NCBI GenBank assembly: GCA_017608235.1
Contig: JAFCGI010000004.1
Location: forward strand, 1 to 64,000
Length of the DNA: 64,000 nt
Origin: Candidatus Pacearchaeota archaeon
GTDB taxonomy: Archaea; Nanobdellota; Nanobdellia; UBA10117; JAFCGI01
Direction of reading: 5' to 3'
Each line of letters opens with the position of its first letter. The stretch's first letter is position 1. Shown in pieces: positions 1 to 64,000 of the stretch. The notes below the pieces were generated by a model. It saw only the letters and a program-made list of their open reading frames with translations, ran no database searches and had not been told where the DNA came from. The position numbers were made by a program, and so were the translations under genes.

Positions 1-177
1 GTCCTTGTTTTTCTTCAAAGACAAGGTACTTCCAAATGTCACTTTATGATCCTGACTGCCTTATTATCAATAGACTGCGCTAATATTTAATAATTTCTAA
101 GAGGGTTTCTACAAGGCCATAAATATAGAAAGATTTATATATTATAATTTTACTATTGTATAGTAAAGAGGATTATC

Positions 178-921
178 ATGGCAGTAAACTTTGAATCACT
201 TGAAGATAGCATACAAGAAGTAATTATAGGATCATTTACTAAAAATTCTATAGATGAACAGATAGAAAAATATAAACATCTTTTACAAATAATGAAAAAT
301 CCTTTAGAAATAGCTAAAAGAAAGATAGAAGGTATTGCTATAGAAACTATTAAATCTCAATCAGAAACTGTTAAAGAAGACTTGTCAAAAACTCTTGATG
401 CTTATTTTAAAATTTATTCAATAGGAGAAAACATAGAAGAAAAATACTTTACTAGAGAAGAGCTAATTAAATCTTGCATGAACGATTTGTTAATAGGAAA
501 TCAACATGCAAGCATGATAAAACTCTTAGAAAAAAACATAATGGTTGGAGCTATGGATACACTCACTCCAAAAGCAAAACAAGAGTTAGGAGATTATTAT
601 ATTAAACAAGTAGCAGCACTTAAAGGCTGGAAATATACTTCTGAAGAAGAAGCTCAGGAAGCAGATACAGAAGTGCAAAATATAATTGAAGCTATGAATA
701 ATTCATTCAGTATAAATCCAGGACAGCTAGCTCAATTATATCCTCAAGAACTTGGACAGCAACCATCAAATCAGCCAGTTCAATTAAATCCTCAAGAACT
801 TGGACAGCAACCATCAAATCAGCCAGTTCAATTAAATCCTCAAGAACTTGAACATACAGAATCTGAATTAGGAAATATACAAACTAATCTTGATATTTAT
901 GGAATGGAAATGGAAGAATAA
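178..921 (+). CDS. hypothetical protein with C-terminal 16-aa tandem repeat (PQELGQQPSNQPVQLN)
   Basis: ORF track; archaeal promoter-like AT-rich sequence upstream; perfect 48-bp DNA repeat inside. Confidence 0.7.
   Translation: MAVNFESLEDSIQEVIIGSFTKNSIDEQIEKYKHLLQIMKNPLEIAKRKIEGIAIETIKSQSETVKEDLSKTLDAYFKIYSIGENIEEKYFTREELIKSCMNDLLIGNQHASMIKLLEKNIMVGAMDTLTPKAKQELGDYYIKQVAALKGWKYTSEEEAQEADTEVQNIIEAMNNSFSINPGQLAQLYPQELGQQPSNQPVQLNPQELGQQPSNQPVQLNPQELEHTESELGNIQTNLDIYGMEMEE
742..837. repeat. two perfect 48-bp tandem repeat units plus partial flanking units
   Basis: cctcaagaacttggacagcaaccatcaaatcagccagttcaattaaat occurs twice in tandem. Confidence 0.95.
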
Positions 922-927
922 AAATAA

Positions 928-1773
928 TTAATGTTTTTTAGATAATTCTTTTCTTTCGTTTATGAACTTACGCATTCTTTCAACAAACTCTTCTGCCATT
1001 TTTTCATATCGTTCATAAGTATCTCCAGAATATTCTTCTACTTCTCTATGTAAGATTTTCTTAGAAACCTCATAAAGATCTTGCATTATGTCATCATATT
1101 TAGCTTCTATATAACCTGGTTTTACTAACTTTTCATTTATCATTTCAGCCACATGTTTTGGACTTGGTGGAATTTCACCTACAACCATTAATGCAGCATG
1201 TGCAGCATCTATTGCAGCCCAATATAAATCTACTATAGCCATCAAGACATGAGTTTTAGCTTTTTTAATGCTGGCAGGAGCTAGTGAATAATAAGTCCAT
1301 ATAGCTTCAGCAGTAGGCCTTATTCTGCCCCTTCTAAGCAAAATCTGCATTGGATCAAAAAAACCTATGTCAATTAAAGCTAATCCATCTCTTAAAATAT
1401 TAATTGCAATTGGATCTCCAGCTCTTAAATACTCCCAAAATGAAGACCATTGCATTGTTTGAACATGCAGTCTTTGAGGATTCTTAGGAATTGTATCTTG
1501 TACAGCCTTAGCTATGATTATTCTATAAGTTTCAATTATCTCTCTGTTTAGTTGAGTATGTACATCATCTACTATAATTAGAATATCAATATCTTTTGCA
1601 AGTTCTTTTTCTTTAGTTCTTACAGAAGATCCAAAAACCACCAAACTAACTATAAAAGGCCCAAGTTCTTTATAAACTTTTTTTGCAAATTTCCTAACAA
1701 TTTCACTATCGGTCTTAGAAACCTTTACTTTTAGTTCTTCTTCTTTTTCACGCTTTTTTATCTTTGCTCTCAT
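928..1773 (-). CDS. nucleotidyltransferase-domain (MNT-type) protein with C-terminal helical, HEPN-like region
   Basis: FIVSLVVFGSSVRTKEKELAKDIDILIIVDD = GS-x-(n)-DxD nucleotidyltransferase core. Confidence 0.75.
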   Translation of the reverse strand: MRAKIKKREKEEELKVKVSKTDSEIVRKFAKKVYKELGPFIVSLVVFGSSVRTKEKELAKDIDILIIVDDVHTQLNREIIETYRIIIAKAVQDTIPKNPQRLHVQTMQWSSFWEYLRAGDPIAINILRDGLALIDIGFFDPMQILLRRGRIRPTAEAIWTYYSLAPASIKKAKTHVLMAIVDLYWAAIDAAHAALMVVGEIPPSPKHVAEMINEKLVKPGYIEAKYDDIMQDLYEVSKKILHREVEEYSGDTYERYEKMAEEFVERMRKFINERKELSKKH

Positions 1774-1813
1774 TGTTAAAAAACAAGATTCGTTATTATA
1801 TATATTTAGTTCA

Positions 1814-3613
1814 CTATTCTAAAGGTACGCCACTCCAAAGAGTCCAAGTCTCTGGATTTGGAGCATAATCTCCAACAACATATCCTGGTGAATATGTATG
1901 CCCTGCATGAGCCCATTGCATATCAGTCCAAGTCTCAGTTGCACCATCTATTCTATAAATAGGACTTTGTAGTGCTCTCCAAGCACCAAGCATTGCCTGA
2001 ACGTCTTGGTGTGCTGGTTCTACTATAACAGGACCCTCATAACCAGCCTTTCTCATATTCTTTAAGAAATCACCAATTGGAACATCTCCTTCTCCAGGAG
2101 TAAGATGTTCATCATAATAACCAAAATTATCAGATACATGAACATGACCAATAATACCTTCTTTGTTTAACTCATCTACTTTTTTCATAAGCCATTTTTC
2201 AAATTCTTCTGGCTTTCCCTTAAAGAATTTCTTCCAGGTAAATGCATGGCCCACATCAAATGTAGCTTTAATATGATCTGCTGCAATCTTATCTGCCTGG
2301 GATCTAGACATATGTCTATTTTCAACCAACATATCAGACATGGCTTCCCTTGACTTAGAAATTATTTTTTTAAGTTCATCAGGATGAGATCCAAAACCCT
2401 GCTCAGGAAAAAGATTTTCTGGAGCAACAAATAATGGTTTTTTTAATTTTTTAGATTTTGTAACTTCAAATGCATGCATAGCAGCTCTAGCTACTCCCCT
2501 ACTAGCTCTACTTAATCCAACATCTTCTATAGGTTTCATCCTACTTATACTCTCATCAATTTCTTTAACATTTTTACTTGCAGAAAGAGAATATTCCTGC
2601 ATAAATCTAATGTTTCGTTCATTATCTTCAAATTGTTTTTTATAAAATTCACTAGGACTACTAGCATCAGAAAATCTTCCTTTAGCAGCTCTAATAAGTC
2701 TTTCAGCTTCTGCTTTTTTTTGTGCTTCTGTAAGTCCTTTTTCAAGCTCTTTAGCTTTTAAGTACTCTTTTTTAATTTCATCAGCTTGAGCTATATGTGC
2801 TTTTGCATCTCCAGCCCATCTTAAAGCCATAGCATGAGCTTCATCTCTTTTAGCTCGATAATAATGTTCTATGAATGCTTTTTCAGGAATAAATTTTTCT
2901 CCATGCATTTTCGCTTTTTTCTTTTCCTCATCTATAATATCATCATATGTCCTTTTTCTAAGTTCAATAGTTCCATCCTCATTTAATTTAAAAGAAACAG
3001 GTTCACCAGTTTTTGGATCTCTTTTATCAGGAACAGGTTCAAAAAATTCTTGATCTTTTCCGATAGCAATTATCTGTCCTGTTTTTTCATCTGCAAGAAA
3101 TATTTGTGCTTTTTTCTCTTCCTCTGGATATGCTCTAAATCCTTCTTTTCCAAACTTCTCATGAATTGATCTTGGAAACTCTCCTGTATGTACAACAACA
3201 GGACCACCCTCTGCAGTATCTGCAGCAAAATCTATAGCTCTTTTTATTTCATTAACATTTTGTTGCTGAAGTTGAGGGTCAAATCCTCTCTCTGTCCTGC
3301 CAGACATATCTCCTACAGACACGCTAGCATGTACTGATAAGGGAACTTCATTAATTCTGGAAAGTTGCCTCATAGCCTCTCTTTCATCCTTACCAAACAT
3401 TTCTGGAGTAGTATTGCCACCCTTTAAGCTGCCTTTTCCTTTTCCTGTAAACCCTAATTCTACAACTCCAGCACCCTGAAATATTCTTGTTTTAAGAGCA
3501 TTAAGCTGTGATTCCATTGGTGGTGTACTTATACCAATATACTTAGGACTAATCTTCATAACTTTCTGTGCTTGTGGATCAAGTGCATGCCAATAACTTT
3601 GTTCAAACTGCAT
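1814..3613 (-). CDS. sugar-phosphate isomerase/AP endonuclease-like TIM-barrel protein with large helical insertion
   Basis: TFDVGHAFTWKKF, GHVHVSDNFGYYDEHLTPGEGDVPIGDFLKNMRKAGYEGPVIVEP motifs. Confidence 0.75.
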   Translation of the reverse strand: MQFEQSYWHALDPQAQKVMKISPKYIGISTPPMESQLNALKTRIFQGAGVVELGFTGKGKGSLKGGNTTPEMFGKDEREAMRQLSRINEVPLSVHASVSVGDMSGRTERGFDPQLQQQNVNEIKRAIDFAADTAEGGPVVVHTGEFPRSIHEKFGKEGFRAYPEEEKKAQIFLADEKTGQIIAIGKDQEFFEPVPDKRDPKTGEPVSFKLNEDGTIELRKRTYDDIIDEEKKKAKMHGEKFIPEKAFIEHYYRAKRDEAHAMALRWAGDAKAHIAQADEIKKEYLKAKELEKGLTEAQKKAEAERLIRAAKGRFSDASSPSEFYKKQFEDNERNIRFMQEYSLSASKNVKEIDESISRMKPIEDVGLSRASRGVARAAMHAFEVTKSKKLKKPLFVAPENLFPEQGFGSHPDELKKIISKSREAMSDMLVENRHMSRSQADKIAADHIKATFDVGHAFTWKKFFKGKPEEFEKWLMKKVDELNKEGIIGHVHVSDNFGYYDEHLTPGEGDVPIGDFLKNMRKAGYEGPVIVEPAHQDVQAMLGAWRALQSPIYRIDGATETWTDMQWAHAGHTYSPGYVVGDYAPNPETWTLWSGVPLE

Positions 3614-3716
3614 TTTACCTTATTTTTAAATATTCAAACTGCATTTTACTCCATATTTTAGATATAATTATTTAAAATTTTATTATTTAAAAGCATACTG
3701 CTTCTAAGATTAGCAA

Positions 3717-4331
3717 TTAATATGCAGAACCAGAATTTTTATCTTTATTATCATCACCTATAGGTCCAGCATTATAGTTCTTTATTTCTTCAAGAGATTT
3801 TTCTGCCTCACTCACATGATGAGTGCTTTCTCCTATAGTAGCTTTTGGTTGAGAATGCACAACATATTCTGGTTCTGGATTATTGTCAGGGTTTGCAATA
3901 TATTCTCCTAAGTCATTAACACTACTGACAACACTTTCTTGAGGTATTATATAATCTCTTTTTGAGTATGCTCCAGATGCCTGGCTATATTTAACTTCTT
4001 CATTCTTATTTTCAGCTTCCGAAGCTGGAATAGCTCTGGCAATTTCTTCTAACTTAGATTGGTCATCTTCAATAACCCTTGAAGTTTGTCTAGCAGTTGT
4101 AATAGTATTTTCAATATTATTTAATCTGGATCTTGTAAAACTCATTTCAGATATTTTGCTAGACGCCTTCATAAGTCGCTCTGCTTCAGCAGATCTAATA
4201 GCATTCTTAATAATTTTCTGAAGAGCTTTATCTTTAGTATCCCTTAGCAAACTAAGTAGTTTTGAAATTTTCTCAACCGGACTTAATTCTGCTAACTTTA
4301 TAATTTTCTTTTTTAACTCTTCAGCATCCAT
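3717..4331 (-). CDS. hypothetical protein
   Basis: ORF track, co-directional with neighbours. Confidence 0.6.
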   Translation of the reverse strand: MDAEELKKKIIKLAELSPVEKISKLLSLLRDTKDKALQKIIKNAIRSAEAERLMKASSKISEMSFTRSRLNNIENTITTARQTSRVIEDDQSKLEEIARAIPASEAENKNEEVKYSQASGAYSKRDYIIPQESVVSSVNDLGEYIANPDNNPEPEYVVHSQPKATIGESTHHVSEAEKSLEEIKNYNAGPIGDDNKDKNSGSAY

Positions 4332-4388
4332 AAGATTACAAAGAATAAAGAAGTTTTTAAGCTTTGCCTATTGCGATTTAATATACTT

Positions 4389-5738
4389 TTACCAACGAAC
4401 CATCTTGAATGCTGACTTAAATGTATCATAAAGAAGCCATAAATTATCTTTTGCTTTTTTCCCAGAAACATTTCTTTCTGCTTGCTCCTGCCACGCAGAT
4501 AATTCTGTTTTCTTTTTCTTACGTTTTTCTCTAAATCTTTTTACTGGTTTGAAAATCCTACTAATATCTTCCCGTATCTTAGATTTTTTCTTACCATTTT
4601 TTCCTTCTTTTTGTTCTTCATCTATTTCTTTAAGATATTCATAAAGCTCGTCCTTAAATGCATTCATAGATTCATCAATCTTAGCAAGAATTTCAAAATC
4701 TTCTAAGGTTTTCTTTTTCTTATATGCTTCTATCTCTTCATCATTCATAGCATATGATTTGAAGATTATCTCAGTTCTTCCCGTATGCCCTGCCCCTTTT
4801 TGGTATTCTTGGGTAAACACTAATTGTGGAGATGTTCTAAATATAAATTCTACTGTAATTACAGGATGAACATATTGCGGAGTTTCCCCGGGCCTAACTT
4901 CCTTTTCTTTTTTTGCAAGAAGTTCAAGCTGAATAATAGCTCCTTCTGCAGCAGTTATTATCTCTGGACGACCAGCAGTAGGCATCATTTGTAAAGCCTC
5001 TATATTCTTAAGATAAGGCTTAATCCAGGACATATACATTCTTATTTTATGAAAATGCGCAGCTAAGTAACTCTTCATAAATCTCTGTTTTGTTTTTATT
5101 TCCTCTTCTGTTGCATCTCTCCAGAGAATATATTGCTTAAGTTTTCTTCCGAGAACCTCTCTAACTTTACGATTAACCTTAATATCTCCCTTCATACTCT
5201 CAATAGCTTTGTCAACATCTTTACCAGATTTAGGAGTTATCTTAAAGAAAAGGTCTGGAAGGGTTATGAATCCTACTTGAGAAGATAATCCATATACTGA
5301 ACCAGGATTTTTAGCTCCACCCTCAACTCTATCTATCCAAAGAGCTTTTAGTGCAATCTCTGCACTCTCATCACCTTTTTTGGCATCTTCATAATATCTT
5401 AAACGCTCTTTTTGTATTCTAATATCTCTTAAGATTTTCCAAAGTTCCTGTAGAAGCGCACCAATACTCATAAGATATTGGTGTACTTTTTCCTGCTGCA
5501 TTCCTTTTCTAGACTCTATATTTCCCCAGAATGCAGATGCTTCAGAAGCAGTGTACCAGTCTTGAGTTTTATCTGGTGTATATTCTAAATCATTTTTTAG
5601 AAAATCAAGTATCCAAAAATAAAATCTTTCAACTCCTGCATTCCATTCCTCAAAAGTTAAACTATAAGTTTGATTTGGTTCAGGTATTTTTACTTCTTCT
5701 TTTTCCTTTGATTCTGTATCAGTTTCAGCAGGAGCCAT
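4389..5738 (-). CDS. hypothetical protein (449 aa, charged helical)
   Basis: long ORF, no recognised domain. Confidence 0.7.
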   Translation of the reverse strand: MAPAETDTESKEKEEVKIPEPNQTYSLTFEEWNAGVERFYFWILDFLKNDLEYTPDKTQDWYTASEASAFWGNIESRKGMQQEKVHQYLMSIGALLQELWKILRDIRIQKERLRYYEDAKKGDESAEIALKALWIDRVEGGAKNPGSVYGLSSQVGFITLPDLFFKITPKSGKDVDKAIESMKGDIKVNRKVREVLGRKLKQYILWRDATEEEIKTKQRFMKSYLAAHFHKIRMYMSWIKPYLKNIEALQMMPTAGRPEIITAAEGAIIQLELLAKKEKEVRPGETPQYVHPVITVEFIFRTSPQLVFTQEYQKGAGHTGRTEIIFKSYAMNDEEIEAYKKKKTLEDFEILAKIDESMNAFKDELYEYLKEIDEEQKEGKNGKKKSKIREDISRIFKPVKRFREKRKKKKTELSAWQEQAERNVSGKKAKDNLWLLYDTFKSAFKMVRW

Positions 5739-5811
5739 TCCAAAAACTATATATTATTTGATATTATAATAATTTTTGGTATTTATTATGATTCGCATAT
5801 GGTGACTAAAA

Positions 5812-6345
5812 ATGGCAAAAGTACTAATTATAATTGCTCAGGAAGGTTTTCAAGATCAGGAATTTGATATTCCTAGGCAAATACTAAAACAAGAAGGCTA
5901 TGAAATTAACATAGCATCTATAGAAAAGGGAAAATGTAGAGGATCTATGGGTATGGAAGTAGATGCAGAATATTCTGCAGATGATTTACTAGATAGTGTA
6001 GATAATTATTCTGCAATCATAATAGCAGGAGGACCTGGTGCAAAAAAACTAAGAGATACATATTCTATACTAGAACTAATAAGAAGATTTAATGAAAAAG
6101 AAAAAATTGTTTCAGCTATATGTTTTTCTCCAGCAGTTCTAGCAGAAGCAGGAGTACTAAAAGGAAAACAAGCCACAGTATGGTCTTCAGAAATAAATAA
6201 TGAATTAATAGAATTCATAAAAAGCAAAGGAGCAGAATATATAGACCAAGAAGTAGTAGTTGATGGAAATATAGTTACTGGAAATGGTCCTGCTGCTGCT
6301 CCAGACTTTGCTGATGAAATAATTAAATTATTAAAAAATAAATAA
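5812..6345 (+). CDS. DJ-1/PfpI family protein
   Basis: AGGPGAKKLRD ... VSAICFSPAVLAEAGVLKGKQATVW nucleophile-elbow Cys motif. Confidence 0.9.
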   Translation: MAKVLIIIAQEGFQDQEFDIPRQILKQEGYEINIASIEKGKCRGSMGMEVDAEYSADDLLDSVDNYSAIIIAGGPGAKKLRDTYSILELIRRFNEKEKIVSAICFSPAVLAEAGVLKGKQATVWSSEINNELIEFIKSKGAEYIDQEVVVDGNIVTGNGPAAAPDFADEIIKLLKNK

Positions 6346-6401
6346 GAAGTAAAAATAAGTTATTTAAAAATAAATAATTAAAAAATAAATAAGGAGTAAA
6401 A

Positions 6402-6773
6402 ATGGGTTTATTCGACAAATTAAAAAACATAGTAAAAAAAGATGATGACAACTTTGTTGATCTGAATAAAGAAATAGGAAAAACCGGATCTCCCGGACCT
6501 GCAGGACTACTAGATCAAGAACCAGAACCAACAAAATCACCAGAAACAGCAGGATTAGCTGGTCTTCCTGGAGCGCCTATAGAGCCAACGCCTGCTGCAG
6601 CAACACCTTCTAGCGAACTTGAAAAAGAACAAATAGAAATAATAAGAAAAGACATTGAAGTATTATCTAGTAAGATAGATGCACTAAGAGCAGAAATCGG
6701 AAATCTTGATCAGAGATTAGCAAACATAGAATCTAGTTTAAGAATGTCTGCTGAAAAGAAAGGTTATTATTAA
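6402..6773 (+). CDS. hypothetical protein, Pro/Gly-rich linker plus C-terminal coiled coil
   Basis: ORF with AAGGAG Shine-Dalgarno. Confidence 0.65.
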   Translation: MGLFDKLKNIVKKDDDNFVDLNKEIGKTGSPGPAGLLDQEPEPTKSPETAGLAGLPGAPIEPTPAAATPSSELEKEQIEIIRKDIEVLSSKIDALRAEIGNLDQRLANIESSLRMSAEKKGYY

Positions 6774-6786
6774 TTAAAATAAAAGC

Positions 6787-7620
6787 ATGCCAATCAGCGA
6801 CTCACTTAGAAATTTTCTTAATAAGTATTTCATTAATCCAATTTATTCTGAACCAGATCTTGGATATAATTTTATTAATACAATAACTTATGCAATTCTA
6901 GCCCTAGTAATACTCTATCTGATTTATATATATATTTTAAAACCCTCAAAAATCCAGATCAATTCAAAGTTTTTTTTATCTTTAACACCTTTTATCTTTC
7001 TAGGCTCATTAACTAGAGCACTAGTAGATCATAAATATATTAAATTAGGATTTTGGACTGTAGCACCAGGAATATATTTTTTAATGACTTTTCTATTTCT
7101 AACAACACTATTATTCTCTTTGCTTTTAGATAAATATACAAAAACAGAATACTGGCAACCTTCTTTTATAATTGGCTTTATAATAAATATTTTTATTATA
7201 GCCTTTTATGCTTCAGGCTTGGTATTTAGAAATCTTAATGGATTAGCAATGATTTTAGGATTATTCTTTGCTATCTTAGTTTCATTGTATTTTGTATTCA
7301 AAAAATTAAATTTGACTTGGGCTACCAAAAGATTAAGCATGATAGCAATCTCTTCGCATTTATTAGATGCTTCTGCAACATCAATATTCACAAGTTTTTT
7401 TGGAGGAGTAGAAAAACATCCATTGCCTAGACTCTTTATAGAATTTACAGGAACAGGATTTTCATTCCTTCCATTAAAATTATTAATCATAATTGCTACT
7501 GTGTATATTTTATATAAGGAAATAGAAGATAAAGAACTAAGGAATTATTTGTTAATAGCGGTAGCAATTTTAGGATTAGGAGAAGGATTAAGAGATATAC
7601 TAACTTTAATAATTTCTTAG
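6787..7620 (+). CDS. DUF63-like multi-pass membrane protein
   Basis: 7-8 hydrophobic segments; HLLDASAT motif. Confidence 0.7.
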   Translation: MPISDSLRNFLNKYFINPIYSEPDLGYNFINTITYAILALVILYLIYIYILKPSKIQINSKFFLSLTPFIFLGSLTRALVDHKYIKLGFWTVAPGIYFLMTFLFLTTLLFSLLLDKYTKTEYWQPSFIIGFIINIFIIAFYASGLVFRNLNGLAMILGLFFAILVSLYFVFKKLNLTWATKRLSMIAISSHLLDASATSIFTSFFGGVEKHPLPRLFIEFTGTGFSFLPLKLLIIIATVYILYKEIEDKELRNYLLIAVAILGLGEGLRDILTLIIS

Positions 7621-7623
7621 AAT

Positions 7624-7790
7624 TATTTATGTGCTAAGTGCTAATAAGAGATTGCTATAAGAATTCTTAACTAAATCATCTGCAATCTGATGGTCTAATC
7701 CTTTAAACTTAGCATTATTTTTTTCTAAAATATTTCATATCTTGTCTAAGTCAGAACATCTAGCTTTTATTTCTATATTTATATTGATTC
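7624..7790 (-). pseudogene. decayed CYTH-domain (class IV adenylate cyclase/ThTPase-like) gene remnant
   Basis: Minus-strand reading INIEIKARCSDLDKI*NILEKNNAKFKGLDHQ resembles CYTH N-termini; in-frame TGA, no start, scrambled distal part. Confidence 0.55.
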
Positions 7791-7799
7791 ATTTTAGAA

Positions 7800-8384
7800 T
7801 TATTTTTGAAGTTCTTTTATGGGTTTTTCCAAACATAGTTCGCACAAGAAAGAGTTTTTTTCAAAAACTAAGTTAGCAACACTACCACAATTTTCACATT
7901 TACCATAAGCAGTAGGCTCTTTTTGAATATCTCCCTTAAGCTTTGCCTGCTCTATAATTATATCAATAAGTTCTGGTGCATTTCTAAGAATATCTCTATT
8001 TGTAACTATTCCTATAACTTTATTACCATCCAGAATTGGAATCCTTGTTATATCATACTTAGACATTTTTCTTGCTAGTGAATTCATATCTTCATGCGCA
8101 CTACCAACAATTTTCAATGAAGATTCCATAATATCTTTAACTAACGTTTCAGATGGCTGTTTATCCATTGCAATAACTTTTCTCATGATATCTCTCTCAG
8201 TAATCATGCCTACTAGAACATCATTTTCAATAACAGGAAGCCCACCTATTCTATAGGTATTCATAAGTTTGCTTGCTTCCACAATAGTCATATCTGCAGA
8301 AGCACTAATAATGGGATTAGTCATAATATCTATAGCCCTAATTCCAGAGTTAACATCCATAACATCGCAAATATATTTTAACAC
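7800..8384 (-). CDS. tandem CBS-domain protein with C-terminal zinc ribbon
   Basis: two CBS repeats (GGLPVIENDVLVGMITERDIM; RIPILDGNKVIGIVTNRDIL) and CENCG...CELC. Confidence 0.9.
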   Translation of the reverse strand: MLKYICDVMDVNSGIRAIDIMTNPIISASADMTIVEASKLMNTYRIGGLPVIENDVLVGMITERDIMRKVIAMDKQPSETLVKDIMESSLKIVGSAHEDMNSLARKMSKYDITRIPILDGNKVIGIVTNRDILRNAPELIDIIIEQAKLKGDIQKEPTAYGKCENCGSVANLVFEKNSFLCELCLEKPIKELQK

Positions 8385-8486
8385 TTATATACTTTTCTTT
8401 GATATATAAGATAATAATTATTTTTGAATATCAGAATCTGAGAGATTTCAGCTAACTTTATAAATTTTATAGATATTAAAAAATAA

Positions 8487-9536
8487 ATGAATTATGATTG
8501 TTTAGTGTCCGCAATAATTACTGAAACAAAAGATATTAAAAAATATATAGAGCTTTTCAAACTTCTGAAAAAATTAGGAGATTCTGAACAAAATCATCCA
8601 GATTTTTATGAAAAAATAGAAAAAAACAACTTAGAAGACTATCTGAATATCCATGGGTTTGAAGTAAGCTATAAGCAATTAGACCTACAAAACATAATTA
8701 GAGTAAATAACAGATTTTTTAGAGATATGGATAAAACCAATAGCAAACACACCAATAACTTACATTGGAATTCTTACTTACTTCCTTTTTTAAAAAAGAG
8801 GCAAGCAATACAATTATTTTATGAAGATTTAACTAAAAGAAATAAAGAAGATATCAGTAAATTATTAAATCTTACATTAGATTTTAAAAGAGTTAATTTT
8901 CATTCAGAATTTGATATAGCGATACAGGCTTTATTTGATTTTTCTATGACCTTAATGGAAGAAAACTATTTTGAAGATAATCTAGGATTGAGAGATATTG
9001 ATAATTGGATGGATTATATGAGAAAGAAATTTGTTGCTGAAAATGGTGATAGAAAAAAATATGATAAAGAAGGTATATATGAATGGGTAACAGACAATAC
9101 TCTTCCATATACAATTGATGTTTCAATAGGACTTGATTGTGGTTTAGTATTAGACATAGATCATCTTAAATCTAGTTTCAGTAAGGCAGATGTAATCCAA
9201 TTTTCTGATGAACCTGAGCCAAGATCTATACTACAAGATACTCCAGAAAAATATATGCCTCAAGATTCAATATACACATCAAGATTAAGAAAACAATTAA
9301 CAGGTTTACATGTAAGCCATAATTCTCATCAACCAATCACTAATATTAATTCTATATATTTAAACATTTTTAGACATTTAATTAGCGGAACAACAATACA
9401 GCACATTGTATATGAAATTCATTACTCAAAACATAGATTTAATAATAACATAGAAAATTGGGCATACAGCATAGTAAGAAGCAAAGAATATATAGAAAAT
9501 AATTTGCTAAGCGATCTAGATCTTACCTTTAAGTAA
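8487..9536 (+). CDS. hypothetical protein (349 aa), directly upstream of HTH/ATP-cone/NrdD-like gene
   Basis: ORF track; adjacent to next ORF. Confidence 0.65.
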   Translation: MNYDCLVSAIITETKDIKKYIELFKLLKKLGDSEQNHPDFYEKIEKNNLEDYLNIHGFEVSYKQLDLQNIIRVNNRFFRDMDKTNSKHTNNLHWNSYLLPFLKKRQAIQLFYEDLTKRNKEDISKLLNLTLDFKRVNFHSEFDIAIQALFDFSMTLMEENYFEDNLGLRDIDNWMDYMRKKFVAENGDRKKYDKEGIYEWVTDNTLPYTIDVSIGLDCGLVLDIDHLKSSFSKADVIQFSDEPEPRSILQDTPEKYMPQDSIYTSRLRKQLTGLHVSHNSHQPITNINSIYLNIFRHLISGTTIQHIVYEIHYSKHRFNNNIENWAYSIVRSKEYIENNLLSDLDLTFK

Positions 9537-9537
9537 T

Positions 9538-11445
9538 TTGAAAACCTTTTTAATTATTCGTTTTCTGATGGCACCTATGACAAATTATGATATGCCACTT
9601 AATGATATTGTCAAAAAAATTAAAGCTCTTGACAATAAAACAAAATTAGAGATTCTTATGTTGCTAATAAAAGAAGGATCCAAGTCTATAACAGATATAT
9701 CTAAGGAACTTAGAATAAATTTCTCAACCGCACATAAATATCTAGAACAATTAGAAAATGCAGACATAGTAAAATCAAAACAAGTAGTAAAAGATAGAGT
9801 TAAGAGAGTATTTTTTGTGAAAGATTTTTCAATTGATCTTTCTCCAAGAAGCATAAACGATTTTAACCAGTCAAAACCAAAGCAAGAAACAGGCTTTAAT
9901 ATAATCACAGAATCTGGAAAACTAGAGTTTTTTGATACTAAAAAATTCTCAAAGACTTATGTTGAAAAAGGTATTCCATCTGATATAATCGAAGACGGCT
10001 TAGAATATATAGATAAGCGCGCATATGATGGAATTACAATTCTAGAATTAAAAGAATTGTTTAGTGATTTTATTGCAAATAGAATCACAATACTAAAAGA
10101 TGCTGTTAGAACAATCTCAGAAGGACTGATTCAAGAAAAAACATACTCAAAGATCCTTCTATTATATCATAATAATTATCTAGAAAGTCATATGAATGGA
10201 GATTTATTTATAACAAATCTTTCCAAACCAAAACTTCTAAATTTTATGCATGATCTTAGAGGTATCTCAATTCATGGAATCAATGGATCCACAGCAAAAA
10301 ATATTTCAGAATATTTAAACCAAGTAGAACAAGTAATAAATTCAACTTCAAAAATATCTTATTCTACACAAGCTTTTGATTCTTTTAACTATTTTGTTGC
10401 CCCTATTGCTAGCAAAAATACAACTCAGGATATCAAAAAGGCACTAAATACTTTTATTAAAAATCTAGAAAAAACAAATACAACATTCTATATAGGATTA
10501 GATTTAGGAATTCCAAAATTCTTTAATGAAATCACCCCAATCTATGAAGAGGAATATATTAAAGAAAAAGGAACAGTTAAAAAATATGAAGACTATCAGA
10601 TAGATAGTATAGCCTTAACTAAGCTTTTCTTAGATATATTGAATAAAGAAAAACCTCAAAACATTACCCCAGTATTTAAAGTATGGGATAAAAAATTTGA
10701 TAGTAGTATATTGCCTAGTAAAAATTATTTTATTGCAAACATGCTTCCTGACTGGCAAACAAAAAATGCTAGTTATGTAGGTAACTTAAATAGATTTGAT
10801 TATCTATGGAAACGTTGGATGAGAACAGTAAGAGTAGGTGAAGTACAAAACATTGTTTTGAATCTGCCAAGACTTACAGCAAAAGCTAAAAATGAGAAAA
10901 ATTTCTTTGAATTATTAGACAAAAAACTAGATTATATTTTAGACTGTCATTTTGATATAGCTGAATTTGCTATAGGCAGCTTCATGCGAAAAAACGAAAC
11001 TAATTTTGAATCCATCCAAAATAGAAAATGGAGTTATGCACAAATAGATGACAGTACATATTCTATATCTATACTAGGACTAAATGAATGTATTAAAATA
11101 CTAACAGATAATAAAATGCAAGAAGATATTGGTTTTGCTGAAAAAATATTAAAGTTCTGTAATAACAAAATAAAAACTTTTTCTGATGCAGCAATAAGAA
11201 TAGTACTCAAAGAAGAACAAAACCCATTGATTGCTAGAAGATTCTATACAATCGACTCAGACAAAAAAATAAATGTTAAATCATATACCTCTGGAATTTT
11301 ATGTGATGATATGGCAGCCTCTGCTAGTCTACATAAATACCTAAATGGAGGCCATTGCATATATTCTAAAAAACTAAATTTAAAAGAATTATTTAAGACT
11401 AATTTCGGATTAGCTTATATTGGGCAAAATAGTAGCATTAGCTAG
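9538..11445 (+). CDS. ArsR-type winged HTH + ATP-cone + degenerate anaerobic ribonucleotide reductase (NrdD)-like protein; start probably at one of the ATGs near 9568-9577
   Basis: KLEILMLLIKEGSKSITDISKELRINFSTAHKYLEQLENADIV (wHTH); ITESGKLEFFDTKKFSKTYVEKGI...YDGITILELKELFSDFI (ATP-cone); NIVLNLPRLTAKAKN, YSISILGLNECIKILT, LNGGH (NrdD-like). Confidence 0.75.
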   Translation: MKTFLIIRFLMAPMTNYDMPLNDIVKKIKALDNKTKLEILMLLIKEGSKSITDISKELRINFSTAHKYLEQLENADIVKSKQVVKDRVKRVFFVKDFSIDLSPRSINDFNQSKPKQETGFNIITESGKLEFFDTKKFSKTYVEKGIPSDIIEDGLEYIDKRAYDGITILELKELFSDFIANRITILKDAVRTISEGLIQEKTYSKILLLYHNNYLESHMNGDLFITNLSKPKLLNFMHDLRGISIHGINGSTAKNISEYLNQVEQVINSTSKISYSTQAFDSFNYFVAPIASKNTTQDIKKALNTFIKNLEKTNTTFYIGLDLGIPKFFNEITPIYEEEYIKEKGTVKKYEDYQIDSIALTKLFLDILNKEKPQNITPVFKVWDKKFDSSILPSKNYFIANMLPDWQTKNASYVGNLNRFDYLWKRWMRTVRVGEVQNIVLNLPRLTAKAKNEKNFFELLDKKLDYILDCHFDIAEFAIGSFMRKNETNFESIQNRKWSYAQIDDSTYSISILGLNECIKILTDNKMQEDIGFAEKILKFCNNKIKTFSDAAIRIVLKEEQNPLIARRFYTIDSDKKINVKSYTSGILCDDMAASASLHKYLNGGHCIYSKKLNLKELFKTNFGLAYIGQNSSIS

Positions 11446-11495
11446 TAGTAAACTTTATATACTTTAGCATAAGCGAATTTAATATCATAATTAAA

Positions 11496-12821
11496 ATGGA
11501 AGAAACTGATCAAAATAGAGAAGATCCTAGAATAGAAATAACTAAGACACTAATTACATTACTTAATAAAATAGAGGAAGGCTCTGCTCATGAAAATATC
11601 ATAAGATTCCTAAAAGATACAGAAACTAAAGTAGATCCTGAGATTCTTAGAAGTGCAGTTACTGATGCTATTGAAGTTTACTATAGCGAAAAAGGCTGGA
11701 AACCAATAGAATCTGCAATTCCAAGTCTTGAAAGTTGCATACATTTATATCTTAAAAAAGGAACTGATGAAAAATGTGAAGAAAAATGGGTTAAGGCAGC
11801 CTGGAATTCTGAATCTTGTGAAGCTGTAAGAAGCAACATAGAATATTATAACCAATTAATATTCTTAGGATTTGAAGATTTTCAACCATTAGAAGAAACA
11901 AAACAACCTAATTCTTTCCTAATAGAAATGGCATATGCTGGAGAAGATTATGATCATCTAGCTCTAATTTATCATAAAAATTCAGAATACTTGGATGTCA
12001 TTTTAGATTCATTATTAATATTTTTAGGAATTAATCCAAACGAAACTGACGAAAAATATAACAATATAAAACCACAAAATAGTCTTTTAGATACAATCCA
12101 AACTAAAGAATATCATCCAAAAATAGAGTATTTTGAGGGTGCCGCACAAAAATATTTAAAATTCATACTAGAGCATTGCCTCTATTATATTGAGACAATT
12201 GATACTTTTTCTGACTTAGATGAGCACGAAAAAGAAGAACTTAGGAAAATTGAATCAAAAGTATTAGCATATAAAGCTAATTTAGAACAAATTTGTGGAT
12301 TAAATACACCAGTTACTATCGCTAATTTTGATTCTAATATAAAAAACAAAGTATTAGAATACAAAATATCTGCTAAAGGTGGTGTATTTACTAAAGCAAA
12401 AAAAGAATTTAAACCAATTAGAACCAGAATCTTAGATCAACCATATCATCCAAATCTTATATTTGGTCCATTACCTTTTGTTTGGGGATGCATACATCAG
12501 GATGTAGATGATAGAAATCTTAGCCCAGAAAGGAAGAGCTATCTAAGGTCACAACTAAGAAAACATATATCTGAACAGCATAAAGAACCAACATCAAATA
12601 AACATATTTATTGTTTACTTAGCTCTCCTGATGAAGTATGTGATTTAGAAGCTATTTTTAATATAGGAGTTATCTATAAACAATTACAAAGCCACAGATT
12701 CATAAAAAGGAGATATGGTAATATATTCAAAATAAAAAGTATATCTGACATACATCAAAAAGATCCAAACAAACCATTTCTTAATAGATATAGATTTTTC
12801 TCAAGTAAAAAAAATCAATAG
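11496..12821 (+). CDS. hypothetical protein (441 aa)
   Basis: ORF track. Confidence 0.65.
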   Translation: MEETDQNREDPRIEITKTLITLLNKIEEGSAHENIIRFLKDTETKVDPEILRSAVTDAIEVYYSEKGWKPIESAIPSLESCIHLYLKKGTDEKCEEKWVKAAWNSESCEAVRSNIEYYNQLIFLGFEDFQPLEETKQPNSFLIEMAYAGEDYDHLALIYHKNSEYLDVILDSLLIFLGINPNETDEKYNNIKPQNSLLDTIQTKEYHPKIEYFEGAAQKYLKFILEHCLYYIETIDTFSDLDEHEKEELRKIESKVLAYKANLEQICGLNTPVTIANFDSNIKNKVLEYKISAKGGVFTKAKKEFKPIRTRILDQPYHPNLIFGPLPFVWGCIHQDVDDRNLSPERKSYLRSQLRKHISEQHKEPTSNKHIYCLLSSPDEVCDLEAIFNIGVIYKQLQSHRFIKRRYGNIFKIKSISDIHQKDPNKPFLNRYRFFSSKKNQ

Positions 12822-12862
12822 ATTGCGATATAGCTAACGCTATATAAAATATGTTATAATAA

Positions 12863-13012
12863 TCAAAGTAGTAGCCCACACTTAGAACAGAAAATCTCAC
12901 CTGTTCTATCTTTCTTTAGCTTACCTCTGCAATCAGGGCATTCGGTAGGTAAGGAAACCAACAACTCATTAATTCCTAAATTACCAAGACTTAATTTATT
13001 TAAAGTTTCCAA
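12863..13012 (-). CDS. 49-aa zinc-ribbon protein, TTG start (not in ORF track)
   Basis: reads METLNKLSLGNLGINELLVSLPTECPDCRGKLKKDRTGEIFCSKCGLLL*; GGAGGT Shine-Dalgarno 7 nt upstream of TTG; two CxxC knuckles. Confidence 0.75.
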   Translation of the reverse strand: METLNKLSLGNLGINELLVSLPTECPDCRGKLKKDRTGEIFCSKCGLLL

Positions 13013-13143
13013 ACTATACACCTCCACTAATTATAGATCAGGTGATATATAAATATCTTTCTTCGTGATATGTAATATCTAAAAATATGATATATCACAA
13101 AACATATCACAAAACTTCAAAAAAGCAACAAGAAATTATAATT

Positions 13144-14934
13144 CTAAAAATCATAGAAATTTCCTCTCTGTCGTTGTTCTTTATCTTTCTGAGAGTCTGG
13201 TTTATTAACTCTAGGCCTAAAAGTTTCAGGATCTTTTCTAAGAGTCATATCTAATTCTCTTAGAAATAAATTCATTCCATCTTTTACAGATTTTATTTTT
13301 GAAGCGTTTCCTCTAACACTTGGTTCTCCTTCAAATACCAAGATCCTATCAGAAACATAATTAATAAACAAAAGATCATGATCAATTATTATACAACTCA
13401 CATCCTTACTCTTGATCACTTTCTGAATAACTCTTGACACATGAAGCCTCTGCTCAACATCTAAGTATGTGGAAGGCTCATCAAAAAGATAAATATCTGC
13501 TTCTCTAAGTAAACAAACTGCTATAGCAACTCTTTGCAACTCTCCACCAGACAACTCTGTAATTTTTTTATCAAGCAACCCAGTTAATTCTAAAGGAATT
13601 AGTATATCAAGATTATATTTTTGAGATAGAGCATCTTTATTTACAGAAAGCAATGCCTCACTAACAGTATTATCTTGCTCCGCTTTAATATATTGTGGCT
13701 TATATGAAATTCTATGTTTTCCAATAGTTCCAGAATCTGGTTTAATTACGCCAGCAAGTATATTCATGAATGTAGTCTTACCAATAGCATTAGCACCGAT
13801 AATCCCTACCAACTCTTTGTTATAAATCTCAGAAGGTTCTACTTCTAATAAAAACTTACCAAGCTTCTTAGTTAACTTCGGCCAGTTAGCAAACACAACT
13901 CTCTGTTTAATATTCTCTCTAGCACTAATATCAAACTTAATTGCTTCATCTCTAAATCTAATATTCTCATCTCTCAAATATCCTGCCAAATAAGTATTAA
14001 TACCATTCTTAGAACTCATAGGATGTGACACTACTCCATAACTAGATGCTTTTCCAAATAAAATATGTACTGCATCCGCAATAAAATCTAAAATAATAAG
14101 GTCATGTTCAACAACAATAACTGCTTTCTCTTTAGCAAGTTCTCTGATAATTTTTGCAACTCTTACCCTTTCTTTAATATCTAAATAAGAAGCAGGTTCA
14201 TCAAAGAAGTAAAGATCTGCTGGCTTTAATATAGCAGTTGCAATTGCAGTTCTTTGTAGCTCTCCACCAGACAGAGTACTTATTTTCTGATCTAAAATTT
14301 TAGAGATATTTAATTTCTCTGCCATATCTTTAATTTCTGCTATCTTTCTACCAGACACTTTTTTAATAAGTTCTTTAACAGTTCCTTTAAACCGTTCTGG
14401 AATATCATCTATGTATTGGGGTTTATGTGAAACAACTATATCTTTAGAAAATAAATTTTCAAAATAACTTTGAAGTTCTGTACCTTTCATAAAAGATATG
14501 ATATCTTTTTCTGATACTTCTTTTTCAAGTTCACCAAGATTTGGTTTTTTTAATCCAGCTAACAAATCCAAGGCAGTTGTCTTGCCTATCCCATTTGCTC
14601 CAACTATTCCTACTACTTTTGATTCTTGGGGAATTGGTAATCTAAATAATTCAAAGGCATTCTTTCCATATCTAAAGATAGGTGCTTCCTTAAGTTCTTC
14701 TGGAAGATTTATGATAGAGACTGCTTTGAAAGGACATATTTTAGGACAGATTCCACAACCAGTACAGAGAGTTTCATCTATTAATGCTTTATGATCTTCT
14801 CCTACAACAATACATTCCTGCCCCATTTTATTAACAGGACACTTCTTTAGACAAAGTTCTCCGCATCTTTTTGGAAAACATTTGTCTTTTTTTACAATTG
14901 CTATTCTAGTCATAAATACTATTAAGCAACTCAC
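13144..14934 (-). CDS. rli1: ribosome-recycling ATPase ABCE1/Rli1 (start probably Met at 14913)
   Basis: N-terminal 4Fe-4S clusters (CFPKRCGELCLKKCP, CTGCGICPKICPF), two ABC NBDs with LSGGELQR signatures. Confidence 0.98.
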   Translation of the reverse strand: MSCLIVFMTRIAIVKKDKCFPKRCGELCLKKCPVNKMGQECIVVGEDHKALIDETLCTGCGICPKICPFKAVSIINLPEELKEAPIFRYGKNAFELFRLPIPQESKVVGIVGANGIGKTTALDLLAGLKKPNLGELEKEVSEKDIISFMKGTELQSYFENLFSKDIVVSHKPQYIDDIPERFKGTVKELIKKVSGRKIAEIKDMAEKLNISKILDQKISTLSGGELQRTAIATAILKPADLYFFDEPASYLDIKERVRVAKIIRELAKEKAVIVVEHDLIILDFIADAVHILFGKASSYGVVSHPMSSKNGINTYLAGYLRDENIRFRDEAIKFDISARENIKQRVVFANWPKLTKKLGKFLLEVEPSEIYNKELVGIIGANAIGKTTFMNILAGVIKPDSGTIGKHRISYKPQYIKAEQDNTVSEALLSVNKDALSQKYNLDILIPLELTGLLDKKITELSGGELQRVAIAVCLLREADIYLFDEPSTYLDVEQRLHVSRVIQKVIKSKDVSCIIIDHDLLFINYVSDRILVFEGEPSVRGNASKIKSVKDGMNLFLRELDMTLRKDPETFRPRVNKPDSQKDKEQRQRGNFYDF

Positions 14935-14980
14935 TTTTTTAAATGCTTAGTTTTATAAATCCTAAATTAACTGATAGATT

Positions 14981-16177
14981 ATGATAATTGGTATAGTTGG
15001 AAAACCTAGCGCTGGAAAAAGTACTTTTTTCAAGGCCGCAACAATGGCAGAAGTAGCAATAGCTAACTTCCCTTTCACAACCATAAAAGCAAATGAAGGA
15101 ATTGGTTTTGTTAGAACAGATTGTGTTGAAAAATTCTTTAAAGTAAAATGTAATCCTAGACAAGGTGAATGTATACAAGGAAACAGGTTTATTCCTGTTA
15201 AGCTAATAGATGTGGCTGGATTAGTTCCTGGTGCACATGAAGGAAAAGGTATGGGAAATCAATTTTTAGATGATTTAAGACAAGCAGATGTTTTAATTCA
15301 TATAGTGGATGCTTCTGGAAGTATTAATGAAAAAGGTGAACCAGTCCAACAAGGAAGTTATGATCCCCTAAATGATGTTAGATTTCTAGAAGATGAACTC
15401 AATTATTGGTTTTCAGGGATGATGAAAAAAGTCTGGCAAAAATTTTCCAAGCAGGCAATATCAGAAGGCAAAGACTTTGCAATATCTATCGCAAATCAGT
15501 TTTCAGGATTAAATATTAATCTTGAGACAGTAAAGAAAACCCTATCAGAAACTAATCTTACTGGAAAAAGACTTGACGAATGGACTGAACAAGAGCTTTT
15601 TCAATTTGCTAGCAAACTTAGAGAAAAAGGCAAACCAATTATTATAGCAGCAAACAAACTAGATCTTCCTACTGCTAGAGAAAATATTGAAAGACTTAAA
15701 GAACAATTTCCAAATTACAAGATAATTCCTTGCTCTGCTGAATCAGAACTAGCCTTAAAAGAAGCTGCTAAGAAAAATCTAATAAACTATATCCCTGGAG
15801 ATCCTAACTTCACAATAGAAAATCAAGAAAAACTTGATGAAAAACAAACTAAAGCACTGGAATTCATTAAGAAATTATTAAATGACTGGAAATCCACTGG
15901 TGTACAAACTTGTTTGGATACTGCTGTGTTTGATATTCTAAATTATATAGTGATTTTTCCAGGAGGAGTTAATAAACTTTCAGATTCAGAAGGTCGTGTG
16001 TTACCAGATGCTTTCCTGCTTCCTCCAAAATCCACAGCATTAGATTTTGCATATAAACTCCATTCAGACTTTGGAGATAATTTCATAAGGGCCATAGATG
16101 TTAAGACAAAGAAAACTATAGGCAAAGACCATGTTTTAAAAAATGGAGATGTTATAGAAATAATATCTAAAAGCTAG
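14981..16177 (+). CDS. ychF: YchF/OBG-family translation-associated GTPase with TGS domain
   Basis: GIVGKPSAGKST, DVAGLVPGAHEGKGMGNQFL, C-terminal TGS. Confidence 0.93.
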   Translation: MIIGIVGKPSAGKSTFFKAATMAEVAIANFPFTTIKANEGIGFVRTDCVEKFFKVKCNPRQGECIQGNRFIPVKLIDVAGLVPGAHEGKGMGNQFLDDLRQADVLIHIVDASGSINEKGEPVQQGSYDPLNDVRFLEDELNYWFSGMMKKVWQKFSKQAISEGKDFAISIANQFSGLNINLETVKKTLSETNLTGKRLDEWTEQELFQFASKLREKGKPIIIAANKLDLPTARENIERLKEQFPNYKIIPCSAESELALKEAAKKNLINYIPGDPNFTIENQEKLDEKQTKALEFIKKLLNDWKSTGVQTCLDTAVFDILNYIVIFPGGVNKLSDSEGRVLPDAFLLPPKSTALDFAYKLHSDFGDNFIRAIDVKTKKTIGKDHVLKNGDVIEIISKS

Positions 16178-16281
16178 CTTACAATCTTAAATTATCACAA
16201 ATAAGGTTAAATCTCTTGATAGTTCACTCTGCTTTTAAAATATTAAGTGAAAAATAATTCAAAAAAAGAACTCTTACTCAC

Positions 16282-16638
16282 TTACTCTTCTTTACTTTCT
16301 TCTTCAGTAGCTTCTTCAGCAGGTGCTTCTTCTCCAGCCTCTTCAGATGATTCCTCTTCAGCTGTTTCTTCAACACTAGCTTCTTCAACTTCTGCTGCTT
16401 CTTCAACTTCATTAGTTTCTTCAGCAGAAGCTTCTCCAGCTTCTTCAGTACTTAATTCAACGTTTACTGCTTTAGGTCCTTTATCGCCCTCTTCTACATC
16501 AAAAGTAACTGAGTCATTTTCTCTTATACTTACGCCTTCTTTAAGGCCTGTTTGATGTACAAAGTATTCTTTTCCGTCTTCGGCTATAATAAACCCAAAA
16601 CCTTTCATATCATTGAAAAATTTTACTTTTCCTTTCAT
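16282..16638 (-). CDS. cold-shock-domain protein with long Glu/Ser/Ala acidic tail
   Basis: MKGKVKFFNDMKGFGFIIAEDGKEYFVHQTG = CSD RNP1/RNP2. Confidence 0.93.
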   Translation of the reverse strand: MKGKVKFFNDMKGFGFIIAEDGKEYFVHQTGLKEGVSIRENDSVTFDVEEGDKGPKAVNVELSTEEAGEASAEETNEVEEAAEVEEASVEETAEEESSEEAGEEAPAEEATEEESKEE

Positions 16639-16761
16639 TTTATATTACCTTTTGGTATAATTTTGCACTCAAGGCCCCTTTAAAAAGTTTACTCTTTGTA
16701 TTTTTTAGTAAAAGCTAAGATATAGTAAGATTTTTAAAGCAGTCTATCTTGATTTCTATTA

Positions 16762-16953
16762 ATGGGTAGAATCAGAACCGCATTTGTCAAAAGAATTGCA
16801 GAAAAACTTATGATTATTCATAAAGATAAATTTACTACAAACTTTGATGAGAATAAGCAAAAAGTAGCAGAAAAAACAGATGTAAGCACAAAAAAATTAA
16901 GAAATCTGATTGCTGGATATATAACAAAGAAAGTAAAAATTAGTGAAGATTAA
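16762..16953 (+). CDS. rps17e: 30S ribosomal protein S17e
   Basis: [17 protein letters not shown]... Confidence 0.92.
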
Positions 16954-16994
16954 TAGGTAAATTATAATCTCAGTTTTTCCTGAGAACAACGACC

Positions 16995-17294
16995 TTGGAG
17001 GTACGAGAAATGGCAGAAGATTACACAATATATGTTGGTGGAAAACCATTCATGAATTATGTAACAGCAGTTGTTATGCAATTTACAACACAAGGTGCTG
17101 ATGAAGTTATTATACGAAGTAGAGGTAAGTTCATTAGTAGGGCAGTTGATGTTGCAGAAGTTGTAAAAAGCAGATTTATGAAAGGTCAGATCGGCATCAA
17201 AGACATAAAAATAGGATCAGAAGAATTTGAAAACAAAGAAGGTAAACAAGTTAGAGTATCTACTTTAGATATTTCATTAAACAAGATCGAATAA
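16995..17294 (+). CDS. alba: chromatin/RNA-binding protein Alba (start probably MAEDYTIYVGGK at about 17010)
   Basis: YVGGKPFMNYVTAVVMQFTTQGADEVIIRSRGKFISRAVDVAEVV; GGAGGT RBS. Confidence 0.93.
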   Translation: MEVREMAEDYTIYVGGKPFMNYVTAVVMQFTTQGADEVIIRSRGKFISRAVDVAEVVKSRFMKGQIGIKDIKIGSEEFENKEGKQVRVSTLDISLNKIE

Positions 17295-17408
17295 ACCCCT
17301 TCTTTTTCTTTATTTTATTATATAGTTTTTAGAAAGCAAATATAAACTATCTACAATATTACTACCTATAATAAGCAAAACAAGTAAGAGATAATAGGAG
17401 CTAACTAG

Positions 17409-19295
17409 TTACTTTTCTGCAAAGAATCTTTTAATCTTAGGACCAGCTAGCTTTGTAATCATTGGTTTCCAATCTGGCGGAATACACTTATAATAATTCC
17501 TCCATTCAAATCTTTTATCTAAAAACACAATAACACCTCTGTCTTTAGAACTTCTTATACAGCGGCCTGCTGCTTGAAGACTTCTAGTCATTGCTGGAAA
17601 GATATATCCATAGTCCCAGCCTTTATTAAATTTGTAATCATAAAATTCTATCAAAGATTTAGTCTCAAGATCTGGTGTTCCTAGCGGTACTCCAACAATA
17701 ATTGCCGCCTGTAAATAGTTCCCAGGTAAGTCAACACCTTCAGCAAAATTACCACCTTGCACCCCAAGAAGAATAGCACCATTCTTAGAATTTGCCTTAA
17801 AATCATCAAGCATCTGTTGTTTTTGTTCTTTAGTCATACTTTGCTGCTCAACAAAGAATTTTTTTTGTATTTTGCTAATAAATAAATCTTTAACAGAATT
17901 CATCATAAAATATGAGGGAAAGAACACTGCAGAATTATGTGGAACATTATTAGCAATATTTGCTGAAAGATCTGCAATCTTCTTAAATTCTTCAGGAGTT
18001 CTATTAGTAAATTTAGTAGTAACTTCTGGTGAAATAAGAACAAGTCTATTTCCTTCTGGAAAAGGAGAATCATAGCTTTTCATAGCGGTTTTATCTAAAG
18101 GAAATCCTAATAAATCCCTATACATCACCTGAGGAGTTAATGTTCCAGACATGGCTATAGTAGCTATAGAATTCTGAATAACATCTCGTGATGAAATACT
18201 TGGATCTAAACATCTATATGTTAAATTAATATATTTCTTTCCCTTACCACTAATTTGTTTCTGAATAATTCTTGTATATGCTATATCCGAACCTAACCAG
18301 TGATCCATAAATCCAGCTATAGATCCAGAAAAACATCTTTTAGCATCTTTCCTTACTTGGACAGCTAAAGTTTCTATTTCGTCTTTAAGATCCTCATATT
18401 TATATCCAGTATATTTCTCAAGAACATCTATGAATTCTTCTTTTTTAACATATGCTTCATCCTTATCATTAAGATTAGATTTTGCAAGCTCATCTAAAGC
18501 ATCTTTGAAATAATTCAACCCTATAGAAAGCTCTGAGAATTTATAATAACTGGCTTCCTTAGCAGCCCTGCCAAGAACAAAAGAATTAACTCTTGACGTT
18601 AAAATATCTCTTAATCTGTCTGGAAGATTATGAGCTTCATCTACAATAATTATAGAATTCTCTATTTGCTTATCAATTCTCTTCAGAAATGCTTCCTTAA
18701 CTCTAGGATGAAATATATGAAAATAATCTGCAATTATTATTTTAGCTTCTTTTCCAATTAAAGAACATATCTCATAAGCACAACACTCTTCTTGCTTGCA
18801 TTCATTAATCAACTCTTCAACATGCAAAGGATTTTTTCTTTTTAATTTTAACAGAAGGTTACTAGCTTTTCCTTGCAACTGATGTTTCTTTCCCCAAACA
18901 CCATTAAAGAAAAAACAAGTTTCCTGCTCTCTAAGATCTTTACAATATTCATTAAATTCTCCAGAACTCATCTCATTACTTATATCATTTGAACACATCC
19001 ACTGCTTTCCAATAAAATCAGCAGCAGCAATTTCTAAATTATATTTTTGATTTATTCTCTTTAGAGTTTCAATTGCAATTCTATGTTGAGTATGTTTAGG
19101 AGTAAGAAAAAATACAGTATAGCCATATTTTATAGCTAAAGTTAATGCTGGACTTAGTGTAGCTGCAGTCTTTCCTAAACCAGTAGGAGCATGAACAATC
19201 AAATTACTTTTATTTTTAATAGTATTAAAAGTATCATCTATCAAGGAATCCTGATGTCTTCTTATTTTTTCAAACGGAAATAATAAATTTTTCAT
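17409..19295 (-). CDS. XPD/Rad3/DinG-family SF2 helicase
   Basis: APTGLGKTAATL, DEAH box, Cys-rich FeS-like insert, QAAGRCIRSSKDRG. Confidence 0.92.
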   Translation of the reverse strand: MKNLLFPFEKIRRHQDSLIDDTFNTIKNKSNLIVHAPTGLGKTAATLSPALTLAIKYGYTVFFLTPKHTQHRIAIETLKRINQKYNLEIAAADFIGKQWMCSNDISNEMSSGEFNEYCKDLREQETCFFFNGVWGKKHQLQGKASNLLLKLKRKNPLHVEELINECKQEECCAYEICSLIGKEAKIIIADYFHIFHPRVKEAFLKRIDKQIENSIIIVDEAHNLPDRLRDILTSRVNSFVLGRAAKEASYYKFSELSIGLNYFKDALDELAKSNLNDKDEAYVKKEEFIDVLEKYTGYKYEDLKDEIETLAVQVRKDAKRCFSGSIAGFMDHWLGSDIAYTRIIQKQISGKGKKYINLTYRCLDPSISSRDVIQNSIATIAMSGTLTPQVMYRDLLGFPLDKTAMKSYDSPFPEGNRLVLISPEVTTKFTNRTPEEFKKIADLSANIANNVPHNSAVFFPSYFMMNSVKDLFISKIQKKFFVEQQSMTKEQKQQMLDDFKANSKNGAILLGVQGGNFAEGVDLPGNYLQAAIIVGVPLGTPDLETKSLIEFYDYKFNKGWDYGYIFPAMTRSLQAAGRCIRSSKDRGVIVFLDKRFEWRNYYKCIPPDWKPMITKLAGPKIKRFFAEK

Positions 19296-19636
19296 AATTC
19301 CTCTCTAAGAGATTTCGCAAGTTCTTTATAAGCAAGCAATTCAGATCTTGTATATTGTATATATGAAATTCTATAATTAAGAAAATCATCTAGCTTAACT
19401 TTAAAGAACTTTTTAATTCTTGGATATTCATTTTCCCAATCCATAGTTTTTTTACGGCCTAAACAAACTATATCTTCTTCAGATTCTTTTCTATCTAAAC
19501 TATCCCATACATAAAAAGCAATATCACACTCAATTCCTGATTCTATTTTCCTAATATAACTTACCTCCTGACCAAATATGCATCTATTAAGTAACCTAAC
19601 TAAATCATCCCTAGCAATCTTTTCAACAGGCTTCAT
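19292..19636 (-). CDS. hypothetical protein, translationally coupled to helicase
   Basis: 4-nt ATGA-type overlap with helicase start. Confidence 0.65.
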   Translation of the reverse strand: MKPVEKIARDDLVRLLNRCIFGQEVSYIRKIESGIECDIAFYVWDSLDRKESEEDIVCLGRKKTMDWENEYPRIKKFFKVKLDDFLNYRISYIQYTRSELLAYKELAKSLREEL

Positions 19637-19680
19637 GGGATAGGTTAAAGAATAAAGAACACATATAAATTATATATATA

Positions 19681-19770
19681 CTACATCATATAGAAATACA
19701 TTAATGCCCATGTGAAAACTACTACAAGTACGCTAAGACCTGCAAATAAACTATTTGAGATTTCTTCCAT
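19681..19770 (-). CDS. 29-aa single-TM micro-protein (not in ORF track)
   Basis: MEEISNSLFAGLSVLVVVFTWALMYFYMM*; AGGTGG Shine-Dalgarno just upstream of ATG. Confidence 0.6.
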   Translation of the reverse strand: MEEISNSLFAGLSVLVVVFTWALMYFYMM

Positions 19771-19863
19771 GATTCCACCTATTATACATAATATTTTATC
19801 AATTATAAATATTACTATCAATATTGCAAAAAAGATATATATCTTAAACTTCTATCTAACTAA

Positions 19864-20424
19864 ATGGAAAGGCATGTATCTAAAGATATTGAACATCTTC
19901 TTGACGGCGCTTATGGTGCAATCAAAGGAAAAAGATTCAACTATCTGCATGGATTAAGCAACCATGTAATACATTCTTTGACTATATACAGACAAAAAGA
20001 AATTCTAAATGTTGCCATCATTGTCTATTCCTTAAGCAAGATATTTGAAAAAGAAAGGTATACAAAACAAAAAAACATATTACAATTTACTAAAAAAACA
20101 ATAGAGCTTCTTGACAAAGCAAGAACTAATCTAAAAAAACAAAACATAGCTTATTTCAAAGATGCAATAAATTCTTTAATAAAATTAATTCGCAGTTTTA
20201 CTAAAAAAGCAGAAATATATACTCATGACTTGCTTGACATTGCTAAAATAGACAAAGCTAGCCATTTGTATAGACATGGAATGTCTTTGGGAGAAGCAGC
20301 AGAAACCACAGGTACAAGTAAATGGGAATTGATGCCTGAAATCGCACAAACCAAGATACATGAACAGATAGATAAGATAAACATTAAAGACAGATTAAAT
20401 TTAATAAAGGAGCTATTTAAATAG
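19864..20424 (+). CDS. hypothetical helical protein
   Basis: ORF track. Confidence 0.6.
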   Translation: MERHVSKDIEHLLDGAYGAIKGKRFNYLHGLSNHVIHSLTIYRQKEILNVAIIVYSLSKIFEKERYTKQKNILQFTKKTIELLDKARTNLKKQNIAYFKDAINSLIKLIRSFTKKAEIYTHDLLDIAKIDKASHLYRHGMSLGEAAETTGTSKWELMPEIAQTKIHEQIDKINIKDRLNLIKELFK

Positions 20425-20429
20425 AAAAT

Positions 20430-21003
20430 AAACTACACGCACCCTGAAGGGTGCGGTATTTTGCAGTTGATGAAAATATCAACTGTAATCATGAGGAATA
20501 CGCAGAAAGCATATTCTGATTAGAAAAATCCCAAGAACCTTGGGATCACTGGATGTAGTGCTGGACTGTATCGGCAGTTACATTTCCAACTGAGCGGATA
20601 AATGTTCCTCTCGACCAAAGATGTCCGCCCCAGAGCTTGTATTTAATCTCTGGATAATGTTGGAAAAGTAATCTAGCAGAAATACCTTTAAACAATTGTA
20701 CAGTCTTTGACATAGACATTGTTGGCTTGCAACCAACAAACAGATGCACATGATCGGGCATTACCTCGAGAGCATGTATCTCAAAGTGATACTTTGCTGC
20801 GATTTGTTTAATCGCATGTTCGCAGCCTTTGCGAATATCGCTACCCGCAAAAATTTTGCGTCTGTATTTTGGTACTAAAACAACATGGTATGTTAGCTGG
20901 CCATAGCTATGACTAAACGATTCAAGTTTCATTTTGAACTACCTCCAGAACAAGAAAGCTTACGCTACTAATGTCTTAGTTCAAAGGGCCTGCGGGCCCT
21001 CTG
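20430..21003 (-). mobile_element. IS200/IS605-type insertion sequence (TnpA only) with hairpin-bearing ends; boundaries approximate
   Basis: TnpA ORF plus hairpins at 20439-20454, 20464-20485, 20528-20546 and 20985-21000; more GC-rich than flanks. Confidence 0.75.
20546..20932 (-). CDS. tnpA: IS200-family Y1 HUH transposase
   Basis: YHVVLVPKYRRKIF, MPDHVHLFV (HUH), GTFIRSVGNVTADTVQHYIQ. Confidence 0.96.
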   Translation of the reverse strand: MKLESFSHSYGQLTYHVVLVPKYRRKIFAGSDIRKGCEHAIKQIAAKYHFEIHALEVMPDHVHLFVGCKPTMSMSKTVQLFKGISARLLFQHYPEIKYKLWGGHLWSRGTFIRSVGNVTADTVQHYIQ

Positions 21004-21097
21004 ATAATTATAAAGAAAAAATGTTAGAAAAAACTTACGAGGTGAAAGCGCAATTCCTCCAAATAGCTGAAGCTATTGGTATCCTTGCGCGTATGTA

Positions 21098-21766
21098 ATG
21101 AAAGGAATATTTTTTGACTCTAGCACATTAATCAGTTTAGCAACCACCTGCACTTTAAAACCATTTGAAAAACTTGCTAATGAATATGATGGTGATTTCT
21201 ATATAACTCCTACAGTATATAAGGAAACTATAGAAAAAGCAGCAGTAACTCCTAGATTTATGTATGAGGGTTACAGATTAAAACAATTATTAAAGAAAGG
21301 CACACTAAAAATATATAAAGAAAACAAATATAACACTCAAATAAAAAAATTATCAAATCTTTCAAATAATACATTTCTTTCTAAGAAACATTCAATTCAT
21401 ATAGTACATCCCGGTGAAATTAGTATAGTTGTGCTAGCAAGAGAAACTAATAGCAATATAGTAGGCATAGATGAGCGCACTACTCGTCTTCTAATAGAAG
21501 ATACTTATGCAATAAAAGAACTTATGCAACATAGACTTCATCAAAAAATATCTGCAAATAAAGATAACATAAGCCAAATTCAAGATTATCTAGATGGAAT
21601 GAGAGTTATCCGCTCTACAGAGCTTGCAGTAGCAGCTTTTCAAAAAGGTTACTTAGGCAATAAATCAGGAGAACTTCTAAAAGGTATTCTCTGGGCAATG
21701 AAACTAGATGGCTGTGCTATTTCATCTAAAGAAATAAAATCTTACTTACATACACTATTAAAATAA
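21098..21766 (+). CDS. PIN-like domain protein (putative toxin nuclease)
   Basis: FFDSSTLISLA, HPGEISIVVLA, VGIDERTTR acidic motifs. Confidence 0.7.
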   Translation: MKGIFFDSSTLISLATTCTLKPFEKLANEYDGDFYITPTVYKETIEKAAVTPRFMYEGYRLKQLLKKGTLKIYKENKYNTQIKKLSNLSNNTFLSKKHSIHIVHPGEISIVVLARETNSNIVGIDERTTRLLIEDTYAIKELMQHRLHQKISANKDNISQIQDYLDGMRVIRSTELAVAAFQKGYLGNKSGELLKGILWAMKLDGCAISSKEIKSYLHTLLK

Positions 21767-21787
21767 AAAACAAATCAAGAATTATTT

Positions 21788-22549
21788 TTATTCTTCCTCA
21801 ACTAGAGGATATAATTTCCCTTCACCTTTCTTTCTTTTGGTTTTTTCTTTAGTTGGCTTTACAGCTCCTGGAATACAGCATTTATCTAACTTAGCTTTTA
21901 TATCTTCTAGAAGCTTAATTTCTTTAGCTTCTTTCTCTTCATAGCTAGGCATTATTTTCTCAAGCTTAGTTGTTAACTTATTTAAGATATCAATTTCATG
22001 TCTTTCAGCAGCTAAAGTCTTATCTAGAGTCTCACTTAATTTAGCAATGTTTTCAACTTGTTTCTCTTCTGCGTTTAATGATTTAGCAAGAGTTTGTCTT
22101 AGATTCTCAATATCTTCTAATTCTTTAAGTTCTGCTTTCAATGTTTTGTCAAGAACATCTCTAAGCTTCTTTAGATCATCTACTTCTACTCTTTCAGTAG
22201 CAAGAGTCTCATCTAATGTTTTCTTTAAATTCTGCAACGCTTTAATTTCTTTAGTTTCCTCAGCCAAAGTCCTATCCAAAGTCTTACCAAGTTTAGCAAT
22301 ATCTGTTATTTCTTTCCTTTCTAGTTCTAAAGTATCATCTAAAGTACCTTTGAGTTCTCCTAAGGCTTTTAGTTCATGCCCTTCCTTCTTTAGTAACTCT
22401 GCTTCCTTCTTAGAAATCTTATCTAGCTTTTCATTAATTACTGTGGTTCTTCTTATAATGAAAGCCATTAAAACAAATAATACGCCTATTAAGATTAACA
22501 ATATCAAGAACATTTCAACAATTGGTATATCTATTCCAAATACAAACAT
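21788..22549 (-). CDS. membrane-anchored coiled-coil protein with six 21-aa repeats
   Basis: N-terminal TM then TLDxTLxxExxEIxxIxKLxx repeated every 21 residues. Confidence 0.85.
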   Translation of the reverse strand: MFVFGIDIPIVEMFLILLILIGVLFVLMAFIIRRTTVINEKLDKISKKEAELLKKEGHELKALGELKGTLDDTLELERKEITDIAKLGKTLDRTLAEETKEIKALQNLKKTLDETLATERVEVDDLKKLRDVLDKTLKAELKELEDIENLRQTLAKSLNAEEKQVENIAKLSETLDKTLAAERHEIDILNKLTTKLEKIMPSYEEKEAKEIKLLEDIKAKLDKCCIPGAVKPTKEKTKRKKGEGKLYPLVEEE

Positions 22550-22575
22550 TTTCCCTCAGGCTTATATTTCTAAGC

Positions 22576-24288
22576 TTATATTTCCAAATTAGCTTTCGAT
22601 CCAGCAGTATCCTCAATATAGGCAGGTGATAACAAATCTCCAGCCAAATAAAGTTTACCACTCAAATCAAAGGTTCGGTCACGCGGCAAATTAATTAAAG
22701 GATAGTTTTTTGTGCTTATAAACATTTCGTCAGTCTCTAATTCAAACTTAAAGTAATCTATTATTCCATCACTCCCCTCATATGAGGTTTGGAATTCAAT
22801 CTCTGCTTGTGGTTTAGCAGGCTTATTTATATTATCATAAATTATACACACTAACATATTAGCATCTGCAGAATTTACTGGCGCAGATATTACAATAAAA
22901 TCTTCTGGATTCATAAAAATATCATGATCTGTAGAATCATCTGCTCCTTCTAAAGAAGTTACTGCAGCAGTTAACTTAGAGTTTGCTCCTACTAAGCTTC
23001 TTATTGTTTCTGCATTTATATTAGTACTACAAAGATTATTTCTTGCATCTAATTCAGTAGTAAACATCTCACCAGGACCTAAACTATCAATATTAAATGA
23101 AAAATCAAAATCCCAAGGTTCTGGAATAGTAACTGCATAATTTATTCCTGTTAATTCTATAGTTCCAGTATTTTCTATGGTAACTGTAAATGGAAGTAAA
23201 ATTTCACTATAGTCTATACTATTGGGAGCATCCACAGTTATTTTTATATCTATATTTTCTTCTGGCGGTACAACTGGTGCTGTTATTGGACCTCCTCCAC
23301 CTCTACCTCCACCACCTCCTGGTGGAATTACTGGTTCTTCCTCCTGACTTACTATCAAAGCACCATATTCAGTTAGAGAAATAACAATTTGATCTGTATT
23401 TTTATAGAGAGTAGCATTTGATCCTATTGATACAAAGTTCCCTGCACAATCTCTTTCAGAGAAGTTCCAATCATTACAAAAATATAAATCTAGATAATCT
23501 TCATTACTATAAGCTAGAGTTGCATAACTTAAAGTAATATCCATACTACTTAAACTAAATCCAGTCCTATTAGTTATATTATCAGACACTTGATCTGTAA
23601 CAGCATATAATCCGAGTGGTTCAGTTACTTCAGGAAAGCTAGAATCCAGCCAAGAAGTATTAGTTATTTTATCAAAACCAATAGTTCTATTATTTTGCTT
23701 ACTAATATTAATATCTTTTAGTTCTGCATATAATGAATTATCATATTTCTGAAATAAAAGATCATAAACATAGTCAGGAGCGGTAATGTTTGTAAAATTA
23801 CCCACATCAGACTGTTTAGATTTAACAACAGAACCAGCATATTTTATATCTAATGTAGAGTTTTCTCCAGTATATGTATTATTTATGAGAAATGCATTAA
23901 ATACTAAACTATTATTAACCACAATAAAATAATCAGTAAGATTCTGGGTTTGATTTGTTAATAAATTCTGAGCCCAGAAAGTAATATTATGTTGCCCTAG
24001 CAACAATGTAGTATAATTCGTAAAAGCATCATTCACAAGAGTAACTTTTACAATACTAGAATTAGGCAAAGTAATATCTGCCCATAAAAATTCATAATCT
24101 GTAGCATTAATATATAACTGCACATCATTTCCTATAACCTGTACATTAGGAGTAACATAAGCATCTATCAAACTAAGATTTTGACTAACAACTCCTACTT
24201 TAGAAAGTGTTCCATCACTAATTACTATAGAAGCCATAAATATTAATGTTATAACTAAAACTATAGGCACGCCAATATTCCTCTTCAT
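22576..24288 (-). CDS. secreted/surface protein with Gly-rich hinge (GGGGGRGGGGP)
   Basis: signal-like N-terminus, many NxS/T sequons, Gly-rich linker. Confidence 0.75.
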   Translation of the reverse strand: MKRNIGVPIVLVITLIFMASIVISDGTLSKVGVVSQNLSLIDAYVTPNVQVIGNDVQLYINATDYEFLWADITLPNSSIVKVTLVNDAFTNYTTLLLGQHNITFWAQNLLTNQTQNLTDYFIVVNNSLVFNAFLINNTYTGENSTLDIKYAGSVVKSKQSDVGNFTNITAPDYVYDLLFQKYDNSLYAELKDINISKQNNRTIGFDKITNTSWLDSSFPEVTEPLGLYAVTDQVSDNITNRTGFSLSSMDITLSYATLAYSNEDYLDLYFCNDWNFSERDCAGNFVSIGSNATLYKNTDQIVISLTEYGALIVSQEEEPVIPPGGGGGRGGGGPITAPVVPPEENIDIKITVDAPNSIDYSEILLPFTVTIENTGTIELTGINYAVTIPEPWDFDFSFNIDSLGPGEMFTTELDARNNLCSTNINAETIRSLVGANSKLTAAVTSLEGADDSTDHDIFMNPEDFIVISAPVNSADANMLVCIIYDNINKPAKPQAEIEFQTSYEGSDGIIDYFKFELETDEMFISTKNYPLINLPRDRTFDLSGKLYLAGDLLSPAYIEDTAGSKANLEI

Positions 24289-24349
24289 ATTATTAATTAC
24301 TATATTTATAATATTTAAACTTAATCTTCTCTATAAAACACATAAGGAA

Positions 24350-25060
24350 TTACTTATTTTCAAAGTCTTTCTTTAGCTTTCTCATTTTATACTGCATTCT
24401 GCTTGTCTTCTTCTTTAAACTTTCAGTTTCTTTCTTTATCTTAGAGATATAAGAAAATCCTAATGCTAAACAAATAACACTTATTACCAATGCAATAAAT
24501 TCAAAGCTACTTACTTTTTCAGTAATTACAGAAAATGCTCCACTAAGTCTATTTCCTAACAATTTAAAATCAACCAAAGGTTTCTCCACATAAACAAACT
24601 CAAGCAGCAGTTTAGAACCCACTTCCTGAGATAAAGACATAGCTCCTTCTCCAGACACCAGCTGAGAAGCAATAACTTCAGAACTATAATTTCCCACAAC
24701 TAAATTAGTAGTATTAATGGTCACAAATATTTCTTGGCAGCCCTCATTAGCATGACAGCCCCTATGCTGCTTAGACTTATCAAAATAACCTATAGAAAAT
24801 TTGCTAGGCTCAACCATAACATAATCTGTTAAATCTCCTTCAACCCTGACATTAATCGCTTTAGGAGTTTCATCATGATTGAATATTAAGTATCTATATT
24901 TAGGAAATTCCTCAGCGTTTATATTAACAGTCTCATAAACACAATCCCCATACTGTCCAGTGCCATAACAAGCAGGAGAAATACCTATTGCTAAACTACT
25001 AGGTATAGCCAATATGCTTGCTAAGAACAACATAAAAATCATCTGAATATGAAATTTCAT
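24350..25060 (-). CDS. secreted domain protein with C-terminal TM and short basic coiled coil
   Basis: signal peptide, Cys residues, C-terminal TM FIALVISVICLALGF. Confidence 0.75.
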   Translation of the reverse strand: MKFHIQMIFMLFLASILAIPSSLAIGISPACYGTGQYGDCVYETVNINAEEFPKYRYLIFNHDETPKAINVRVEGDLTDYVMVEPSKFSIGYFDKSKQHRGCHANEGCQEIFVTINTTNLVVGNYSSEVIASQLVSGEGAMSLSQEVGSKLLLEFVYVEKPLVDFKLLGNRLSGAFSVITEKVSSFEFIALVISVICLALGFSYISKIKKETESLKKKTSRMQYKMRKLKKDFENK

Positions 25061-25146
25061 TATATTTCTGATAATATACTAAATTAAAAGCTTTTCTTAA
25101 GTAAGAAGTAAATAAGTTAATAAAAAAGAAAAAAAGAGCTCTAAGC

Positions 25147-26025
25147 CTATGCTACAGTAGCCTTTACTGTTACATTACCCTTATACTCTTGTTCTATGAA
25201 GCCACTTGGTATGTCAATCCAGAAGTATAAGTCAGTGCTTGAACTTGCTCCAATGTTGCTTGCAAAGTTAGTATAACTTCCACTCAATGCTGTACCTGGT
25301 AGACTTGCTGTTCCATTGTATGTTAAGTTGCCTACTCCTAATACATATGAGTTGTTAGTTTGACCAACTAAGTTATCTCCTCTTACTGAGAAGTTTAATG
25401 CTACACTTCCATTGTTATGCGACTTCAATGGGAAACCTTTTATGGTTCCACCAGAGTATCCATTACCAGCAGTACTATTATCTGCTCTTCTGTCTGTTAC
25501 TGGAACTGTTGTGTTACCAAAGTCAATTGGATATTGACTTAAATACATGCTTGCTACTCCTACAACAGTAAACGTTGTAGTATTCCATATTGTCCCAGCA
25601 TTATTGTCTGTTGCTGTAGCGTTTACTGTCCAATTTCCTGGTGGAGCATTTGAAGGTAGAGCATAAGTTGTGTTCTCATACGCTCCTGTTCCTGCATTAT
25701 ATGTAGAAGTTAGTGTTGCCCAAACAGTTCCATTTGGAAGTATTAAATCAAAAGTAACACTAGCTATATCCCCAGGAACTCCGTTAGGATCTGTTACTGT
25801 AGAATTAATATTCAATACAGAAACGCCTGGTGTTGCAGGATCTGGACTCTCATATACTACAATTGAGCTAGGTGCAGAATTCAATATATAAACTCTAGCA
25901 TAAGTAGTCTGTTCTGTAGCTGCCGAAGCAGATCCAGGAGAAAACGCTATAACTGGCAATATAAATAACAGGGCTGCTGTTATTGTCAGTATTAATATAT
26001 TTTTATTCATTGCGACCATCGCCAT
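25147..26025 (-). CDS. secreted N-glycosylated surface protein (S-layer-like) with C-terminal module shared with the 2292-aa protein
   Basis: signal peptide; C-terminus ...QEYKGNVTVKATVA. Confidence 0.75.
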   Translation of the reverse strand: MAMVAMNKNILILTITAALLFILPVIAFSPGSASAATEQTTYARVYILNSAPSSIVVYESPDPATPGVSVLNINSTVTDPNGVPGDIASVTFDLILPNGTVWATLTSTYNAGTGAYENTTYALPSNAPPGNWTVNATATDNNAGTIWNTTTFTVVGVASMYLSQYPIDFGNTTVPVTDRRADNSTAGNGYSGGTIKGFPLKSHNNGSVALNFSVRGDNLVGQTNNSYVLGVGNLTYNGTASLPGTALSGSYTNFASNIGASSSTDLYFWIDIPSGFIEQEYKGNVTVKATVA

Positions 26026-26127
26026 TACATATATGTTTTTAATTTATTATACAAATTATGTCTTTAATAAACTTATTCACTACTCTTAGTTAATATTATT
26101 ATTTATGCTTTTTAATATTTATATAGT

Positions 26128-29100
26128 TTATGCCTTTACAGCATATAAGGTCACATTACCTCTATATTCTTGCGATATTATGTTCAAAGGAGAGTAAAGT
26201 TTGAAGTAAATATCTTCTACATAATTCTTTGCAGTATTCCCTGCTACTAACTGTTCTGAATAAGCTAGATTATTAGAACTCGAGAAATTTGAATCTAATG
26301 CCCACAATATATTTGATACATTAATAACATAACTTGAATTTGTCTGTCCAGCCATATCTAATCCAGAGATAGTTATGTTTTCATACACATTTCCATCATT
26401 CTCAACTTGCAAAGGCCATCCTTGTAGTGATGTGGCATTCACAGTATCTCCAGCATATATTGATGTAAAGTTAATTGGAATATTATATAATACTAATGAA
26501 ATAACTTCTGAGATACTAAAATTACTAGTCATCGAATCTGCATAGTTTCCAGAAGTGTCATTAGCATATACAGTATAATTATATATGCCTGCATAAAACA
26601 TTGAAGTATTTAATCCACTATATAACCATATGCCACTAGTATTTGTTCCAGAGGCAAGATTCATACTATAATTATTTCCTTCTATTCTTATCCATACTGA
26701 ATCCACAGAAACATCATCTGTTATATTTGCAGTAAAATTAATCACAAATCCAGGAGTTACTGGATCTGGAGTATCATTTATCCAATGAATTACTGGATTT
26801 ACATTATCTGCCAAACTAATATAAACCCATAAAATTTCAGATATTCCAAGATTTCCTGCAGCATCATATGCATACACAAAGAAAGTATAATTCCCCTCGC
26901 TTAGATTTGTTTCATTAAAATAAAAATTAGTTCCTGCACCAGACATGGTTTCATTAGTACCATTCCAATTTAAAATCACCTGGGATGCTTGCTCATTAAT
27001 TGTTATATTAATAAATGCATAACTTAAATTAATAGTTTCATTATTTGGTGTTGGGTCTACAAATGTTATTTCTGGAGGGGTATTATCTATAGTAAAATTA
27101 CCAATAGAATATTCATTACAAAATAGCTCTGCAGTCTCATTCTCACATACCTCAACTTTTAGCCTGTATATCCCATCAGCTACAATACTACTATTAAATA
27201 TACTAGCTTCTGTGCCTTTTGGAATATTGGCTTCTATTGTTTGATTAAAGCTACCATCAGAGTTTAACAAACTAACATTGTATACAAAAATATCTCCTTG
27301 TGGATCTTGTGAAGGCAGCCAAGTAATAGTAAATATACCTCTTTTTACAAAGCCATCTAAAGGATTAGTTATGATTGGTTTGCTAGGTCTATCATTCCCA
27401 GAAGTTGTCCAACATTGTTCATATACTGAACTAGTAGCATCTATACTATTTGTTGCATTAGCCCATATATAAAATTGAAAGCAACTTGTATTTTCATATA
27501 GCCAATTAAGATTAGTATTATCTGTATAATTTCCAGTTGGAAGCCAGGTAGTTCCATTATTAGTGCTATAAAGAGTATGATTTTCTTTTGGATCTATCAT
27601 CTCATATTGGGTCATAGAATAATAATTAGAAGAGTTTGCTTCTCCATGTTGCATAAATACTACTGATGCATTTTTTAGAGAACCAATACTATTAAGGACA
27701 TCTTGGCCAAATATAATTCTCCATTTTGTTGGATCACTCATATCATCTTTAGTTACTCCATCCAAAAGTATACAATTTGTATCATTCATAACATTTCCAG
27801 AAACATAACTAGAATTACAAATATGAACTTGCAATGGCTTTGTTGCTGTAGCTGACTGATTGCCTCTAAAGTCTAAAGTATAGAAGCTAGCATCATCAGG
27901 TATCCATCCTTCTAATTTTTGCATTCTCCAATTACTAGCATATATTTTTCCTGAATCTCCTTCTTGATCACTAAATCTTGCAGAAGTTGCATTAAAAGGA
28001 TAATTCTTCCATACTGGCTTATAATGCTCATCTATCTGAAAATTTATCCGCTGATGATCAGTAGTATTAACAACATAGCTCCATATAATACCATCCCCAG
28101 CAAAACTACTTGCACTCATTGTTTGGCTATCTTGATTTTCTCTTGCTTCAAGCCACTCATAACAAGTCTGGTCTTGTTTATTTCCTATAGTACCTACACT
28201 ACTTCCAAATGCATCACAAGTATCTGCAGTACTTCCATTTGTAGTTCTAAAGTATAATATCTTATTATCTATTTCAGTATCATGAGGAACAGATATATTA
28301 GCATAAAGATAGAACTTTTCTATTTGTTCTGCAGTTGTCCTGTTTAAATATGTTGTATTAGCTGTACTATTAATCCACCCAAGCAGACTCAAATCATCTA
28401 TTTCTGGACCAATAAATACTCCTTGAAGCAATACACTGTCTATATCGCAATATTCATTATGCCTATTACTTAAGCAGCGGAATCTTATTTTAAAATCAGG
28501 ATTGTTTTCAGCATCAGCTGAAAGACTAAAATTATAAAGAGTATAAGGGCCTACCTTTCGCTGTTGAAGCAGATTAATCCAGTCTGTGCCATTATACCAA
28601 TCAGCAGCAACATATTCTCCAGTATCCAGTGCATGAGTTCTTGCATAAAATGCTAGTGTTATGTTTTCATATCCTTCTGTGCTTATATTTGTTTCAATAA
28701 TACTTTCATTTCCTGTATCACTTGCCCTGATATGATATTTTCCTGCCCTAGGTCCAGTATCTGAAATATTCCAAGGACTACCAGCTCCCGTATTATTCCA
28801 ATTATTTGTCTCTATGCTTCCAGACTCAAAGCCATCAAAAAATATTCCCTCTGCTTCTATAATATGAGGATCAGTTGCATTAAGTAATATAGCATAGTCC
28901 TCTCCAGGCTGTATGGCTTTCCACATAACATAACTTCCATTACAAACATGATTATAAAAGTCATATTCTGTACATTTAAGCAATACATTTCCTTGGGCAA
29001 CAGTTGATATGTTAATAGCACTAAATGATATATTTGGAGGCACTACTGCATACCATTTCTTTATGTCTCCCCCAAAAATTTCAGGAACACTTACATTTAT

Positions 29101-32100
29101 ATCTCCAGGATGATAATCTAGCAAAAGATTATTTTCAACATTACATTTATCTGGTAGAGGGCTAATATTATAAATCTCCAGTTTTTGTAATGTATAATTT
29201 AATATATTAAGATCAACATCATACTGCTTTCCAAATTCTACTGTGAAATCTATATCTTCATTGTCTTCATGAATAATTGAATGATTATAAACTATATAAG
29301 CATCACAAGTCACAGGTGCTGCCCCTGAACTGCCACAATTATGTAAAGATATATTCATACTAGCTGGAGCTAAGACTTCAAGAATATCATACTTATTAAG
29401 TCCAGCTGTAATATCTGTAAGGTTTAAGGTATAATTTCCTAAAGTAGAACTTGCTGTCCAAGTATCAGTTACTATGCCTTCAGAATCACTTGTCATATTC
29501 TTTGGATATCCAGATATAGAAGAACCATTATATATTAAATCAATTGTTGCGTTTGCATTAGGAGTTATGCTCTCTCCTAGTGTTACAAGATTCGCAGATG
29601 GTGATAAATAATTAGAGCTGAGAGTTAAGAAAAGATTATCAGTTACATTGAAATTTGCAGTTGCATTATTAGCAGGCTCTAACTCTGCTTTAGCTAAGAC
29701 ACTATATAAACCTAAAGGTTGATTTTTTTCAAGCTCAAATGTATAATTAAAAGATCCATTTTGATCTGCAGTTACGAAAACAGGAAATCCAGAAATATTA
29801 GATCCATTAAATAATACAGTTAAGTTTAGTTCTGTTTCATTTCCCCAAGCTGACCCAGCTATAAGTACACTAGTCCCCTGTGGATATAAGGTTTGATTTG
29901 TTGTTATAGCTGATCCTATCACCTGCAAAATAGTTACATCAATTTCTTGGGTAGAATCTTGTATTCTAGTATCATTCAAAAGTTCTGCTTCTGCAAAAAA
30001 ATGATAAGTTGAATTTACTTCACCTGTTGCATTTACCCAAAATGTTATAAGTTGAGACTGAGCATCTGATAAGTTTATTGTAATTGGGTTGCTTGTTTTA
30101 TTTGTCCAGAAAGGCAAAGTTCCAGGTATAGCAGAGATTATACCCTTAGTTGAAGTATTCTTCCAGCTTATATAAAGTTTAGGTGCAAGAGATGGATCTT
30201 CATGATAATCTATAATATGTTCTGCACTACCATCTGCATCATCTACCCCCCAAATTGCAAAACTAATAAAGTTGCTTGGCTGCCAATCTTCTTTGTCAAC
30301 TATATATTGCATTAATTGAGAGATATCTGGAGTATTGCTCCATTGGTTTACTGGAAGCCCGTCTTCAGGTATTTCCCAATCTATTGTAGTGCTCCAATAA
30401 TCTCTATTATAAATATTGCTTGTTGCTCCAGTAAATGCACTGGTATTAGCAATATCCTCAACACTAACAACTACATTATATTCATCATCTCCTCCCCAAT
30501 GATCTTGAGAGTATAAAGAAAGATACGCTGATTCTATGGTTGCTCCCTTTGGAAGAGGCAATGAAAATTGATATCCTGCTCTATCTTGCCAATCAGAATC
30601 TCCAAAATAACAAGTATCTAAGCTTCCATCTGAACCATCATCCCAAGCATCTCTATTGTTAGCAGAAATCTGAAATGTACTATTTATGGTTTCTAAAGGA
30701 TCTAAAGTTACATTCACTAAGCCACAGTCTGAACCCTGGCAAGAAATATTTACTGTAAATTCATTAAATTGATTTTGTGTAAAGTTTGTATCTTCTTGAG
30801 GAGCCATTAAAGATATTTGAAGCGAAGCATTTGCTAAAGGACCTAAACATTCCCCATTCCATTCTGTTCCATTAACATTATATGTTCTAAAGGCTCCTTT
30901 ATTTGAAGAATTTGTATATGCTATAATAAAATTTCCAGGGCAGAGCTCATTACCAGTGATTAGATCATGAGCAGCAATATCTATTAACCTATATGCTTCA
31001 TCTGGATTTACTTCTGCTGAAAATGGAGCAGTTATTTCATTTCCTTGACTATCATAGATTGCTGCATATATTGGATCTAACTCCTGTTGTTTATACCATG
31101 CTACAACAAAATAATCTTCGCTTGCTGAAGAATTTGGCCTTACTGCAGAAATAGCAACCCTTGAAATTGTTCCTGCATTTTCATCAATGTCTGTTGGAGC
31201 AAGAATCTCATTATTATCTAAGTCTCTTATTGCAAGAGTTATATCATCCTGATCAGAATCATACCAAACCATTGCAAACATATTATTACCTATATTTGCA
31301 ACTGCAACATGTGCATCATTTCCTACTTTAGTATCTATATCTTGTTCTGATAGCAATATAGTTCCTTGATCATCTAAAATTGCATAAGAAGCATCATTAC
31401 TTTTGTCATCAAACCAGAAATATACAAAACGTGTGCTGTTTAACCCTGAACACTCCACAAGATTTGCATGAGTAGATTGTGGTTTTATATTATTATCAAC
31501 TCTGCTTTCCCCTACAGTCTCTGTACCTTGGTTGTTATATATTTTAAAGTCAGCATCGTCATCATCATCGTTTGCATAGCAGACTACAAAATTATTCCCA
31601 AGCCCAGCTACAGAAACATCTGCATTTGTTTTTATGTTTGTATCTACATCTGTAGGGGATAAAATTTGATTACCTTGGATATCATAAATTGCTCTAGTAA
31701 CATCATTGCTAGGATCATCTATCCATGATATTGCAAAATGAGTTGAGTTAATCATCGAAACTGAAACTCTTGCATTTTGATTATTTGAGGTATCTACATC
31801 AATAGTATCAACAATTACAGAACCATTTGTATTCATTATCTTAAATGAAGTATCTTTATCATCCTTATCTATCCATGCTATTACAAACTGCTCATCATTT
31901 ATTGGTGCAAGAGCAACATCTATAGCTTCACCTTCAGCAAATCCAGGATCTTCTGGAGTTATTGTAAAATTATATTCCTGACCTGGAATCAAAGTTAGAT
32001 TTTCTATTAATTTCCAGTCTCCATAACATTTTTGCTTTGCAAAATCCCAATCTTTACATTTATATAATTTAGTTCCAGTTGCATTTATCTTTAAGGTTGC

Positions 32101-33006
32101 ATTTTCAAAATCTATTGATGTAGGATCAATGCTGTATGTATTAGAAAATCCTCTTTCACTAGTGTTTGGCTCATAATAAATATCTCCCATAGATCTCAGC
32201 CCATTTATTTTTATTTCCTTAATATCTGTTTCTGATATTATAGAGATTAAAACCGAATCCTCAGTCTCAGTTATATTATATTCCTGTAAGTAGTCTTCTT
32301 TATCTAAAAGATAAACTGAATTTCCTGCTTCCAAAAATCCAGGATCCTCTGGAGTCAAGGTAAAATTATAATCTTCTCCCGGTTTTAAATTACGAATCTT
32401 TTTCCATCTTCCATTACATTCTTGAGTTCCAAAATCCCACTCAGTACACTTAAATAAGCGGTTACCTTCTGCTTTTACAGTTACTTGTGCTTCTTCAAAA
32501 TTCAAACTTGTAGGATCTATAGCATAAGACTGAACAGTTTCTATCGAAGCTTTAACTTTAGGAGTATCAAGTCCAAGATCTATTATTTCTTGTGCAGAAG
32601 AGTTTTCTATTTCTAAATTAGAAATAGTTATTTCTTTAATAGGATTGTTTTTTGGAATAATTATTACATCATAATTTCCTGCAGATACTGTTTTATTTTT
32701 ATTATCTAAGAGATCTATTGTTTCTAGTGTATTTGTTTCTAAGTCTCTCAAAATAATTCTTGCATCTATCATATTATTATTTGAATCTCTAATTCCAGGT
32801 TCTTTTACAAAAGGAACTTCTTCTGTAGGTATTAATGAAGAAAATATTGGAAACAATACTATAAGAAGCAAAACTACAAAGAACAAATTAGTGGTTCTTT
32901 TCACTAGGAGAGGTGCATTTCTTTTATTGTATTCCAAGTAAATAAATTTGAAAAGCAGCAAAAATTTTTTGAAATAACTAATATAAATAAATTTAAAGAA
33001 CATCAA
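26128..33006 (-). CDS. giant multidomain surface protein (2292 aa): WDF modules, 7 propeller-like repeats, DNRLRE-like domain, Ig-like repeats
   Basis: single long ORF, N-terminal TM anchor, repeats visible in translation; start uncertain (see findings). Confidence 0.9.
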   Translation of the reverse strand: MMFFKFIYISYFKKFLLLFKFIYLEYNKRNAPLLVKRTTNLFFVVLLLIVLFPIFSSLIPTEEVPFVKEPGIRDSNNNMIDARIILRDLETNTLETIDLLDNKNKTVSAGNYDVIIIPKNNPIKEITISNLEIENSSAQEIIDLGLDTPKVKASIETVQSYAIDPTSLNFEEAQVTVKAEGNRLFKCTEWDFGTQECNGRWKKIRNLKPGEDYNFTLTPEDPGFLEAGNSVYLLDKEDYLQEYNITETEDSVLISIISETDIKEIKINGLRSMGDIYYEPNTSERGFSNTYSIDPTSIDFENATLKINATGTKLYKCKDWDFAKQKCYGDWKLIENLTLIPGQEYNFTITPEDPGFAEGEAIDVALAPINDEQFVIAWIDKDDKDTSFKIMNTNGSVIVDTIDVDTSNNQNARVSVSMINSTHFAISWIDDPSNDVTRAIYDIQGNQILSPTDVDTNIKTNADVSVAGLGNNFVVCYANDDDDDADFKIYNNQGTETVGESRVDNNIKPQSTHANLVECSGLNSTRFVYFWFDDKSNDASYAILDDQGTILLSEQDIDTKVGNDAHVAVANIGNNMFAMVWYDSDQDDITLAIRDLDNNEILAPTDIDENAGTISRVAISAVRPNSSASEDYFVVAWYKQQELDPIYAAIYDSQGNEITAPFSAEVNPDEAYRLIDIAAHDLITGNELCPGNFIIAYTNSSNKGAFRTYNVNGTEWNGECLGPLANASLQISLMAPQEDTNFTQNQFNEFTVNISCQGSDCGLVNVTLDPLETINSTFQISANNRDAWDDGSDGSLDTCYFGDSDWQDRAGYQFSLPLPKGATIESAYLSLYSQDHWGGDDEYNVVVSVEDIANTSAFTGATSNIYNRDYWSTTIDWEIPEDGLPVNQWSNTPDISQLMQYIVDKEDWQPSNFISFAIWGVDDADGSAEHIIDYHEDPSLAPKLYISWKNTSTKGIISAIPGTLPFWTNKTSNPITINLSDAQSQLITFWVNATGEVNSTYHFFAEAELLNDTRIQDSTQEIDVTILQVIGSAITTNQTLYPQGTSVLIAGSAWGNETELNLTVLFNGSNISGFPVFVTADQNGSFNYTFELEKNQPLGLYSVLAKAELEPANNATANFNVTDNLFLTLSSNYLSPSANLVTLGESITPNANATIDLIYNGSSISGYPKNMTSDSEGIVTDTWTASSTLGNYTLNLTDITAGLNKYDILEVLAPASMNISLHNCGSSGAAPVTCDAYIVYNHSIIHEDNEDIDFTVEFGKQYDVDLNILNYTLQKLEIYNISPLPDKCNVENNLLLDYHPGDINVSVPEIFGGDIKKWYAVVPPNISFSAINISTVAQGNVLLKCTEYDFYNHVCNGSYVMWKAIQPGEDYAILLNATDPHIIEAEGIFFDGFESGSIETNNWNNTGAGSPWNISDTGPRAGKYHIRASDTGNESIIETNISTEGYENITLAFYARTHALDTGEYVAADWYNGTDWINLLQQRKVGPYTLYNFSLSADAENNPDFKIRFRCLSNRHNEYCDIDSVLLQGVFIGPEIDDLSLLGWINSTANTTYLNRTTAEQIEKFYLYANISVPHDTEIDNKILYFRTTNGSTADTCDAFGSSVGTIGNKQDQTCYEWLEARENQDSQTMSASSFAGDGIIWSYVVNTTDHQRINFQIDEHYKPVWKNYPFNATSARFSDQEGDSGKIYASNWRMQKLEGWIPDDASFYTLDFRGNQSATATKPLQVHICNSSYVSGNVMNDTNCILLDGVTKDDMSDPTKWRIIFGQDVLNSIGSLKNASVVFMQHGEANSSNYYSMTQYEMIDPKENHTLYSTNNGTTWLPTGNYTDNTNLNWLYENTSCFQFYIWANATNSIDATSSVYEQCWTTSGNDRPSKPIITNPLDGFVKRGIFTITWLPSQDPQGDIFVYNVSLLNSDGSFNQTIEANIPKGTEASIFNSSIVADGIYRLKVEVCENETAELFCNEYSIGNFTIDNTPPEITFVDPTPNNETINLSYAFINITINEQASQVILNWNGTNETMSGAGTNFYFNETNLSEGNYTFFVYAYDAAGNLGISEILWVYISLADNVNPVIHWINDTPDPVTPGFVINFTANITDDVSVDSVWIRIEGNNYSMNLASGTNTSGIWLYSGLNTSMFYAGIYNYTVYANDTSGNYADSMTSNFSISEVISLVLYNIPINFTSIYAGDTVNATSLQGWPLQVENDGNVYENITISGLDMAGQTNSSYVINVSNILWALDSNFSSSNNLAYSEQLVAGNTAKNYVEDIYFKLYSPLNIISQEYRGNVTLYAVKA

Positions 33007-33198
33007 AATTATCTTAACTATCGTTCTCTTCTGATAACTACCTCTACTTTTGCTAGCTCCAGATGGAGCTGTAGCTATTTCTTTCAGTTTCTACACCTCA
33101 TTGAAAAGCTAGATAGCACTTTTACTTGTGCTAATAATTTTGTGGTCCAATGCGCGGTTTCTAGCCAAGGTTATTATTATTATATTAGTATATAAATA

Positions 33199-33291
33199 TT
33201 TATTGTATTCAGATAGATATTGTCAAAGATTTATTGTGTTTAGATAAATATCGTCAAAGATTTATTGTGTTCAGATAGATACTATGAAAGA
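33199..33291. repeat. three 31-bp imperfect tandem repeats in intergenic region
   Basis: tttattgtattcagatagatattgtcaaaga / tttattgtgtttagataaatatcgtcaaaga / tttattgtgttcagatagatactatgaaaga. Confidence 0.95.
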
Positions 33292-33330
33292 GATAAATTT
33301 TTATAATTCTAAATTTTTTGAGCACATAAA

Positions 33331-33810
33331 ATGATACAAAAAACATTAGTGTTAATTAAACCAGATGCTGTTAAGAGAGCATTAGTAGGAGATTGCATAA
33401 AGAGATTTGAAAACGCAGGACTAAAAATTATTGGCATGAAAATGAAATGGGTAAATAAGGATTTTGCTAGAAAACATTATTCAGCACATATTGAAAAACC
33501 ATTTTTCAAGAGTCTCTCAGAATATATTACCTTAGGACCAGTAGTTGCTATAGTGTTAGAAGGTATAGAATCTATAGAACTCGTAAGAAAAATAGTAGGA
33601 CATACAGAACCCAAACAAGCACATCCTGGAACAATAAGGGGAGATTATGCACATCATACTATTGCATATACTGATAAAACTGGAAAATCCATAATGAATT
33701 TAATTCATGCTTCCGGAACTGCTGAAGAAGCAGAACAAGAAATAAAACTTTGGTTTACTAAAGAAGAAATTCATGACTACAAAAGATCAGATCATGATTT
33801 TGTACTATAA
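33331..33810 (+). CDS. ndk: nucleoside diphosphate kinase
   Basis: TLVLIKPDAVKR, GPVVAIVLEG, HPGTIRGDY. Confidence 0.97.
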   Translation: MIQKTLVLIKPDAVKRALVGDCIKRFENAGLKIIGMKMKWVNKDFARKHYSAHIEKPFFKSLSEYITLGPVVAIVLEGIESIELVRKIVGHTEPKQAHPGTIRGDYAHHTIAYTDKTGKSIMNLIHASGTAEEAEQEIKLWFTKEEIHDYKRSDHDFVL

Positions 33811-33816
33811 AATAAA

Positions 33817-34263
33817 ATGCCTGTTCTGAAAATAAAAAAAGAATCAGATTGTAAAGACTTACCTACTCCAAGCTATCAAACTTCTGGATCTGCTGGATTT
33901 GACCTTTATGCTGCCATAAATGGAGCTATAATGATAGACTCTGGAGAACACAGATTAATATCTTCTGGACTGAGAATGCAAATTCCTCCTGGCTATGAAA
34001 TACAGATCCGTCCTCGATCTGGACTTGCTAATAAATATGGACTGTCTATAGTTAACAGTCCTGGAACTATTGACTCAGATTATAGAGGTGTTATAGGAAT
34101 TATACTAATAAATCATGGTTCTCGCCCTATAGAAATCAAACGCGGAGATCGAATCGCTCAAGCAGTCTTAAAGAAAGTTGAAATCGCAAAAATAGAAGAA
34201 TCTGAATTAGATGATACTGAAAGATCTGATTCTGGATTTGGATCCACAGATAATAACCAATAA
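33817..34263 (+). CDS. dut: dUTP diphosphatase (trimeric type)
   Basis: GSAGFDLYA, RPRSGLANKYGLSIVNSPGTIDSDYRG, RGDRIAQ, C-terminal RSDSGFGST. Confidence 0.96.
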   Translation: MPVLKIKKESDCKDLPTPSYQTSGSAGFDLYAAINGAIMIDSGEHRLISSGLRMQIPPGYEIQIRPRSGLANKYGLSIVNSPGTIDSDYRGVIGIILINHGSRPIEIKRGDRIAQAVLKKVEIAKIEESELDDTERSDSGFGSTDNNQ

Positions 34264-34324
34264 ATAATAATGAATGGACAATAACCAATACTAATAATCA
34301 ATAGATAATAACCAATAATTAAAT

Positions 34325-34726
34325 TTAAAAATAAATTCTCCAAGCTATAATTATTCCAACTAATACAGTAACAGATGCTAACATTAATGGATACTTAACA
34401 AGCTTATGATTCCAATTTTTTTCCTTCATAAATTTTACTAAGAAGGATAAAGATGTTGTTGAAAGAAAAATTAACAACAATAAGCCCCAATACCATTCAA
34501 AGCTGGATAGGAATGAAACTGCTCCATCTTGAAGCATATTACTTACAAAAAAGAAAGCCAATGCAACACCCAAAGTCAAGATCATAAATTGATCTTCTTT
34601 TCTAAAATTATGCTTAGATCTTATGTCTACAAAATATAACATTGCCCCTACAAATAAAAAATCTATAAATGCATAATTCAGATTCGCTAAAAAAGTCATA
34701 AACTCCATATTTTTATATTTGTGCAA
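34325..34726 (-). CDS. hypothetical membrane protein
   Basis: 3-4 hydrophobic segments. Confidence 0.65.
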   Translation of the reverse strand: MHKYKNMEFMTFLANLNYAFIDFLFVGAMLYFVDIRSKHNFRKEDQFMILTLGVALAFFFVSNMLQDGAVSFLSSFEWYWGLLLLIFLSTTSLSFLVKFMKEKNWNHKLVKYPLMLASVTVLVGIIIAWRIYF

Positions 34727-34814
34727 AAGTTATTAATAAAAATATCGGAATATAAAACCTAGTTGAAATTGATAGAAGGAAGCATTTTTAAACAAAGTTT
34801 TCTAAGTCATTAGT

Positions 34815-36593
34815 ATGGTAGTCAGATCTCCAATCATAGCAGTCTTAGGCCATGTTGACCATGGTAAGACATCTGTACTTGACTTCATTAGAGGTACCGC
34901 TGTCGCTAGCAAGGAAGCTGGATTAATCACACAACATATTGGTGCTACCGAAGTTCCCCTAGACACTATAAAGAACATATGTGGAAACCTTCTTGATACT
35001 TTTAAGATTAAATTCACAATTCCTGGACTTTTATTCATAGATACTCCAGGTCATGAGGCATTTACAAATTTAAGAAAAAGGGGAGGAAGTATTGCAGATC
35101 TTGCAGTACTTGTTATCGATATAAACCAAGGTATTCAGCCACAAACTGCTGAAGCTATAAATATTCTAAAAACATTCAAAGTTCCATTTATTATTGCAGC
35201 TAATAAAATAGACATACTTAGCGGCTGGAAATCAGTATCTAAAATAGCAATACAAAATATAGAAAAACAATCACCAGAAACTAAGAAAACATTCGAAACT
35301 AAGTTCTATAATCTTTTAGCTCAACTATCTGAATATGGCTTTGATTCAGATCTTTACAATAGAATTGATGATTATAAGCAAAAGATAGCAATAATCCCAA
35401 CATCTGCTAAAACTGGAGAAGGTATTCCAGAACTCCTAGCAATGATCGCTGGGCTAACCCAAAAATTCTTAGGTAAAAGATTAGTTGCTGAACTCTCTAA
35501 AAATGCAAAAGGTACAATCCTTGAAATCAAGGAAGAAAAAGGTATGGGAACTACAGCAGATGTAATAATCTATGATGGAATCTTAAAGAAAAATGACACA
35601 ATAATTATTGGAGGAATCGATGAAGTAATAGAAACCAAAGTTCGCGCCCTATTAAAACCACTCCCGCTAGTAGAAATCAGGGAAAAAGGAGCAAAGTTCG
35701 AAAAAATAAATGAAGTGGCAGCTGCTACAGGAGTTAAAATCCTAGCTCCAGAATTAGATAGGACTATTGCTGGAAGTCCATTTAGATCTGCTAGAAACTC
35801 TAAAGAAATCAAAGAAGCAAAATCTCAAATCCTTGAAGAAATAGAAGAAGTTCTTATAGAAACCGAAGAAGAAGGCATAATAGTTAAAGCAGACACTCTA
35901 GGATCTTTAGAGGCTATTTCTAATTTATTCAAGGAAAAAGGCATCAAAATAAAATCTGCAAACATTGGTGACATAAATAAAAAAGACATCTCTGAAGCTA
36001 TAAGCAGTATGGCTAAAGACCAATTATATGGTTTTGTTCTTGGATTTAATGTTAATATAAATGAAGATATATCCAAGATAGCTAAAGATTCTAATGTTAA
36101 CGTAATCATAGATCAAGTTATCTATAAACTCATAGAAAAATATGAAGAAGCTCTTGAAAACAAGAAGAAAGAACTCGAGCTAAAAAGTCTAGAAGGCTTA
36201 GTCTGGCCTGCTAAAATAAGAATTATTCCCGGATATGTTTTTAGACAGAGCAATCCAGCTATTTTTGGCGTAGAAGTTCTCTCTGGAAAACTAACTCCTA
36301 AAGTAGAAATCATGAATTCTGAAGGAAAAAATATTGGAGAAATCAAAACTATTGAAGACTCTGGTGAAAAACTACAAGAACTAACTTCAGGACATCAAGC
36401 AGCAATCTCAGTTCCTGGTTTAACTCTTGGCAGACAAGCAAAAGAAGGTGATATTATTTATGTTGATATGCCAGAAGATAGCTTCAAACTAATGAAAACC
36501 ACAGCCAAGAAATTTTTAAGCAAGTCTGATATTGAACTCTTAAAAGAAATTGCAGAAATTAAACGTAAAGATAATGAAATTTGGGGACTTTAA
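34815..36593 (+). CDS. infB: translation initiation factor aIF5B
   Basis: GHVDHGKTSVLDFIRGT, DTPGHEAF, NKID. Confidence 0.98.
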   Translation: MVVRSPIIAVLGHVDHGKTSVLDFIRGTAVASKEAGLITQHIGATEVPLDTIKNICGNLLDTFKIKFTIPGLLFIDTPGHEAFTNLRKRGGSIADLAVLVIDINQGIQPQTAEAINILKTFKVPFIIAANKIDILSGWKSVSKIAIQNIEKQSPETKKTFETKFYNLLAQLSEYGFDSDLYNRIDDYKQKIAIIPTSAKTGEGIPELLAMIAGLTQKFLGKRLVAELSKNAKGTILEIKEEKGMGTTADVIIYDGILKKNDTIIIGGIDEVIETKVRALLKPLPLVEIREKGAKFEKINEVAAATGVKILAPELDRTIAGSPFRSARNSKEIKEAKSQILEEIEEVLIETEEEGIIVKADTLGSLEAISNLFKEKGIKIKSANIGDINKKDISEAISSMAKDQLYGFVLGFNVNINEDISKIAKDSNVNVIIDQVIYKLIEKYEEALENKKKELELKSLEGLVWPAKIRIIPGYVFRQSNPAIFGVEVLSGKLTPKVEIMNSEGKNIGEIKTIEDSGEKLQELTSGHQAAISVPGLTLGRQAKEGDIIYVDMPEDSFKLMKTTAKKFLSKSDIELLKEIAEIKRKDNEIWGL

Positions 36594-36646
36594 AGTTCAT
36601 CAGAAAACTTTTCTAAATCTTCTCAAATCCTAAATCTTCTCAAAAA

Positions 36647-37291
36647 TCATTCTTCCTCAAATACACTAAATGCACTATCTATATCACCTAAAGCACTTAA
36701 TTCATTTTCAAATATAGCATCTAAATGACTATCAAACATTCCCTTAGTTTTATATGGAGGCTCTAAAAACATAATTTCTTCATCAACGCTTAAATCTCTA
36801 GAATTAAGAACTATATGATAATGATCCAAATCTCGATAATCCATATCTTGACCATACATTTTTTTTCCCATTTTCAGTTCATCTTTCTCACGCTTTTTAA
36901 GAATTTTTTTAACTTGTTTAGGAGATTTGCTAGGATATTTATTTATCTTTATGGCTCTTCTAACTCTAGTATTTAAATCTGCATGCACAAAAATACGCAA
37001 AACATCATCAAGGTCAAAGCAACAATTAGCATATCTCATGTCTATAACAGCATAACCTTTTGCAGCTATACCTCTAGCTTTAAAATCCATATCTCTATTT
37101 TCCTTTAAACTAGTATTTTTCCAATAATTCTCAAAAGAAATCTCTTTATTAGGATACTTCTTTTTCCACTCACTTCTCCATAATTCCCCTATAGAATAAA
37201 CTGGCCAATTATGAATTTCTCCCACTTTCCTAGCTAGAGTAGATTTTCCAGATCCAGGGCAACCTGATATTACTACAGCTGTATATTTCAT
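36647..37291 (-). CDS. cytidylate kinase-like P-loop kinase
   Basis: ISGCPGSGKSTLARKVGEIHNWPVYSIGELWR. Confidence 0.8.
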   Translation of the reverse strand: MKYTAVVISGCPGSGKSTLARKVGEIHNWPVYSIGELWRSEWKKKYPNKEISFENYWKNTSLKENRDMDFKARGIAAKGYAVIDMRYANCCFDLDDVLRIFVHADLNTRVRRAIKINKYPSKSPKQVKKILKKREKDELKMGKKMYGQDMDYRDLDHYHIVLNSRDLSVDEEIMFLEPPYKTKGMFDSHLDAIFENELSALGDIDSAFSVFEEE

Positions 37292-37379
37292 TTTAGCTAA
37301 AAGATATGTAAAATTTAAAAAACTTCACATAATCAATTATCGTTACCTTTAAAAACCCAAATCTTAATGAAAAAGTAAT

Positions 37380-37889
37380 ATGGTTGAATTCAAATTAGCA
37401 ATCGGAGATCCTAAAGAAAAAAAAACCTGGAAATTAGAAGTTAAAGAAGACGATGCAGAAAAATTTATTGGCCTTAAAATCGGAGATAAATTTAATGGTG
37501 AACTAATCAATATAACAGGTTATGAATTAGAAATCACTGGTGGCAGCAATAAAGCTGGATTTCCAATGAGATCAGACATAGAAGGCCAAGGAAGAAGAAA
37601 AATACTGGCCACAAAAGGTCTTGGATTTAATGCTAAAAGAAAAGGCCAAAGAAAGAGAAAATCAATTATGGGAAACACTATTTCTCAAGAAACTTCACAA
37701 ATAAATTGTAAAGTAATCAAATATGGTTCAGAACCATTATCAAAATCATTAGCTCCAGCTCCTGAAGCCCCAACAGAAGGTGCTGAAAATGAAGCTCCAA
37801 AAGAAGCCCCTAAAGAACCCGTCAAAGAAGAAAAACCTGCTGAAGAGTCAAAGAAAGAAGAAAAGCCAGCAGAAGAAAAGAAAGAGTAA
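37380..37889 (+). CDS. rps6e: 30S ribosomal protein S6e with Lys/Glu/Pro-rich C-terminal extension
   Basis: GSNKAGFPMRSDIEGQGRRKILATKGLGF. Confidence 0.95.
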   Translation: MVEFKLAIGDPKEKKTWKLEVKEDDAEKFIGLKIGDKFNGELINITGYELEITGGSNKAGFPMRSDIEGQGRRKILATKGLGFNAKRKGQRKRKSIMGNTISQETSQINCKVIKYGSEPLSKSLAPAPEAPTEGAENEAPKEAPKEPVKEEKPAEESKKEEKPAEEKKE

Positions 37890-37921
37890 ACTTTTAAAGG
37901 CCTCTTTATTAAAAATTCTTA

Positions 37922-39142
37922 ATGACTAAAGACAAATTACTTCCAGAAGTAAACATAGGCCTTATTGGTCATGTTGACCATGGTAAAACAACCCTAACTG
38001 CAGCTCTATCTGGAAAATGGACTGATACCCATTCTGAAGAACTTAAGAGAGGTATCACAATTAAATTAGGTTATGCAGATGCAATTATTAAAAAATGTTC
38101 AAAATGCAATAAATACGTCTTAGAAGAAAAATGCAGTTGTGGTGGAAAAGCAGAAGCTATTAGAAAAATTTCTTTTGTAGATGCTCCCGGACATGAAACT
38201 TTAATGGCAGTTATGATTTCTGGAGCAGCAATCATGGATTATGCAATGCTATTAGTGGCAGCAAATGAAGCCTGTCCCCAACCTCAAACTCAGGAACATT
38301 TAATGGCTCTAAAAATAATGGGTATTAAAAATATAATAATTATCCAAAATAAAATTGATCTTGTAACAAAAGAACAAGCTAAAAAAAATCATGACCAAAT
38401 AAAAGCATTTATTAAAAGATCACTTGGAATAGAGGTTCCAATCATTCCAATCTCAGCTCAAAAAAGAGCTAACTTAGATATATTAATTGAAGCAATACAA
38501 GAATTATTTACAACTCCAAAAAGAGATACTTCTAAAGATCCAGAATTTATAGTTGCTAGAAGTTTTGATATAAACAAACCAGGAACAGATTATGAAAAAT
38601 TAATTGGTGGAGTTATTGGTGGTGCAATAACACAAGGAATATTCAAAACAGGACAAGAAATAGCAATAAAACCAGGTTTGAGAATAGAAAAAAAAACTGG
38701 AATAGAATGGAGACCAATCACTACTAAAATAGACAGTATTGTCGTAGGTAATACCCAAGTCAAAGAAAAAGGTTCTGGAGGATCTATAGCAATCTCAACT
38801 AAACTAGATCCATATATAACAAAATCTGATTCTCTTGTAGGAAACACTGCAGGCCTTCCTGGAAGACTTCCAGAAACTAAAGAAAATCTAGAACTGCAAA
38901 CTCATTTATTTAATCATGTTATTGGTGTTAAAGAAAATATTGATATTGATCCAATAAAGATGCAGGAACCATTAATGATATCTATAGCTACAGCAACAAC
39001 ACTTGGAATAGTAACTCAAATTGGAGATAAAATAAAATTGCAGCTTAAACGCCCTGTTTGTGTAAGATCTGGATCAAAAGCTGCTATCTCAAGACAGATC
39101 TCTAATAGATGGCATTTAATTGGCTATGGAGAGGTAGTTTAA
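37922..39142 (+). CDS. eif2g: translation initiation factor aIF2 subunit gamma
   Basis: NIGLIGHVDHGKTTLTAALSG, Cx2C-type zinc knuckle, ARSFDINKPG. Confidence 0.98.
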   Translation: MTKDKLLPEVNIGLIGHVDHGKTTLTAALSGKWTDTHSEELKRGITIKLGYADAIIKKCSKCNKYVLEEKCSCGGKAEAIRKISFVDAPGHETLMAVMISGAAIMDYAMLLVAANEACPQPQTQEHLMALKIMGIKNIIIIQNKIDLVTKEQAKKNHDQIKAFIKRSLGIEVPIIPISAQKRANLDILIEAIQELFTTPKRDTSKDPEFIVARSFDINKPGTDYEKLIGGVIGGAITQGIFKTGQEIAIKPGLRIEKKTGIEWRPITTKIDSIVVGNTQVKEKGSGGSIAISTKLDPYITKSDSLVGNTAGLPGRLPETKENLELQTHLFNHVIGVKENIDIDPIKMQEPLMISIATATTLGIVTQIGDKIKLQLKRPVCVRSGSKAAISRQISNRWHLIGYGEVV

Positions 39143-39164
39143 AATAAAAATCATTAAATAAAAA

Positions 39165-39566
39165 TCATTCATTATCATAAACTTCTTTAAAATATTTGTT
39201 AACTAACTTTCTTACATTATCCCATAATTTTATCTTACTAGGTTCATAATCTCTAATATCATATCCAGGAATTAGAGAAAACTTAAATCCTGAAATCATT
39301 ACTCCATCATCATCTAATATTGATTCAAGATCACCAAATTCAAATGTATTTCCATTTTTTGACGTAATATTTGCTGTAATCTTAGGTGTACCATATTCTT
39401 CTTCAATATTATCTTCACCTTCATGTCTAATAATAACCTCTCTTGTTAATGTATAACGCACATCACCAGGTAAAAATTTAGCTATATAGAAGAATAATTC
39501 TTCTGTATCCTCAACACTAAGTCTATCTGGAAATTCAATATTAGATCTCGTATATGCATCATTCAT
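39165..39566 (-). CDS. hypothetical protein
   Basis: ORF track. Confidence 0.6.
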   Translation of the reverse strand: MNDAYTRSNIEFPDRLSVEDTEELFFYIAKFLPGDVRYTLTREVIIRHEGEDNIEEEYGTPKITANITSKNGNTFEFGDLESILDDDGVMISGFKFSLIPGYDIRDYEPSKIKLWDNVRKLVNKYFKEVYDNE

Positions 39567-39616
39567 TAAAAAAGCTTAACCATTAATATTTAAAAAACTT
39601 CTTACAAAACCCAAAG

Positions 39617-41983
39617 CTATTTAGTACTTTTCTTTAGCTTCTTAATTTCTTTCCTCTGCTGCTTCCATTCTGTAAAGAATCTATTAACCGTCTTAGGAAG
39701 CTGCTCTGGCTGTACTCTTAAAATATCAGAAGCATCATGTAGAAGTTTTTCTACTTTTTGAAGTTCTTCCACACCTCTTTCCCCAGCACAGAATTCTAAT
39801 CTTACAACACCATCTTGAATCTTTCTTGAACCAAGAACTTTTATGAATCCTACTTCTCCAGTAGAATTAACATGAGTTCCTCCACATGCCTCAACATCAA
39901 ATCCTTTAGTATTTACAACTCTAATCTTCGATCCAGGAACCGCGCCACCCTGATACAATCTAAAACCATATGCTTTCTCAGCTTTATCCCTAGACATAAA
40001 ACTTTTCTCTACTTTTACATCAGCAAGTTCTATCTTGTTTGCTTTTCTTTCAATTTCTTGAAGTGTATCAAAATCCAAATATTCATAATGAGTTATATCT
40101 AATCTAGCTTTTTCAGGAGTAACTTCAGATCCTGCTTGCCAAATATGATCTCCTAAAATACTTCTTACTACTCCATTTACTATGTGTGTAGCAGTATGAT
40201 GTCTCATCACCGCAATCCTTCTATTCCAATCTATTTCTCCTACAACTATCTGACCTTTTTTAAAATTAATATCTTCAACCTCATGCACTATATGTTTTCC
40301 CCATTTCTCTACATTAATTACATTACATCCATTTAGCGTTCCAGTATCAGAGTATTGGCCTCCAGAAGTAGGATAAAATAAAGTCTCATTTAACACTACA
40401 AATCTATTATCAATTATCGCTAAAACCTTAGCTTCAAACTCTGTTGAAAATTCATCATCATAATACAATGGATAAGTTTCTCGAACGTTTGGAATTTCAT
40501 CATTTGATAATCTAGATTTTGCTTTTTTATCTGTATGTTTTTCAGCTACTTTAGAATAGAAATCATCAGATATTTTAATTTTAATTTTAGATTCTCGCGC
40601 AATAGCTTGAACTTCCTCAGGAAGTATTCCTTGTGTATCATACAAATCAATTAGATTTTTCTCAGATACCTTCTTATTTTTCTTTAAGAAATTAGAAATC
40701 ACTTGCCTAGATTTTCCCTTTGTGTCTTTATATTTATCATATTCTACTTCTAGAATCTTCTCTACCTCAGGCAAAGCTAATTTTAATTCTGGATATTGTG
40801 TATAAAGAGATTTTGCATGATCTCTAGCTAAATCTCTTAAATCTATATTCCATTGATATTGATCTATAAATCTTAAAGCTCTTCTTAAGATAAATCTTAA
40901 GTTATAACCTCCTCCAGAATTTGATGGCAAAGCACCATCTGCTAAAGCAAATAATAAGGCTCTACTATGATCTAAAACAGAATAAAAAGCTTTCATAGGT
41001 AAAAGAGTTTCTTTAAGTTCATCAGGAGAATATCCTACTTTTTTAGATACATCTTTCCAAGCTCTTTCTAAATCTGAAACTTCATCAATATTTAGAGATC
41101 CAGAATACAAAGCAAATTTATCTAATAATTTTTTATTTAATTTTAATCCAATTTTCTTTCTATATATATTATCAACCGGTTCAAAAACAATTTCATAACT
41201 TGTAGGTGTTCCAAAAGTAAACCAACAAGCTCTTTCTTGACCAGCACCCATATCTAAAACTTTAATGTCTAATTCCTTTGGACCTGATCCAGTTTCTTTG
41301 TACTGCATATATACCTGATTTCCTAACTCTAATCCGCGAGAAAAATATTCTATACTAGGCCCAAAGTTTCCTCCGCCAGCCCAAACATCTTCTCTAAATA
41401 TTAAATCATCTTTAGGAATAGTCAAACCTTCATTTAACCAAACAAATATATCACTTAAATATTTAGATGGCTTGTATTCTTTAGGTGAAACAAAAGTATG
41501 TTGCCCAAGATGCATATGACATGAATAATGACTTCCAGTTATTCCAACATTCTCAAGATCATTAAACCTTAAACTTGGCTGGCTCATAACCAATGCTTTT
41601 GCTGGAGGTTTAACTTCTCCAGAAACAACATGCGGCTGAAAACAATAAATTGAAGCCTGGGTAAACCAAGTATCATCTCTCCATCTAGCGATCACAGGAT
41701 ATCTTTTAATAGGATCATAACCAAGCTTACTCATAACTTTAGAATATTTTTTCCAAACCGAAGTAAAATCTAATTTTCTCTTAGTTGGAGACTTTCCTAT
41801 AAACTCAAAACTACCAATGCATGCACTGTCTCCACAATTATCTCTTTCATAAGTTGCCCAAAAATTCATTCCACATTTTTTACATTTCTGTCTTTTGAAC
41901 TTCTCACTCTTAAACAAACTAAGATTATAATGCTTCTTCCAATCCTTAGAAAACTTCCTTCGAAGCGCAGCCTTATCTACCAT
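39617..41983 (-). CDS. alaS: alanyl-tRNA synthetase, apparently lacking most of the C-Ala domain
   Basis: archaeal AlaRS catalytic body, editing motif HTATHIVNG and CGGTHVNSTGEVG; ends about 90 aa after the CGGTH motif. Confidence 0.95.
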   Translation of the reverse strand: MVDKAALRRKFSKDWKKHYNLSLFKSEKFKRQKCKKCGMNFWATYERDNCGDSACIGSFEFIGKSPTKRKLDFTSVWKKYSKVMSKLGYDPIKRYPVIARWRDDTWFTQASIYCFQPHVVSGEVKPPAKALVMSQPSLRFNDLENVGITGSHYSCHMHLGQHTFVSPKEYKPSKYLSDIFVWLNEGLTIPKDDLIFREDVWAGGGNFGPSIEYFSRGLELGNQVYMQYKETGSGPKELDIKVLDMGAGQERACWFTFGTPTSYEIVFEPVDNIYRKKIGLKLNKKLLDKFALYSGSLNIDEVSDLERAWKDVSKKVGYSPDELKETLLPMKAFYSVLDHSRALLFALADGALPSNSGGGYNLRFILRRALRFIDQYQWNIDLRDLARDHAKSLYTQYPELKLALPEVEKILEVEYDKYKDTKGKSRQVISNFLKKNKKVSEKNLIDLYDTQGILPEEVQAIARESKIKIKISDDFYSKVAEKHTDKKAKSRLSNDEIPNVRETYPLYYDDEFSTEFEAKVLAIIDNRFVVLNETLFYPTSGGQYSDTGTLNGCNVINVEKWGKHIVHEVEDINFKKGQIVVGEIDWNRRIAVMRHHTATHIVNGVVRSILGDHIWQAGSEVTPEKARLDITHYEYLDFDTLQEIERKANKIELADVKVEKSFMSRDKAEKAYGFRLYQGGAVPGSKIRVVNTKGFDVEACGGTHVNSTGEVGFIKVLGSRKIQDGVVRLEFCAGERGVEELQKVEKLLHDASDILRVQPEQLPKTVNRFFTEWKQQRKEIKKLKKSTK

Positions 41984-42232
41984 GTCTAAGAATACTATTT
42001 TAGAATATAAAAACTTAGTGCTTGTATTGTTAAATTAATCAATAAGCTTAAATATTTTATATATCTGGCTATTATATTATATTTAGTTATTATATAGATT
42101 TTATCTCCTGGAAGTATGCATGCAATATGTCCAAAAGGTTATAAAGTTTTAAATAATTTTTTTAAAAAACTTCTTCAGAAAAAGCACAAATATTAAAAGC
42201 ATAAAATTTTCTTTTAATTTCTAAAGAAAAGG

Positions 42233-43174
42233 ATGGAATCAATAGTATTTTTGATAATTGGCCTAATTGGCCTTGCACTAGGAGCACACTTAATTGTAAG
42301 GGGTGCAGAAAACATTTCTAACTTCTTTAAAATATCTAGCCTATTTATAGGACTTACAATTGCTTCTATTGGAACATCCATCCCAGAGATGGCTGTAAGT
42401 ATTACAGGTGCAAAAGACAGGCTTCAGGGCTTGGAAACCTCAGGTATCGTAGTTGGAAATGCTCTAGGATCTGCACTAACACAAATAACTTTAATTCTAG
42501 GAATAATTGCATTATTAGGTGCTTTATACATCAAAAAAAGAGAACTAAACAGAGATGGTGGGATGTTATTTGCATCTATGATTATTTTATTTATTATGTT
42601 TATAGATCTAAAACTAACACAATTTGAAGGTGCTCTACTTGTAATAATCTACTTAATATATTTCTTTAATCTAATTAGAGAAGAACATGTCTATGATAAA
42701 ATTCGTGGAAGACGTCCAGAAATGCACACTTTGTATGATATAAGCGCCATAATCATAGGTTTAGTATTAGTAATGTATGCTGCAGAATTAGTTGTAACAA
42801 ATGGTGTAATAACTGCAGAAATGTTTAATATTCCTACATATCTAATTGGAATATTTATTGTTGGTCTAGGCACAAGTCTTCCAGAATTAGCAATCTCATT
42901 ATATGCATTATCCAAAAGAGCAATTGGCCTTTCAGTAGGAAATTTAATTGGAAGCAATATTACAGATATAATGCTTTCTCTAGGACTAGGAACTGCAATA
43001 TCTGGATTTGTAATCAATCCAAACATACTTTACTTTGATATATTATTCTTATTAGGTGTAACTGGATTAATGTTAATATTATTTAGAACCAGGTATAGAA
43101 TGGAAAAAAGAGAAGGTGCAGTATTAGTAGCAGCATATATATTCTATCTAGCATTAAAACTTTATGGCTTTTAG
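42233..43174 (+). CDS. CaCA-family Na+/Ca2+ antiporter
   Basis: duplicated GTSIPEMAVS / GTSLPELAIS alpha-repeats. Confidence 0.92.
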   Translation: MESIVFLIIGLIGLALGAHLIVRGAENISNFFKISSLFIGLTIASIGTSIPEMAVSITGAKDRLQGLETSGIVVGNALGSALTQITLILGIIALLGALYIKKRELNRDGGMLFASMIILFIMFIDLKLTQFEGALLVIIYLIYFFNLIREEHVYDKIRGRRPEMHTLYDISAIIIGLVLVMYAAELVVTNGVITAEMFNIPTYLIGIFIVGLGTSLPELAISLYALSKRAIGLSVGNLIGSNITDIMLSLGLGTAISGFVINPNILYFDILFLLGVTGLMLILFRTRYRMEKREGAVLVAAYIFYLALKLYGF

Positions 43175-43175
43175 T

Positions 43176-43634
43176 TCATAAATAAGCCAGCTTAAATATA
43201 CAAAAAACTATAACTATATCTACTAGGAATTCTAAAATAGATCCTGTTTTAATAAATCCTTTAAGTCTGGTTTTAAATGGATAAAACAACTGAATCCCTT
43301 GCGGTGTTAAGGCATCAATAAACAAATGAGATAAATATCCAAATAATAAAGCTATAAACACTATTTCAAATCTAGGAAATAACCAAGCTAAAACATAAAA
43401 TCCAATAGGAATATAAATTGTATGAAAGAGTCCTCTATGTCTAGCTACTCCTGTAACTAACCATGAAAATGGTTTAGTTTTGTTAGATATTATAGAATTT
43501 GAAGTATCAATATCTGGAAGTAATGCTCCTAAAATAATAAATCCTAAAAATAACAATCCTTGCTCTATATTAAAATAAGAAATATACACTATTCCAATTA
43601 GAACAGCAAACAAGATATGAGTTATCCCTTTCAT
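43176..43634 (-). CDS. YdjM/DUF457-like membrane metal-dependent hydrolase
   Basis: LLPDIDTSNSII, RHRGLFHT, GYLSHLFIDALTPQG. Confidence 0.85.
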   Translation of the reverse strand: MKGITHILFAVLIGIVYISYFNIEQGLLFLGFIILGALLPDIDTSNSIISNKTKPFSWLVTGVARHRGLFHTIYIPIGFYVLAWLFPRFEIVFIALLFGYLSHLFIDALTPQGIQLFYPFKTRLKGFIKTGSILEFLVDIVIVFCIFKLAYL

Positions 43635-43699
43635 ATTAAGTTAAAATAATTAAGATATTAAAAATCTTCTATCGAAACATTATTAAATTAGTTTTCAGC

Positions 43700-44647
43700 T
43701 TGATAAGTATGAAAGAAGTAAAAGATATATCTCCAGAAAAAAATATTAATAAATTAGTAGATTCTATGAAAGAATCTGGAGGCTTTGTAGCTAAAAAACT
43801 AGGATTAGGAGTCGAAATCCTAGAATCTTCAATTAAAGATCAAGATTGCATTAAATTCCTAAGCTTTCCCGCCTGTATAATTTCAACCGGAACCCGAGGA
43901 ATAATAAAAGATTTAGTCAAAAATAAATTAGTAGATGTTATCATAACAACTTGTGGCATGCTAGATCATGATCTAGCACGAATTTGGAAAAATTACTACC
44001 ATGGTACATTCATGGCAGACGATAAAGAACTTCATAAGCAAGGAATAAACAGACTAGGAAACATATTCATTCCAAATGAATGTTATGGAGAAATTCTAGA
44101 AGATAAATTCCAACCTATCTTAGAAAAAATCTATGAAAAACAAAAAGAACTCTCTACTAGAGACCTAATCTGGGCCATAGGAGAACAACTTGAGCTAGAA
44201 CAGAAAAAAGAAGAATCCATAATTTACTGGGCTTGGAAGAACCAAATTCCTATATTTATCCCAGGAATCACAGATGGATCCATCGGAGCACAACTATGGA
44301 TGTTCTATCAAGCTCATAAAGATTTTAAAATCAATGTTCTAGAAGATGAACAACAAATCTCTGATATAATCTTTGAAGCTAAAAAAAGTTCAGCACTAAT
44401 GATTGGTGGTGGAATCTCCAAACATCATGTAATATGGTGGAATCAGTTCAAAGATGGCTTAGATTATGCAGTCTATTTAACAACTGCCCCAGAATGGGAC
44501 GGCTCACTCTCAGGAGCAAGGATTAGAGAAGCAGTATCTTGGGGTAAAGTAAAAGAAGACGCTAGATTTGTAACTATTGAAGGAGATGCTACAATACTTC
44601 TGCCAATAATAATCTCAGCACTTAAACAAAGATTAAACTTAAAGTAA
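43700..44647 (+). CDS. dys: deoxyhypusine synthase
   Basis: STGTRGIIKDLVKN, ITDGSIG, MIGGGISKHHVIWWN, TTAPEWDGSLSGA. Confidence 0.96.
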   Translation: MISMKEVKDISPEKNINKLVDSMKESGGFVAKKLGLGVEILESSIKDQDCIKFLSFPACIISTGTRGIIKDLVKNKLVDVIITTCGMLDHDLARIWKNYYHGTFMADDKELHKQGINRLGNIFIPNECYGEILEDKFQPILEKIYEKQKELSTRDLIWAIGEQLELEQKKEESIIYWAWKNQIPIFIPGITDGSIGAQLWMFYQAHKDFKINVLEDEQQISDIIFEAKKSSALMIGGGISKHHVIWWNQFKDGLDYAVYLTTAPEWDGSLSGARIREAVSWGKVKEDARFVTIEGDATILLPIIISALKQRLNLK

Positions 44648-44676
44648 TTATCTTACATAGAGTAAGTATTTTATTT

Positions 44677-45228
44677 ATGAAGTTTCTAATTCTCTGTATG
44701 AAAATAAAGGCTCGAAGAGTTAGACTTCCTAGAAATAAAATTTCTCTACCTAAAATAAATACCCTTAACTTAAAACTGCCAAAAATAAATATGTCTAGAT
44801 ATTCATTTAACTTGCCCAGATTAAAATCTGAAAATAGAAATACAATCATATTAGCTATTTTAATAATTTTATTTATTACTTCTGCTATTATCTACCGAAC
44901 CTTTAGAGAACAAGATATAAATATAAAATTTTATTCAGATCCTAATGCATTAGATGAACATGGAAACCTAAATTCAGTAGACTTAATCATAAAAATGAGA
45001 TATCCGCCAAAACAAGAAAAAATCAAAGAAATATTTTTCATTGCATTAGACACTGCTGGATATTCAAATCCTAATTTCGGAGAAGAATTTATTCCTAACT
45101 CTTTAAATACAATAGAAGAAATTTCTCCAGGAATTTGGCGCATATATCTTGGAGGAAAACCTTCACAACTAATTTATGAATATCATATAAATAAAAATAC
45201 AATCACTGCAGTTAGAATTACAAATTAA
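44677..45228 (+). CDS. hypothetical protein with one TM
   Basis: ORF track. Confidence 0.6.
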   Translation: MKFLILCMKIKARRVRLPRNKISLPKINTLNLKLPKINMSRYSFNLPRLKSENRNTIILAILIILFITSAIIYRTFREQDINIKFYSDPNALDEHGNLNSVDLIIKMRYPPKQEKIKEIFFIALDTAGYSNPNFGEEFIPNSLNTIEEISPGIWRIYLGGKPSQLIYEYHINKNTITAVRITN

Positions 45229-45263
45229 TTAAATTTATAATAGCTCAATCCTTATACAATATC

Positions 45264-45617
45264 ATGAACTTAAAACAAGTAATACTAGTAAGAACTGACT
45301 TAAAAATGTCTAAAGGAAAGTTAGCAGCTCAAGTAGCTCATGCTTCAGTAGAAGCAGCTCTAAAATCAAAAAAATATAAAGAAAAGTTGTTTAAAGCTTG
45401 GAGAACTATAGGCATGAAAAAAACAATTCTTAAAGTTAAAAGCAAAGAAGACTTGTTTAAATTCAAACAACAAGCAGAAGATTCTAGCTTAATTACTGCA
45501 TTGATCCAAGACGCAGGTCATACAGAAATTCCTGCAGGTACATATACTTGTCTAGCAATTGGCCCTGATCAAGAAGATAAAATAGATAAAATTACTGGGG
45601 CTCTTTTAGCTTTATAA
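45264..45617 (+). CDS. pth2: peptidyl-tRNA hydrolase (Pth2 type)
   Basis: VILVRTDLKMSKGKLAAQVAHASVEAAL, DAGHTEIPAGTYTCLAIGP. Confidence 0.97.
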   Translation: MNLKQVILVRTDLKMSKGKLAAQVAHASVEAALKSKKYKEKLFKAWRTIGMKKTILKVKSKEDLFKFKQQAEDSSLITALIQDAGHTEIPAGTYTCLAIGPDQEDKIDKITGALLAL

Positions 45618-45691
45618 CCTTTTATTCTAGCTTTATAACTTTTATTCTAACTTTATAGCTTTTCTATCCTAGCTTTATAATTTTTTAAGCT
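45608..45691. repeat. about four degenerate 20-22 bp tandem units beginning at the pth2 stop codon
   Basis: agctttataaccttttattct / agctttataacttttattct / aactttatagcttttctatcct / agctttataattttttaagct. Confidence 0.85.
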
Positions 45692-45720
45692 ATAAAATCT
45701 TATTTTTTAACAGATAGTTT

Positions 45721-45990
45721 TTACTTTACTTTTCTAATAATATCTTCTATATCTTTAAACTCATCATCTAGTGAATTAGTAAAACGATTATCATTAACTC
45801 CTATTCCTTTAATAGTCTTAGCTATACAATTACAATTACTTCCAATAACATATCGATTAGTATATCTACATAAATAAACACATCTTACCGCAGGTAAAAC
45901 AATAAGATTATCACATCTATCTTTTTCCCTAATATTCTTTTTACTATATATAAAATCCTTAATTCTCTGATAAAGACTTGCAATTCCCAT
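45721..45990 (-). CDS. hypothetical protein
   Basis: ORF immediately downstream of dph6-like gene. Confidence 0.55.
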   Translation of the reverse strand: MGIASLYQRIKDFIYSKKNIREKDRCDNLIVLPAVRCVYLCRYTNRYVIGSNCNCIAKTIKGIGVNDNRFTNSLDDEFKDIEDIIRKVK

Positions 45991-45991
45991 A

Positions 45992-46699
45992 TTATTTATC
46001 CTCTAAATGAGCTTTAGTTACCTCATAAAATCCAGAATCCCCCATCCATTTCTTCTCAGCTTTATCTATCGCAATCTTTTTCTTAAACAAAGGACAATCC
46101 AAAACAAAAGTTTCAAACTCTCCTCCCTCGCCGCCAGTACACACATAACAAATATTATGTAAATTTAATAGTCTTTCAAAGGTTTCTTGATTTATTTCTT
46201 TACCAAGCCAAGATTCATCTAAACCATATGCAGCAACTCCTGAAAAAATAATTCTAAAACCAAACTTAAGCATTTCCTGCCACATATCTTTAGGTTTTCT
46301 TTTCCAAAGAGGTGCTAAACTTTCTAAGTCAAGCTCTGCACAAAGTCTATCAATCCTTTCTTTTTGATATTTTGAAAATAAAGCTCCAGAAATAATTCCT
46401 TCTATCTCATATTCTTCTTTTGCTTCTTTAAAAGCAGCCTTAAGATCTTCCAATTCTTTTTCTTTCTCTCCTTTTGTAGTTTTAAAAATCAATGGAATCT
46501 TCATAGCTTGAGCTTGCAATTTGACTAGTTCAATGTTTGGAATATGAAACATATATGATTCTGGATTCTCAGATTTAATTGCTATAATCACCTCTATTTC
46601 ATTACCTTTTTTAATCGCTTCATACATTGCAAAGATAGAATCTTTGCCTCCAGAAATCAAAGCTGCTAGTTTCATGCTGTTCTTTTGATTATATGCCAT
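45992..46699 (-). CDS. dph6: diphthine-ammonia ligase (Dph6)-like PP-loop ATPase
   Basis: LISGGKDSIFAMYEAI, EGIISGALFSKYQKERIDRLCAEL, GEGGEFETFVLDCPLFKKKI. Confidence 0.92.
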   Translation of the reverse strand: MAYNQKNSMKLAALISGGKDSIFAMYEAIKKGNEIEVIIAIKSENPESYMFHIPNIELVKLQAQAMKIPLIFKTTKGEKEKELEDLKAAFKEAKEEYEIEGIISGALFSKYQKERIDRLCAELDLESLAPLWKRKPKDMWQEMLKFGFRIIFSGVAAYGLDESWLGKEINQETFERLLNLHNICYVCTGGEGGEFETFVLDCPLFKKKIAIDKAEKKWMGDSGFYEVTKAHLEDK

Positions 46700-46947
46700 C
46701 CAAAGTCTGTTTTCACAGGATCAGAAATTTCTCCCACACTTAATGAAAAAGCCTTAAGCTCAAATGGCCTAACCATCATTCCTCTTCCAAAAAATCCTAA
46801 ATCTCCTCCTTTTTTTCCTGAAGGACACTCAGAATGTTCTTTAGCAAGTTCTTCAAAACTCTCGTCAGCATTTATTCTTTCTAAAATTTCCTTTGCTTTT
46901 TCTTCAGTCTTAACCAAAATATGTGATGCTTTTACTTGATTTACCAT
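46672..46947 (-). CDS. parvulin-type peptidyl-prolyl isomerase
   Basis: KASHILVKTEEKAKEIL, GGDLGFFGRGMMVRPFE, GWHIIK. Confidence 0.95.
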   Translation of the reverse strand: MVNQVKASHILVKTEEKAKEILERINADESFEELAKEHSECPSGKKGGDLGFFGRGMMVRPFELKAFSLSVGEISDPVKTDFGWHIIKRTA

Positions 46948-46951
46948 CTTC

Positions 46952-47329
46952 TTACTCCATTTTTATTTTAGTATGTTCTTTAATAAACTTAAGAACATCT
47001 TCTCTTGTTTTAAATAAATATTTATAATAATCTCCTTCCCCATACTTCTCACAATCTTCCTGAGTATGTTTCCTGCAAATCTCTGGTCTTTGTTTATATA
47101 TTTTGCATAGCCCTTTATTATTTAGAGCCTTACATTTAGCTAAAATCTCCAAATACCAATCTCCTTCTTCATCTATATACACAGAAATATTTTTATGAAG
47201 CACATACCAAATAATACTTTCAAAATCTTCTTTTTTTTTAGGTTTATCTATCTCTAAAGAGATATATTCACAACATTGTGTACATCCACTACATAATCTC
47301 TTATTTTCTTCATCTAAATTCATACACAA
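46952..47329 (-). CDS. YkgJ-family cysteine-cluster protein
   Basis: CSGCTQCCEYI ... CKIYKQRPEICRKH. Confidence 0.88.
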   Translation of the reverse strand: MCMNLDEENKRLCSGCTQCCEYISLEIDKPKKKEDFESIIWYVLHKNISVYIDEEGDWYLEILAKCKALNNKGLCKIYKQRPEICRKHTQEDCEKYGEGDYYKYLFKTREDVLKFIKEHTKIKME

Positions 47330-47661
47330 ATTCCTAAAATAAGACTTTTTAAAATTAACTCAAATAAGATTTAAGTTCTTCTTTATAGTATTTAGAATTT
47401 AGAATCATCTGAACTTATAGAACTTAAACAAATCTCTGCGATTCTTCTTTCTTCTTCAGGCATATCAGAAACTAAATCCACTATATCTTTCATCTATCAA
47501 CATCTAATCCATAAAAATATAAAGATTTGCATAATATAAAAAATAATTTTTTAAAATTACAGCAGATCTCAATATAGATATGAAAATTCTCAAACAAGAT
47601 TTTTTAGCAATAGAATTAATGAAATCTAAATATGACATTAACAATAAATTATCTAAACATT

Positions 47662-48891
47662 CTAAAAGTTCTTAGATCTTTTCCTGTGATCTGAGTTAGA
47701 TCTTTTCTTATTCTTAAATCTACTCTTAGAAAATCTACCATTTCCAAAACGTCTAGGTCTATTCATTCTAGCATCAAATCTTAGCCTTGGAAAGCTTTCT
47801 TTAGGAAGTACATTAATATCTAACCCATATCTATTAATAATATTTGTAAATATAGGATGATCATCACTAGTTAACAAAGTAATTGCTTTTCCACATTCCC
47901 CAGCCCTAGCAGTTCTTCCAACTCTATGAATATATTCTTGAGGATCTTGTGGTAAATCATAATTAAATACATGAGTTACATCTCTAATGTCTAATCCTCT
48001 AGCAGCCACAGCTGAAGCTACTAATACTTCTGAACCATTCTTATTAAAATTCTCAATAACTTTTAATCTCTTATTTTGCTGCATCTTACCATGAATCATA
48101 TCAGTTTCAATTCCTTGCTTTCTAAGATTCTTTACAACAATTTCTACAGTGGTTCTCTTAGAACAAAAAATAATTGCTTTTTCTGCGCTCTCTTTCTTTA
48201 GTAAATGAACTAATAATGAAAATTTCTCACTAGAAGAAATATCATAATAATATTGCTCCAAAAAATCTTCTTTAACTTGTACTTCACCTTTAATTACTTC
48301 AGGATTACTTGTATAGTTTTTCTTAAGTCTACCAATTTCATCTGAAACTGTAGCTCCAAATAATAAAACTTGACGATCTCTAGGCATCTTATTAAGAATC
48401 TTGCATACATCTTCAATAAATCCCATTTCCACCATCTTATCTGCTTCATCCAAAACCACACACTTAATCTTACTAAGATTAATAGTTCCTCTTTCTACAT
48501 GATCTAAAATCCTTCCAGGCGTTCCTACAGCAATATCCGCAATCCTAAGTTTATCTATTTGAGGATTTATTGCTACGCCACCAAAAATAGTTGCAAAATT
48601 TTTTTTACAATATTTACTAACCTTTTTTAATTCATTAGAAATCTGAACTGCTAATTCTCTTGTTGGCCCAAGAATCAATACTTGTAGGCCTTCTTTATGC
48701 TTAGTATTTTCAAGTATAGGAATTCCGAATGCTAAGGTTTTTCCAGATCCAGTCTTAGAAATACCTACAACATCTCTGCCTTCTAAGGCAAAAGGTATTG
48801 TCATTTTCTGAATATCTGTTGGTTTTGTAATATTTTGCTCTTCTAGAGCTCTAATTGTTTCTGTTTTTACATTTAATGATTCAAATGTCAT
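47662..48891 (-). CDS. DEAD-box RNA helicase
   Basis: KTGSGKTLAFGIP, VVLDEADKM, HRVGRTARAG. Confidence 0.97.
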   Translation of the reverse strand: MTFESLNVKTETIRALEEQNITKPTDIQKMTIPFALEGRDVVGISKTGSGKTLAFGIPILENTKHKEGLQVLILGPTRELAVQISNELKKVSKYCKKNFATIFGGVAINPQIDKLRIADIAVGTPGRILDHVERGTINLSKIKCVVLDEADKMVEMGFIEDVCKILNKMPRDRQVLLFGATVSDEIGRLKKNYTSNPEVIKGEVQVKEDFLEQYYYDISSSEKFSLLVHLLKKESAEKAIIFCSKRTTVEIVVKNLRKQGIETDMIHGKMQQNKRLKVIENFNKNGSEVLVASAVAARGLDIRDVTHVFNYDLPQDPQEYIHRVGRTARAGECGKAITLLTSDDHPIFTNIINRYGLDINVLPKESFPRLRFDARMNRPRRFGNGRFSKSRFKNKKRSNSDHRKRSKNF

Positions 48892-49271
48892 TTTCTATCT
48901 CCTTTGGAAAAATAAACCACTTCTCAAAAACCAAAATCGAAGTTAAACTCCAAATCCAATGGAATTAAAGTGAAACAGAATGAGCATAAGTATAAGTTAT
49001 CTCTCTGTCTCGTACCGGTTTTCTTTTTCTATTTTGTTACTAAAAATAAGTAAAAATCAACCCTATATAAGTGTTTCTAATTCAACTTTTTATCTTTATT
49101 ACTTATCTATTTTTAAGAAGAATCTAATAAGTTTAATCTCCATAAAATAGCTTAGTATTAAAATATATTAGTAGTATAAATTTAACAAATCCATAATTCA
49201 CCATCATATTTTAAGAAAAAATATTTTTTAAATAGAAATGCTTAAATAAACAACTCTCGCTTCTAGAACTA

Positions 49272-49784
49272 ATGAAAAATAGATTAGTTGGTTTTTTAAT
49301 TTTGGGAATTGCTACCGCTATGGGAATTATAATTGCTATATTTAATAATGCTTTAGGAGAAATAGTAAATACTGCATGCGCTCACGGATCCAAATGTCCA
49401 ATGTGGGGCACATTAAAATTCCATACAAATATTAGCATGCTAATAATGGGATTTGTATATTTAATTGGAATATATTTAATGTTTTCGGGAAGATTTAATA
49501 ATATAACTAAAAAAGTTGAATCTAAAGAAAAAAAACAAATAGGATTCAAGGAAATATCAAAAGATCAATATAAGACCATTTTTAATACTCTAGATGAAGA
49601 TGAAAAAATAGTTTTAGAAAAAATAATAGATTTTCAAGGAACAATCTTTCAATCAGAATTAGTAGATAAAACAGGCCTTAATAAAGTAAAAATAACAAGA
49701 ATTCTTGATAAACTAGAAGGTCGTAATATTTTGGAAAGACGACGTCGCGGCATGACTAATATCGTAATTCTCAAACATAAATAA
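49272..49784 (+). CDS. membrane-anchored winged-HTH protein
   Basis: two N-terminal TM segments; C-terminal wHTH FQSELVDKTGLNKVKITRILDKLEGRNILERRRRGMTNIV. Confidence 0.8.
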   Translation: MKNRLVGFLILGIATAMGIIIAIFNNALGEIVNTACAHGSKCPMWGTLKFHTNISMLIMGFVYLIGIYLMFSGRFNNITKKVESKEKKQIGFKEISKDQYKTIFNTLDEDEKIVLEKIIDFQGTIFQSELVDKTGLNKVKITRILDKLEGRNILERRRRGMTNIVILKHK

Positions 49785-49851
49785 AGTTATGAAACTAGTT
49801 TCATACTAATACATAATAGCTGTTTCATTCTTATATATATTTGGTGATATA

Positions 49852-50097
49852 ATGACTACCAAAAAAAATAAAACAAATTTAATTACAATAACTGCAATAG
49901 CTAGTATATCTTTAATCTTACTATCTGTGGCAGTTATAGCAACAGAGCTTTCACAAGCAGAAGATACTTCCTTGCAAAGTGAAGATCTAATAGAAAACTG
50001 TAACAATCCAAATTCTTGTACTTCTGCAAAGAATTGTGGATCTCCAACTTGTGGGATTGTAACTGGAGAAAGTATTGATTGTAATTGTGGAAAATAA
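49852..50097 (+). CDS. secreted or TM-anchored Cys-rich small protein
   Basis: signal/TM then NCNNPNSCTSAKNCGSPTCG...DCNCGK; GGTGAT RBS. Confidence 0.7.
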   Translation: MTTKKNKTNLITITAIASISLILLSVAVIATELSQAEDTSLQSEDLIENCNNPNSCTSAKNCGSPTCGIVTGESIDCNCGK

Positions 50098-50119
50098 CCT
50101 CAAAACATATGAAATATTT

Positions 50120-50878
50120 TTAAATTTTTTTTCTCTTTTTAATTTTTTTATGTTTCCCAAACCCATAACTAAAAATAGGCTTTTTTATATTCCCAAAAAG
50201 GATATAATGTGCTCCCGCAAATAGATATTTAAGCATAAATTTCATTCTTCCTTCAGCTTCTATTCTTCTTACAGATACTCCAATTCTTAAATGCTTAAGC
50301 ATTCCAAATTTTGCATTTCTTGAAGCTCTTTCAACAAAATCTACATCCTCTGCAAACTTAATACTTTCATCAAAGCCATTAGTAATATCAAACAACTCTT
50401 TTGTACTAAATATACAAAAACCAGGAGCTATTGGACTAATAGGTGCTGCAGCAACCATAGCTGCATTTCCAAATTTATGCATCATTTTATCTATAACATA
50501 ATCACTCATTGCATCTACTTTCGTAGTTGCCACACCCAATCTTCGCATTCGAAACTCTGAAATTCCAATCTTTAGAAATCTAGGACCAATAGATACATCA
50601 GAATCCAAAAACAACAAATATTTCCCTATTGCATTATTTGCTCCAATATTTCTTGCTCTGCCAACACCTTTTTTCTTTTCAAATATAAATCTTATATTAA
50701 GTCTTTTTCTATATTTTCTAGCAACTCTCTTTGTATTATCCTTTGATCCACCATCTACTATAACTACTTCAAATTTCTTATATTTTTGTTTAGATAGATC
50801 AAAAAGCAATCTATCTATTTCCTCCTCCTCATTCAAAGTTGGAATTATTACTGATGTTTCAATCTTTTTTTTCAGCAT
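50120..50878 (-). CDS. family 2 glycosyltransferase
   Basis: SVIIPTLNEEEEIDRLLFDL, VDGGSKDNTKRV, FLDSDVSIGP. Confidence 0.93.
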   Translation of the reverse strand: MLKKKIETSVIIPTLNEEEEIDRLLFDLSKQKYKKFEVVIVDGGSKDNTKRVARKYRKRLNIRFIFEKKKGVGRARNIGANNAIGKYLLFLDSDVSIGPRFLKIGISEFRMRRLGVATTKVDAMSDYVIDKMMHKFGNAAMVAAAPISPIAPGFCIFSTKELFDITNGFDESIKFAEDVDFVERASRNAKFGMLKHLRIGVSVRRIEAEGRMKFMLKYLFAGAHYILFGNIKKPIFSYGFGKHKKIKKRKKI

Positions 50879-50951
50879 TTTCTCTTTAATATTTTCCGAA
50901 TCTAATTTTAAGGATTTATAAAATTATTCATAAGATATAAACACCATAAAT

Positions 50952-51229
50952 TCATTTTTGACAAATAACAGAAATAGCTTTATACTCGCCCCAACTTACA
51001 GGCCAAACAATTTTAAAAATCTCTTTTATAGTAATTTTTTTCAAATAAAGCCTTAATTTCTTTTTACACTCATAACTTAATAATACTGTTACCCTATCTT
51101 TTTTAACAACTGAGCGATCTTAGAATATAATTTAATAATTTCCTCTTCCATAAAATAACTACTCTTCCCAAGCGCACAAACACTTATAATAGCAGCCTCT
51201 ACTGTATTATATCCCTTATCTTGCTCCAT
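50952..51229 (-). CDS. candidate -1 frameshifted small gene (46 aa in zero frame, 92 aa if shifted) or frameshift pseudogene
   Basis: zero frame ATG 51229 to TAA 51089; -1 frame open to TGA 50952; A_AAA_AAG heptamer in correct phase. Confidence 0.4.
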
Positions 51230-51330
51230 ATAAACTAATATCAAACATGATTAATCTTCCAATACTTCTTACTATTTATACAATAAAAATAAAAAATAAG
51301 ATAAGAATCTTTTAGACAAAAAATATCGAA

Positions 51331-51457
51331 TGCGTCGACCGGGATTCGAACCCGGGCCATTAGCTTTCTTTGGTTCTTCTTGGTGCTTCTTTGACGAAGC
51401 TTTTTTTCTAAAAAGACTCCTTGGAAGGCTAAGGTCATACCACTAGACTATCGACGC
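51331..51457 (-). tRNA. tRNA-Gly (anticodon TCC) with 56-nt intron (about 51365-51420)
   Basis: acceptor GCGTCGA/TCGACGC, D arm GTC..GAC, anticodon arm TTAGC-CTTCCAA-GCTAA after intron removal, T arm CCGGG-TTCGAAT-CCCGG; mature length 71 nt. Confidence 0.93.
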
Positions 51458-51864
51458 ATAATAAAAATCTAGATTTTTTAATTTATAAAACTACCTTTTT
51501 AGGGTTCTGTTAATTTACTGTTGATAATAAATATTAAAATTCTTCTTTTTTCTTATCCTTTAAAAGAAATAATCTAAAATCCATATTTTTCAACATCTTC
51601 TTTTGGCCAGATATTTATATTTTTAGTTTTGCTAATATAAGTAATAAGTAACTTTTTTCTCAATTATTTTAACATTTTTTTAGTTTTTTGGATTCTATTC
51701 TTACAAAATCAAAATATCTCTTCATTGCGTTCCCAATCTGAAAGATGAAGCTCATAAATACTAAGCACAATTAGAAATACTATAATATAACTGTTATGTG
51801 TTTTTTCTGCAAGAAAAATACTAAAGCAAAGCCTAGACACAGTATAATATAAGAACTCCTGTCA

Positions 51865-52278
51865 TTAAATCTCATCTTCATTGAAGACTTTAATATTATT
51901 CTTTTTAAGAATTCTTGCAAATACACCATCACCATCAATTAATCTTCCAGAAAAAGTACCATCATAGATCTTGCCAGAACCACAAGAAGGTGATTTTGCT
52001 TTTAGAATTGCTTCATCACAATTTGAAAGTAAAGCTATTTTTAATGCTTCTTCTGCTCCTCTTTTAAATTGAGCAGTAACATCATCCCCTGTTTTAGTAA
52101 AAACTTTATTATCTTTCTGTTCAGCAGGAGTTCTTGGTGTAGTTAAACCTCCTAATTGTTCTGGGCAGACAGGAATTGCTTTACCTTGCTTTACTAATTC
52201 AATTACTTTCTGACAAGGTCGCGCTTCATCTTTATAATTACATTTAATTCCCGCTAAACAGGCACTTACGATTTTCAT
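51865..52278 (-). CDS. DUF523 family protein
   Basis: VSACLAGIKCNYKDEARP, CPEQLGGLTTPRTPAE, AILKAKSPSCGSGKIYDGTF. Confidence 0.92.
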   Translation of the reverse strand: MKIVSACLAGIKCNYKDEARPCQKVIELVKQGKAIPVCPEQLGGLTTPRTPAEQKDNKVFTKTGDDVTAQFKRGAEEALKIALLSNCDEAILKAKSPSCGSGKIYDGTFSGRLIDGDGVFARILKKNNIKVFNEDEI

Positions 52279-52323
52279 AATAATAAATATAAAATTAATT
52301 AATATTTAAAATGTTCGCAAAGG

Positions 52324-52767
52324 TTAGGCTTTGAGTAAGTCCAACAAATACTTAGATATTAAATCTACTTTTTCTTTACGATCAATAAATTCATAGAATT
52401 TTTTAGCATATTCAAGAGGTAAAATAGGAATTCTCAAACCATTCCAAAAGATTTTTTCAGTTTTATTAAACATGTCTAATTCTCTGTCGCCATAAGAATT
52501 AATTTCAATTTCAAAATTATTAATATCACAAACTATTGAGTAACCATTTATTTTTTGACTAAAAAAATCTTTGACAATATATTTCTTCAAGGCATTTCTA
52601 AAAACCTCAATACCTTCATCATTTGTAGTAATATCTAAATCTTGAACTGAGACTTCAACACCCTGAATTTTAAGATTTGCACTTCCTTCAAGTCTCCAAA
52701 TAAATTCTTTGCCTTGAAGACTATTTAAAATAATTTGTAAAATTTCTTTAATATTTTGCTCATCCAT
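52324..52767 (-). CDS. nucleotidyltransferase-like protein
   Basis: WRLEGSANLKIQGVEVSVQDLDI (GS...DxD), LPLEYAKKFYEFIDRKEKV. Confidence 0.65.
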   Translation of the reverse strand: MDEQNIKEILQIILNSLQGKEFIWRLEGSANLKIQGVEVSVQDLDITTNDEGIEVFRNALKKYIVKDFFSQKINGYSIVCDINNFEIEINSYGDRELDMFNKTEKIFWNGLRIPILPLEYAKKFYEFIDRKEKVDLISKYLLDLLKA

Positions 52768-52799
52768 AATTCTAAAAAATTCTTTTAGCTATATAAAGT

Positions 52800-53040
52800 T
52801 TCTCAAGAGGGCTGACCGAGTAATATTGTATGTAACATCGGAACTTAACAAAGTTTGATTTTCCCTCGTGAAGCGAAGCGGAACAGAGCTGGAAAATCAA
52901 ATTTGGAAAAATGCCGAGCGGAGGTATTTCTCTGATAATCCCTGTTATAAGAGAGTGAGGAGCGCAGCGTGGCACCGAACGAAGTGGAGTGAGTTGAGAA
53001 AGAGGGTGTTCATCAAGCACGAAGTGCCATCAAAATAGAT
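52800..53040. repeat. GC-richer structured intergenic island with several inverted repeats
   Basis: TTTGATTTTCC(52854-52864)/GGAAAATCAAA(52891-52901); CTCTGATAA..TTATAAGAG; GCACGAAGTGC; GAAGCGAAGCGG and CGAACGAAGTGGAGTGAG motifs. Confidence 0.7.
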
Positions 53041-53093
53041 ATAAAGATTTGGGGGTGTAAATATTTATATATAACTTAATAATTCAGTTTATT

Positions 53094-53792
53094 ATGTCTC
53101 AATATGATAAATTTGCTAAAGAATATATTGCTATGCGAAGCAATATGTTTAAAAAGAATATGAATGCAGAGTTTCCTATGATGCTCCAATTGTTAGGGAA
53201 TATCAAAGGTAAAAAATTATTGGATTTAGGTTGTGGTTTTGGAGACTATGCGAAAGTTTATTCTGAAAAAGGAACTATTGTTACGGCAGTTGATAATTCA
53301 AAAAAAGAGATTGAACATGCACAAAAACTAAACATTCCAAATACTAAATTTATGGTTTTTGACATCACAAATAAATTTCCATTTAAGGATTCAAGCTTTG
53401 ATGTCATTACATCAAGTTTAGTTTTTGATCATTTAGAAGATTTGAAATCTCTTTTTCAAGAATGTAATCGAGTTTTGAAGAATAAGGGCGTAATGGTTTT
53501 TTCAGTAACAAATCCTGTATTTTATCAAGAAAAAAGCATAGTCGGAAAAATTAAGATTTTTGGAAAGAAAATAATTTTTGGGAATTACTTCGAAAGAAGA
53601 AAGATTGTAAGAAAATGGGGTGGAACTGCAACAATGGAACATTATCATAAACCATTAGAAGATTATTTCTCTGCATTCTTAGAAAATGGATTTGAATTAT
53701 TAAGTTTTAGAGAACCACAACCAAAAACAAAAAAGATAACTTGGCATTGTAAAAATCCAACGTTTTTGGTGTTCAAGTTAAAGAAGCGATAA
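53094..53792 (+). CDS. class I SAM-dependent methyltransferase
   Basis: KLLDLGCGFGDYAKVYSEKGTIVTAVDNS. Confidence 0.93.
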   Translation: MSQYDKFAKEYIAMRSNMFKKNMNAEFPMMLQLLGNIKGKKLLDLGCGFGDYAKVYSEKGTIVTAVDNSKKEIEHAQKLNIPNTKFMVFDITNKFPFKDSSFDVITSSLVFDHLEDLKSLFQECNRVLKNKGVMVFSVTNPVFYQEKSIVGKIKIFGKKIIFGNYFERRKIVRKWGGTATMEHYHKPLEDYFSAFLENGFELLSFREPQPKTKKITWHCKNPTFLVFKLKKR

Positions 53793-53940
53793 AGCCCCCA
53801 AGTCCTTCAATTTTTAGTCCTCTTTCTCAATTGCAATTAACAACTATTAAACAAAATAAATATTCACTAAATAGAATAATTCAAGACAGAAAACGAGATT
53901 TTATAAATTAATTCTCAGTAATAAATAATATAACAAAAAA

Positions 53941-54647
53941 ATAGCAGAAGCTATTCATCAGAAGAGAGATAAACTTATTGACAAGCTTATTGAAGAAATA
54001 AAACTCAGAAGATACTCTTTTCAAACTGAAAAATCTTACATAGCCATAATAAAAGAATTTCTTATTTCTGGAAAAACGCCAAGAGATTTTCTAGTATCAT
54101 ATACAACAAAAAGCAAATCAACAATGAGGTCTGCTTATTTTTCTCTGAAATTCTTTCATGAAAATGTTCTAAACATTAAACTTGAAGAAAAATTGCCGCT
54201 TGCCAGAAAATACCTAAAATTGCCTTCAGTTTTAAACAGAGAAGAAATAGTCAAGATGATAGACTCTACAAATAATTTAAAGCATAAGCACATCATAATA
54301 TTTCTCTATTATGCAGGGTTAAGGCTAGATGAAGTAAGAAACATTAATGATTAGATATTGATTTTGACAGAGAAATCATCCATCTAAAGACAGCAAAAGG
54401 CAACAAAGAAAGAGTTATATTTCTCCACAAAAGACTAATAGAAATTTTGAAAATACTAGGCATTAAAAAGGCAGGTCCAATATTTGTTTCTCAAAAGGAG
54501 ATAAAATACAATAAACGAACCATACAACAGAATCTGGAGCTGATATTAGATATCTAACAACTGTTAGGATATAAGGACTTGAAAACCACACAGATTTATA
54601 CTCATGTAGTAAACAAAGACATTAAGAAACTTGCAGATTTACTCTAA
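53941..54647 (+). pseudogene. Xer-like tyrosine recombinase (integrase) pseudogene
   Basis: IIIFLYYAGLRLDEVRNI, then after frame loss DIDFDREIIHLKTAKGNKERVIFL, then LLGYKDLKTTQIYTHVVNKDIKKLADLL*; HxLR box missing. Confidence 0.88.
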
Positions 54648-54772
54648 AGTTTTGAAATGGGTTCTATAAAAAATTAGCAATTACTTAGAATAAGTTAACA
54701 AAACCTTTTTTAGATATTTTTAGATATATTTATTAATAAGTCATTATTCCAACTACTATAGGAAAAATAACA

Positions 54773-55336
54773 ATGAATAATGACAAATACTATATAGATA
54801 AAAAACATCTAATGGTAAGTATAGCAATAATAATTACTATTATAGCCCTTATTGGCATGTTCTTATTCTTTAGATCTTCAGCATATAATACTAATAATAT
54901 TAAACCTGCTACTATAGAAGCTAAAGAAGGCAATACCGTTCTTGTAGACTATATCGGAACTCTAACAAATGGAACAGAATTTGATAGTTCAATAGGTAAA
55001 GAACCATTAAGAGTTACACTTGGATCTGGACAAGTAATTCCTGGATTTGAAGAAGCAATAATTGGGATGAAAATTAATGATACAAAAACCATAACCCTCC
55101 CAGTAGATGAAGCATATGGAGAAAAAAGTCCTGAATTCATAATAACTATAAATAGATCTAAAATACAAGGAAATATATCAGTAGGTGATCAAATAGTACA
55201 AACTCTTTCAAATGGATATATAGCTCCAGGAACAATAATAGAACTAAATAATGATACAGTTACTGTAGATTTTAATCATCCTCTTGCAGGACAAGATCTA
55301 ATATTTGAGATAACTCTTGTAGATATAGAAAATTAA
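54773..55336 (+). CDS. membrane-anchored FKBP-type peptidyl-prolyl isomerase
   Basis: NTVLVDYIGTLTNGTEFDSS, IPGFEEAIIGMKINDTKTITLPVDEAYG. Confidence 0.95.
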   Translation: MNNDKYYIDKKHLMVSIAIIITIIALIGMFLFFRSSAYNTNNIKPATIEAKEGNTVLVDYIGTLTNGTEFDSSIGKEPLRVTLGSGQVIPGFEEAIIGMKINDTKTITLPVDEAYGEKSPEFIITINRSKIQGNISVGDQIVQTLSNGYIAPGTIIELNNDTVTVDFNHPLAGQDLIFEITLVDIEN

Positions 55337-55384
55337 TCTCTAATTTTTTATATTTATCTTTAATCTCTAATTTTTTATATTTAT
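55333..55384. repeat. 25-bp perfect direct repeat (offset 27) containing both convergent stop codons
   Basis: ttaatctctaattttttatatttat at 55333-55357 and 55360-55384. Confidence 0.95.
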
Positions 55385-57183
55385 TTCATTAAAAATTTCA
55401 TTAGATTTTCTAACATTTGCTCATCAAAACTAATCTCTCTACCAGGCCAATCCTCATACCTAGGGACATCTACATTATTTATAAAATGCTTATCTATTGT
55501 TCCTTCATAAACTAGAGGATGTATATAGATCATTTTCTTTCCTTCACTTATATTTTTTTGTCTAGTTATTCTTCCCTGCATTTGAACTGATTTCTCTAAA
55601 GTAGAAGGCATTCCTAAATAAATTAAAACCTTTCCAGCCCACAAATCTAAGCCATATCCTCCAGCTCCATAGGTCATAATCAAAACATTTGTAGTTGCAT
55701 TATTAAAATAATGAATTACTTCCATTTGTTCTTTAGGCGTCTTTTCATCAGATCCAGTTAATAGTCTACAAAAAATACCTCTATCCCTAAGTGCCTCTCT
55801 CAATGCTCTTGCAGGTTCCACATAATTTGTTGCTATAACTACTTTATCAAATGCCTCTGCTAAATCAACAACTTGTTTAATCTTATCAAAATCATCTCCT
55901 TCTTTTTTCTTTCTTAGTTCAGTTACCATCCATTCCCTATCTATTCCTATTTTTTCAAGATAATCAATAAGTCTCACTTCTTCATTAGCATAATTTAATT
56001 TTGATCCAAAAACACGCCATGAAGATTCCAATATCATCTGAGAAACATATGATAGCTTCATTATACTTAATGCTCTTTTTGCTATTTCTTTATTTTTAGA
56101 CCTAGCAAATTTGCTTAGGATTGTAAAATTCAAATCTCTATGCCCATAATATTTATCATTATTCTCTAACTCAGATACAAACTCACTCTTTCTTCTTCCC
56201 AATATTAAACTAAGTTTTTGGCTAAGTTCTAACAAAAACTCATCCTTGCATTTAATCTCATAACAATCTCCATTTGGTATAAACTGATCAACAAGATTTC
56301 TTTCTGGCTTTACCATTTCTGCATTAAGCAATATTTCTAAAGACTCTGCCTTTTTTCCTGGAAATGCAGTTAAACCAATTATCTGAGCACTATCTCCAAC
56401 AATACTAAATAAATCTGAATAAAGCTTAGAAACTCTATAATGAATATCTTCTTCTCCAGAATAAGCATTTTCATATTCATATGCAACTGCATCTGGAACC
56501 TCATCTATAATTATAGTATCAAACTGTCTTAACATTTCTGGACTTAAATCCCGTTCATTCATACGATATACATCAGATTTAATCAGCTGAACTGTAGAAA
56601 TCATAATATCTGCATTATATGCTTTATATTTACGCTCTTTAAATACTTCTGTCTTCCATTCTCGTTCTTTTGATAAGATTTTTCTCTCTTTGCAGGATGC
56701 AGAATCCATCTTTTGATATCTTCTAGCTGTATTCCTATTCCTACTTCTTTGATATGGACTCCATTTTCCTGATCTCTCCCAACTAACACATTCACGAATA
56801 ACAGGATTTCTTCTAATTACTAAATGATCTTCTAAACCATATTTATTTGCACGTTCTAAAGTTTGCTCTGCAAGTCTTTGATTTGGTTCTATAATCAATG
56901 TTTTTGATCCTGGATTTTGTCTTGATCTCGCTACAGCAATAAGATACGCTATCTCTGTTTTTCCTGAACCCGTAGGAGAAACTAAAACATAATTTTGATT
57001 TGGATTACTAAGCACTTCATATGCTAAAGCCACCTGAGATTGCACATATTCAAACTTTTCATTAAATATAGTCTCTAGCTTAGTCTTTTGCTCCCTTTTA
57101 TACTCAACTACTTTTTCCAGAGTAATATCTGTTTCTAAATCCTTATAGACATCATAAGCTTCAGTTTCAATATTAGTTTCCAT
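55381..57183 (-). CDS. SF2 helicase (DExx variant DEVP), last gene of Ub-like operon
   Basis: LVSPTGSGKTEIAYLI, TIIIDEVPDAV, MQGRITRQ. Confidence 0.85.
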   Translation of the reverse strand: METNIETEAYDVYKDLETDITLEKVVEYKREQKTKLETIFNEKFEYVQSQVALAYEVLSNPNQNYVLVSPTGSGKTEIAYLIAVARSRQNPGSKTLIIEPNQRLAEQTLERANKYGLEDHLVIRRNPVIRECVSWERSGKWSPYQRSRNRNTARRYQKMDSASCKERKILSKEREWKTEVFKERKYKAYNADIMISTVQLIKSDVYRMNERDLSPEMLRQFDTIIIDEVPDAVAYEYENAYSGEEDIHYRVSKLYSDLFSIVGDSAQIIGLTAFPGKKAESLEILLNAEMVKPERNLVDQFIPNGDCYEIKCKDEFLLELSQKLSLILGRRKSEFVSELENNDKYYGHRDLNFTILSKFARSKNKEIAKRALSIMKLSYVSQMILESSWRVFGSKLNYANEEVRLIDYLEKIGIDREWMVTELRKKKEGDDFDKIKQVVDLAEAFDKVVIATNYVEPARALREALRDRGIFCRLLTGSDEKTPKEQMEVIHYFNNATTNVLIMTYGAGGYGLDLWAGKVLIYLGMPSTLEKSVQMQGRITRQKNISEGKKMIYIHPLVYEGTIDKHFINNVDVPRYEDWPGREISFDEQMLENLMKFLMK

Positions 57184-57185
57184 TA

Positions 57186-57302
57186 TTATTCTTGCACTCC
57201 ATAATTTAAATCAAATATTTTAGGTTCTAAGACATTATCTAATACAATATAAATTACCAATCTATTTTCTATATCTTCTTCTAATTCCATTTCACATTTC
57301 AT
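57186..57302 (-). CDS. 38-aa micro-ORF coupled by TAATG overlap (not in ORF track)
   Basis: MKCEMELEEDIENRLVIYIVLDNVLEPKIFDLNYGVQE*; start overlaps upstream stop, ends 2 nt before helicase ATG. Confidence 0.6.
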   Translation of the reverse strand: MKCEMELEEDIENRLVIYIVLDNVLEPKIFDLNYGVQE

Positions 57303-58108
57303 TAAATAACAGCCTCCCCTATAGTTATTGGTAAAAATCTATTTCGATACTCAGATTTAGCATCAGAAATATATCTTGACTCTATATCTGAAATTACTCT
57401 TTCAATCACATTTTGAATATTTTCAATAGAATATTTAGATTGAATAACTTGAATATCTTGTTTTCTTATACCTATAACTCTTTTCGGATTTTTTTTACTA
57501 ATTTTTTTCCCACCACGACCAGTAAGATAATAAAAATCTACAACAAGAATGTCCTTATCTATTATACTTATATATCCTCTACTACCTTTTTTTGCACTGC
57601 GATATTTATGACCATTAATTATTTCTATCTCATCACCAATATAAAAATTATTTACTTCAATTTCATCTGGATGCAAAATCCATTCCCTAAATGGAATAGA
57701 TGAAATATTCAATTTTATTGCACTTGGACCCACCTCACTAATAGTTCCTACTGTACCAATAGGAACTTGTTTTATAGTTCCATCATAATAAAAATAATCT
57801 TCACCATGATCTTTAAAAGACCCAATCGCATCCACAATAGTTGCTTCTGCACCAATAGGATATACTTGAGAAGTTAACTTCTCTTCCAAACTATCTAAGA
57901 AGCAAATATAATCTTCTCTACTAATCCAATCTTCATTAAGAATTCTTTGAATTCCCAAACTAAAGCCCTTATCACATAAAACATCAGATATCTCTTTTGC
58001 TAAATTAACATAATTGATCCCTAGCTGAATTATAGCATCATGTAAATCTATCTTTTCCTTTTTTTCTTTCATTTCAAGATAGCACTTAACAACAGTTTCT
58101 AAATTCAT
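57302..58108 (-). CDS. uncharacterised protein with probable SH3-like beta-barrel segments
   Basis: GDEIEIINGHKYRSAKKGSRGYISIIDKDILVVDFYYLTG...RKQDIQVI; GGAAGG RBS supports ATG at 58108 (track start 58129). Confidence 0.7.
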   Translation of the reverse strand: MNLETVVKCYLEMKEKKEKIDLHDAIIQLGINYVNLAKEISDVLCDKGFSLGIQRILNEDWISREDYICFLDSLEEKLTSQVYPIGAEATIVDAIGSFKDHGEDYFYYDGTIKQVPIGTVGTISEVGPSAIKLNISSIPFREWILHPDEIEVNNFYIGDEIEIINGHKYRSAKKGSRGYISIIDKDILVVDFYYLTGRGGKKISKKNPKRVIGIRKQDIQVIQSKYSIENIQNVIERVISDIESRYISDAKSEYRNRFLPITIGEAVI

Positions 58109-58109
58109 C

Positions 58110-59474
58110 TTATTCCTTCCCATCCTCAAATTTCTTATCTAAGCTTTTTTCAGAAGACTCAACCATGTCAAATTCTTCACTATTTTTTTCATTTGTTATA
58201 TATCCTATTTCAACCTCCTCATCTCCTTCAGAGTTTTTTTCACCTTCAAAAAAATCTTCCTCCATCGAACTATTTTCAGAATTAAGTATTCGTTCTAAAT
58301 AAGTATCTGGAGAAAGTATCATTTCAGTAGTTATCTCTAATTCCATTACATCTGTAGATGGTAATTTGTGTTTGTATTCAACCAATAGCTTCTCAAAAAC
58401 ATTCACTAATGCTCTAGCACCAATCCTTTTCATACTTGCTCTGCCAGCAATAGATCTTAATGCATCATCTGTAGCAGTTAAACTTATCCCTTCATCTCCT
58501 ATACTATCAAAATCTGCTTGCTGTTGTCTATATGCAGAATCCCTGCTTTTTTTAAGAATTTCATATAAGTCATCTGGAGTCAAATCCTGCATAGGTGCTA
58601 TAACAGGAATTCTTCCAACAAACTCTGATGTAAATCCATAATCCATAATATCTTTTGATTCTATATAATTACGCCAATTCTCATCACTAGCTAAATCATA
58701 GCCAACTCTTCCTTTAACAATTTTTTCTAGTTCTCCAAATCTTCCCCCAAAAATAAATAAAATATATTTTGTATTTATCACATTTCTAAGATTTTCTTCT
58801 CCTTCTTGCATTGGATCTTTAGGTTTTTTTAGTCCTAGCATATGTGGAAGCTCAACTTCTGCTTCTTCCATTAATTTTAATAACCCATACTGTACCTCTG
58901 TCCCAGAAACATCTGGTCCGCCACTTCTATCTTTAGCAAATATTTTATCAATCTCATCCACAAAAACTATGCCATATTGTGCAAGTTCTATATTACCCTT
59001 AGCTTCTTTAACAAGAGATCTAACCATATCATTAACATTATTACCTACATATCCTACTCCAGTAAAATCTGTTGCATTAAACTTAACAAAAGGTACACCA
59101 ACCATGTTTGCTAATTTTCTAATCATATAACTTTTTCCAACTCCTGTATCTCCAATTAACAAACAATTTTTCTTAGGAAACGCATCAAATTCATCTTCTC
59201 CCTTTTCATACATTCTTCTAATTCTTGCGTAATGAAAATAAATAATATTTGAAATATGTACTTTAGCTAAATCTTGTTTTATAATATCTTCATCTAACTC
59301 TTCTTTTATTTCCATAGGAGTCATATTAAAGTCCAAAAAAGCAGGTATATTTTTTTTATGTTCTATTTGACTTAATATATCGTCTATTCTTTTGGCTTCT
59401 GCTTCTCTTTGATATGTTAATCCTGCATTCATTCTAATAGTTGTATTTTTGCCATTGTATCTCTTATCATTCAT
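58110..59474 (-). CDS. ClpX-like AAA+ ATPase without ClpX zinc domain or IGF loop
   Basis: LLIGDTGVGKSYMIRKLA, GYVGNNVNDMVRSLV, GIVFVDEIDKIFA, FTSEFVGRIPVIA, KRIGARALVNVFEKLL. Confidence 0.88.
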   Translation of the reverse strand: MNDKRYNGKNTTIRMNAGLTYQREAEAKRIDDILSQIEHKKNIPAFLDFNMTPMEIKEELDEDIIKQDLAKVHISNIIYFHYARIRRMYEKGEDEFDAFPKKNCLLIGDTGVGKSYMIRKLANMVGVPFVKFNATDFTGVGYVGNNVNDMVRSLVKEAKGNIELAQYGIVFVDEIDKIFAKDRSGGPDVSGTEVQYGLLKLMEEAEVELPHMLGLKKPKDPMQEGEENLRNVINTKYILFIFGGRFGELEKIVKGRVGYDLASDENWRNYIESKDIMDYGFTSEFVGRIPVIAPMQDLTPDDLYEILKKSRDSAYRQQQADFDSIGDEGISLTATDDALRSIAGRASMKRIGARALVNVFEKLLVEYKHKLPSTDVMELEITTEMILSPDTYLERILNSENSSMEEDFFEGEKNSEGDEEVEIGYITNEKNSEEFDMVESSEKSLDKKFEDGKE

Positions 59475-60361
59475 AATTCATCACCTCTATCTAAAATTCT
59501 ATCTTGAAGATTTATTTGGAATAATATTGCAGAATAAACGAAAATCTCCTTTGAAGAGTTGCTAGGTTCAGAAATATAATCATCTAGCTTACTAACATAT
59601 TTTCCATCCATCAATTTACGATATATTGAAGCACCTATAAGATATTTTAACTCAAATGGTCCTCCAGTAAGAGGAATTCTTTGTTCAAGTCCTTCAAACA
59701 AAGGAATCATCATTTCTGCTATAATCATATGATTTAAAGAATGACTAGCAAAAGAGTAATCTTGTATTACTTCATTAGCAACACTAACTCTTTTTTCTTT
59801 ACTTTTACATTTATTAGGATTATCTGAAAGCGTATCAAAGACATCAAAATACAATTTTGCTGAAATTTCTCTAGCAACATCATACAATGTTTTAGAAATT
59901 TCTTTTTTCTCTTCTTTCTCTCTAAGTTTATTAATTTCTATACTAAGATTTTTAATTTCTAGAGATTCTTCACATAATTTCTTATTATTAATCACTGGAT
60001 CAATAGCTAAATCATAATTAGTAGCAAATTCTCCATATTTAAACTTAGGAATTATATCTTCAGTTACACAATAAAGTATTATTTTTTCTAAAGGATGATC
60101 TTTTATTTTCTTTAAATATAAATCAATAAATACATTAGTTTTTTTATCTATCAGATAATATGCTAGTGCTTTCGCACTATTATCTAGATCTGGTATGTCT
60201 GAATCTATTTGATATAAAATATTTGATAATATTTTAACATAATCTATATTTATTATAGGACAATCAATAATTTCCTCCATACTTATTTTCTCATCTTCTT
60301 GCTGTCTTAAGATTGATATTAAATCTTCCAACTCTTCTTCTGCTATTGCTTCTGCCTTCAT
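59471..60361 (-). CDS. uncharacterised helical protein of the Ub-like operon
   Basis: 4-nt overlaps with both neighbours. Confidence 0.7.
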   Translation of the reverse strand: MKAEAIAEEELEDLISILRQQEDEKISMEEIIDCPIINIDYVKILSNILYQIDSDIPDLDNSAKALAYYLIDKKTNVFIDLYLKKIKDHPLEKIILYCVTEDIIPKFKYGEFATNYDLAIDPVINNKKLCEESLEIKNLSIEINKLREKEEKKEISKTLYDVAREISAKLYFDVFDTLSDNPNKCKSKEKRVSVANEVIQDYSFASHSLNHMIIAEMMIPLFEGLEQRIPLTGGPFELKYLIGASIYRKLMDGKYVSKLDDYISEPSNSSKEIFVYSAILFQINLQDRILDRGDEL

Positions 60362-61737
60362 ATTTCTACTACCTCCTGCTCAATGTACATACTAATTCTA
60401 GCAACTGGATCACCATATTTTTCTATGCCATTTATTGGATCACCATATTTTTCAGGACTAAACACAGATCTTACATTTGAAAGCATTAATCCAGAAATTA
60501 TATAATTAGGCATAATAACTGATGGTACCTTAGTCTCGTCCAAACAACCAACAGTCTCTAACTCTTCTTCTCTTTCTCGCTCAGCATTTTCATGCGTTCT
60601 CATAAAATAAGCAGGAGTTGAAGTTTTTCCAGGAACATATACTATAACTTGTCCAGTCTCAACACCTGTACCCCCACTTATAAGTGGAGTACTACTATTA
60701 ATTGCATAATCATTTAGTGCTTCTCTTGCTTGCCATTTATCAACACAATCAATAACCAAATCATACTTTTCCACGCCCTCTAATAATGCTGTAGCCATTT
60801 CAGCATCAAAAGGGCTCATAATAGCATTTATATCAATCTTCCTTCTAGTAACATTTCTAATTTTATCTGCTAGAGCTTCTGCCTTATACTTTCCCACAGA
60901 ATCATAATATATTATCTGCCTATTCAAATTAGTCTCTTCCACAATATCAAAATCTACTATATCAATCCTACCCACACCAAGATTTGCTAAACCTGGAACA
61001 ATAAAACTTCCTAAAGCTCCTACGCCTACAACCAATACTTTCTTATCCGAAAAATCATCAACACTATCATCTAAAGGGCATCCTTTCTCAAAAGAAAATC
61101 TTTTAGGATTTGTTAAATTATAATATAGTGCAACTTCTAACAATTCATCTTTAGTCATTAATTGTCTTATCACCTCATATGATGTTAATCCGCCCATAAT
61201 CTGACTTATTATTATATCTTGTTTCTTATCTTTAAGATCAGGCATCACTAATTTAACATCATTTTCTGTTGTACCTAATCTAACCAATCTTCCAAAACAT
61301 TCATCACAACCAACAGATAAATATGGAGTACCTGTATCTTTACAATACTCTAAAACCAATGCCTTTGATCTTGGATTATTAGTTGCATCAATTATTATAT
61401 CTGAATTCTCTAAAAAATATAAAGAACTATAATTAACTATATCAGACCTCATGCCAAGGGCATCAATATCCGGATTTATCTCTCTTAAAACACCTTCAAG
61501 TCCCTCTAACTGTAGAGCTACAGGACCATTTAATTCAAAATCCAAGAAACTCTCTGCATTCGCATGGTAACTACCAATAATTCTCAAATTCTTAACACCT
61601 ACTGCTGTAAGGGGTAAAATAACAGATTGTGCTAAAGGTCCTGCTCCTATAACAGTTATATTTGCTTGTCCTAATTTCTCTTGATCCCACCATGAAATTC
61701 CTTTTTGTCTATCATATCTGTCATCAATTAATCTCAT
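60358..61737 (-). CDS. E1-like protein with tandem ThiF/MoeB-type domains (preferred start MRLIDDRY at 61737)
   Basis: ITVIGAGPLAQSVI (first) and KVLVVGVGALGSFIVPGLANLGVGRIDIVDFDIVEETNLNRQIIYYDSVGKYKAEALADKI (second); GGGAGGAAA RBS. Confidence 0.9.
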   Translation of the reverse strand: MRLIDDRYDRQKGISWWDQEKLGQANITVIGAGPLAQSVILPLTAVGVKNLRIIGSYHANAESFLDFELNGPVALQLEGLEGVLREINPDIDALGMRSDIVNYSSLYFLENSDIIIDATNNPRSKALVLEYCKDTGTPYLSVGCDECFGRLVRLGTTENDVKLVMPDLKDKKQDIIISQIMGGLTSYEVIRQLMTKDELLEVALYYNLTNPKRFSFEKGCPLDDSVDDFSDKKVLVVGVGALGSFIVPGLANLGVGRIDIVDFDIVEETNLNRQIIYYDSVGKYKAEALADKIRNVTRRKIDINAIMSPFDAEMATALLEGVEKYDLVIDCVDKWQAREALNDYAINSSTPLISGGTGVETGQVIVYVPGKTSTPAYFMRTHENAEREREEELETVGCLDETKVPSVIMPNYIISGLMLSNVRSVFSPEKYGDPINGIEKYGDPVARISMYIEQEVVEI

Positions 61738-63508
61738 AACTATTTCCTCCCTCATTAATTTTATTAGTTGAACCAAGAGCCTCTGCTATTCTATCTATCT
61801 CACTTATATTATTAGAATCATTAACATTATTAGAATCATTAACATTATTAGAATTAATAATCTTGGCAACATACTTTCTTATATTTCTAGTATCATCCTG
61901 TCTACTATTACCAATTCTACTAATAGAATTCATAAATTCAACTACATCTGCATTATGATCTAACTCAAACAATTTTTCTTTAAATTTATCTTTCTCTTTA
62001 GGAGTAAGATATCCAACAACTCTCATTTTCTTAGGATATCCTACATCAAAAATCGCACTTTCAAAATTATCATAATCATGAGTTACAAAATTATCTATCA
62101 AATTTATAACCCATTGAGTATATACTCTATTTGATTCTGCATAACCAATAAATCGTTCATAAAAACTATTAATTATTGGATTTATATTTGGTTCTTCTAA
62201 TATAGCATTAATATTTTCAATAGTATATGTCTTACCACAAAAAATTACAAACTTTTTCATAAAAGTAACTATATTTTCATCTGCTTCATATAATCTCTTG
62301 TAAATTTTAACTTTGCAAATAATTTTATTTATCTTATCTATATTAGGTTCAAACTCAAAATCATCTACTTTACCAAGAGTTTTTATTGCTTGTCTTAATC
62401 CCTTATTCTCAGTATATACAAGCTCTAAAAGAGAATGTATATATTTTTGATATCGCTTTTCTTCTTTAACAGAAGTATTTCCTATATATTTAATTGCTTC
62501 ATCAATAAATGATTCAACTAGTAATTCTAATTTCCCTTCAGGTGAACGATAACTATTATATCTTTTAGCTAATCCAAAAAAATTTCGCTTAGATTTAGAC
62601 TGCCTAGGCGCATACTTTTTTGTAAAAATTATTTTATGTTTTATCTCTTCTCTAAGTTCTTCTTCTGTAAATTCTATATCATTCTCAACAGAAACTATTT
62701 CTAAATCAGTTTCAACTAGCTGCTGACTTCTAGTTCCATTTCCAAAAAGACAATCTTCCTCAGATATCGCAACTACAGTATATGGCTTTGTCTTTAAATT
62801 ATTCACAACAATACTATAACAAAAACTAACAATATTTGATCTGTTAGTATGTAGTTTTGAGTTTTGTAATAAATCTCTAAATAAAGACATCACATCTTCA
62901 ACTCCAAGAGCATATTTTTCTGATATTTTCTCAAGAAGTTCCTTATCTGGTAAATCATATTTTAGACTTCCATCTGTCATAAAACTACCTTTTACTGTAA
63001 TACTTTTTTCTTCAATAATACTAGTTAGATCTCCATTTACTAATCCAAATTCTTTTTGATAGGATTCTTCTGTATTAAGACCTACAGAATTCAATACTGT
63101 CAATGTATTAGCATCATCTGTAGTAGAATGTTTAACAAATGGCATATCTGCATGACTATGCATCCAACCAATTATATGGTAGTTAGTTCCATTCAATTTA
63201 TTCATTCGAATAACTTCTTCAGCAGCCTTGCCAACATACCTGCCTTTAACTTCTACTCTAGCACTGCGCACTTCTTGTCCATCTGCTAAGTAAATATCTC
63301 TTACTAAATCTGGCTGATCATCTGCATCTGCAAGAAGAAAAGCATACCATTCATAAGCCCCCTTACCAATTTCCTTAACTAAAGGCCCAATTGCTTCTGC
63401 TTTCTTCATAACATTTTCTGTTACTCTAACTTTTCTATCTTTTTCTTCCAGTTCTATACAATCATCACTAACTGTTAACTCAAAAATTTCTTCAAGAGAA
63501 TCAGGCAT
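61724..63508 (-). CDS. JAMM/JAB-domain metallopeptidase with long C-terminal region (preferred start MPDSLEEIF at 63508)
   Basis: HIIGWMHSHADMPFVKHSTTDDANT; strong RBS GGAGGGGGA upstream of 63508. Confidence 0.85.
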   Translation of the reverse strand: MPDSLEEIFELTVSDDCIELEEKDRKVRVTENVMKKAEAIGPLVKEIGKGAYEWYAFLLADADDQPDLVRDIYLADGQEVRSARVEVKGRYVGKAAEEVIRMNKLNGTNYHIIGWMHSHADMPFVKHSTTDDANTLTVLNSVGLNTEESYQKEFGLVNGDLTSIIEEKSITVKGSFMTDGSLKYDLPDKELLEKISEKYALGVEDVMSLFRDLLQNSKLHTNRSNIVSFCYSIVVNNLKTKPYTVVAISEEDCLFGNGTRSQQLVETDLEIVSVENDIEFTEEELREEIKHKIIFTKKYAPRQSKSKRNFFGLAKRYNSYRSPEGKLELLVESFIDEAIKYIGNTSVKEEKRYQKYIHSLLELVYTENKGLRQAIKTLGKVDDFEFEPNIDKINKIICKVKIYKRLYEADENIVTFMKKFVIFCGKTYTIENINAILEEPNINPIINSFYERFIGYAESNRVYTQWVINLIDNFVTHDYDNFESAIFDVGYPKKMRVVGYLTPKEKDKFKEKLFELDHNADVVEFMNSISRIGNSRQDDTRNIRKYVAKIINSNNVNDSNNVNDSNNISEIDRIAEALGSTNKINEGGNSYEIN

Positions 63509-64000
63509 ATATAACATCCCCCTCCATGTCTTTATCAAAAGTAAAATCCTCTCTTTGATCAGCTTTCAAATTAGTTACACACAATCCTCTCCTCTTAATT
63601 TCTTCTTTACTAATTTTTTTGTAAAGTCCAACAGTACTAAGTGGTCTATAACCACCATGATCATAATCTACATATTCACCTCTCATCTGGCGTCTATTAG
63701 TATATCCAGATTCTATAACATACTTAGCTAATCCTAAAAAGCTAGCAATTCTTTCAGCTAAACTCAAACCAGCAAAATAATTAGTAACATACTTTGCACT
63801 ATATTTACATATAGTCATCCATCCACTTGTCTCATCACGTACAAATGGATGTAAATACTTATTAATTATAACCGCATCCGTACTAAATCCCAAGTCTTTA
63901 TCTTTACTATTATATATGATTCTAACTCCAATAGTACACTCATCAAATTCATAATATCCTGTATTATGTATCGTATCTTTAAGTACAAATGGAGGAACCT
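63501..64000 (-). CDS. partial E2 (UBC)-like protein, open to the window edge
   Basis: frame remains open from 64000; VPPFVLKDTIHNTGYYEF...YLHPFVRDETSGWMTICKYSAKYV resembles HPxV...G.IC of E2-fold proteins; 8-nt overlap with JAB gene. Confidence 0.55.
   Translation of the reverse strand, partial: VPPFVLKDTIHNTGYYEFDECTIGVRIIYNSKDKDLGFSTDAVIINKYLHPFVRDETSGWMTICKYSAKYVTNYFAGLSLAERIASFLGLAKYVIESGYTNRRQMRGEYVDYDHGGYRPLSTVGLYKKISKEEIKRRGLCVTNLKADQREDFTFDKDMEGDVIYA

Follow-up and report, generated by a model that had tools for sequence, protein, structure and literature searches.

Organization of the locus

The window analyzed here is a 64,000-nucleotide stretch of archaeal DNA, and since its contig measures 79,403 bp, we could also read the sequence past the window end. 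Eight open reading frames (ORFs) occupy the minus strand of the window between 55381 and 64000, all of them at the coordinates listed by a first-pass annotation made from the sequence alone (Table 1). That annotation had described one tightly packed operon, and the junctions are indeed as it stated. The E2-like and JAB genes overlap by 8 nt (ATGCCTGA) and JAB and E1 by 14 nt, while ATGA forms a 4-nt overlap both between E1 and the 296-aa protein gene and between the latter and the AAA+ gene. Further downstream, 1 nt separates the AAA+ gene from the 275-aa ORF, the 275-aa and 38-aa ORFs meet in TAATG, and a gap of 2 nt precedes the helicase gene.

The annotation had also placed a ubiquitin-like (Ubl) modifier beyond position 64000, and this held, as a gene encoding a 122-aa protein (UBL) is the next one upstream of the E2-like gene. 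The UBL gene is preceded by its own promoter region, with a 32-bp element found in the whole genome only at this gene and at a 213-aa gene, past which lies a divergent Lrp-type regulator.

In single-sequence searches, we obtained family matches to ThiF (1e-53), AAA_2 (9e-21), and ResIII/DEAD helicases (7e-16), as well as a JAB match that was only marginal (0.087). Single-sequence searches of Pfam, NCBIfam, PADLOC, and PHROGs gave no name for UBL, the E2-like protein, the 296-aa protein, or protein X of the related bacterial loci described below.

Table 1. Genes and sequence features of the locus
Feature	Coordinates	Strand	Remarks
SF2 helicase (Hef/Cas3-like)	55381..57183	minus	Co-directional; membership in the system not supported
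38-aa ORF	57186..57302	minus	TAATG-coupled; may not belong to the system
275-aa ORF	57302..58108	minus	268 aa from ATG; SH3/KOW-like repeats by eye
ClpX-like AAA+ unfoldase (predicted)	58110..59474	minus	
296-aa protein	59471..60361	minus	Mostly helical; no assigned family
E1, double ThiF	60358..61737	minus	ATG at 61737; longer TTG ORF to 61776
JAB/JAMM metalloprotease	61724..63508	minus	ATG at 63508; longer TTG ORF to 63538
E2-like protein	63501..64000 in window; full gene 63501-65057	minus	Last 165 aa in window; full length 518 aa
UBL modifier, 122 aa	65060-65428		Outside window; directly upstream of E2-like gene, 2-nt gap
32-bp promoter element	65497-65528; second copy 66297-66328		Upstream of UBL gene; second copy at 213-aa gene
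213-aa gene	65665-66306		Beyond window, upstream of UBL gene; called co-regulated

The modifier, its activating enzyme, and the JAMM protease

The UBL family has a ubiquitin-like predicted fold (pLDDT 85), and nearly every top solved-structure match of the model was to Atg8, Caldiarchaeum ubiquitin, ISG15, SUMO, or ubiquitin. Its relatives share a conserved C-terminal QEGG followed by a short disposable tail. In the bacterial members (K/R)PQEGG is invariant and precedes 0 to 30 variable residues, most archaeal members carry QEGG, QTGG, or EEGG and then a short tail, and the GG pair is present in 39 of 46 relatives. Precursors of this GG-plus-tail pattern are cut by Rpn11 in Caldiarchaeum (PMC5654768). 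Looking past 64000 for a small beta-grasp protein ending in GG, as had been proposed, thus recovered the protein, with GG and tail in the relatives but not in the copy of this locus. The latter ends in DVGAGDLEKLL, where glycine is present and the GG pair is absent; from this sequence we infer that its mature tail is probably something other than a plain GG.

The double-ThiF E1 and the JAMM protein announced by the first-pass annotation were both confirmed. By its residues, the N-terminal half of the E1 is degenerate (IAD) and the second half is of the active type (AAD). In the AAD, G251, G253, D275, D277, N283, R286, K298, D339, and D346 are invariant or nearly so, and C411 is near-invariant. 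The top PDB matches of the E1 profile were SAE2, UBA6, and UBA1, i.e., eukaryotic SUMO and ubiquitin E1s, and the layout of one inactive and one active ThiF half is that of eukaryotic E1s. The JAMM residues E63, H127, H129, S138, and D141 (TTG numbering) are invariant (n = 23), and a long C-terminal extension follows the JAMM domain. The best PDB match of the JAB profile was Caldiarchaeum Rpn11 (CsRpn11; 6e-10).

The E2-like protein

The assignment of the protein upstream of JAB as E2-like held in part. A cysteine, C417, located after an HPF motif, is invariant (n = 22), and in a wider set of archaeal and bacterial sequences (n = 35) the corresponding cysteine (C392 in locus L057) is again invariant, with a near-invariant HP 12 to 13 residues ahead of it. 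In an AF2 model, strands precede the cysteine and a helix follows it, as in UBC enzymes, and the N terminus consists of two beta-beta-beta-beta-alpha repeats. Neither profile comparison nor Foldseek of the full model yielded a UBC match, the Foldseek search against the PDB returning only noise. Against viral models, Foldseek retrieved a few unidentified proteins with high probability (best E value, 2.8e-4). An hhalign comparison of the C-terminal domain with human E2 sequences was not significant (probability, 0.2%), although it was at the HP...C active site that the two aligned. A Prok-E2_B search of 198 Desulfobacterota gave no match anywhere, controls included. The E2 role is therefore an inference that rests on the invariant HP...C and on gene context, and the UBC fold remains unconfirmed.

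The ClpX-like AAA+ protein and accessory genes

The predicted ClpX-like AAA+ part proved correct, and bacterial versions of the system regularly include such a protein. It has Walker A and B motifs, a GYVG pore loop, a GRIP arginine finger, and a GAR sensor 2. The zinc-binding N-domain is absent, and alignment to solved ClpX showed that the IGF loop for ClpP docking is deleted, as it is from the AAA+ proteins of the bacterial cassettes. Both NCBIfam ClpX scores were below the cut-off (264 versus 359 and 230 versus 371), and the bacterial hosts of the cassette encode a separate true ClpX scoring 640+ bits. ClpP was not found in the 93%-complete genome, where the sole PF00574 match is SppA-like; for this reason, and because of the missing IGF loop, ClpP was rejected as a partner. 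The same genome encodes 20S alpha and beta subunits; docking to the proteasome via HbYX was rejected, since the AAA+ proteins seen lack such a C terminus. A tree of AAA+ sequences was compatible with a single origin of those in the system but did not demonstrate it (AU p 0.19).

In the closest relative, a homolog of the 296-aa protein adjoins the AAA+ gene (L037:2172-2993; blastp, 8e-9). The 275-aa ORF has no Pfam family. A module resembling it is located downstream of the AAA+ gene in L037, and another forms part of the X gene in L044; blastp was not significant, and homology is inferred. For both the 296-aa and the 275-aa protein, iterated profiles drifted toward long proteins, and those matches were not used.

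The annotation had counted the SF2 helicase as part of the unit. Its co-directional position held, but conserved membership is not supported, as neither the helicase nor the 38-aa ORF nor the 213-aa gene has a counterpart in the relatives examined; the helicase was therefore rejected as a core part.

Distribution and conserved gene order

Neighborhood conservation across DPANN genomes had been suggested as a check, and it was positive but extended beyond DPANN into bacteria. Homologous loci, about 60 in total, came from Nanoarchaeota/DPANN, Desulfobacterota, and Methylomirabilota, and the UBL, E2, JAB, and E1 genes are mostly adjacent in them. With JAB as the query, 30 of the 371 genomes searched from the phylum yielded loci with the UBL-E2-JAB-E1 set, mostly in that order; E values from iterated profiles in this analysis are inflated by self-inclusion. 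The set also recurs in named DPANN and bacterial genomes. Occurrence is patchy, with the system in 37 of 343 genomes from the phylum and in 15 of 297 Desulfobacterota. Some genomes carry multiple copies (e.g., G151, G208, and G322), and a complete 3.28-Mb genome (G599) is among the carriers.

The bacterial unit comprises six genes in the order UBL-E2-X-ClpX-like AAA+-JAB-E1, and the AAA+ gene lies inside this cassette in essentially every locus with the remaining genes and enough flank. In archaea, the AAA+ gene adjoins the system in the window and in its closest relative and is missing beside most other members, suggesting that unfolding is not obligatory there. Gene order is retained in archaea and bacteria, and because it recurs and the catalytic residues are invariant or nearly so, the gene set is not a chance grouping.

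Proposed function and alternative explanations

The gene content, the conserved catalytic residues, the predicted Ubl fold, the gene order, and the retention of the pore loop with loss of the IGF loop are shown by our data. We consider it likely, with a probability of roughly 0.72, that the operon encodes a complete reversible Ubl conjugation pathway tied to a ClpX-type unfoldase. This supports the candidate new modification and unfolding system of the first-pass annotation, its function being inferred; the biochemical steps and the link from tag to unfoldase are likewise inferred, without any experiment.

In this model, UBL would be made as a precursor whose C-terminal tail is trimmed by JAB, leaving GG in most relatives and Gly/Ala in the subgroup to which the present UBL belongs. 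The active half of the E1 would adenylate the exposed end and form a thioester, and the Ubl would then move to the invariant cysteine of the E2-like protein and onto target proteins, from which JAB could also strip it. The ClpX-like ring, probably unable to dock ClpP, would pull tagged proteins for unfolding or extraction, like Cdc48/p97, and unfolded proteins might be fed to the 20S proteasome. The 296-aa (X-like) protein and the SH3-like one could act as adaptors. A bolder reading, on which we would not lean either way, is that this is a third independent tagging-and-unfolding pathway beside ubiquitin-proteasome/Cdc48 and Pup-Mpa, in which a eukaryote-like E1 activates a Ubl modifier and a dedicated ClpX-family ring that has lost ClpP docking reads and unfolds the conjugates, and that it spread partly as a whole cassette between Nanoarchaeota and Desulfobacterota.

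Alternatively, Ubl tagging could serve regulation or defense, as in Bil or CBASS Cap2/Cap3, and the AAA+ protein could have a separate job, e.g., remodeling the conjugation complex, instead of reading the tag. The absence of the AAA+ gene beside most archaeal members, the patchy and sometimes multicopy occurrence, as for accessory or conflict systems, and the match of PADLOC E1-E2 models to the E1 speak for this. We regard it as unlikely, however, because the bacterial AAA+ gene is fixed between E2/X and JAB, because UBL, E2, and JAB match no PADLOC family, and because the flanks, which were only partly surveyed, showed no recurrent genes of defense or mobile elements.

It is also possible, but again improbable, that the E2-like protein is another cysteine-dependent factor, such as a substrate receptor or a transferase of unrelated fold, and that conjugation is E2 independent, as with SAMPs. 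The lack of a UBC match in profile and fold searches favors this view, as does the N-terminal part, whose large size and two repeats set it apart from known E2s. Against it stand the invariant cysteine with its upstream HP, the UBC-like strands and helix around it in the model, and the fixed place of the gene in the operon.

Archaeal Ubls (SAMPs/Urm1) often serve both sulfur-carrier and conjugation roles. A ThiS/MoaD/Urm1-like pathway, in which activation of the Ubl by the E1 would lead to sulfur transfer instead of protein conjugation, has this dual use and the ThiF family membership of the E1 in its favor but is very unlikely, since no rhodanese, ThiG, or MoaE was found in the operon of the window, the E1 is accompanied by an E2-like protein with an invariant cysteine and a full JAMM protease, its IAD+AAD layout is typical of conjugating E1s, and a disposable tail follows GG.

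Reversible conjugation tied to unfolding thus remains the reading that we prefer. The loci apparently represent an undescribed lineage of complete Ubl systems in bacteria and DPANN archaea, in which a dedicated ClpX-type unfoldase accompanies a Ubl. Should the ring read the tag, tag-dependent unfolding would have been invented independently here. How E1-E2-Ubl tagging came to be joined to AAA+ machines becomes a question that is directly testable with six small genes.

Comparison with known systems

Within the open-access literature that we searched, which left subscription papers and preprints outside its scope, no Ubl operon with a ClpX-like ATPase was described. Operon types 6a to 6e of Iyer et al. 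(2006) join E1, JAB, Ubl, and E2-like proteins (PMC1779556), but there the E1 is usually fused to JAB or E2, and AAA+ proteins are not mentioned in that paper. Type 6d corresponds to PRTRC, a label that we rejected for the present operon because PRTRC_ThiF reached 48 bits versus a cut-off of 144.75 and no other PRTRC match was obtained. CBASS Cap2/Cap3 likewise combines E1/E2-type activation with a JAB protease. This label was also rejected, as none of the operon proteins belongs to a cyclase family and the E1 is not fused to an E2 (no Cap2); the E1 profile is closer to eukaryotic E1 than to Cap2. With ClpX, the AAA+ protein has the GYVG pore loop, Walker A/B, and sensor 2 in common but not the zinc-binding domain and the IGF loop.

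BilABCD shares four core functions with our operon (Ubl, E2, JAMM deubiquitinase, and E1), and BilD is an E1 of the same IAD+AAD type (PMC11354881). However, BilA is a tandem Ub and no ATPase is described, whereas the present operon has a single 122-aa UBL, the X/296-aa protein, and the ClpX-like AAA+, and its E2-like protein matches nothing in Pfam, NCBIfam, or PADLOC.

Compared with the Caldiarchaeum/Asgard operon (Ub, E1, E2, srfp E3, and Rpn11), the present one has a large E2 beyond profile detection, a ClpX-like ATPase, and a double-ThiF E1 without a recognized UFD. No E3 was found, there being no RING/srfp family among the operon proteins, and the sequences are far apart. Both nevertheless combine a tailed Ubl precursor, an E1, an E2-like protein, and an Rpn11-type JAMM protease, and the best fold matches of the UBL family described here include CsUb.

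A predicted ubiquitin-like modifier gene lies upstream of the E2-like gene

The eight minus-strand open reading frames and the overlapping junctions described in the first-pass annotation held exactly as stated. That annotation had seen no modifier and proposed, among other options, that one might lie beyond position 64000. The window represents bases 1 to 64000 of a 79,403-bp contig (genome of 1.2 Mb), and extension past this edge indeed revealed a small modifier gene (UBL) upstream of the E2-like gene.

Features past the window edge and in related loci (L003 covers the sequence past the edge; the other L-handles are related loci)
Feature	Coordinates	Strand or orientation	Remarks
E2-like gene	contig 63501-65057	minus	complete length 518 aa; extends beyond window
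UBL gene	contig 65060-65428		122 aa; 2 bases upstream of E2-like gene; strong ribosome-binding site
32-bp element, copy 1	contig 65497-65528 (L003:2497-2528)
32-bp element, copy 2	contig 66297-66328 (L003:3297-3328)
213-aa gene			next upstream of UBL gene
Lrp-type regulator		divergent	follows 213-aa gene
Tandem paralogues	L003:4380-7866		889 and 271 aa
Apparent UBL-acetyltransferase fusion	L120:5565-6383
Double UBL/JAB operon	L050:5258-14159
REC-like genes	L037:9026-9604; L044:5285-5824
Giant JAB genes	L042:583-7920		1403 and 1026 aa

The UBL gene and the 213-aa gene are each preceded by one of the only two genomic copies of a 32-bp element, which includes a TATA-like sequence and likely represents a shared, dedicated promoter. 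Because it precedes only these two genes genome-wide, the two units are probably co-regulated. The 213-aa gene is an orphan and, like the helicase gene and the 38-aa ORF, is not a conserved part of the system. Upstream of the Lrp-type regulator lie two tandem paralogues, the larger beginning with a poly-lysine run, for which no known family was found.

In most related loci, the gene immediately upstream of E2 belongs to the same family as that of the 122-aa protein. The AlphaFold2 model of the UBL from SM23-78 (L057), the window's closest relative, was built from 29 sequences (pLDDT of 85) and shows the beta-grasp order of elements. Its best PDB matches are nearly all ubiquitin-like (Atg8/LC3/GATE-16, Caldiarchaeum ubiquitin, ISG15, SUMO, and Ub), with Foldseek probabilities of 0.9 to 1.0 but E-values of only about 1e-3; the TM-score against CsUb is about 0.63 (by target length). 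A GG followed by 0 to 31 residues is present near the C terminus in 39/46 relatives, 25 of the 46 harboring PQEGG with unconserved residues after it (none at all in four), the arrangement expected of a protease-trimmed precursor. One subgroup carries QEGA instead, and since the window's own copy terminates in ...DVGAGDLEKLL, its mature end is uncertain.

Among related loci, L120 appears by eye to encode a UBL (...KPQEGG) fused in frame to a downstream GNAT (RimI-like) acetyltransferase-like part. Single operons with two UBL and two JAB genes occur in L050 and L074, and small REC-like (response-regulator) genes were seen by eye directly upstream of the UBL in two different archaeal loci.

Conserved chemistry of JAB, E1, and the E2-like protein

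E63, H127, H129, S138, and D141 of JAB are the only invariant columns in an alignment of 23 sequences otherwise 17 to 30% identical to the window's JAB, and the best solved relative by profile is Caldiarchaeum Rpn11 (E = 6e-10). Giant JAB proteins are encoded in tandem ahead of E1 in L042.

In E1, the ATP-site residues are retained by the second ThiF half in 22/22 sequences and are missing from the first half; C411 is near-invariant (22 sequences). This inactive-plus-active layout is that of eukaryotic E1s and also of BilD (PMC11354881); SAE2, UBA6, and UBA1 gave the top profile scores, with ThiF and MoeB lower. Downstream of E1, three related loci (L069, L072, and L076) share a gene, which in L076 encodes a Ser/Thr protein kinase (Pkinase, 6e-36).

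One cysteine of the E2-like protein is invariant across 35 archaeal and bacterial proteins, and an HP 12 to 13 residues before it is near-invariant in the same set. The C-terminal part is predicted to fold as helix, strands, HP/Cys loop, and helix, the order expected of UBC. A UBC domain was not detected by Foldseek or by comparison of profiles, and the E2 assignment therefore rests on motif and context. Ahead of the catalytic part, the L057 model shows two repeated beta-beta-beta-beta-alpha modules (residues 20-65 and 224-282).

A ClpX-like AAA+ protein without the IGF loop and zinc-binding domain

The AAA+ protein aligns with ClpX over the whole module (E = 2e-51) and retains Walker A and B, GYVG, the arginine finger, and sensor 2. 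Unlike ClpX, it lacks the zinc-binding N-domain, and the segment with the IGF loop is deleted. The bacterial cassette AAAs have the same kept and missing features, and their hosts encode a separate true ClpX (640+ bits versus about 218 to 233 for the cassette AAA). Neither a true ClpX nor ClpP was found in the window genome, the sole PF00574 match being an SppA-like protease; 20S proteasome alpha and beta subunits are present. Whether the system AAAs share a common origin is undecided (AU p = 0.19). Among proteins outside the system, the one closest to the window's AAA in the tree is a second ClpX paralogue from four Desulfobacterota loci (L161-L164); it measures about 580 to 670 aa, is extended at its C terminus, and carries an IGF-like loop.

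Distribution and gene order

The E2-like family was found in 37/343 genomes of the window's phylum and in 15 of 297 Desulfobacterota genomes. Three archaeal genomes of the window's own phylum (G151, G208, and G322; 0.9 to 1.7 Mb each) are among those harboring multiple copies, which suggests diversified parallel systems. An E1 alignment scan of 85,462 species gave matches in DPANN, Desulfobacterota, deltaproteobacterial bins, and one Methylomirabilota genome. The bacterial unit is ordered UBL-E2-X-AAA-JAB-E1, X being the gene between E2 and AAA, or has E1 first with the rest unchanged. The E1 tree splits into a branch of DPANN sequences and a bacterial one (100/100). The window's sequence groups with that of SM23-78, and both loci have the order UBL-E2-JAB-E1-296aa-AAA. 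Inside the bacterial branch fall two Nanoarchaeota loci (L044 and L046) whose six genes stand in the order identical to the bacterial one, which suggests whole-cassette transfer.

Proposed mechanism and comparison with known systems

In what we consider the most likely working model, JAB would mature the UBL, E1 would activate it, the E2-like protein would conjugate it to targets, and JAB would reverse the conjugation. The ClpX-like ring, freed from ClpP, would unfold or extract tagged targets, its output in the archaeon perhaps being directed towards the 20S proteasome. The conserved chemistry strongly suggests the conjugation steps, but conjugation itself is unproven. The link from tag to ring is an inference from the fixed gene context, mainly in bacteria.

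No ClpX-type partner of such a Ubl system was found in the open-access literature searched, which is no proof of novelty. Operons combining Ubl, E1, E2, and JAB have already been described as types 6a-6e by Iyer et al. 2006 (PMC1779556), and other such systems are Bil (PMC11354881) and that of Caldiarchaeum (PMC5654768). CBASS Cap2/Cap3 also belong to the known E1/E2/JAB-type operons. Our system fails the specific tests for membership in Bil, PRTRC, CBASS, and ClpX. Except for the unproven UBC fold and conjugation, it meets the general definition of a Ubl conjugation system.
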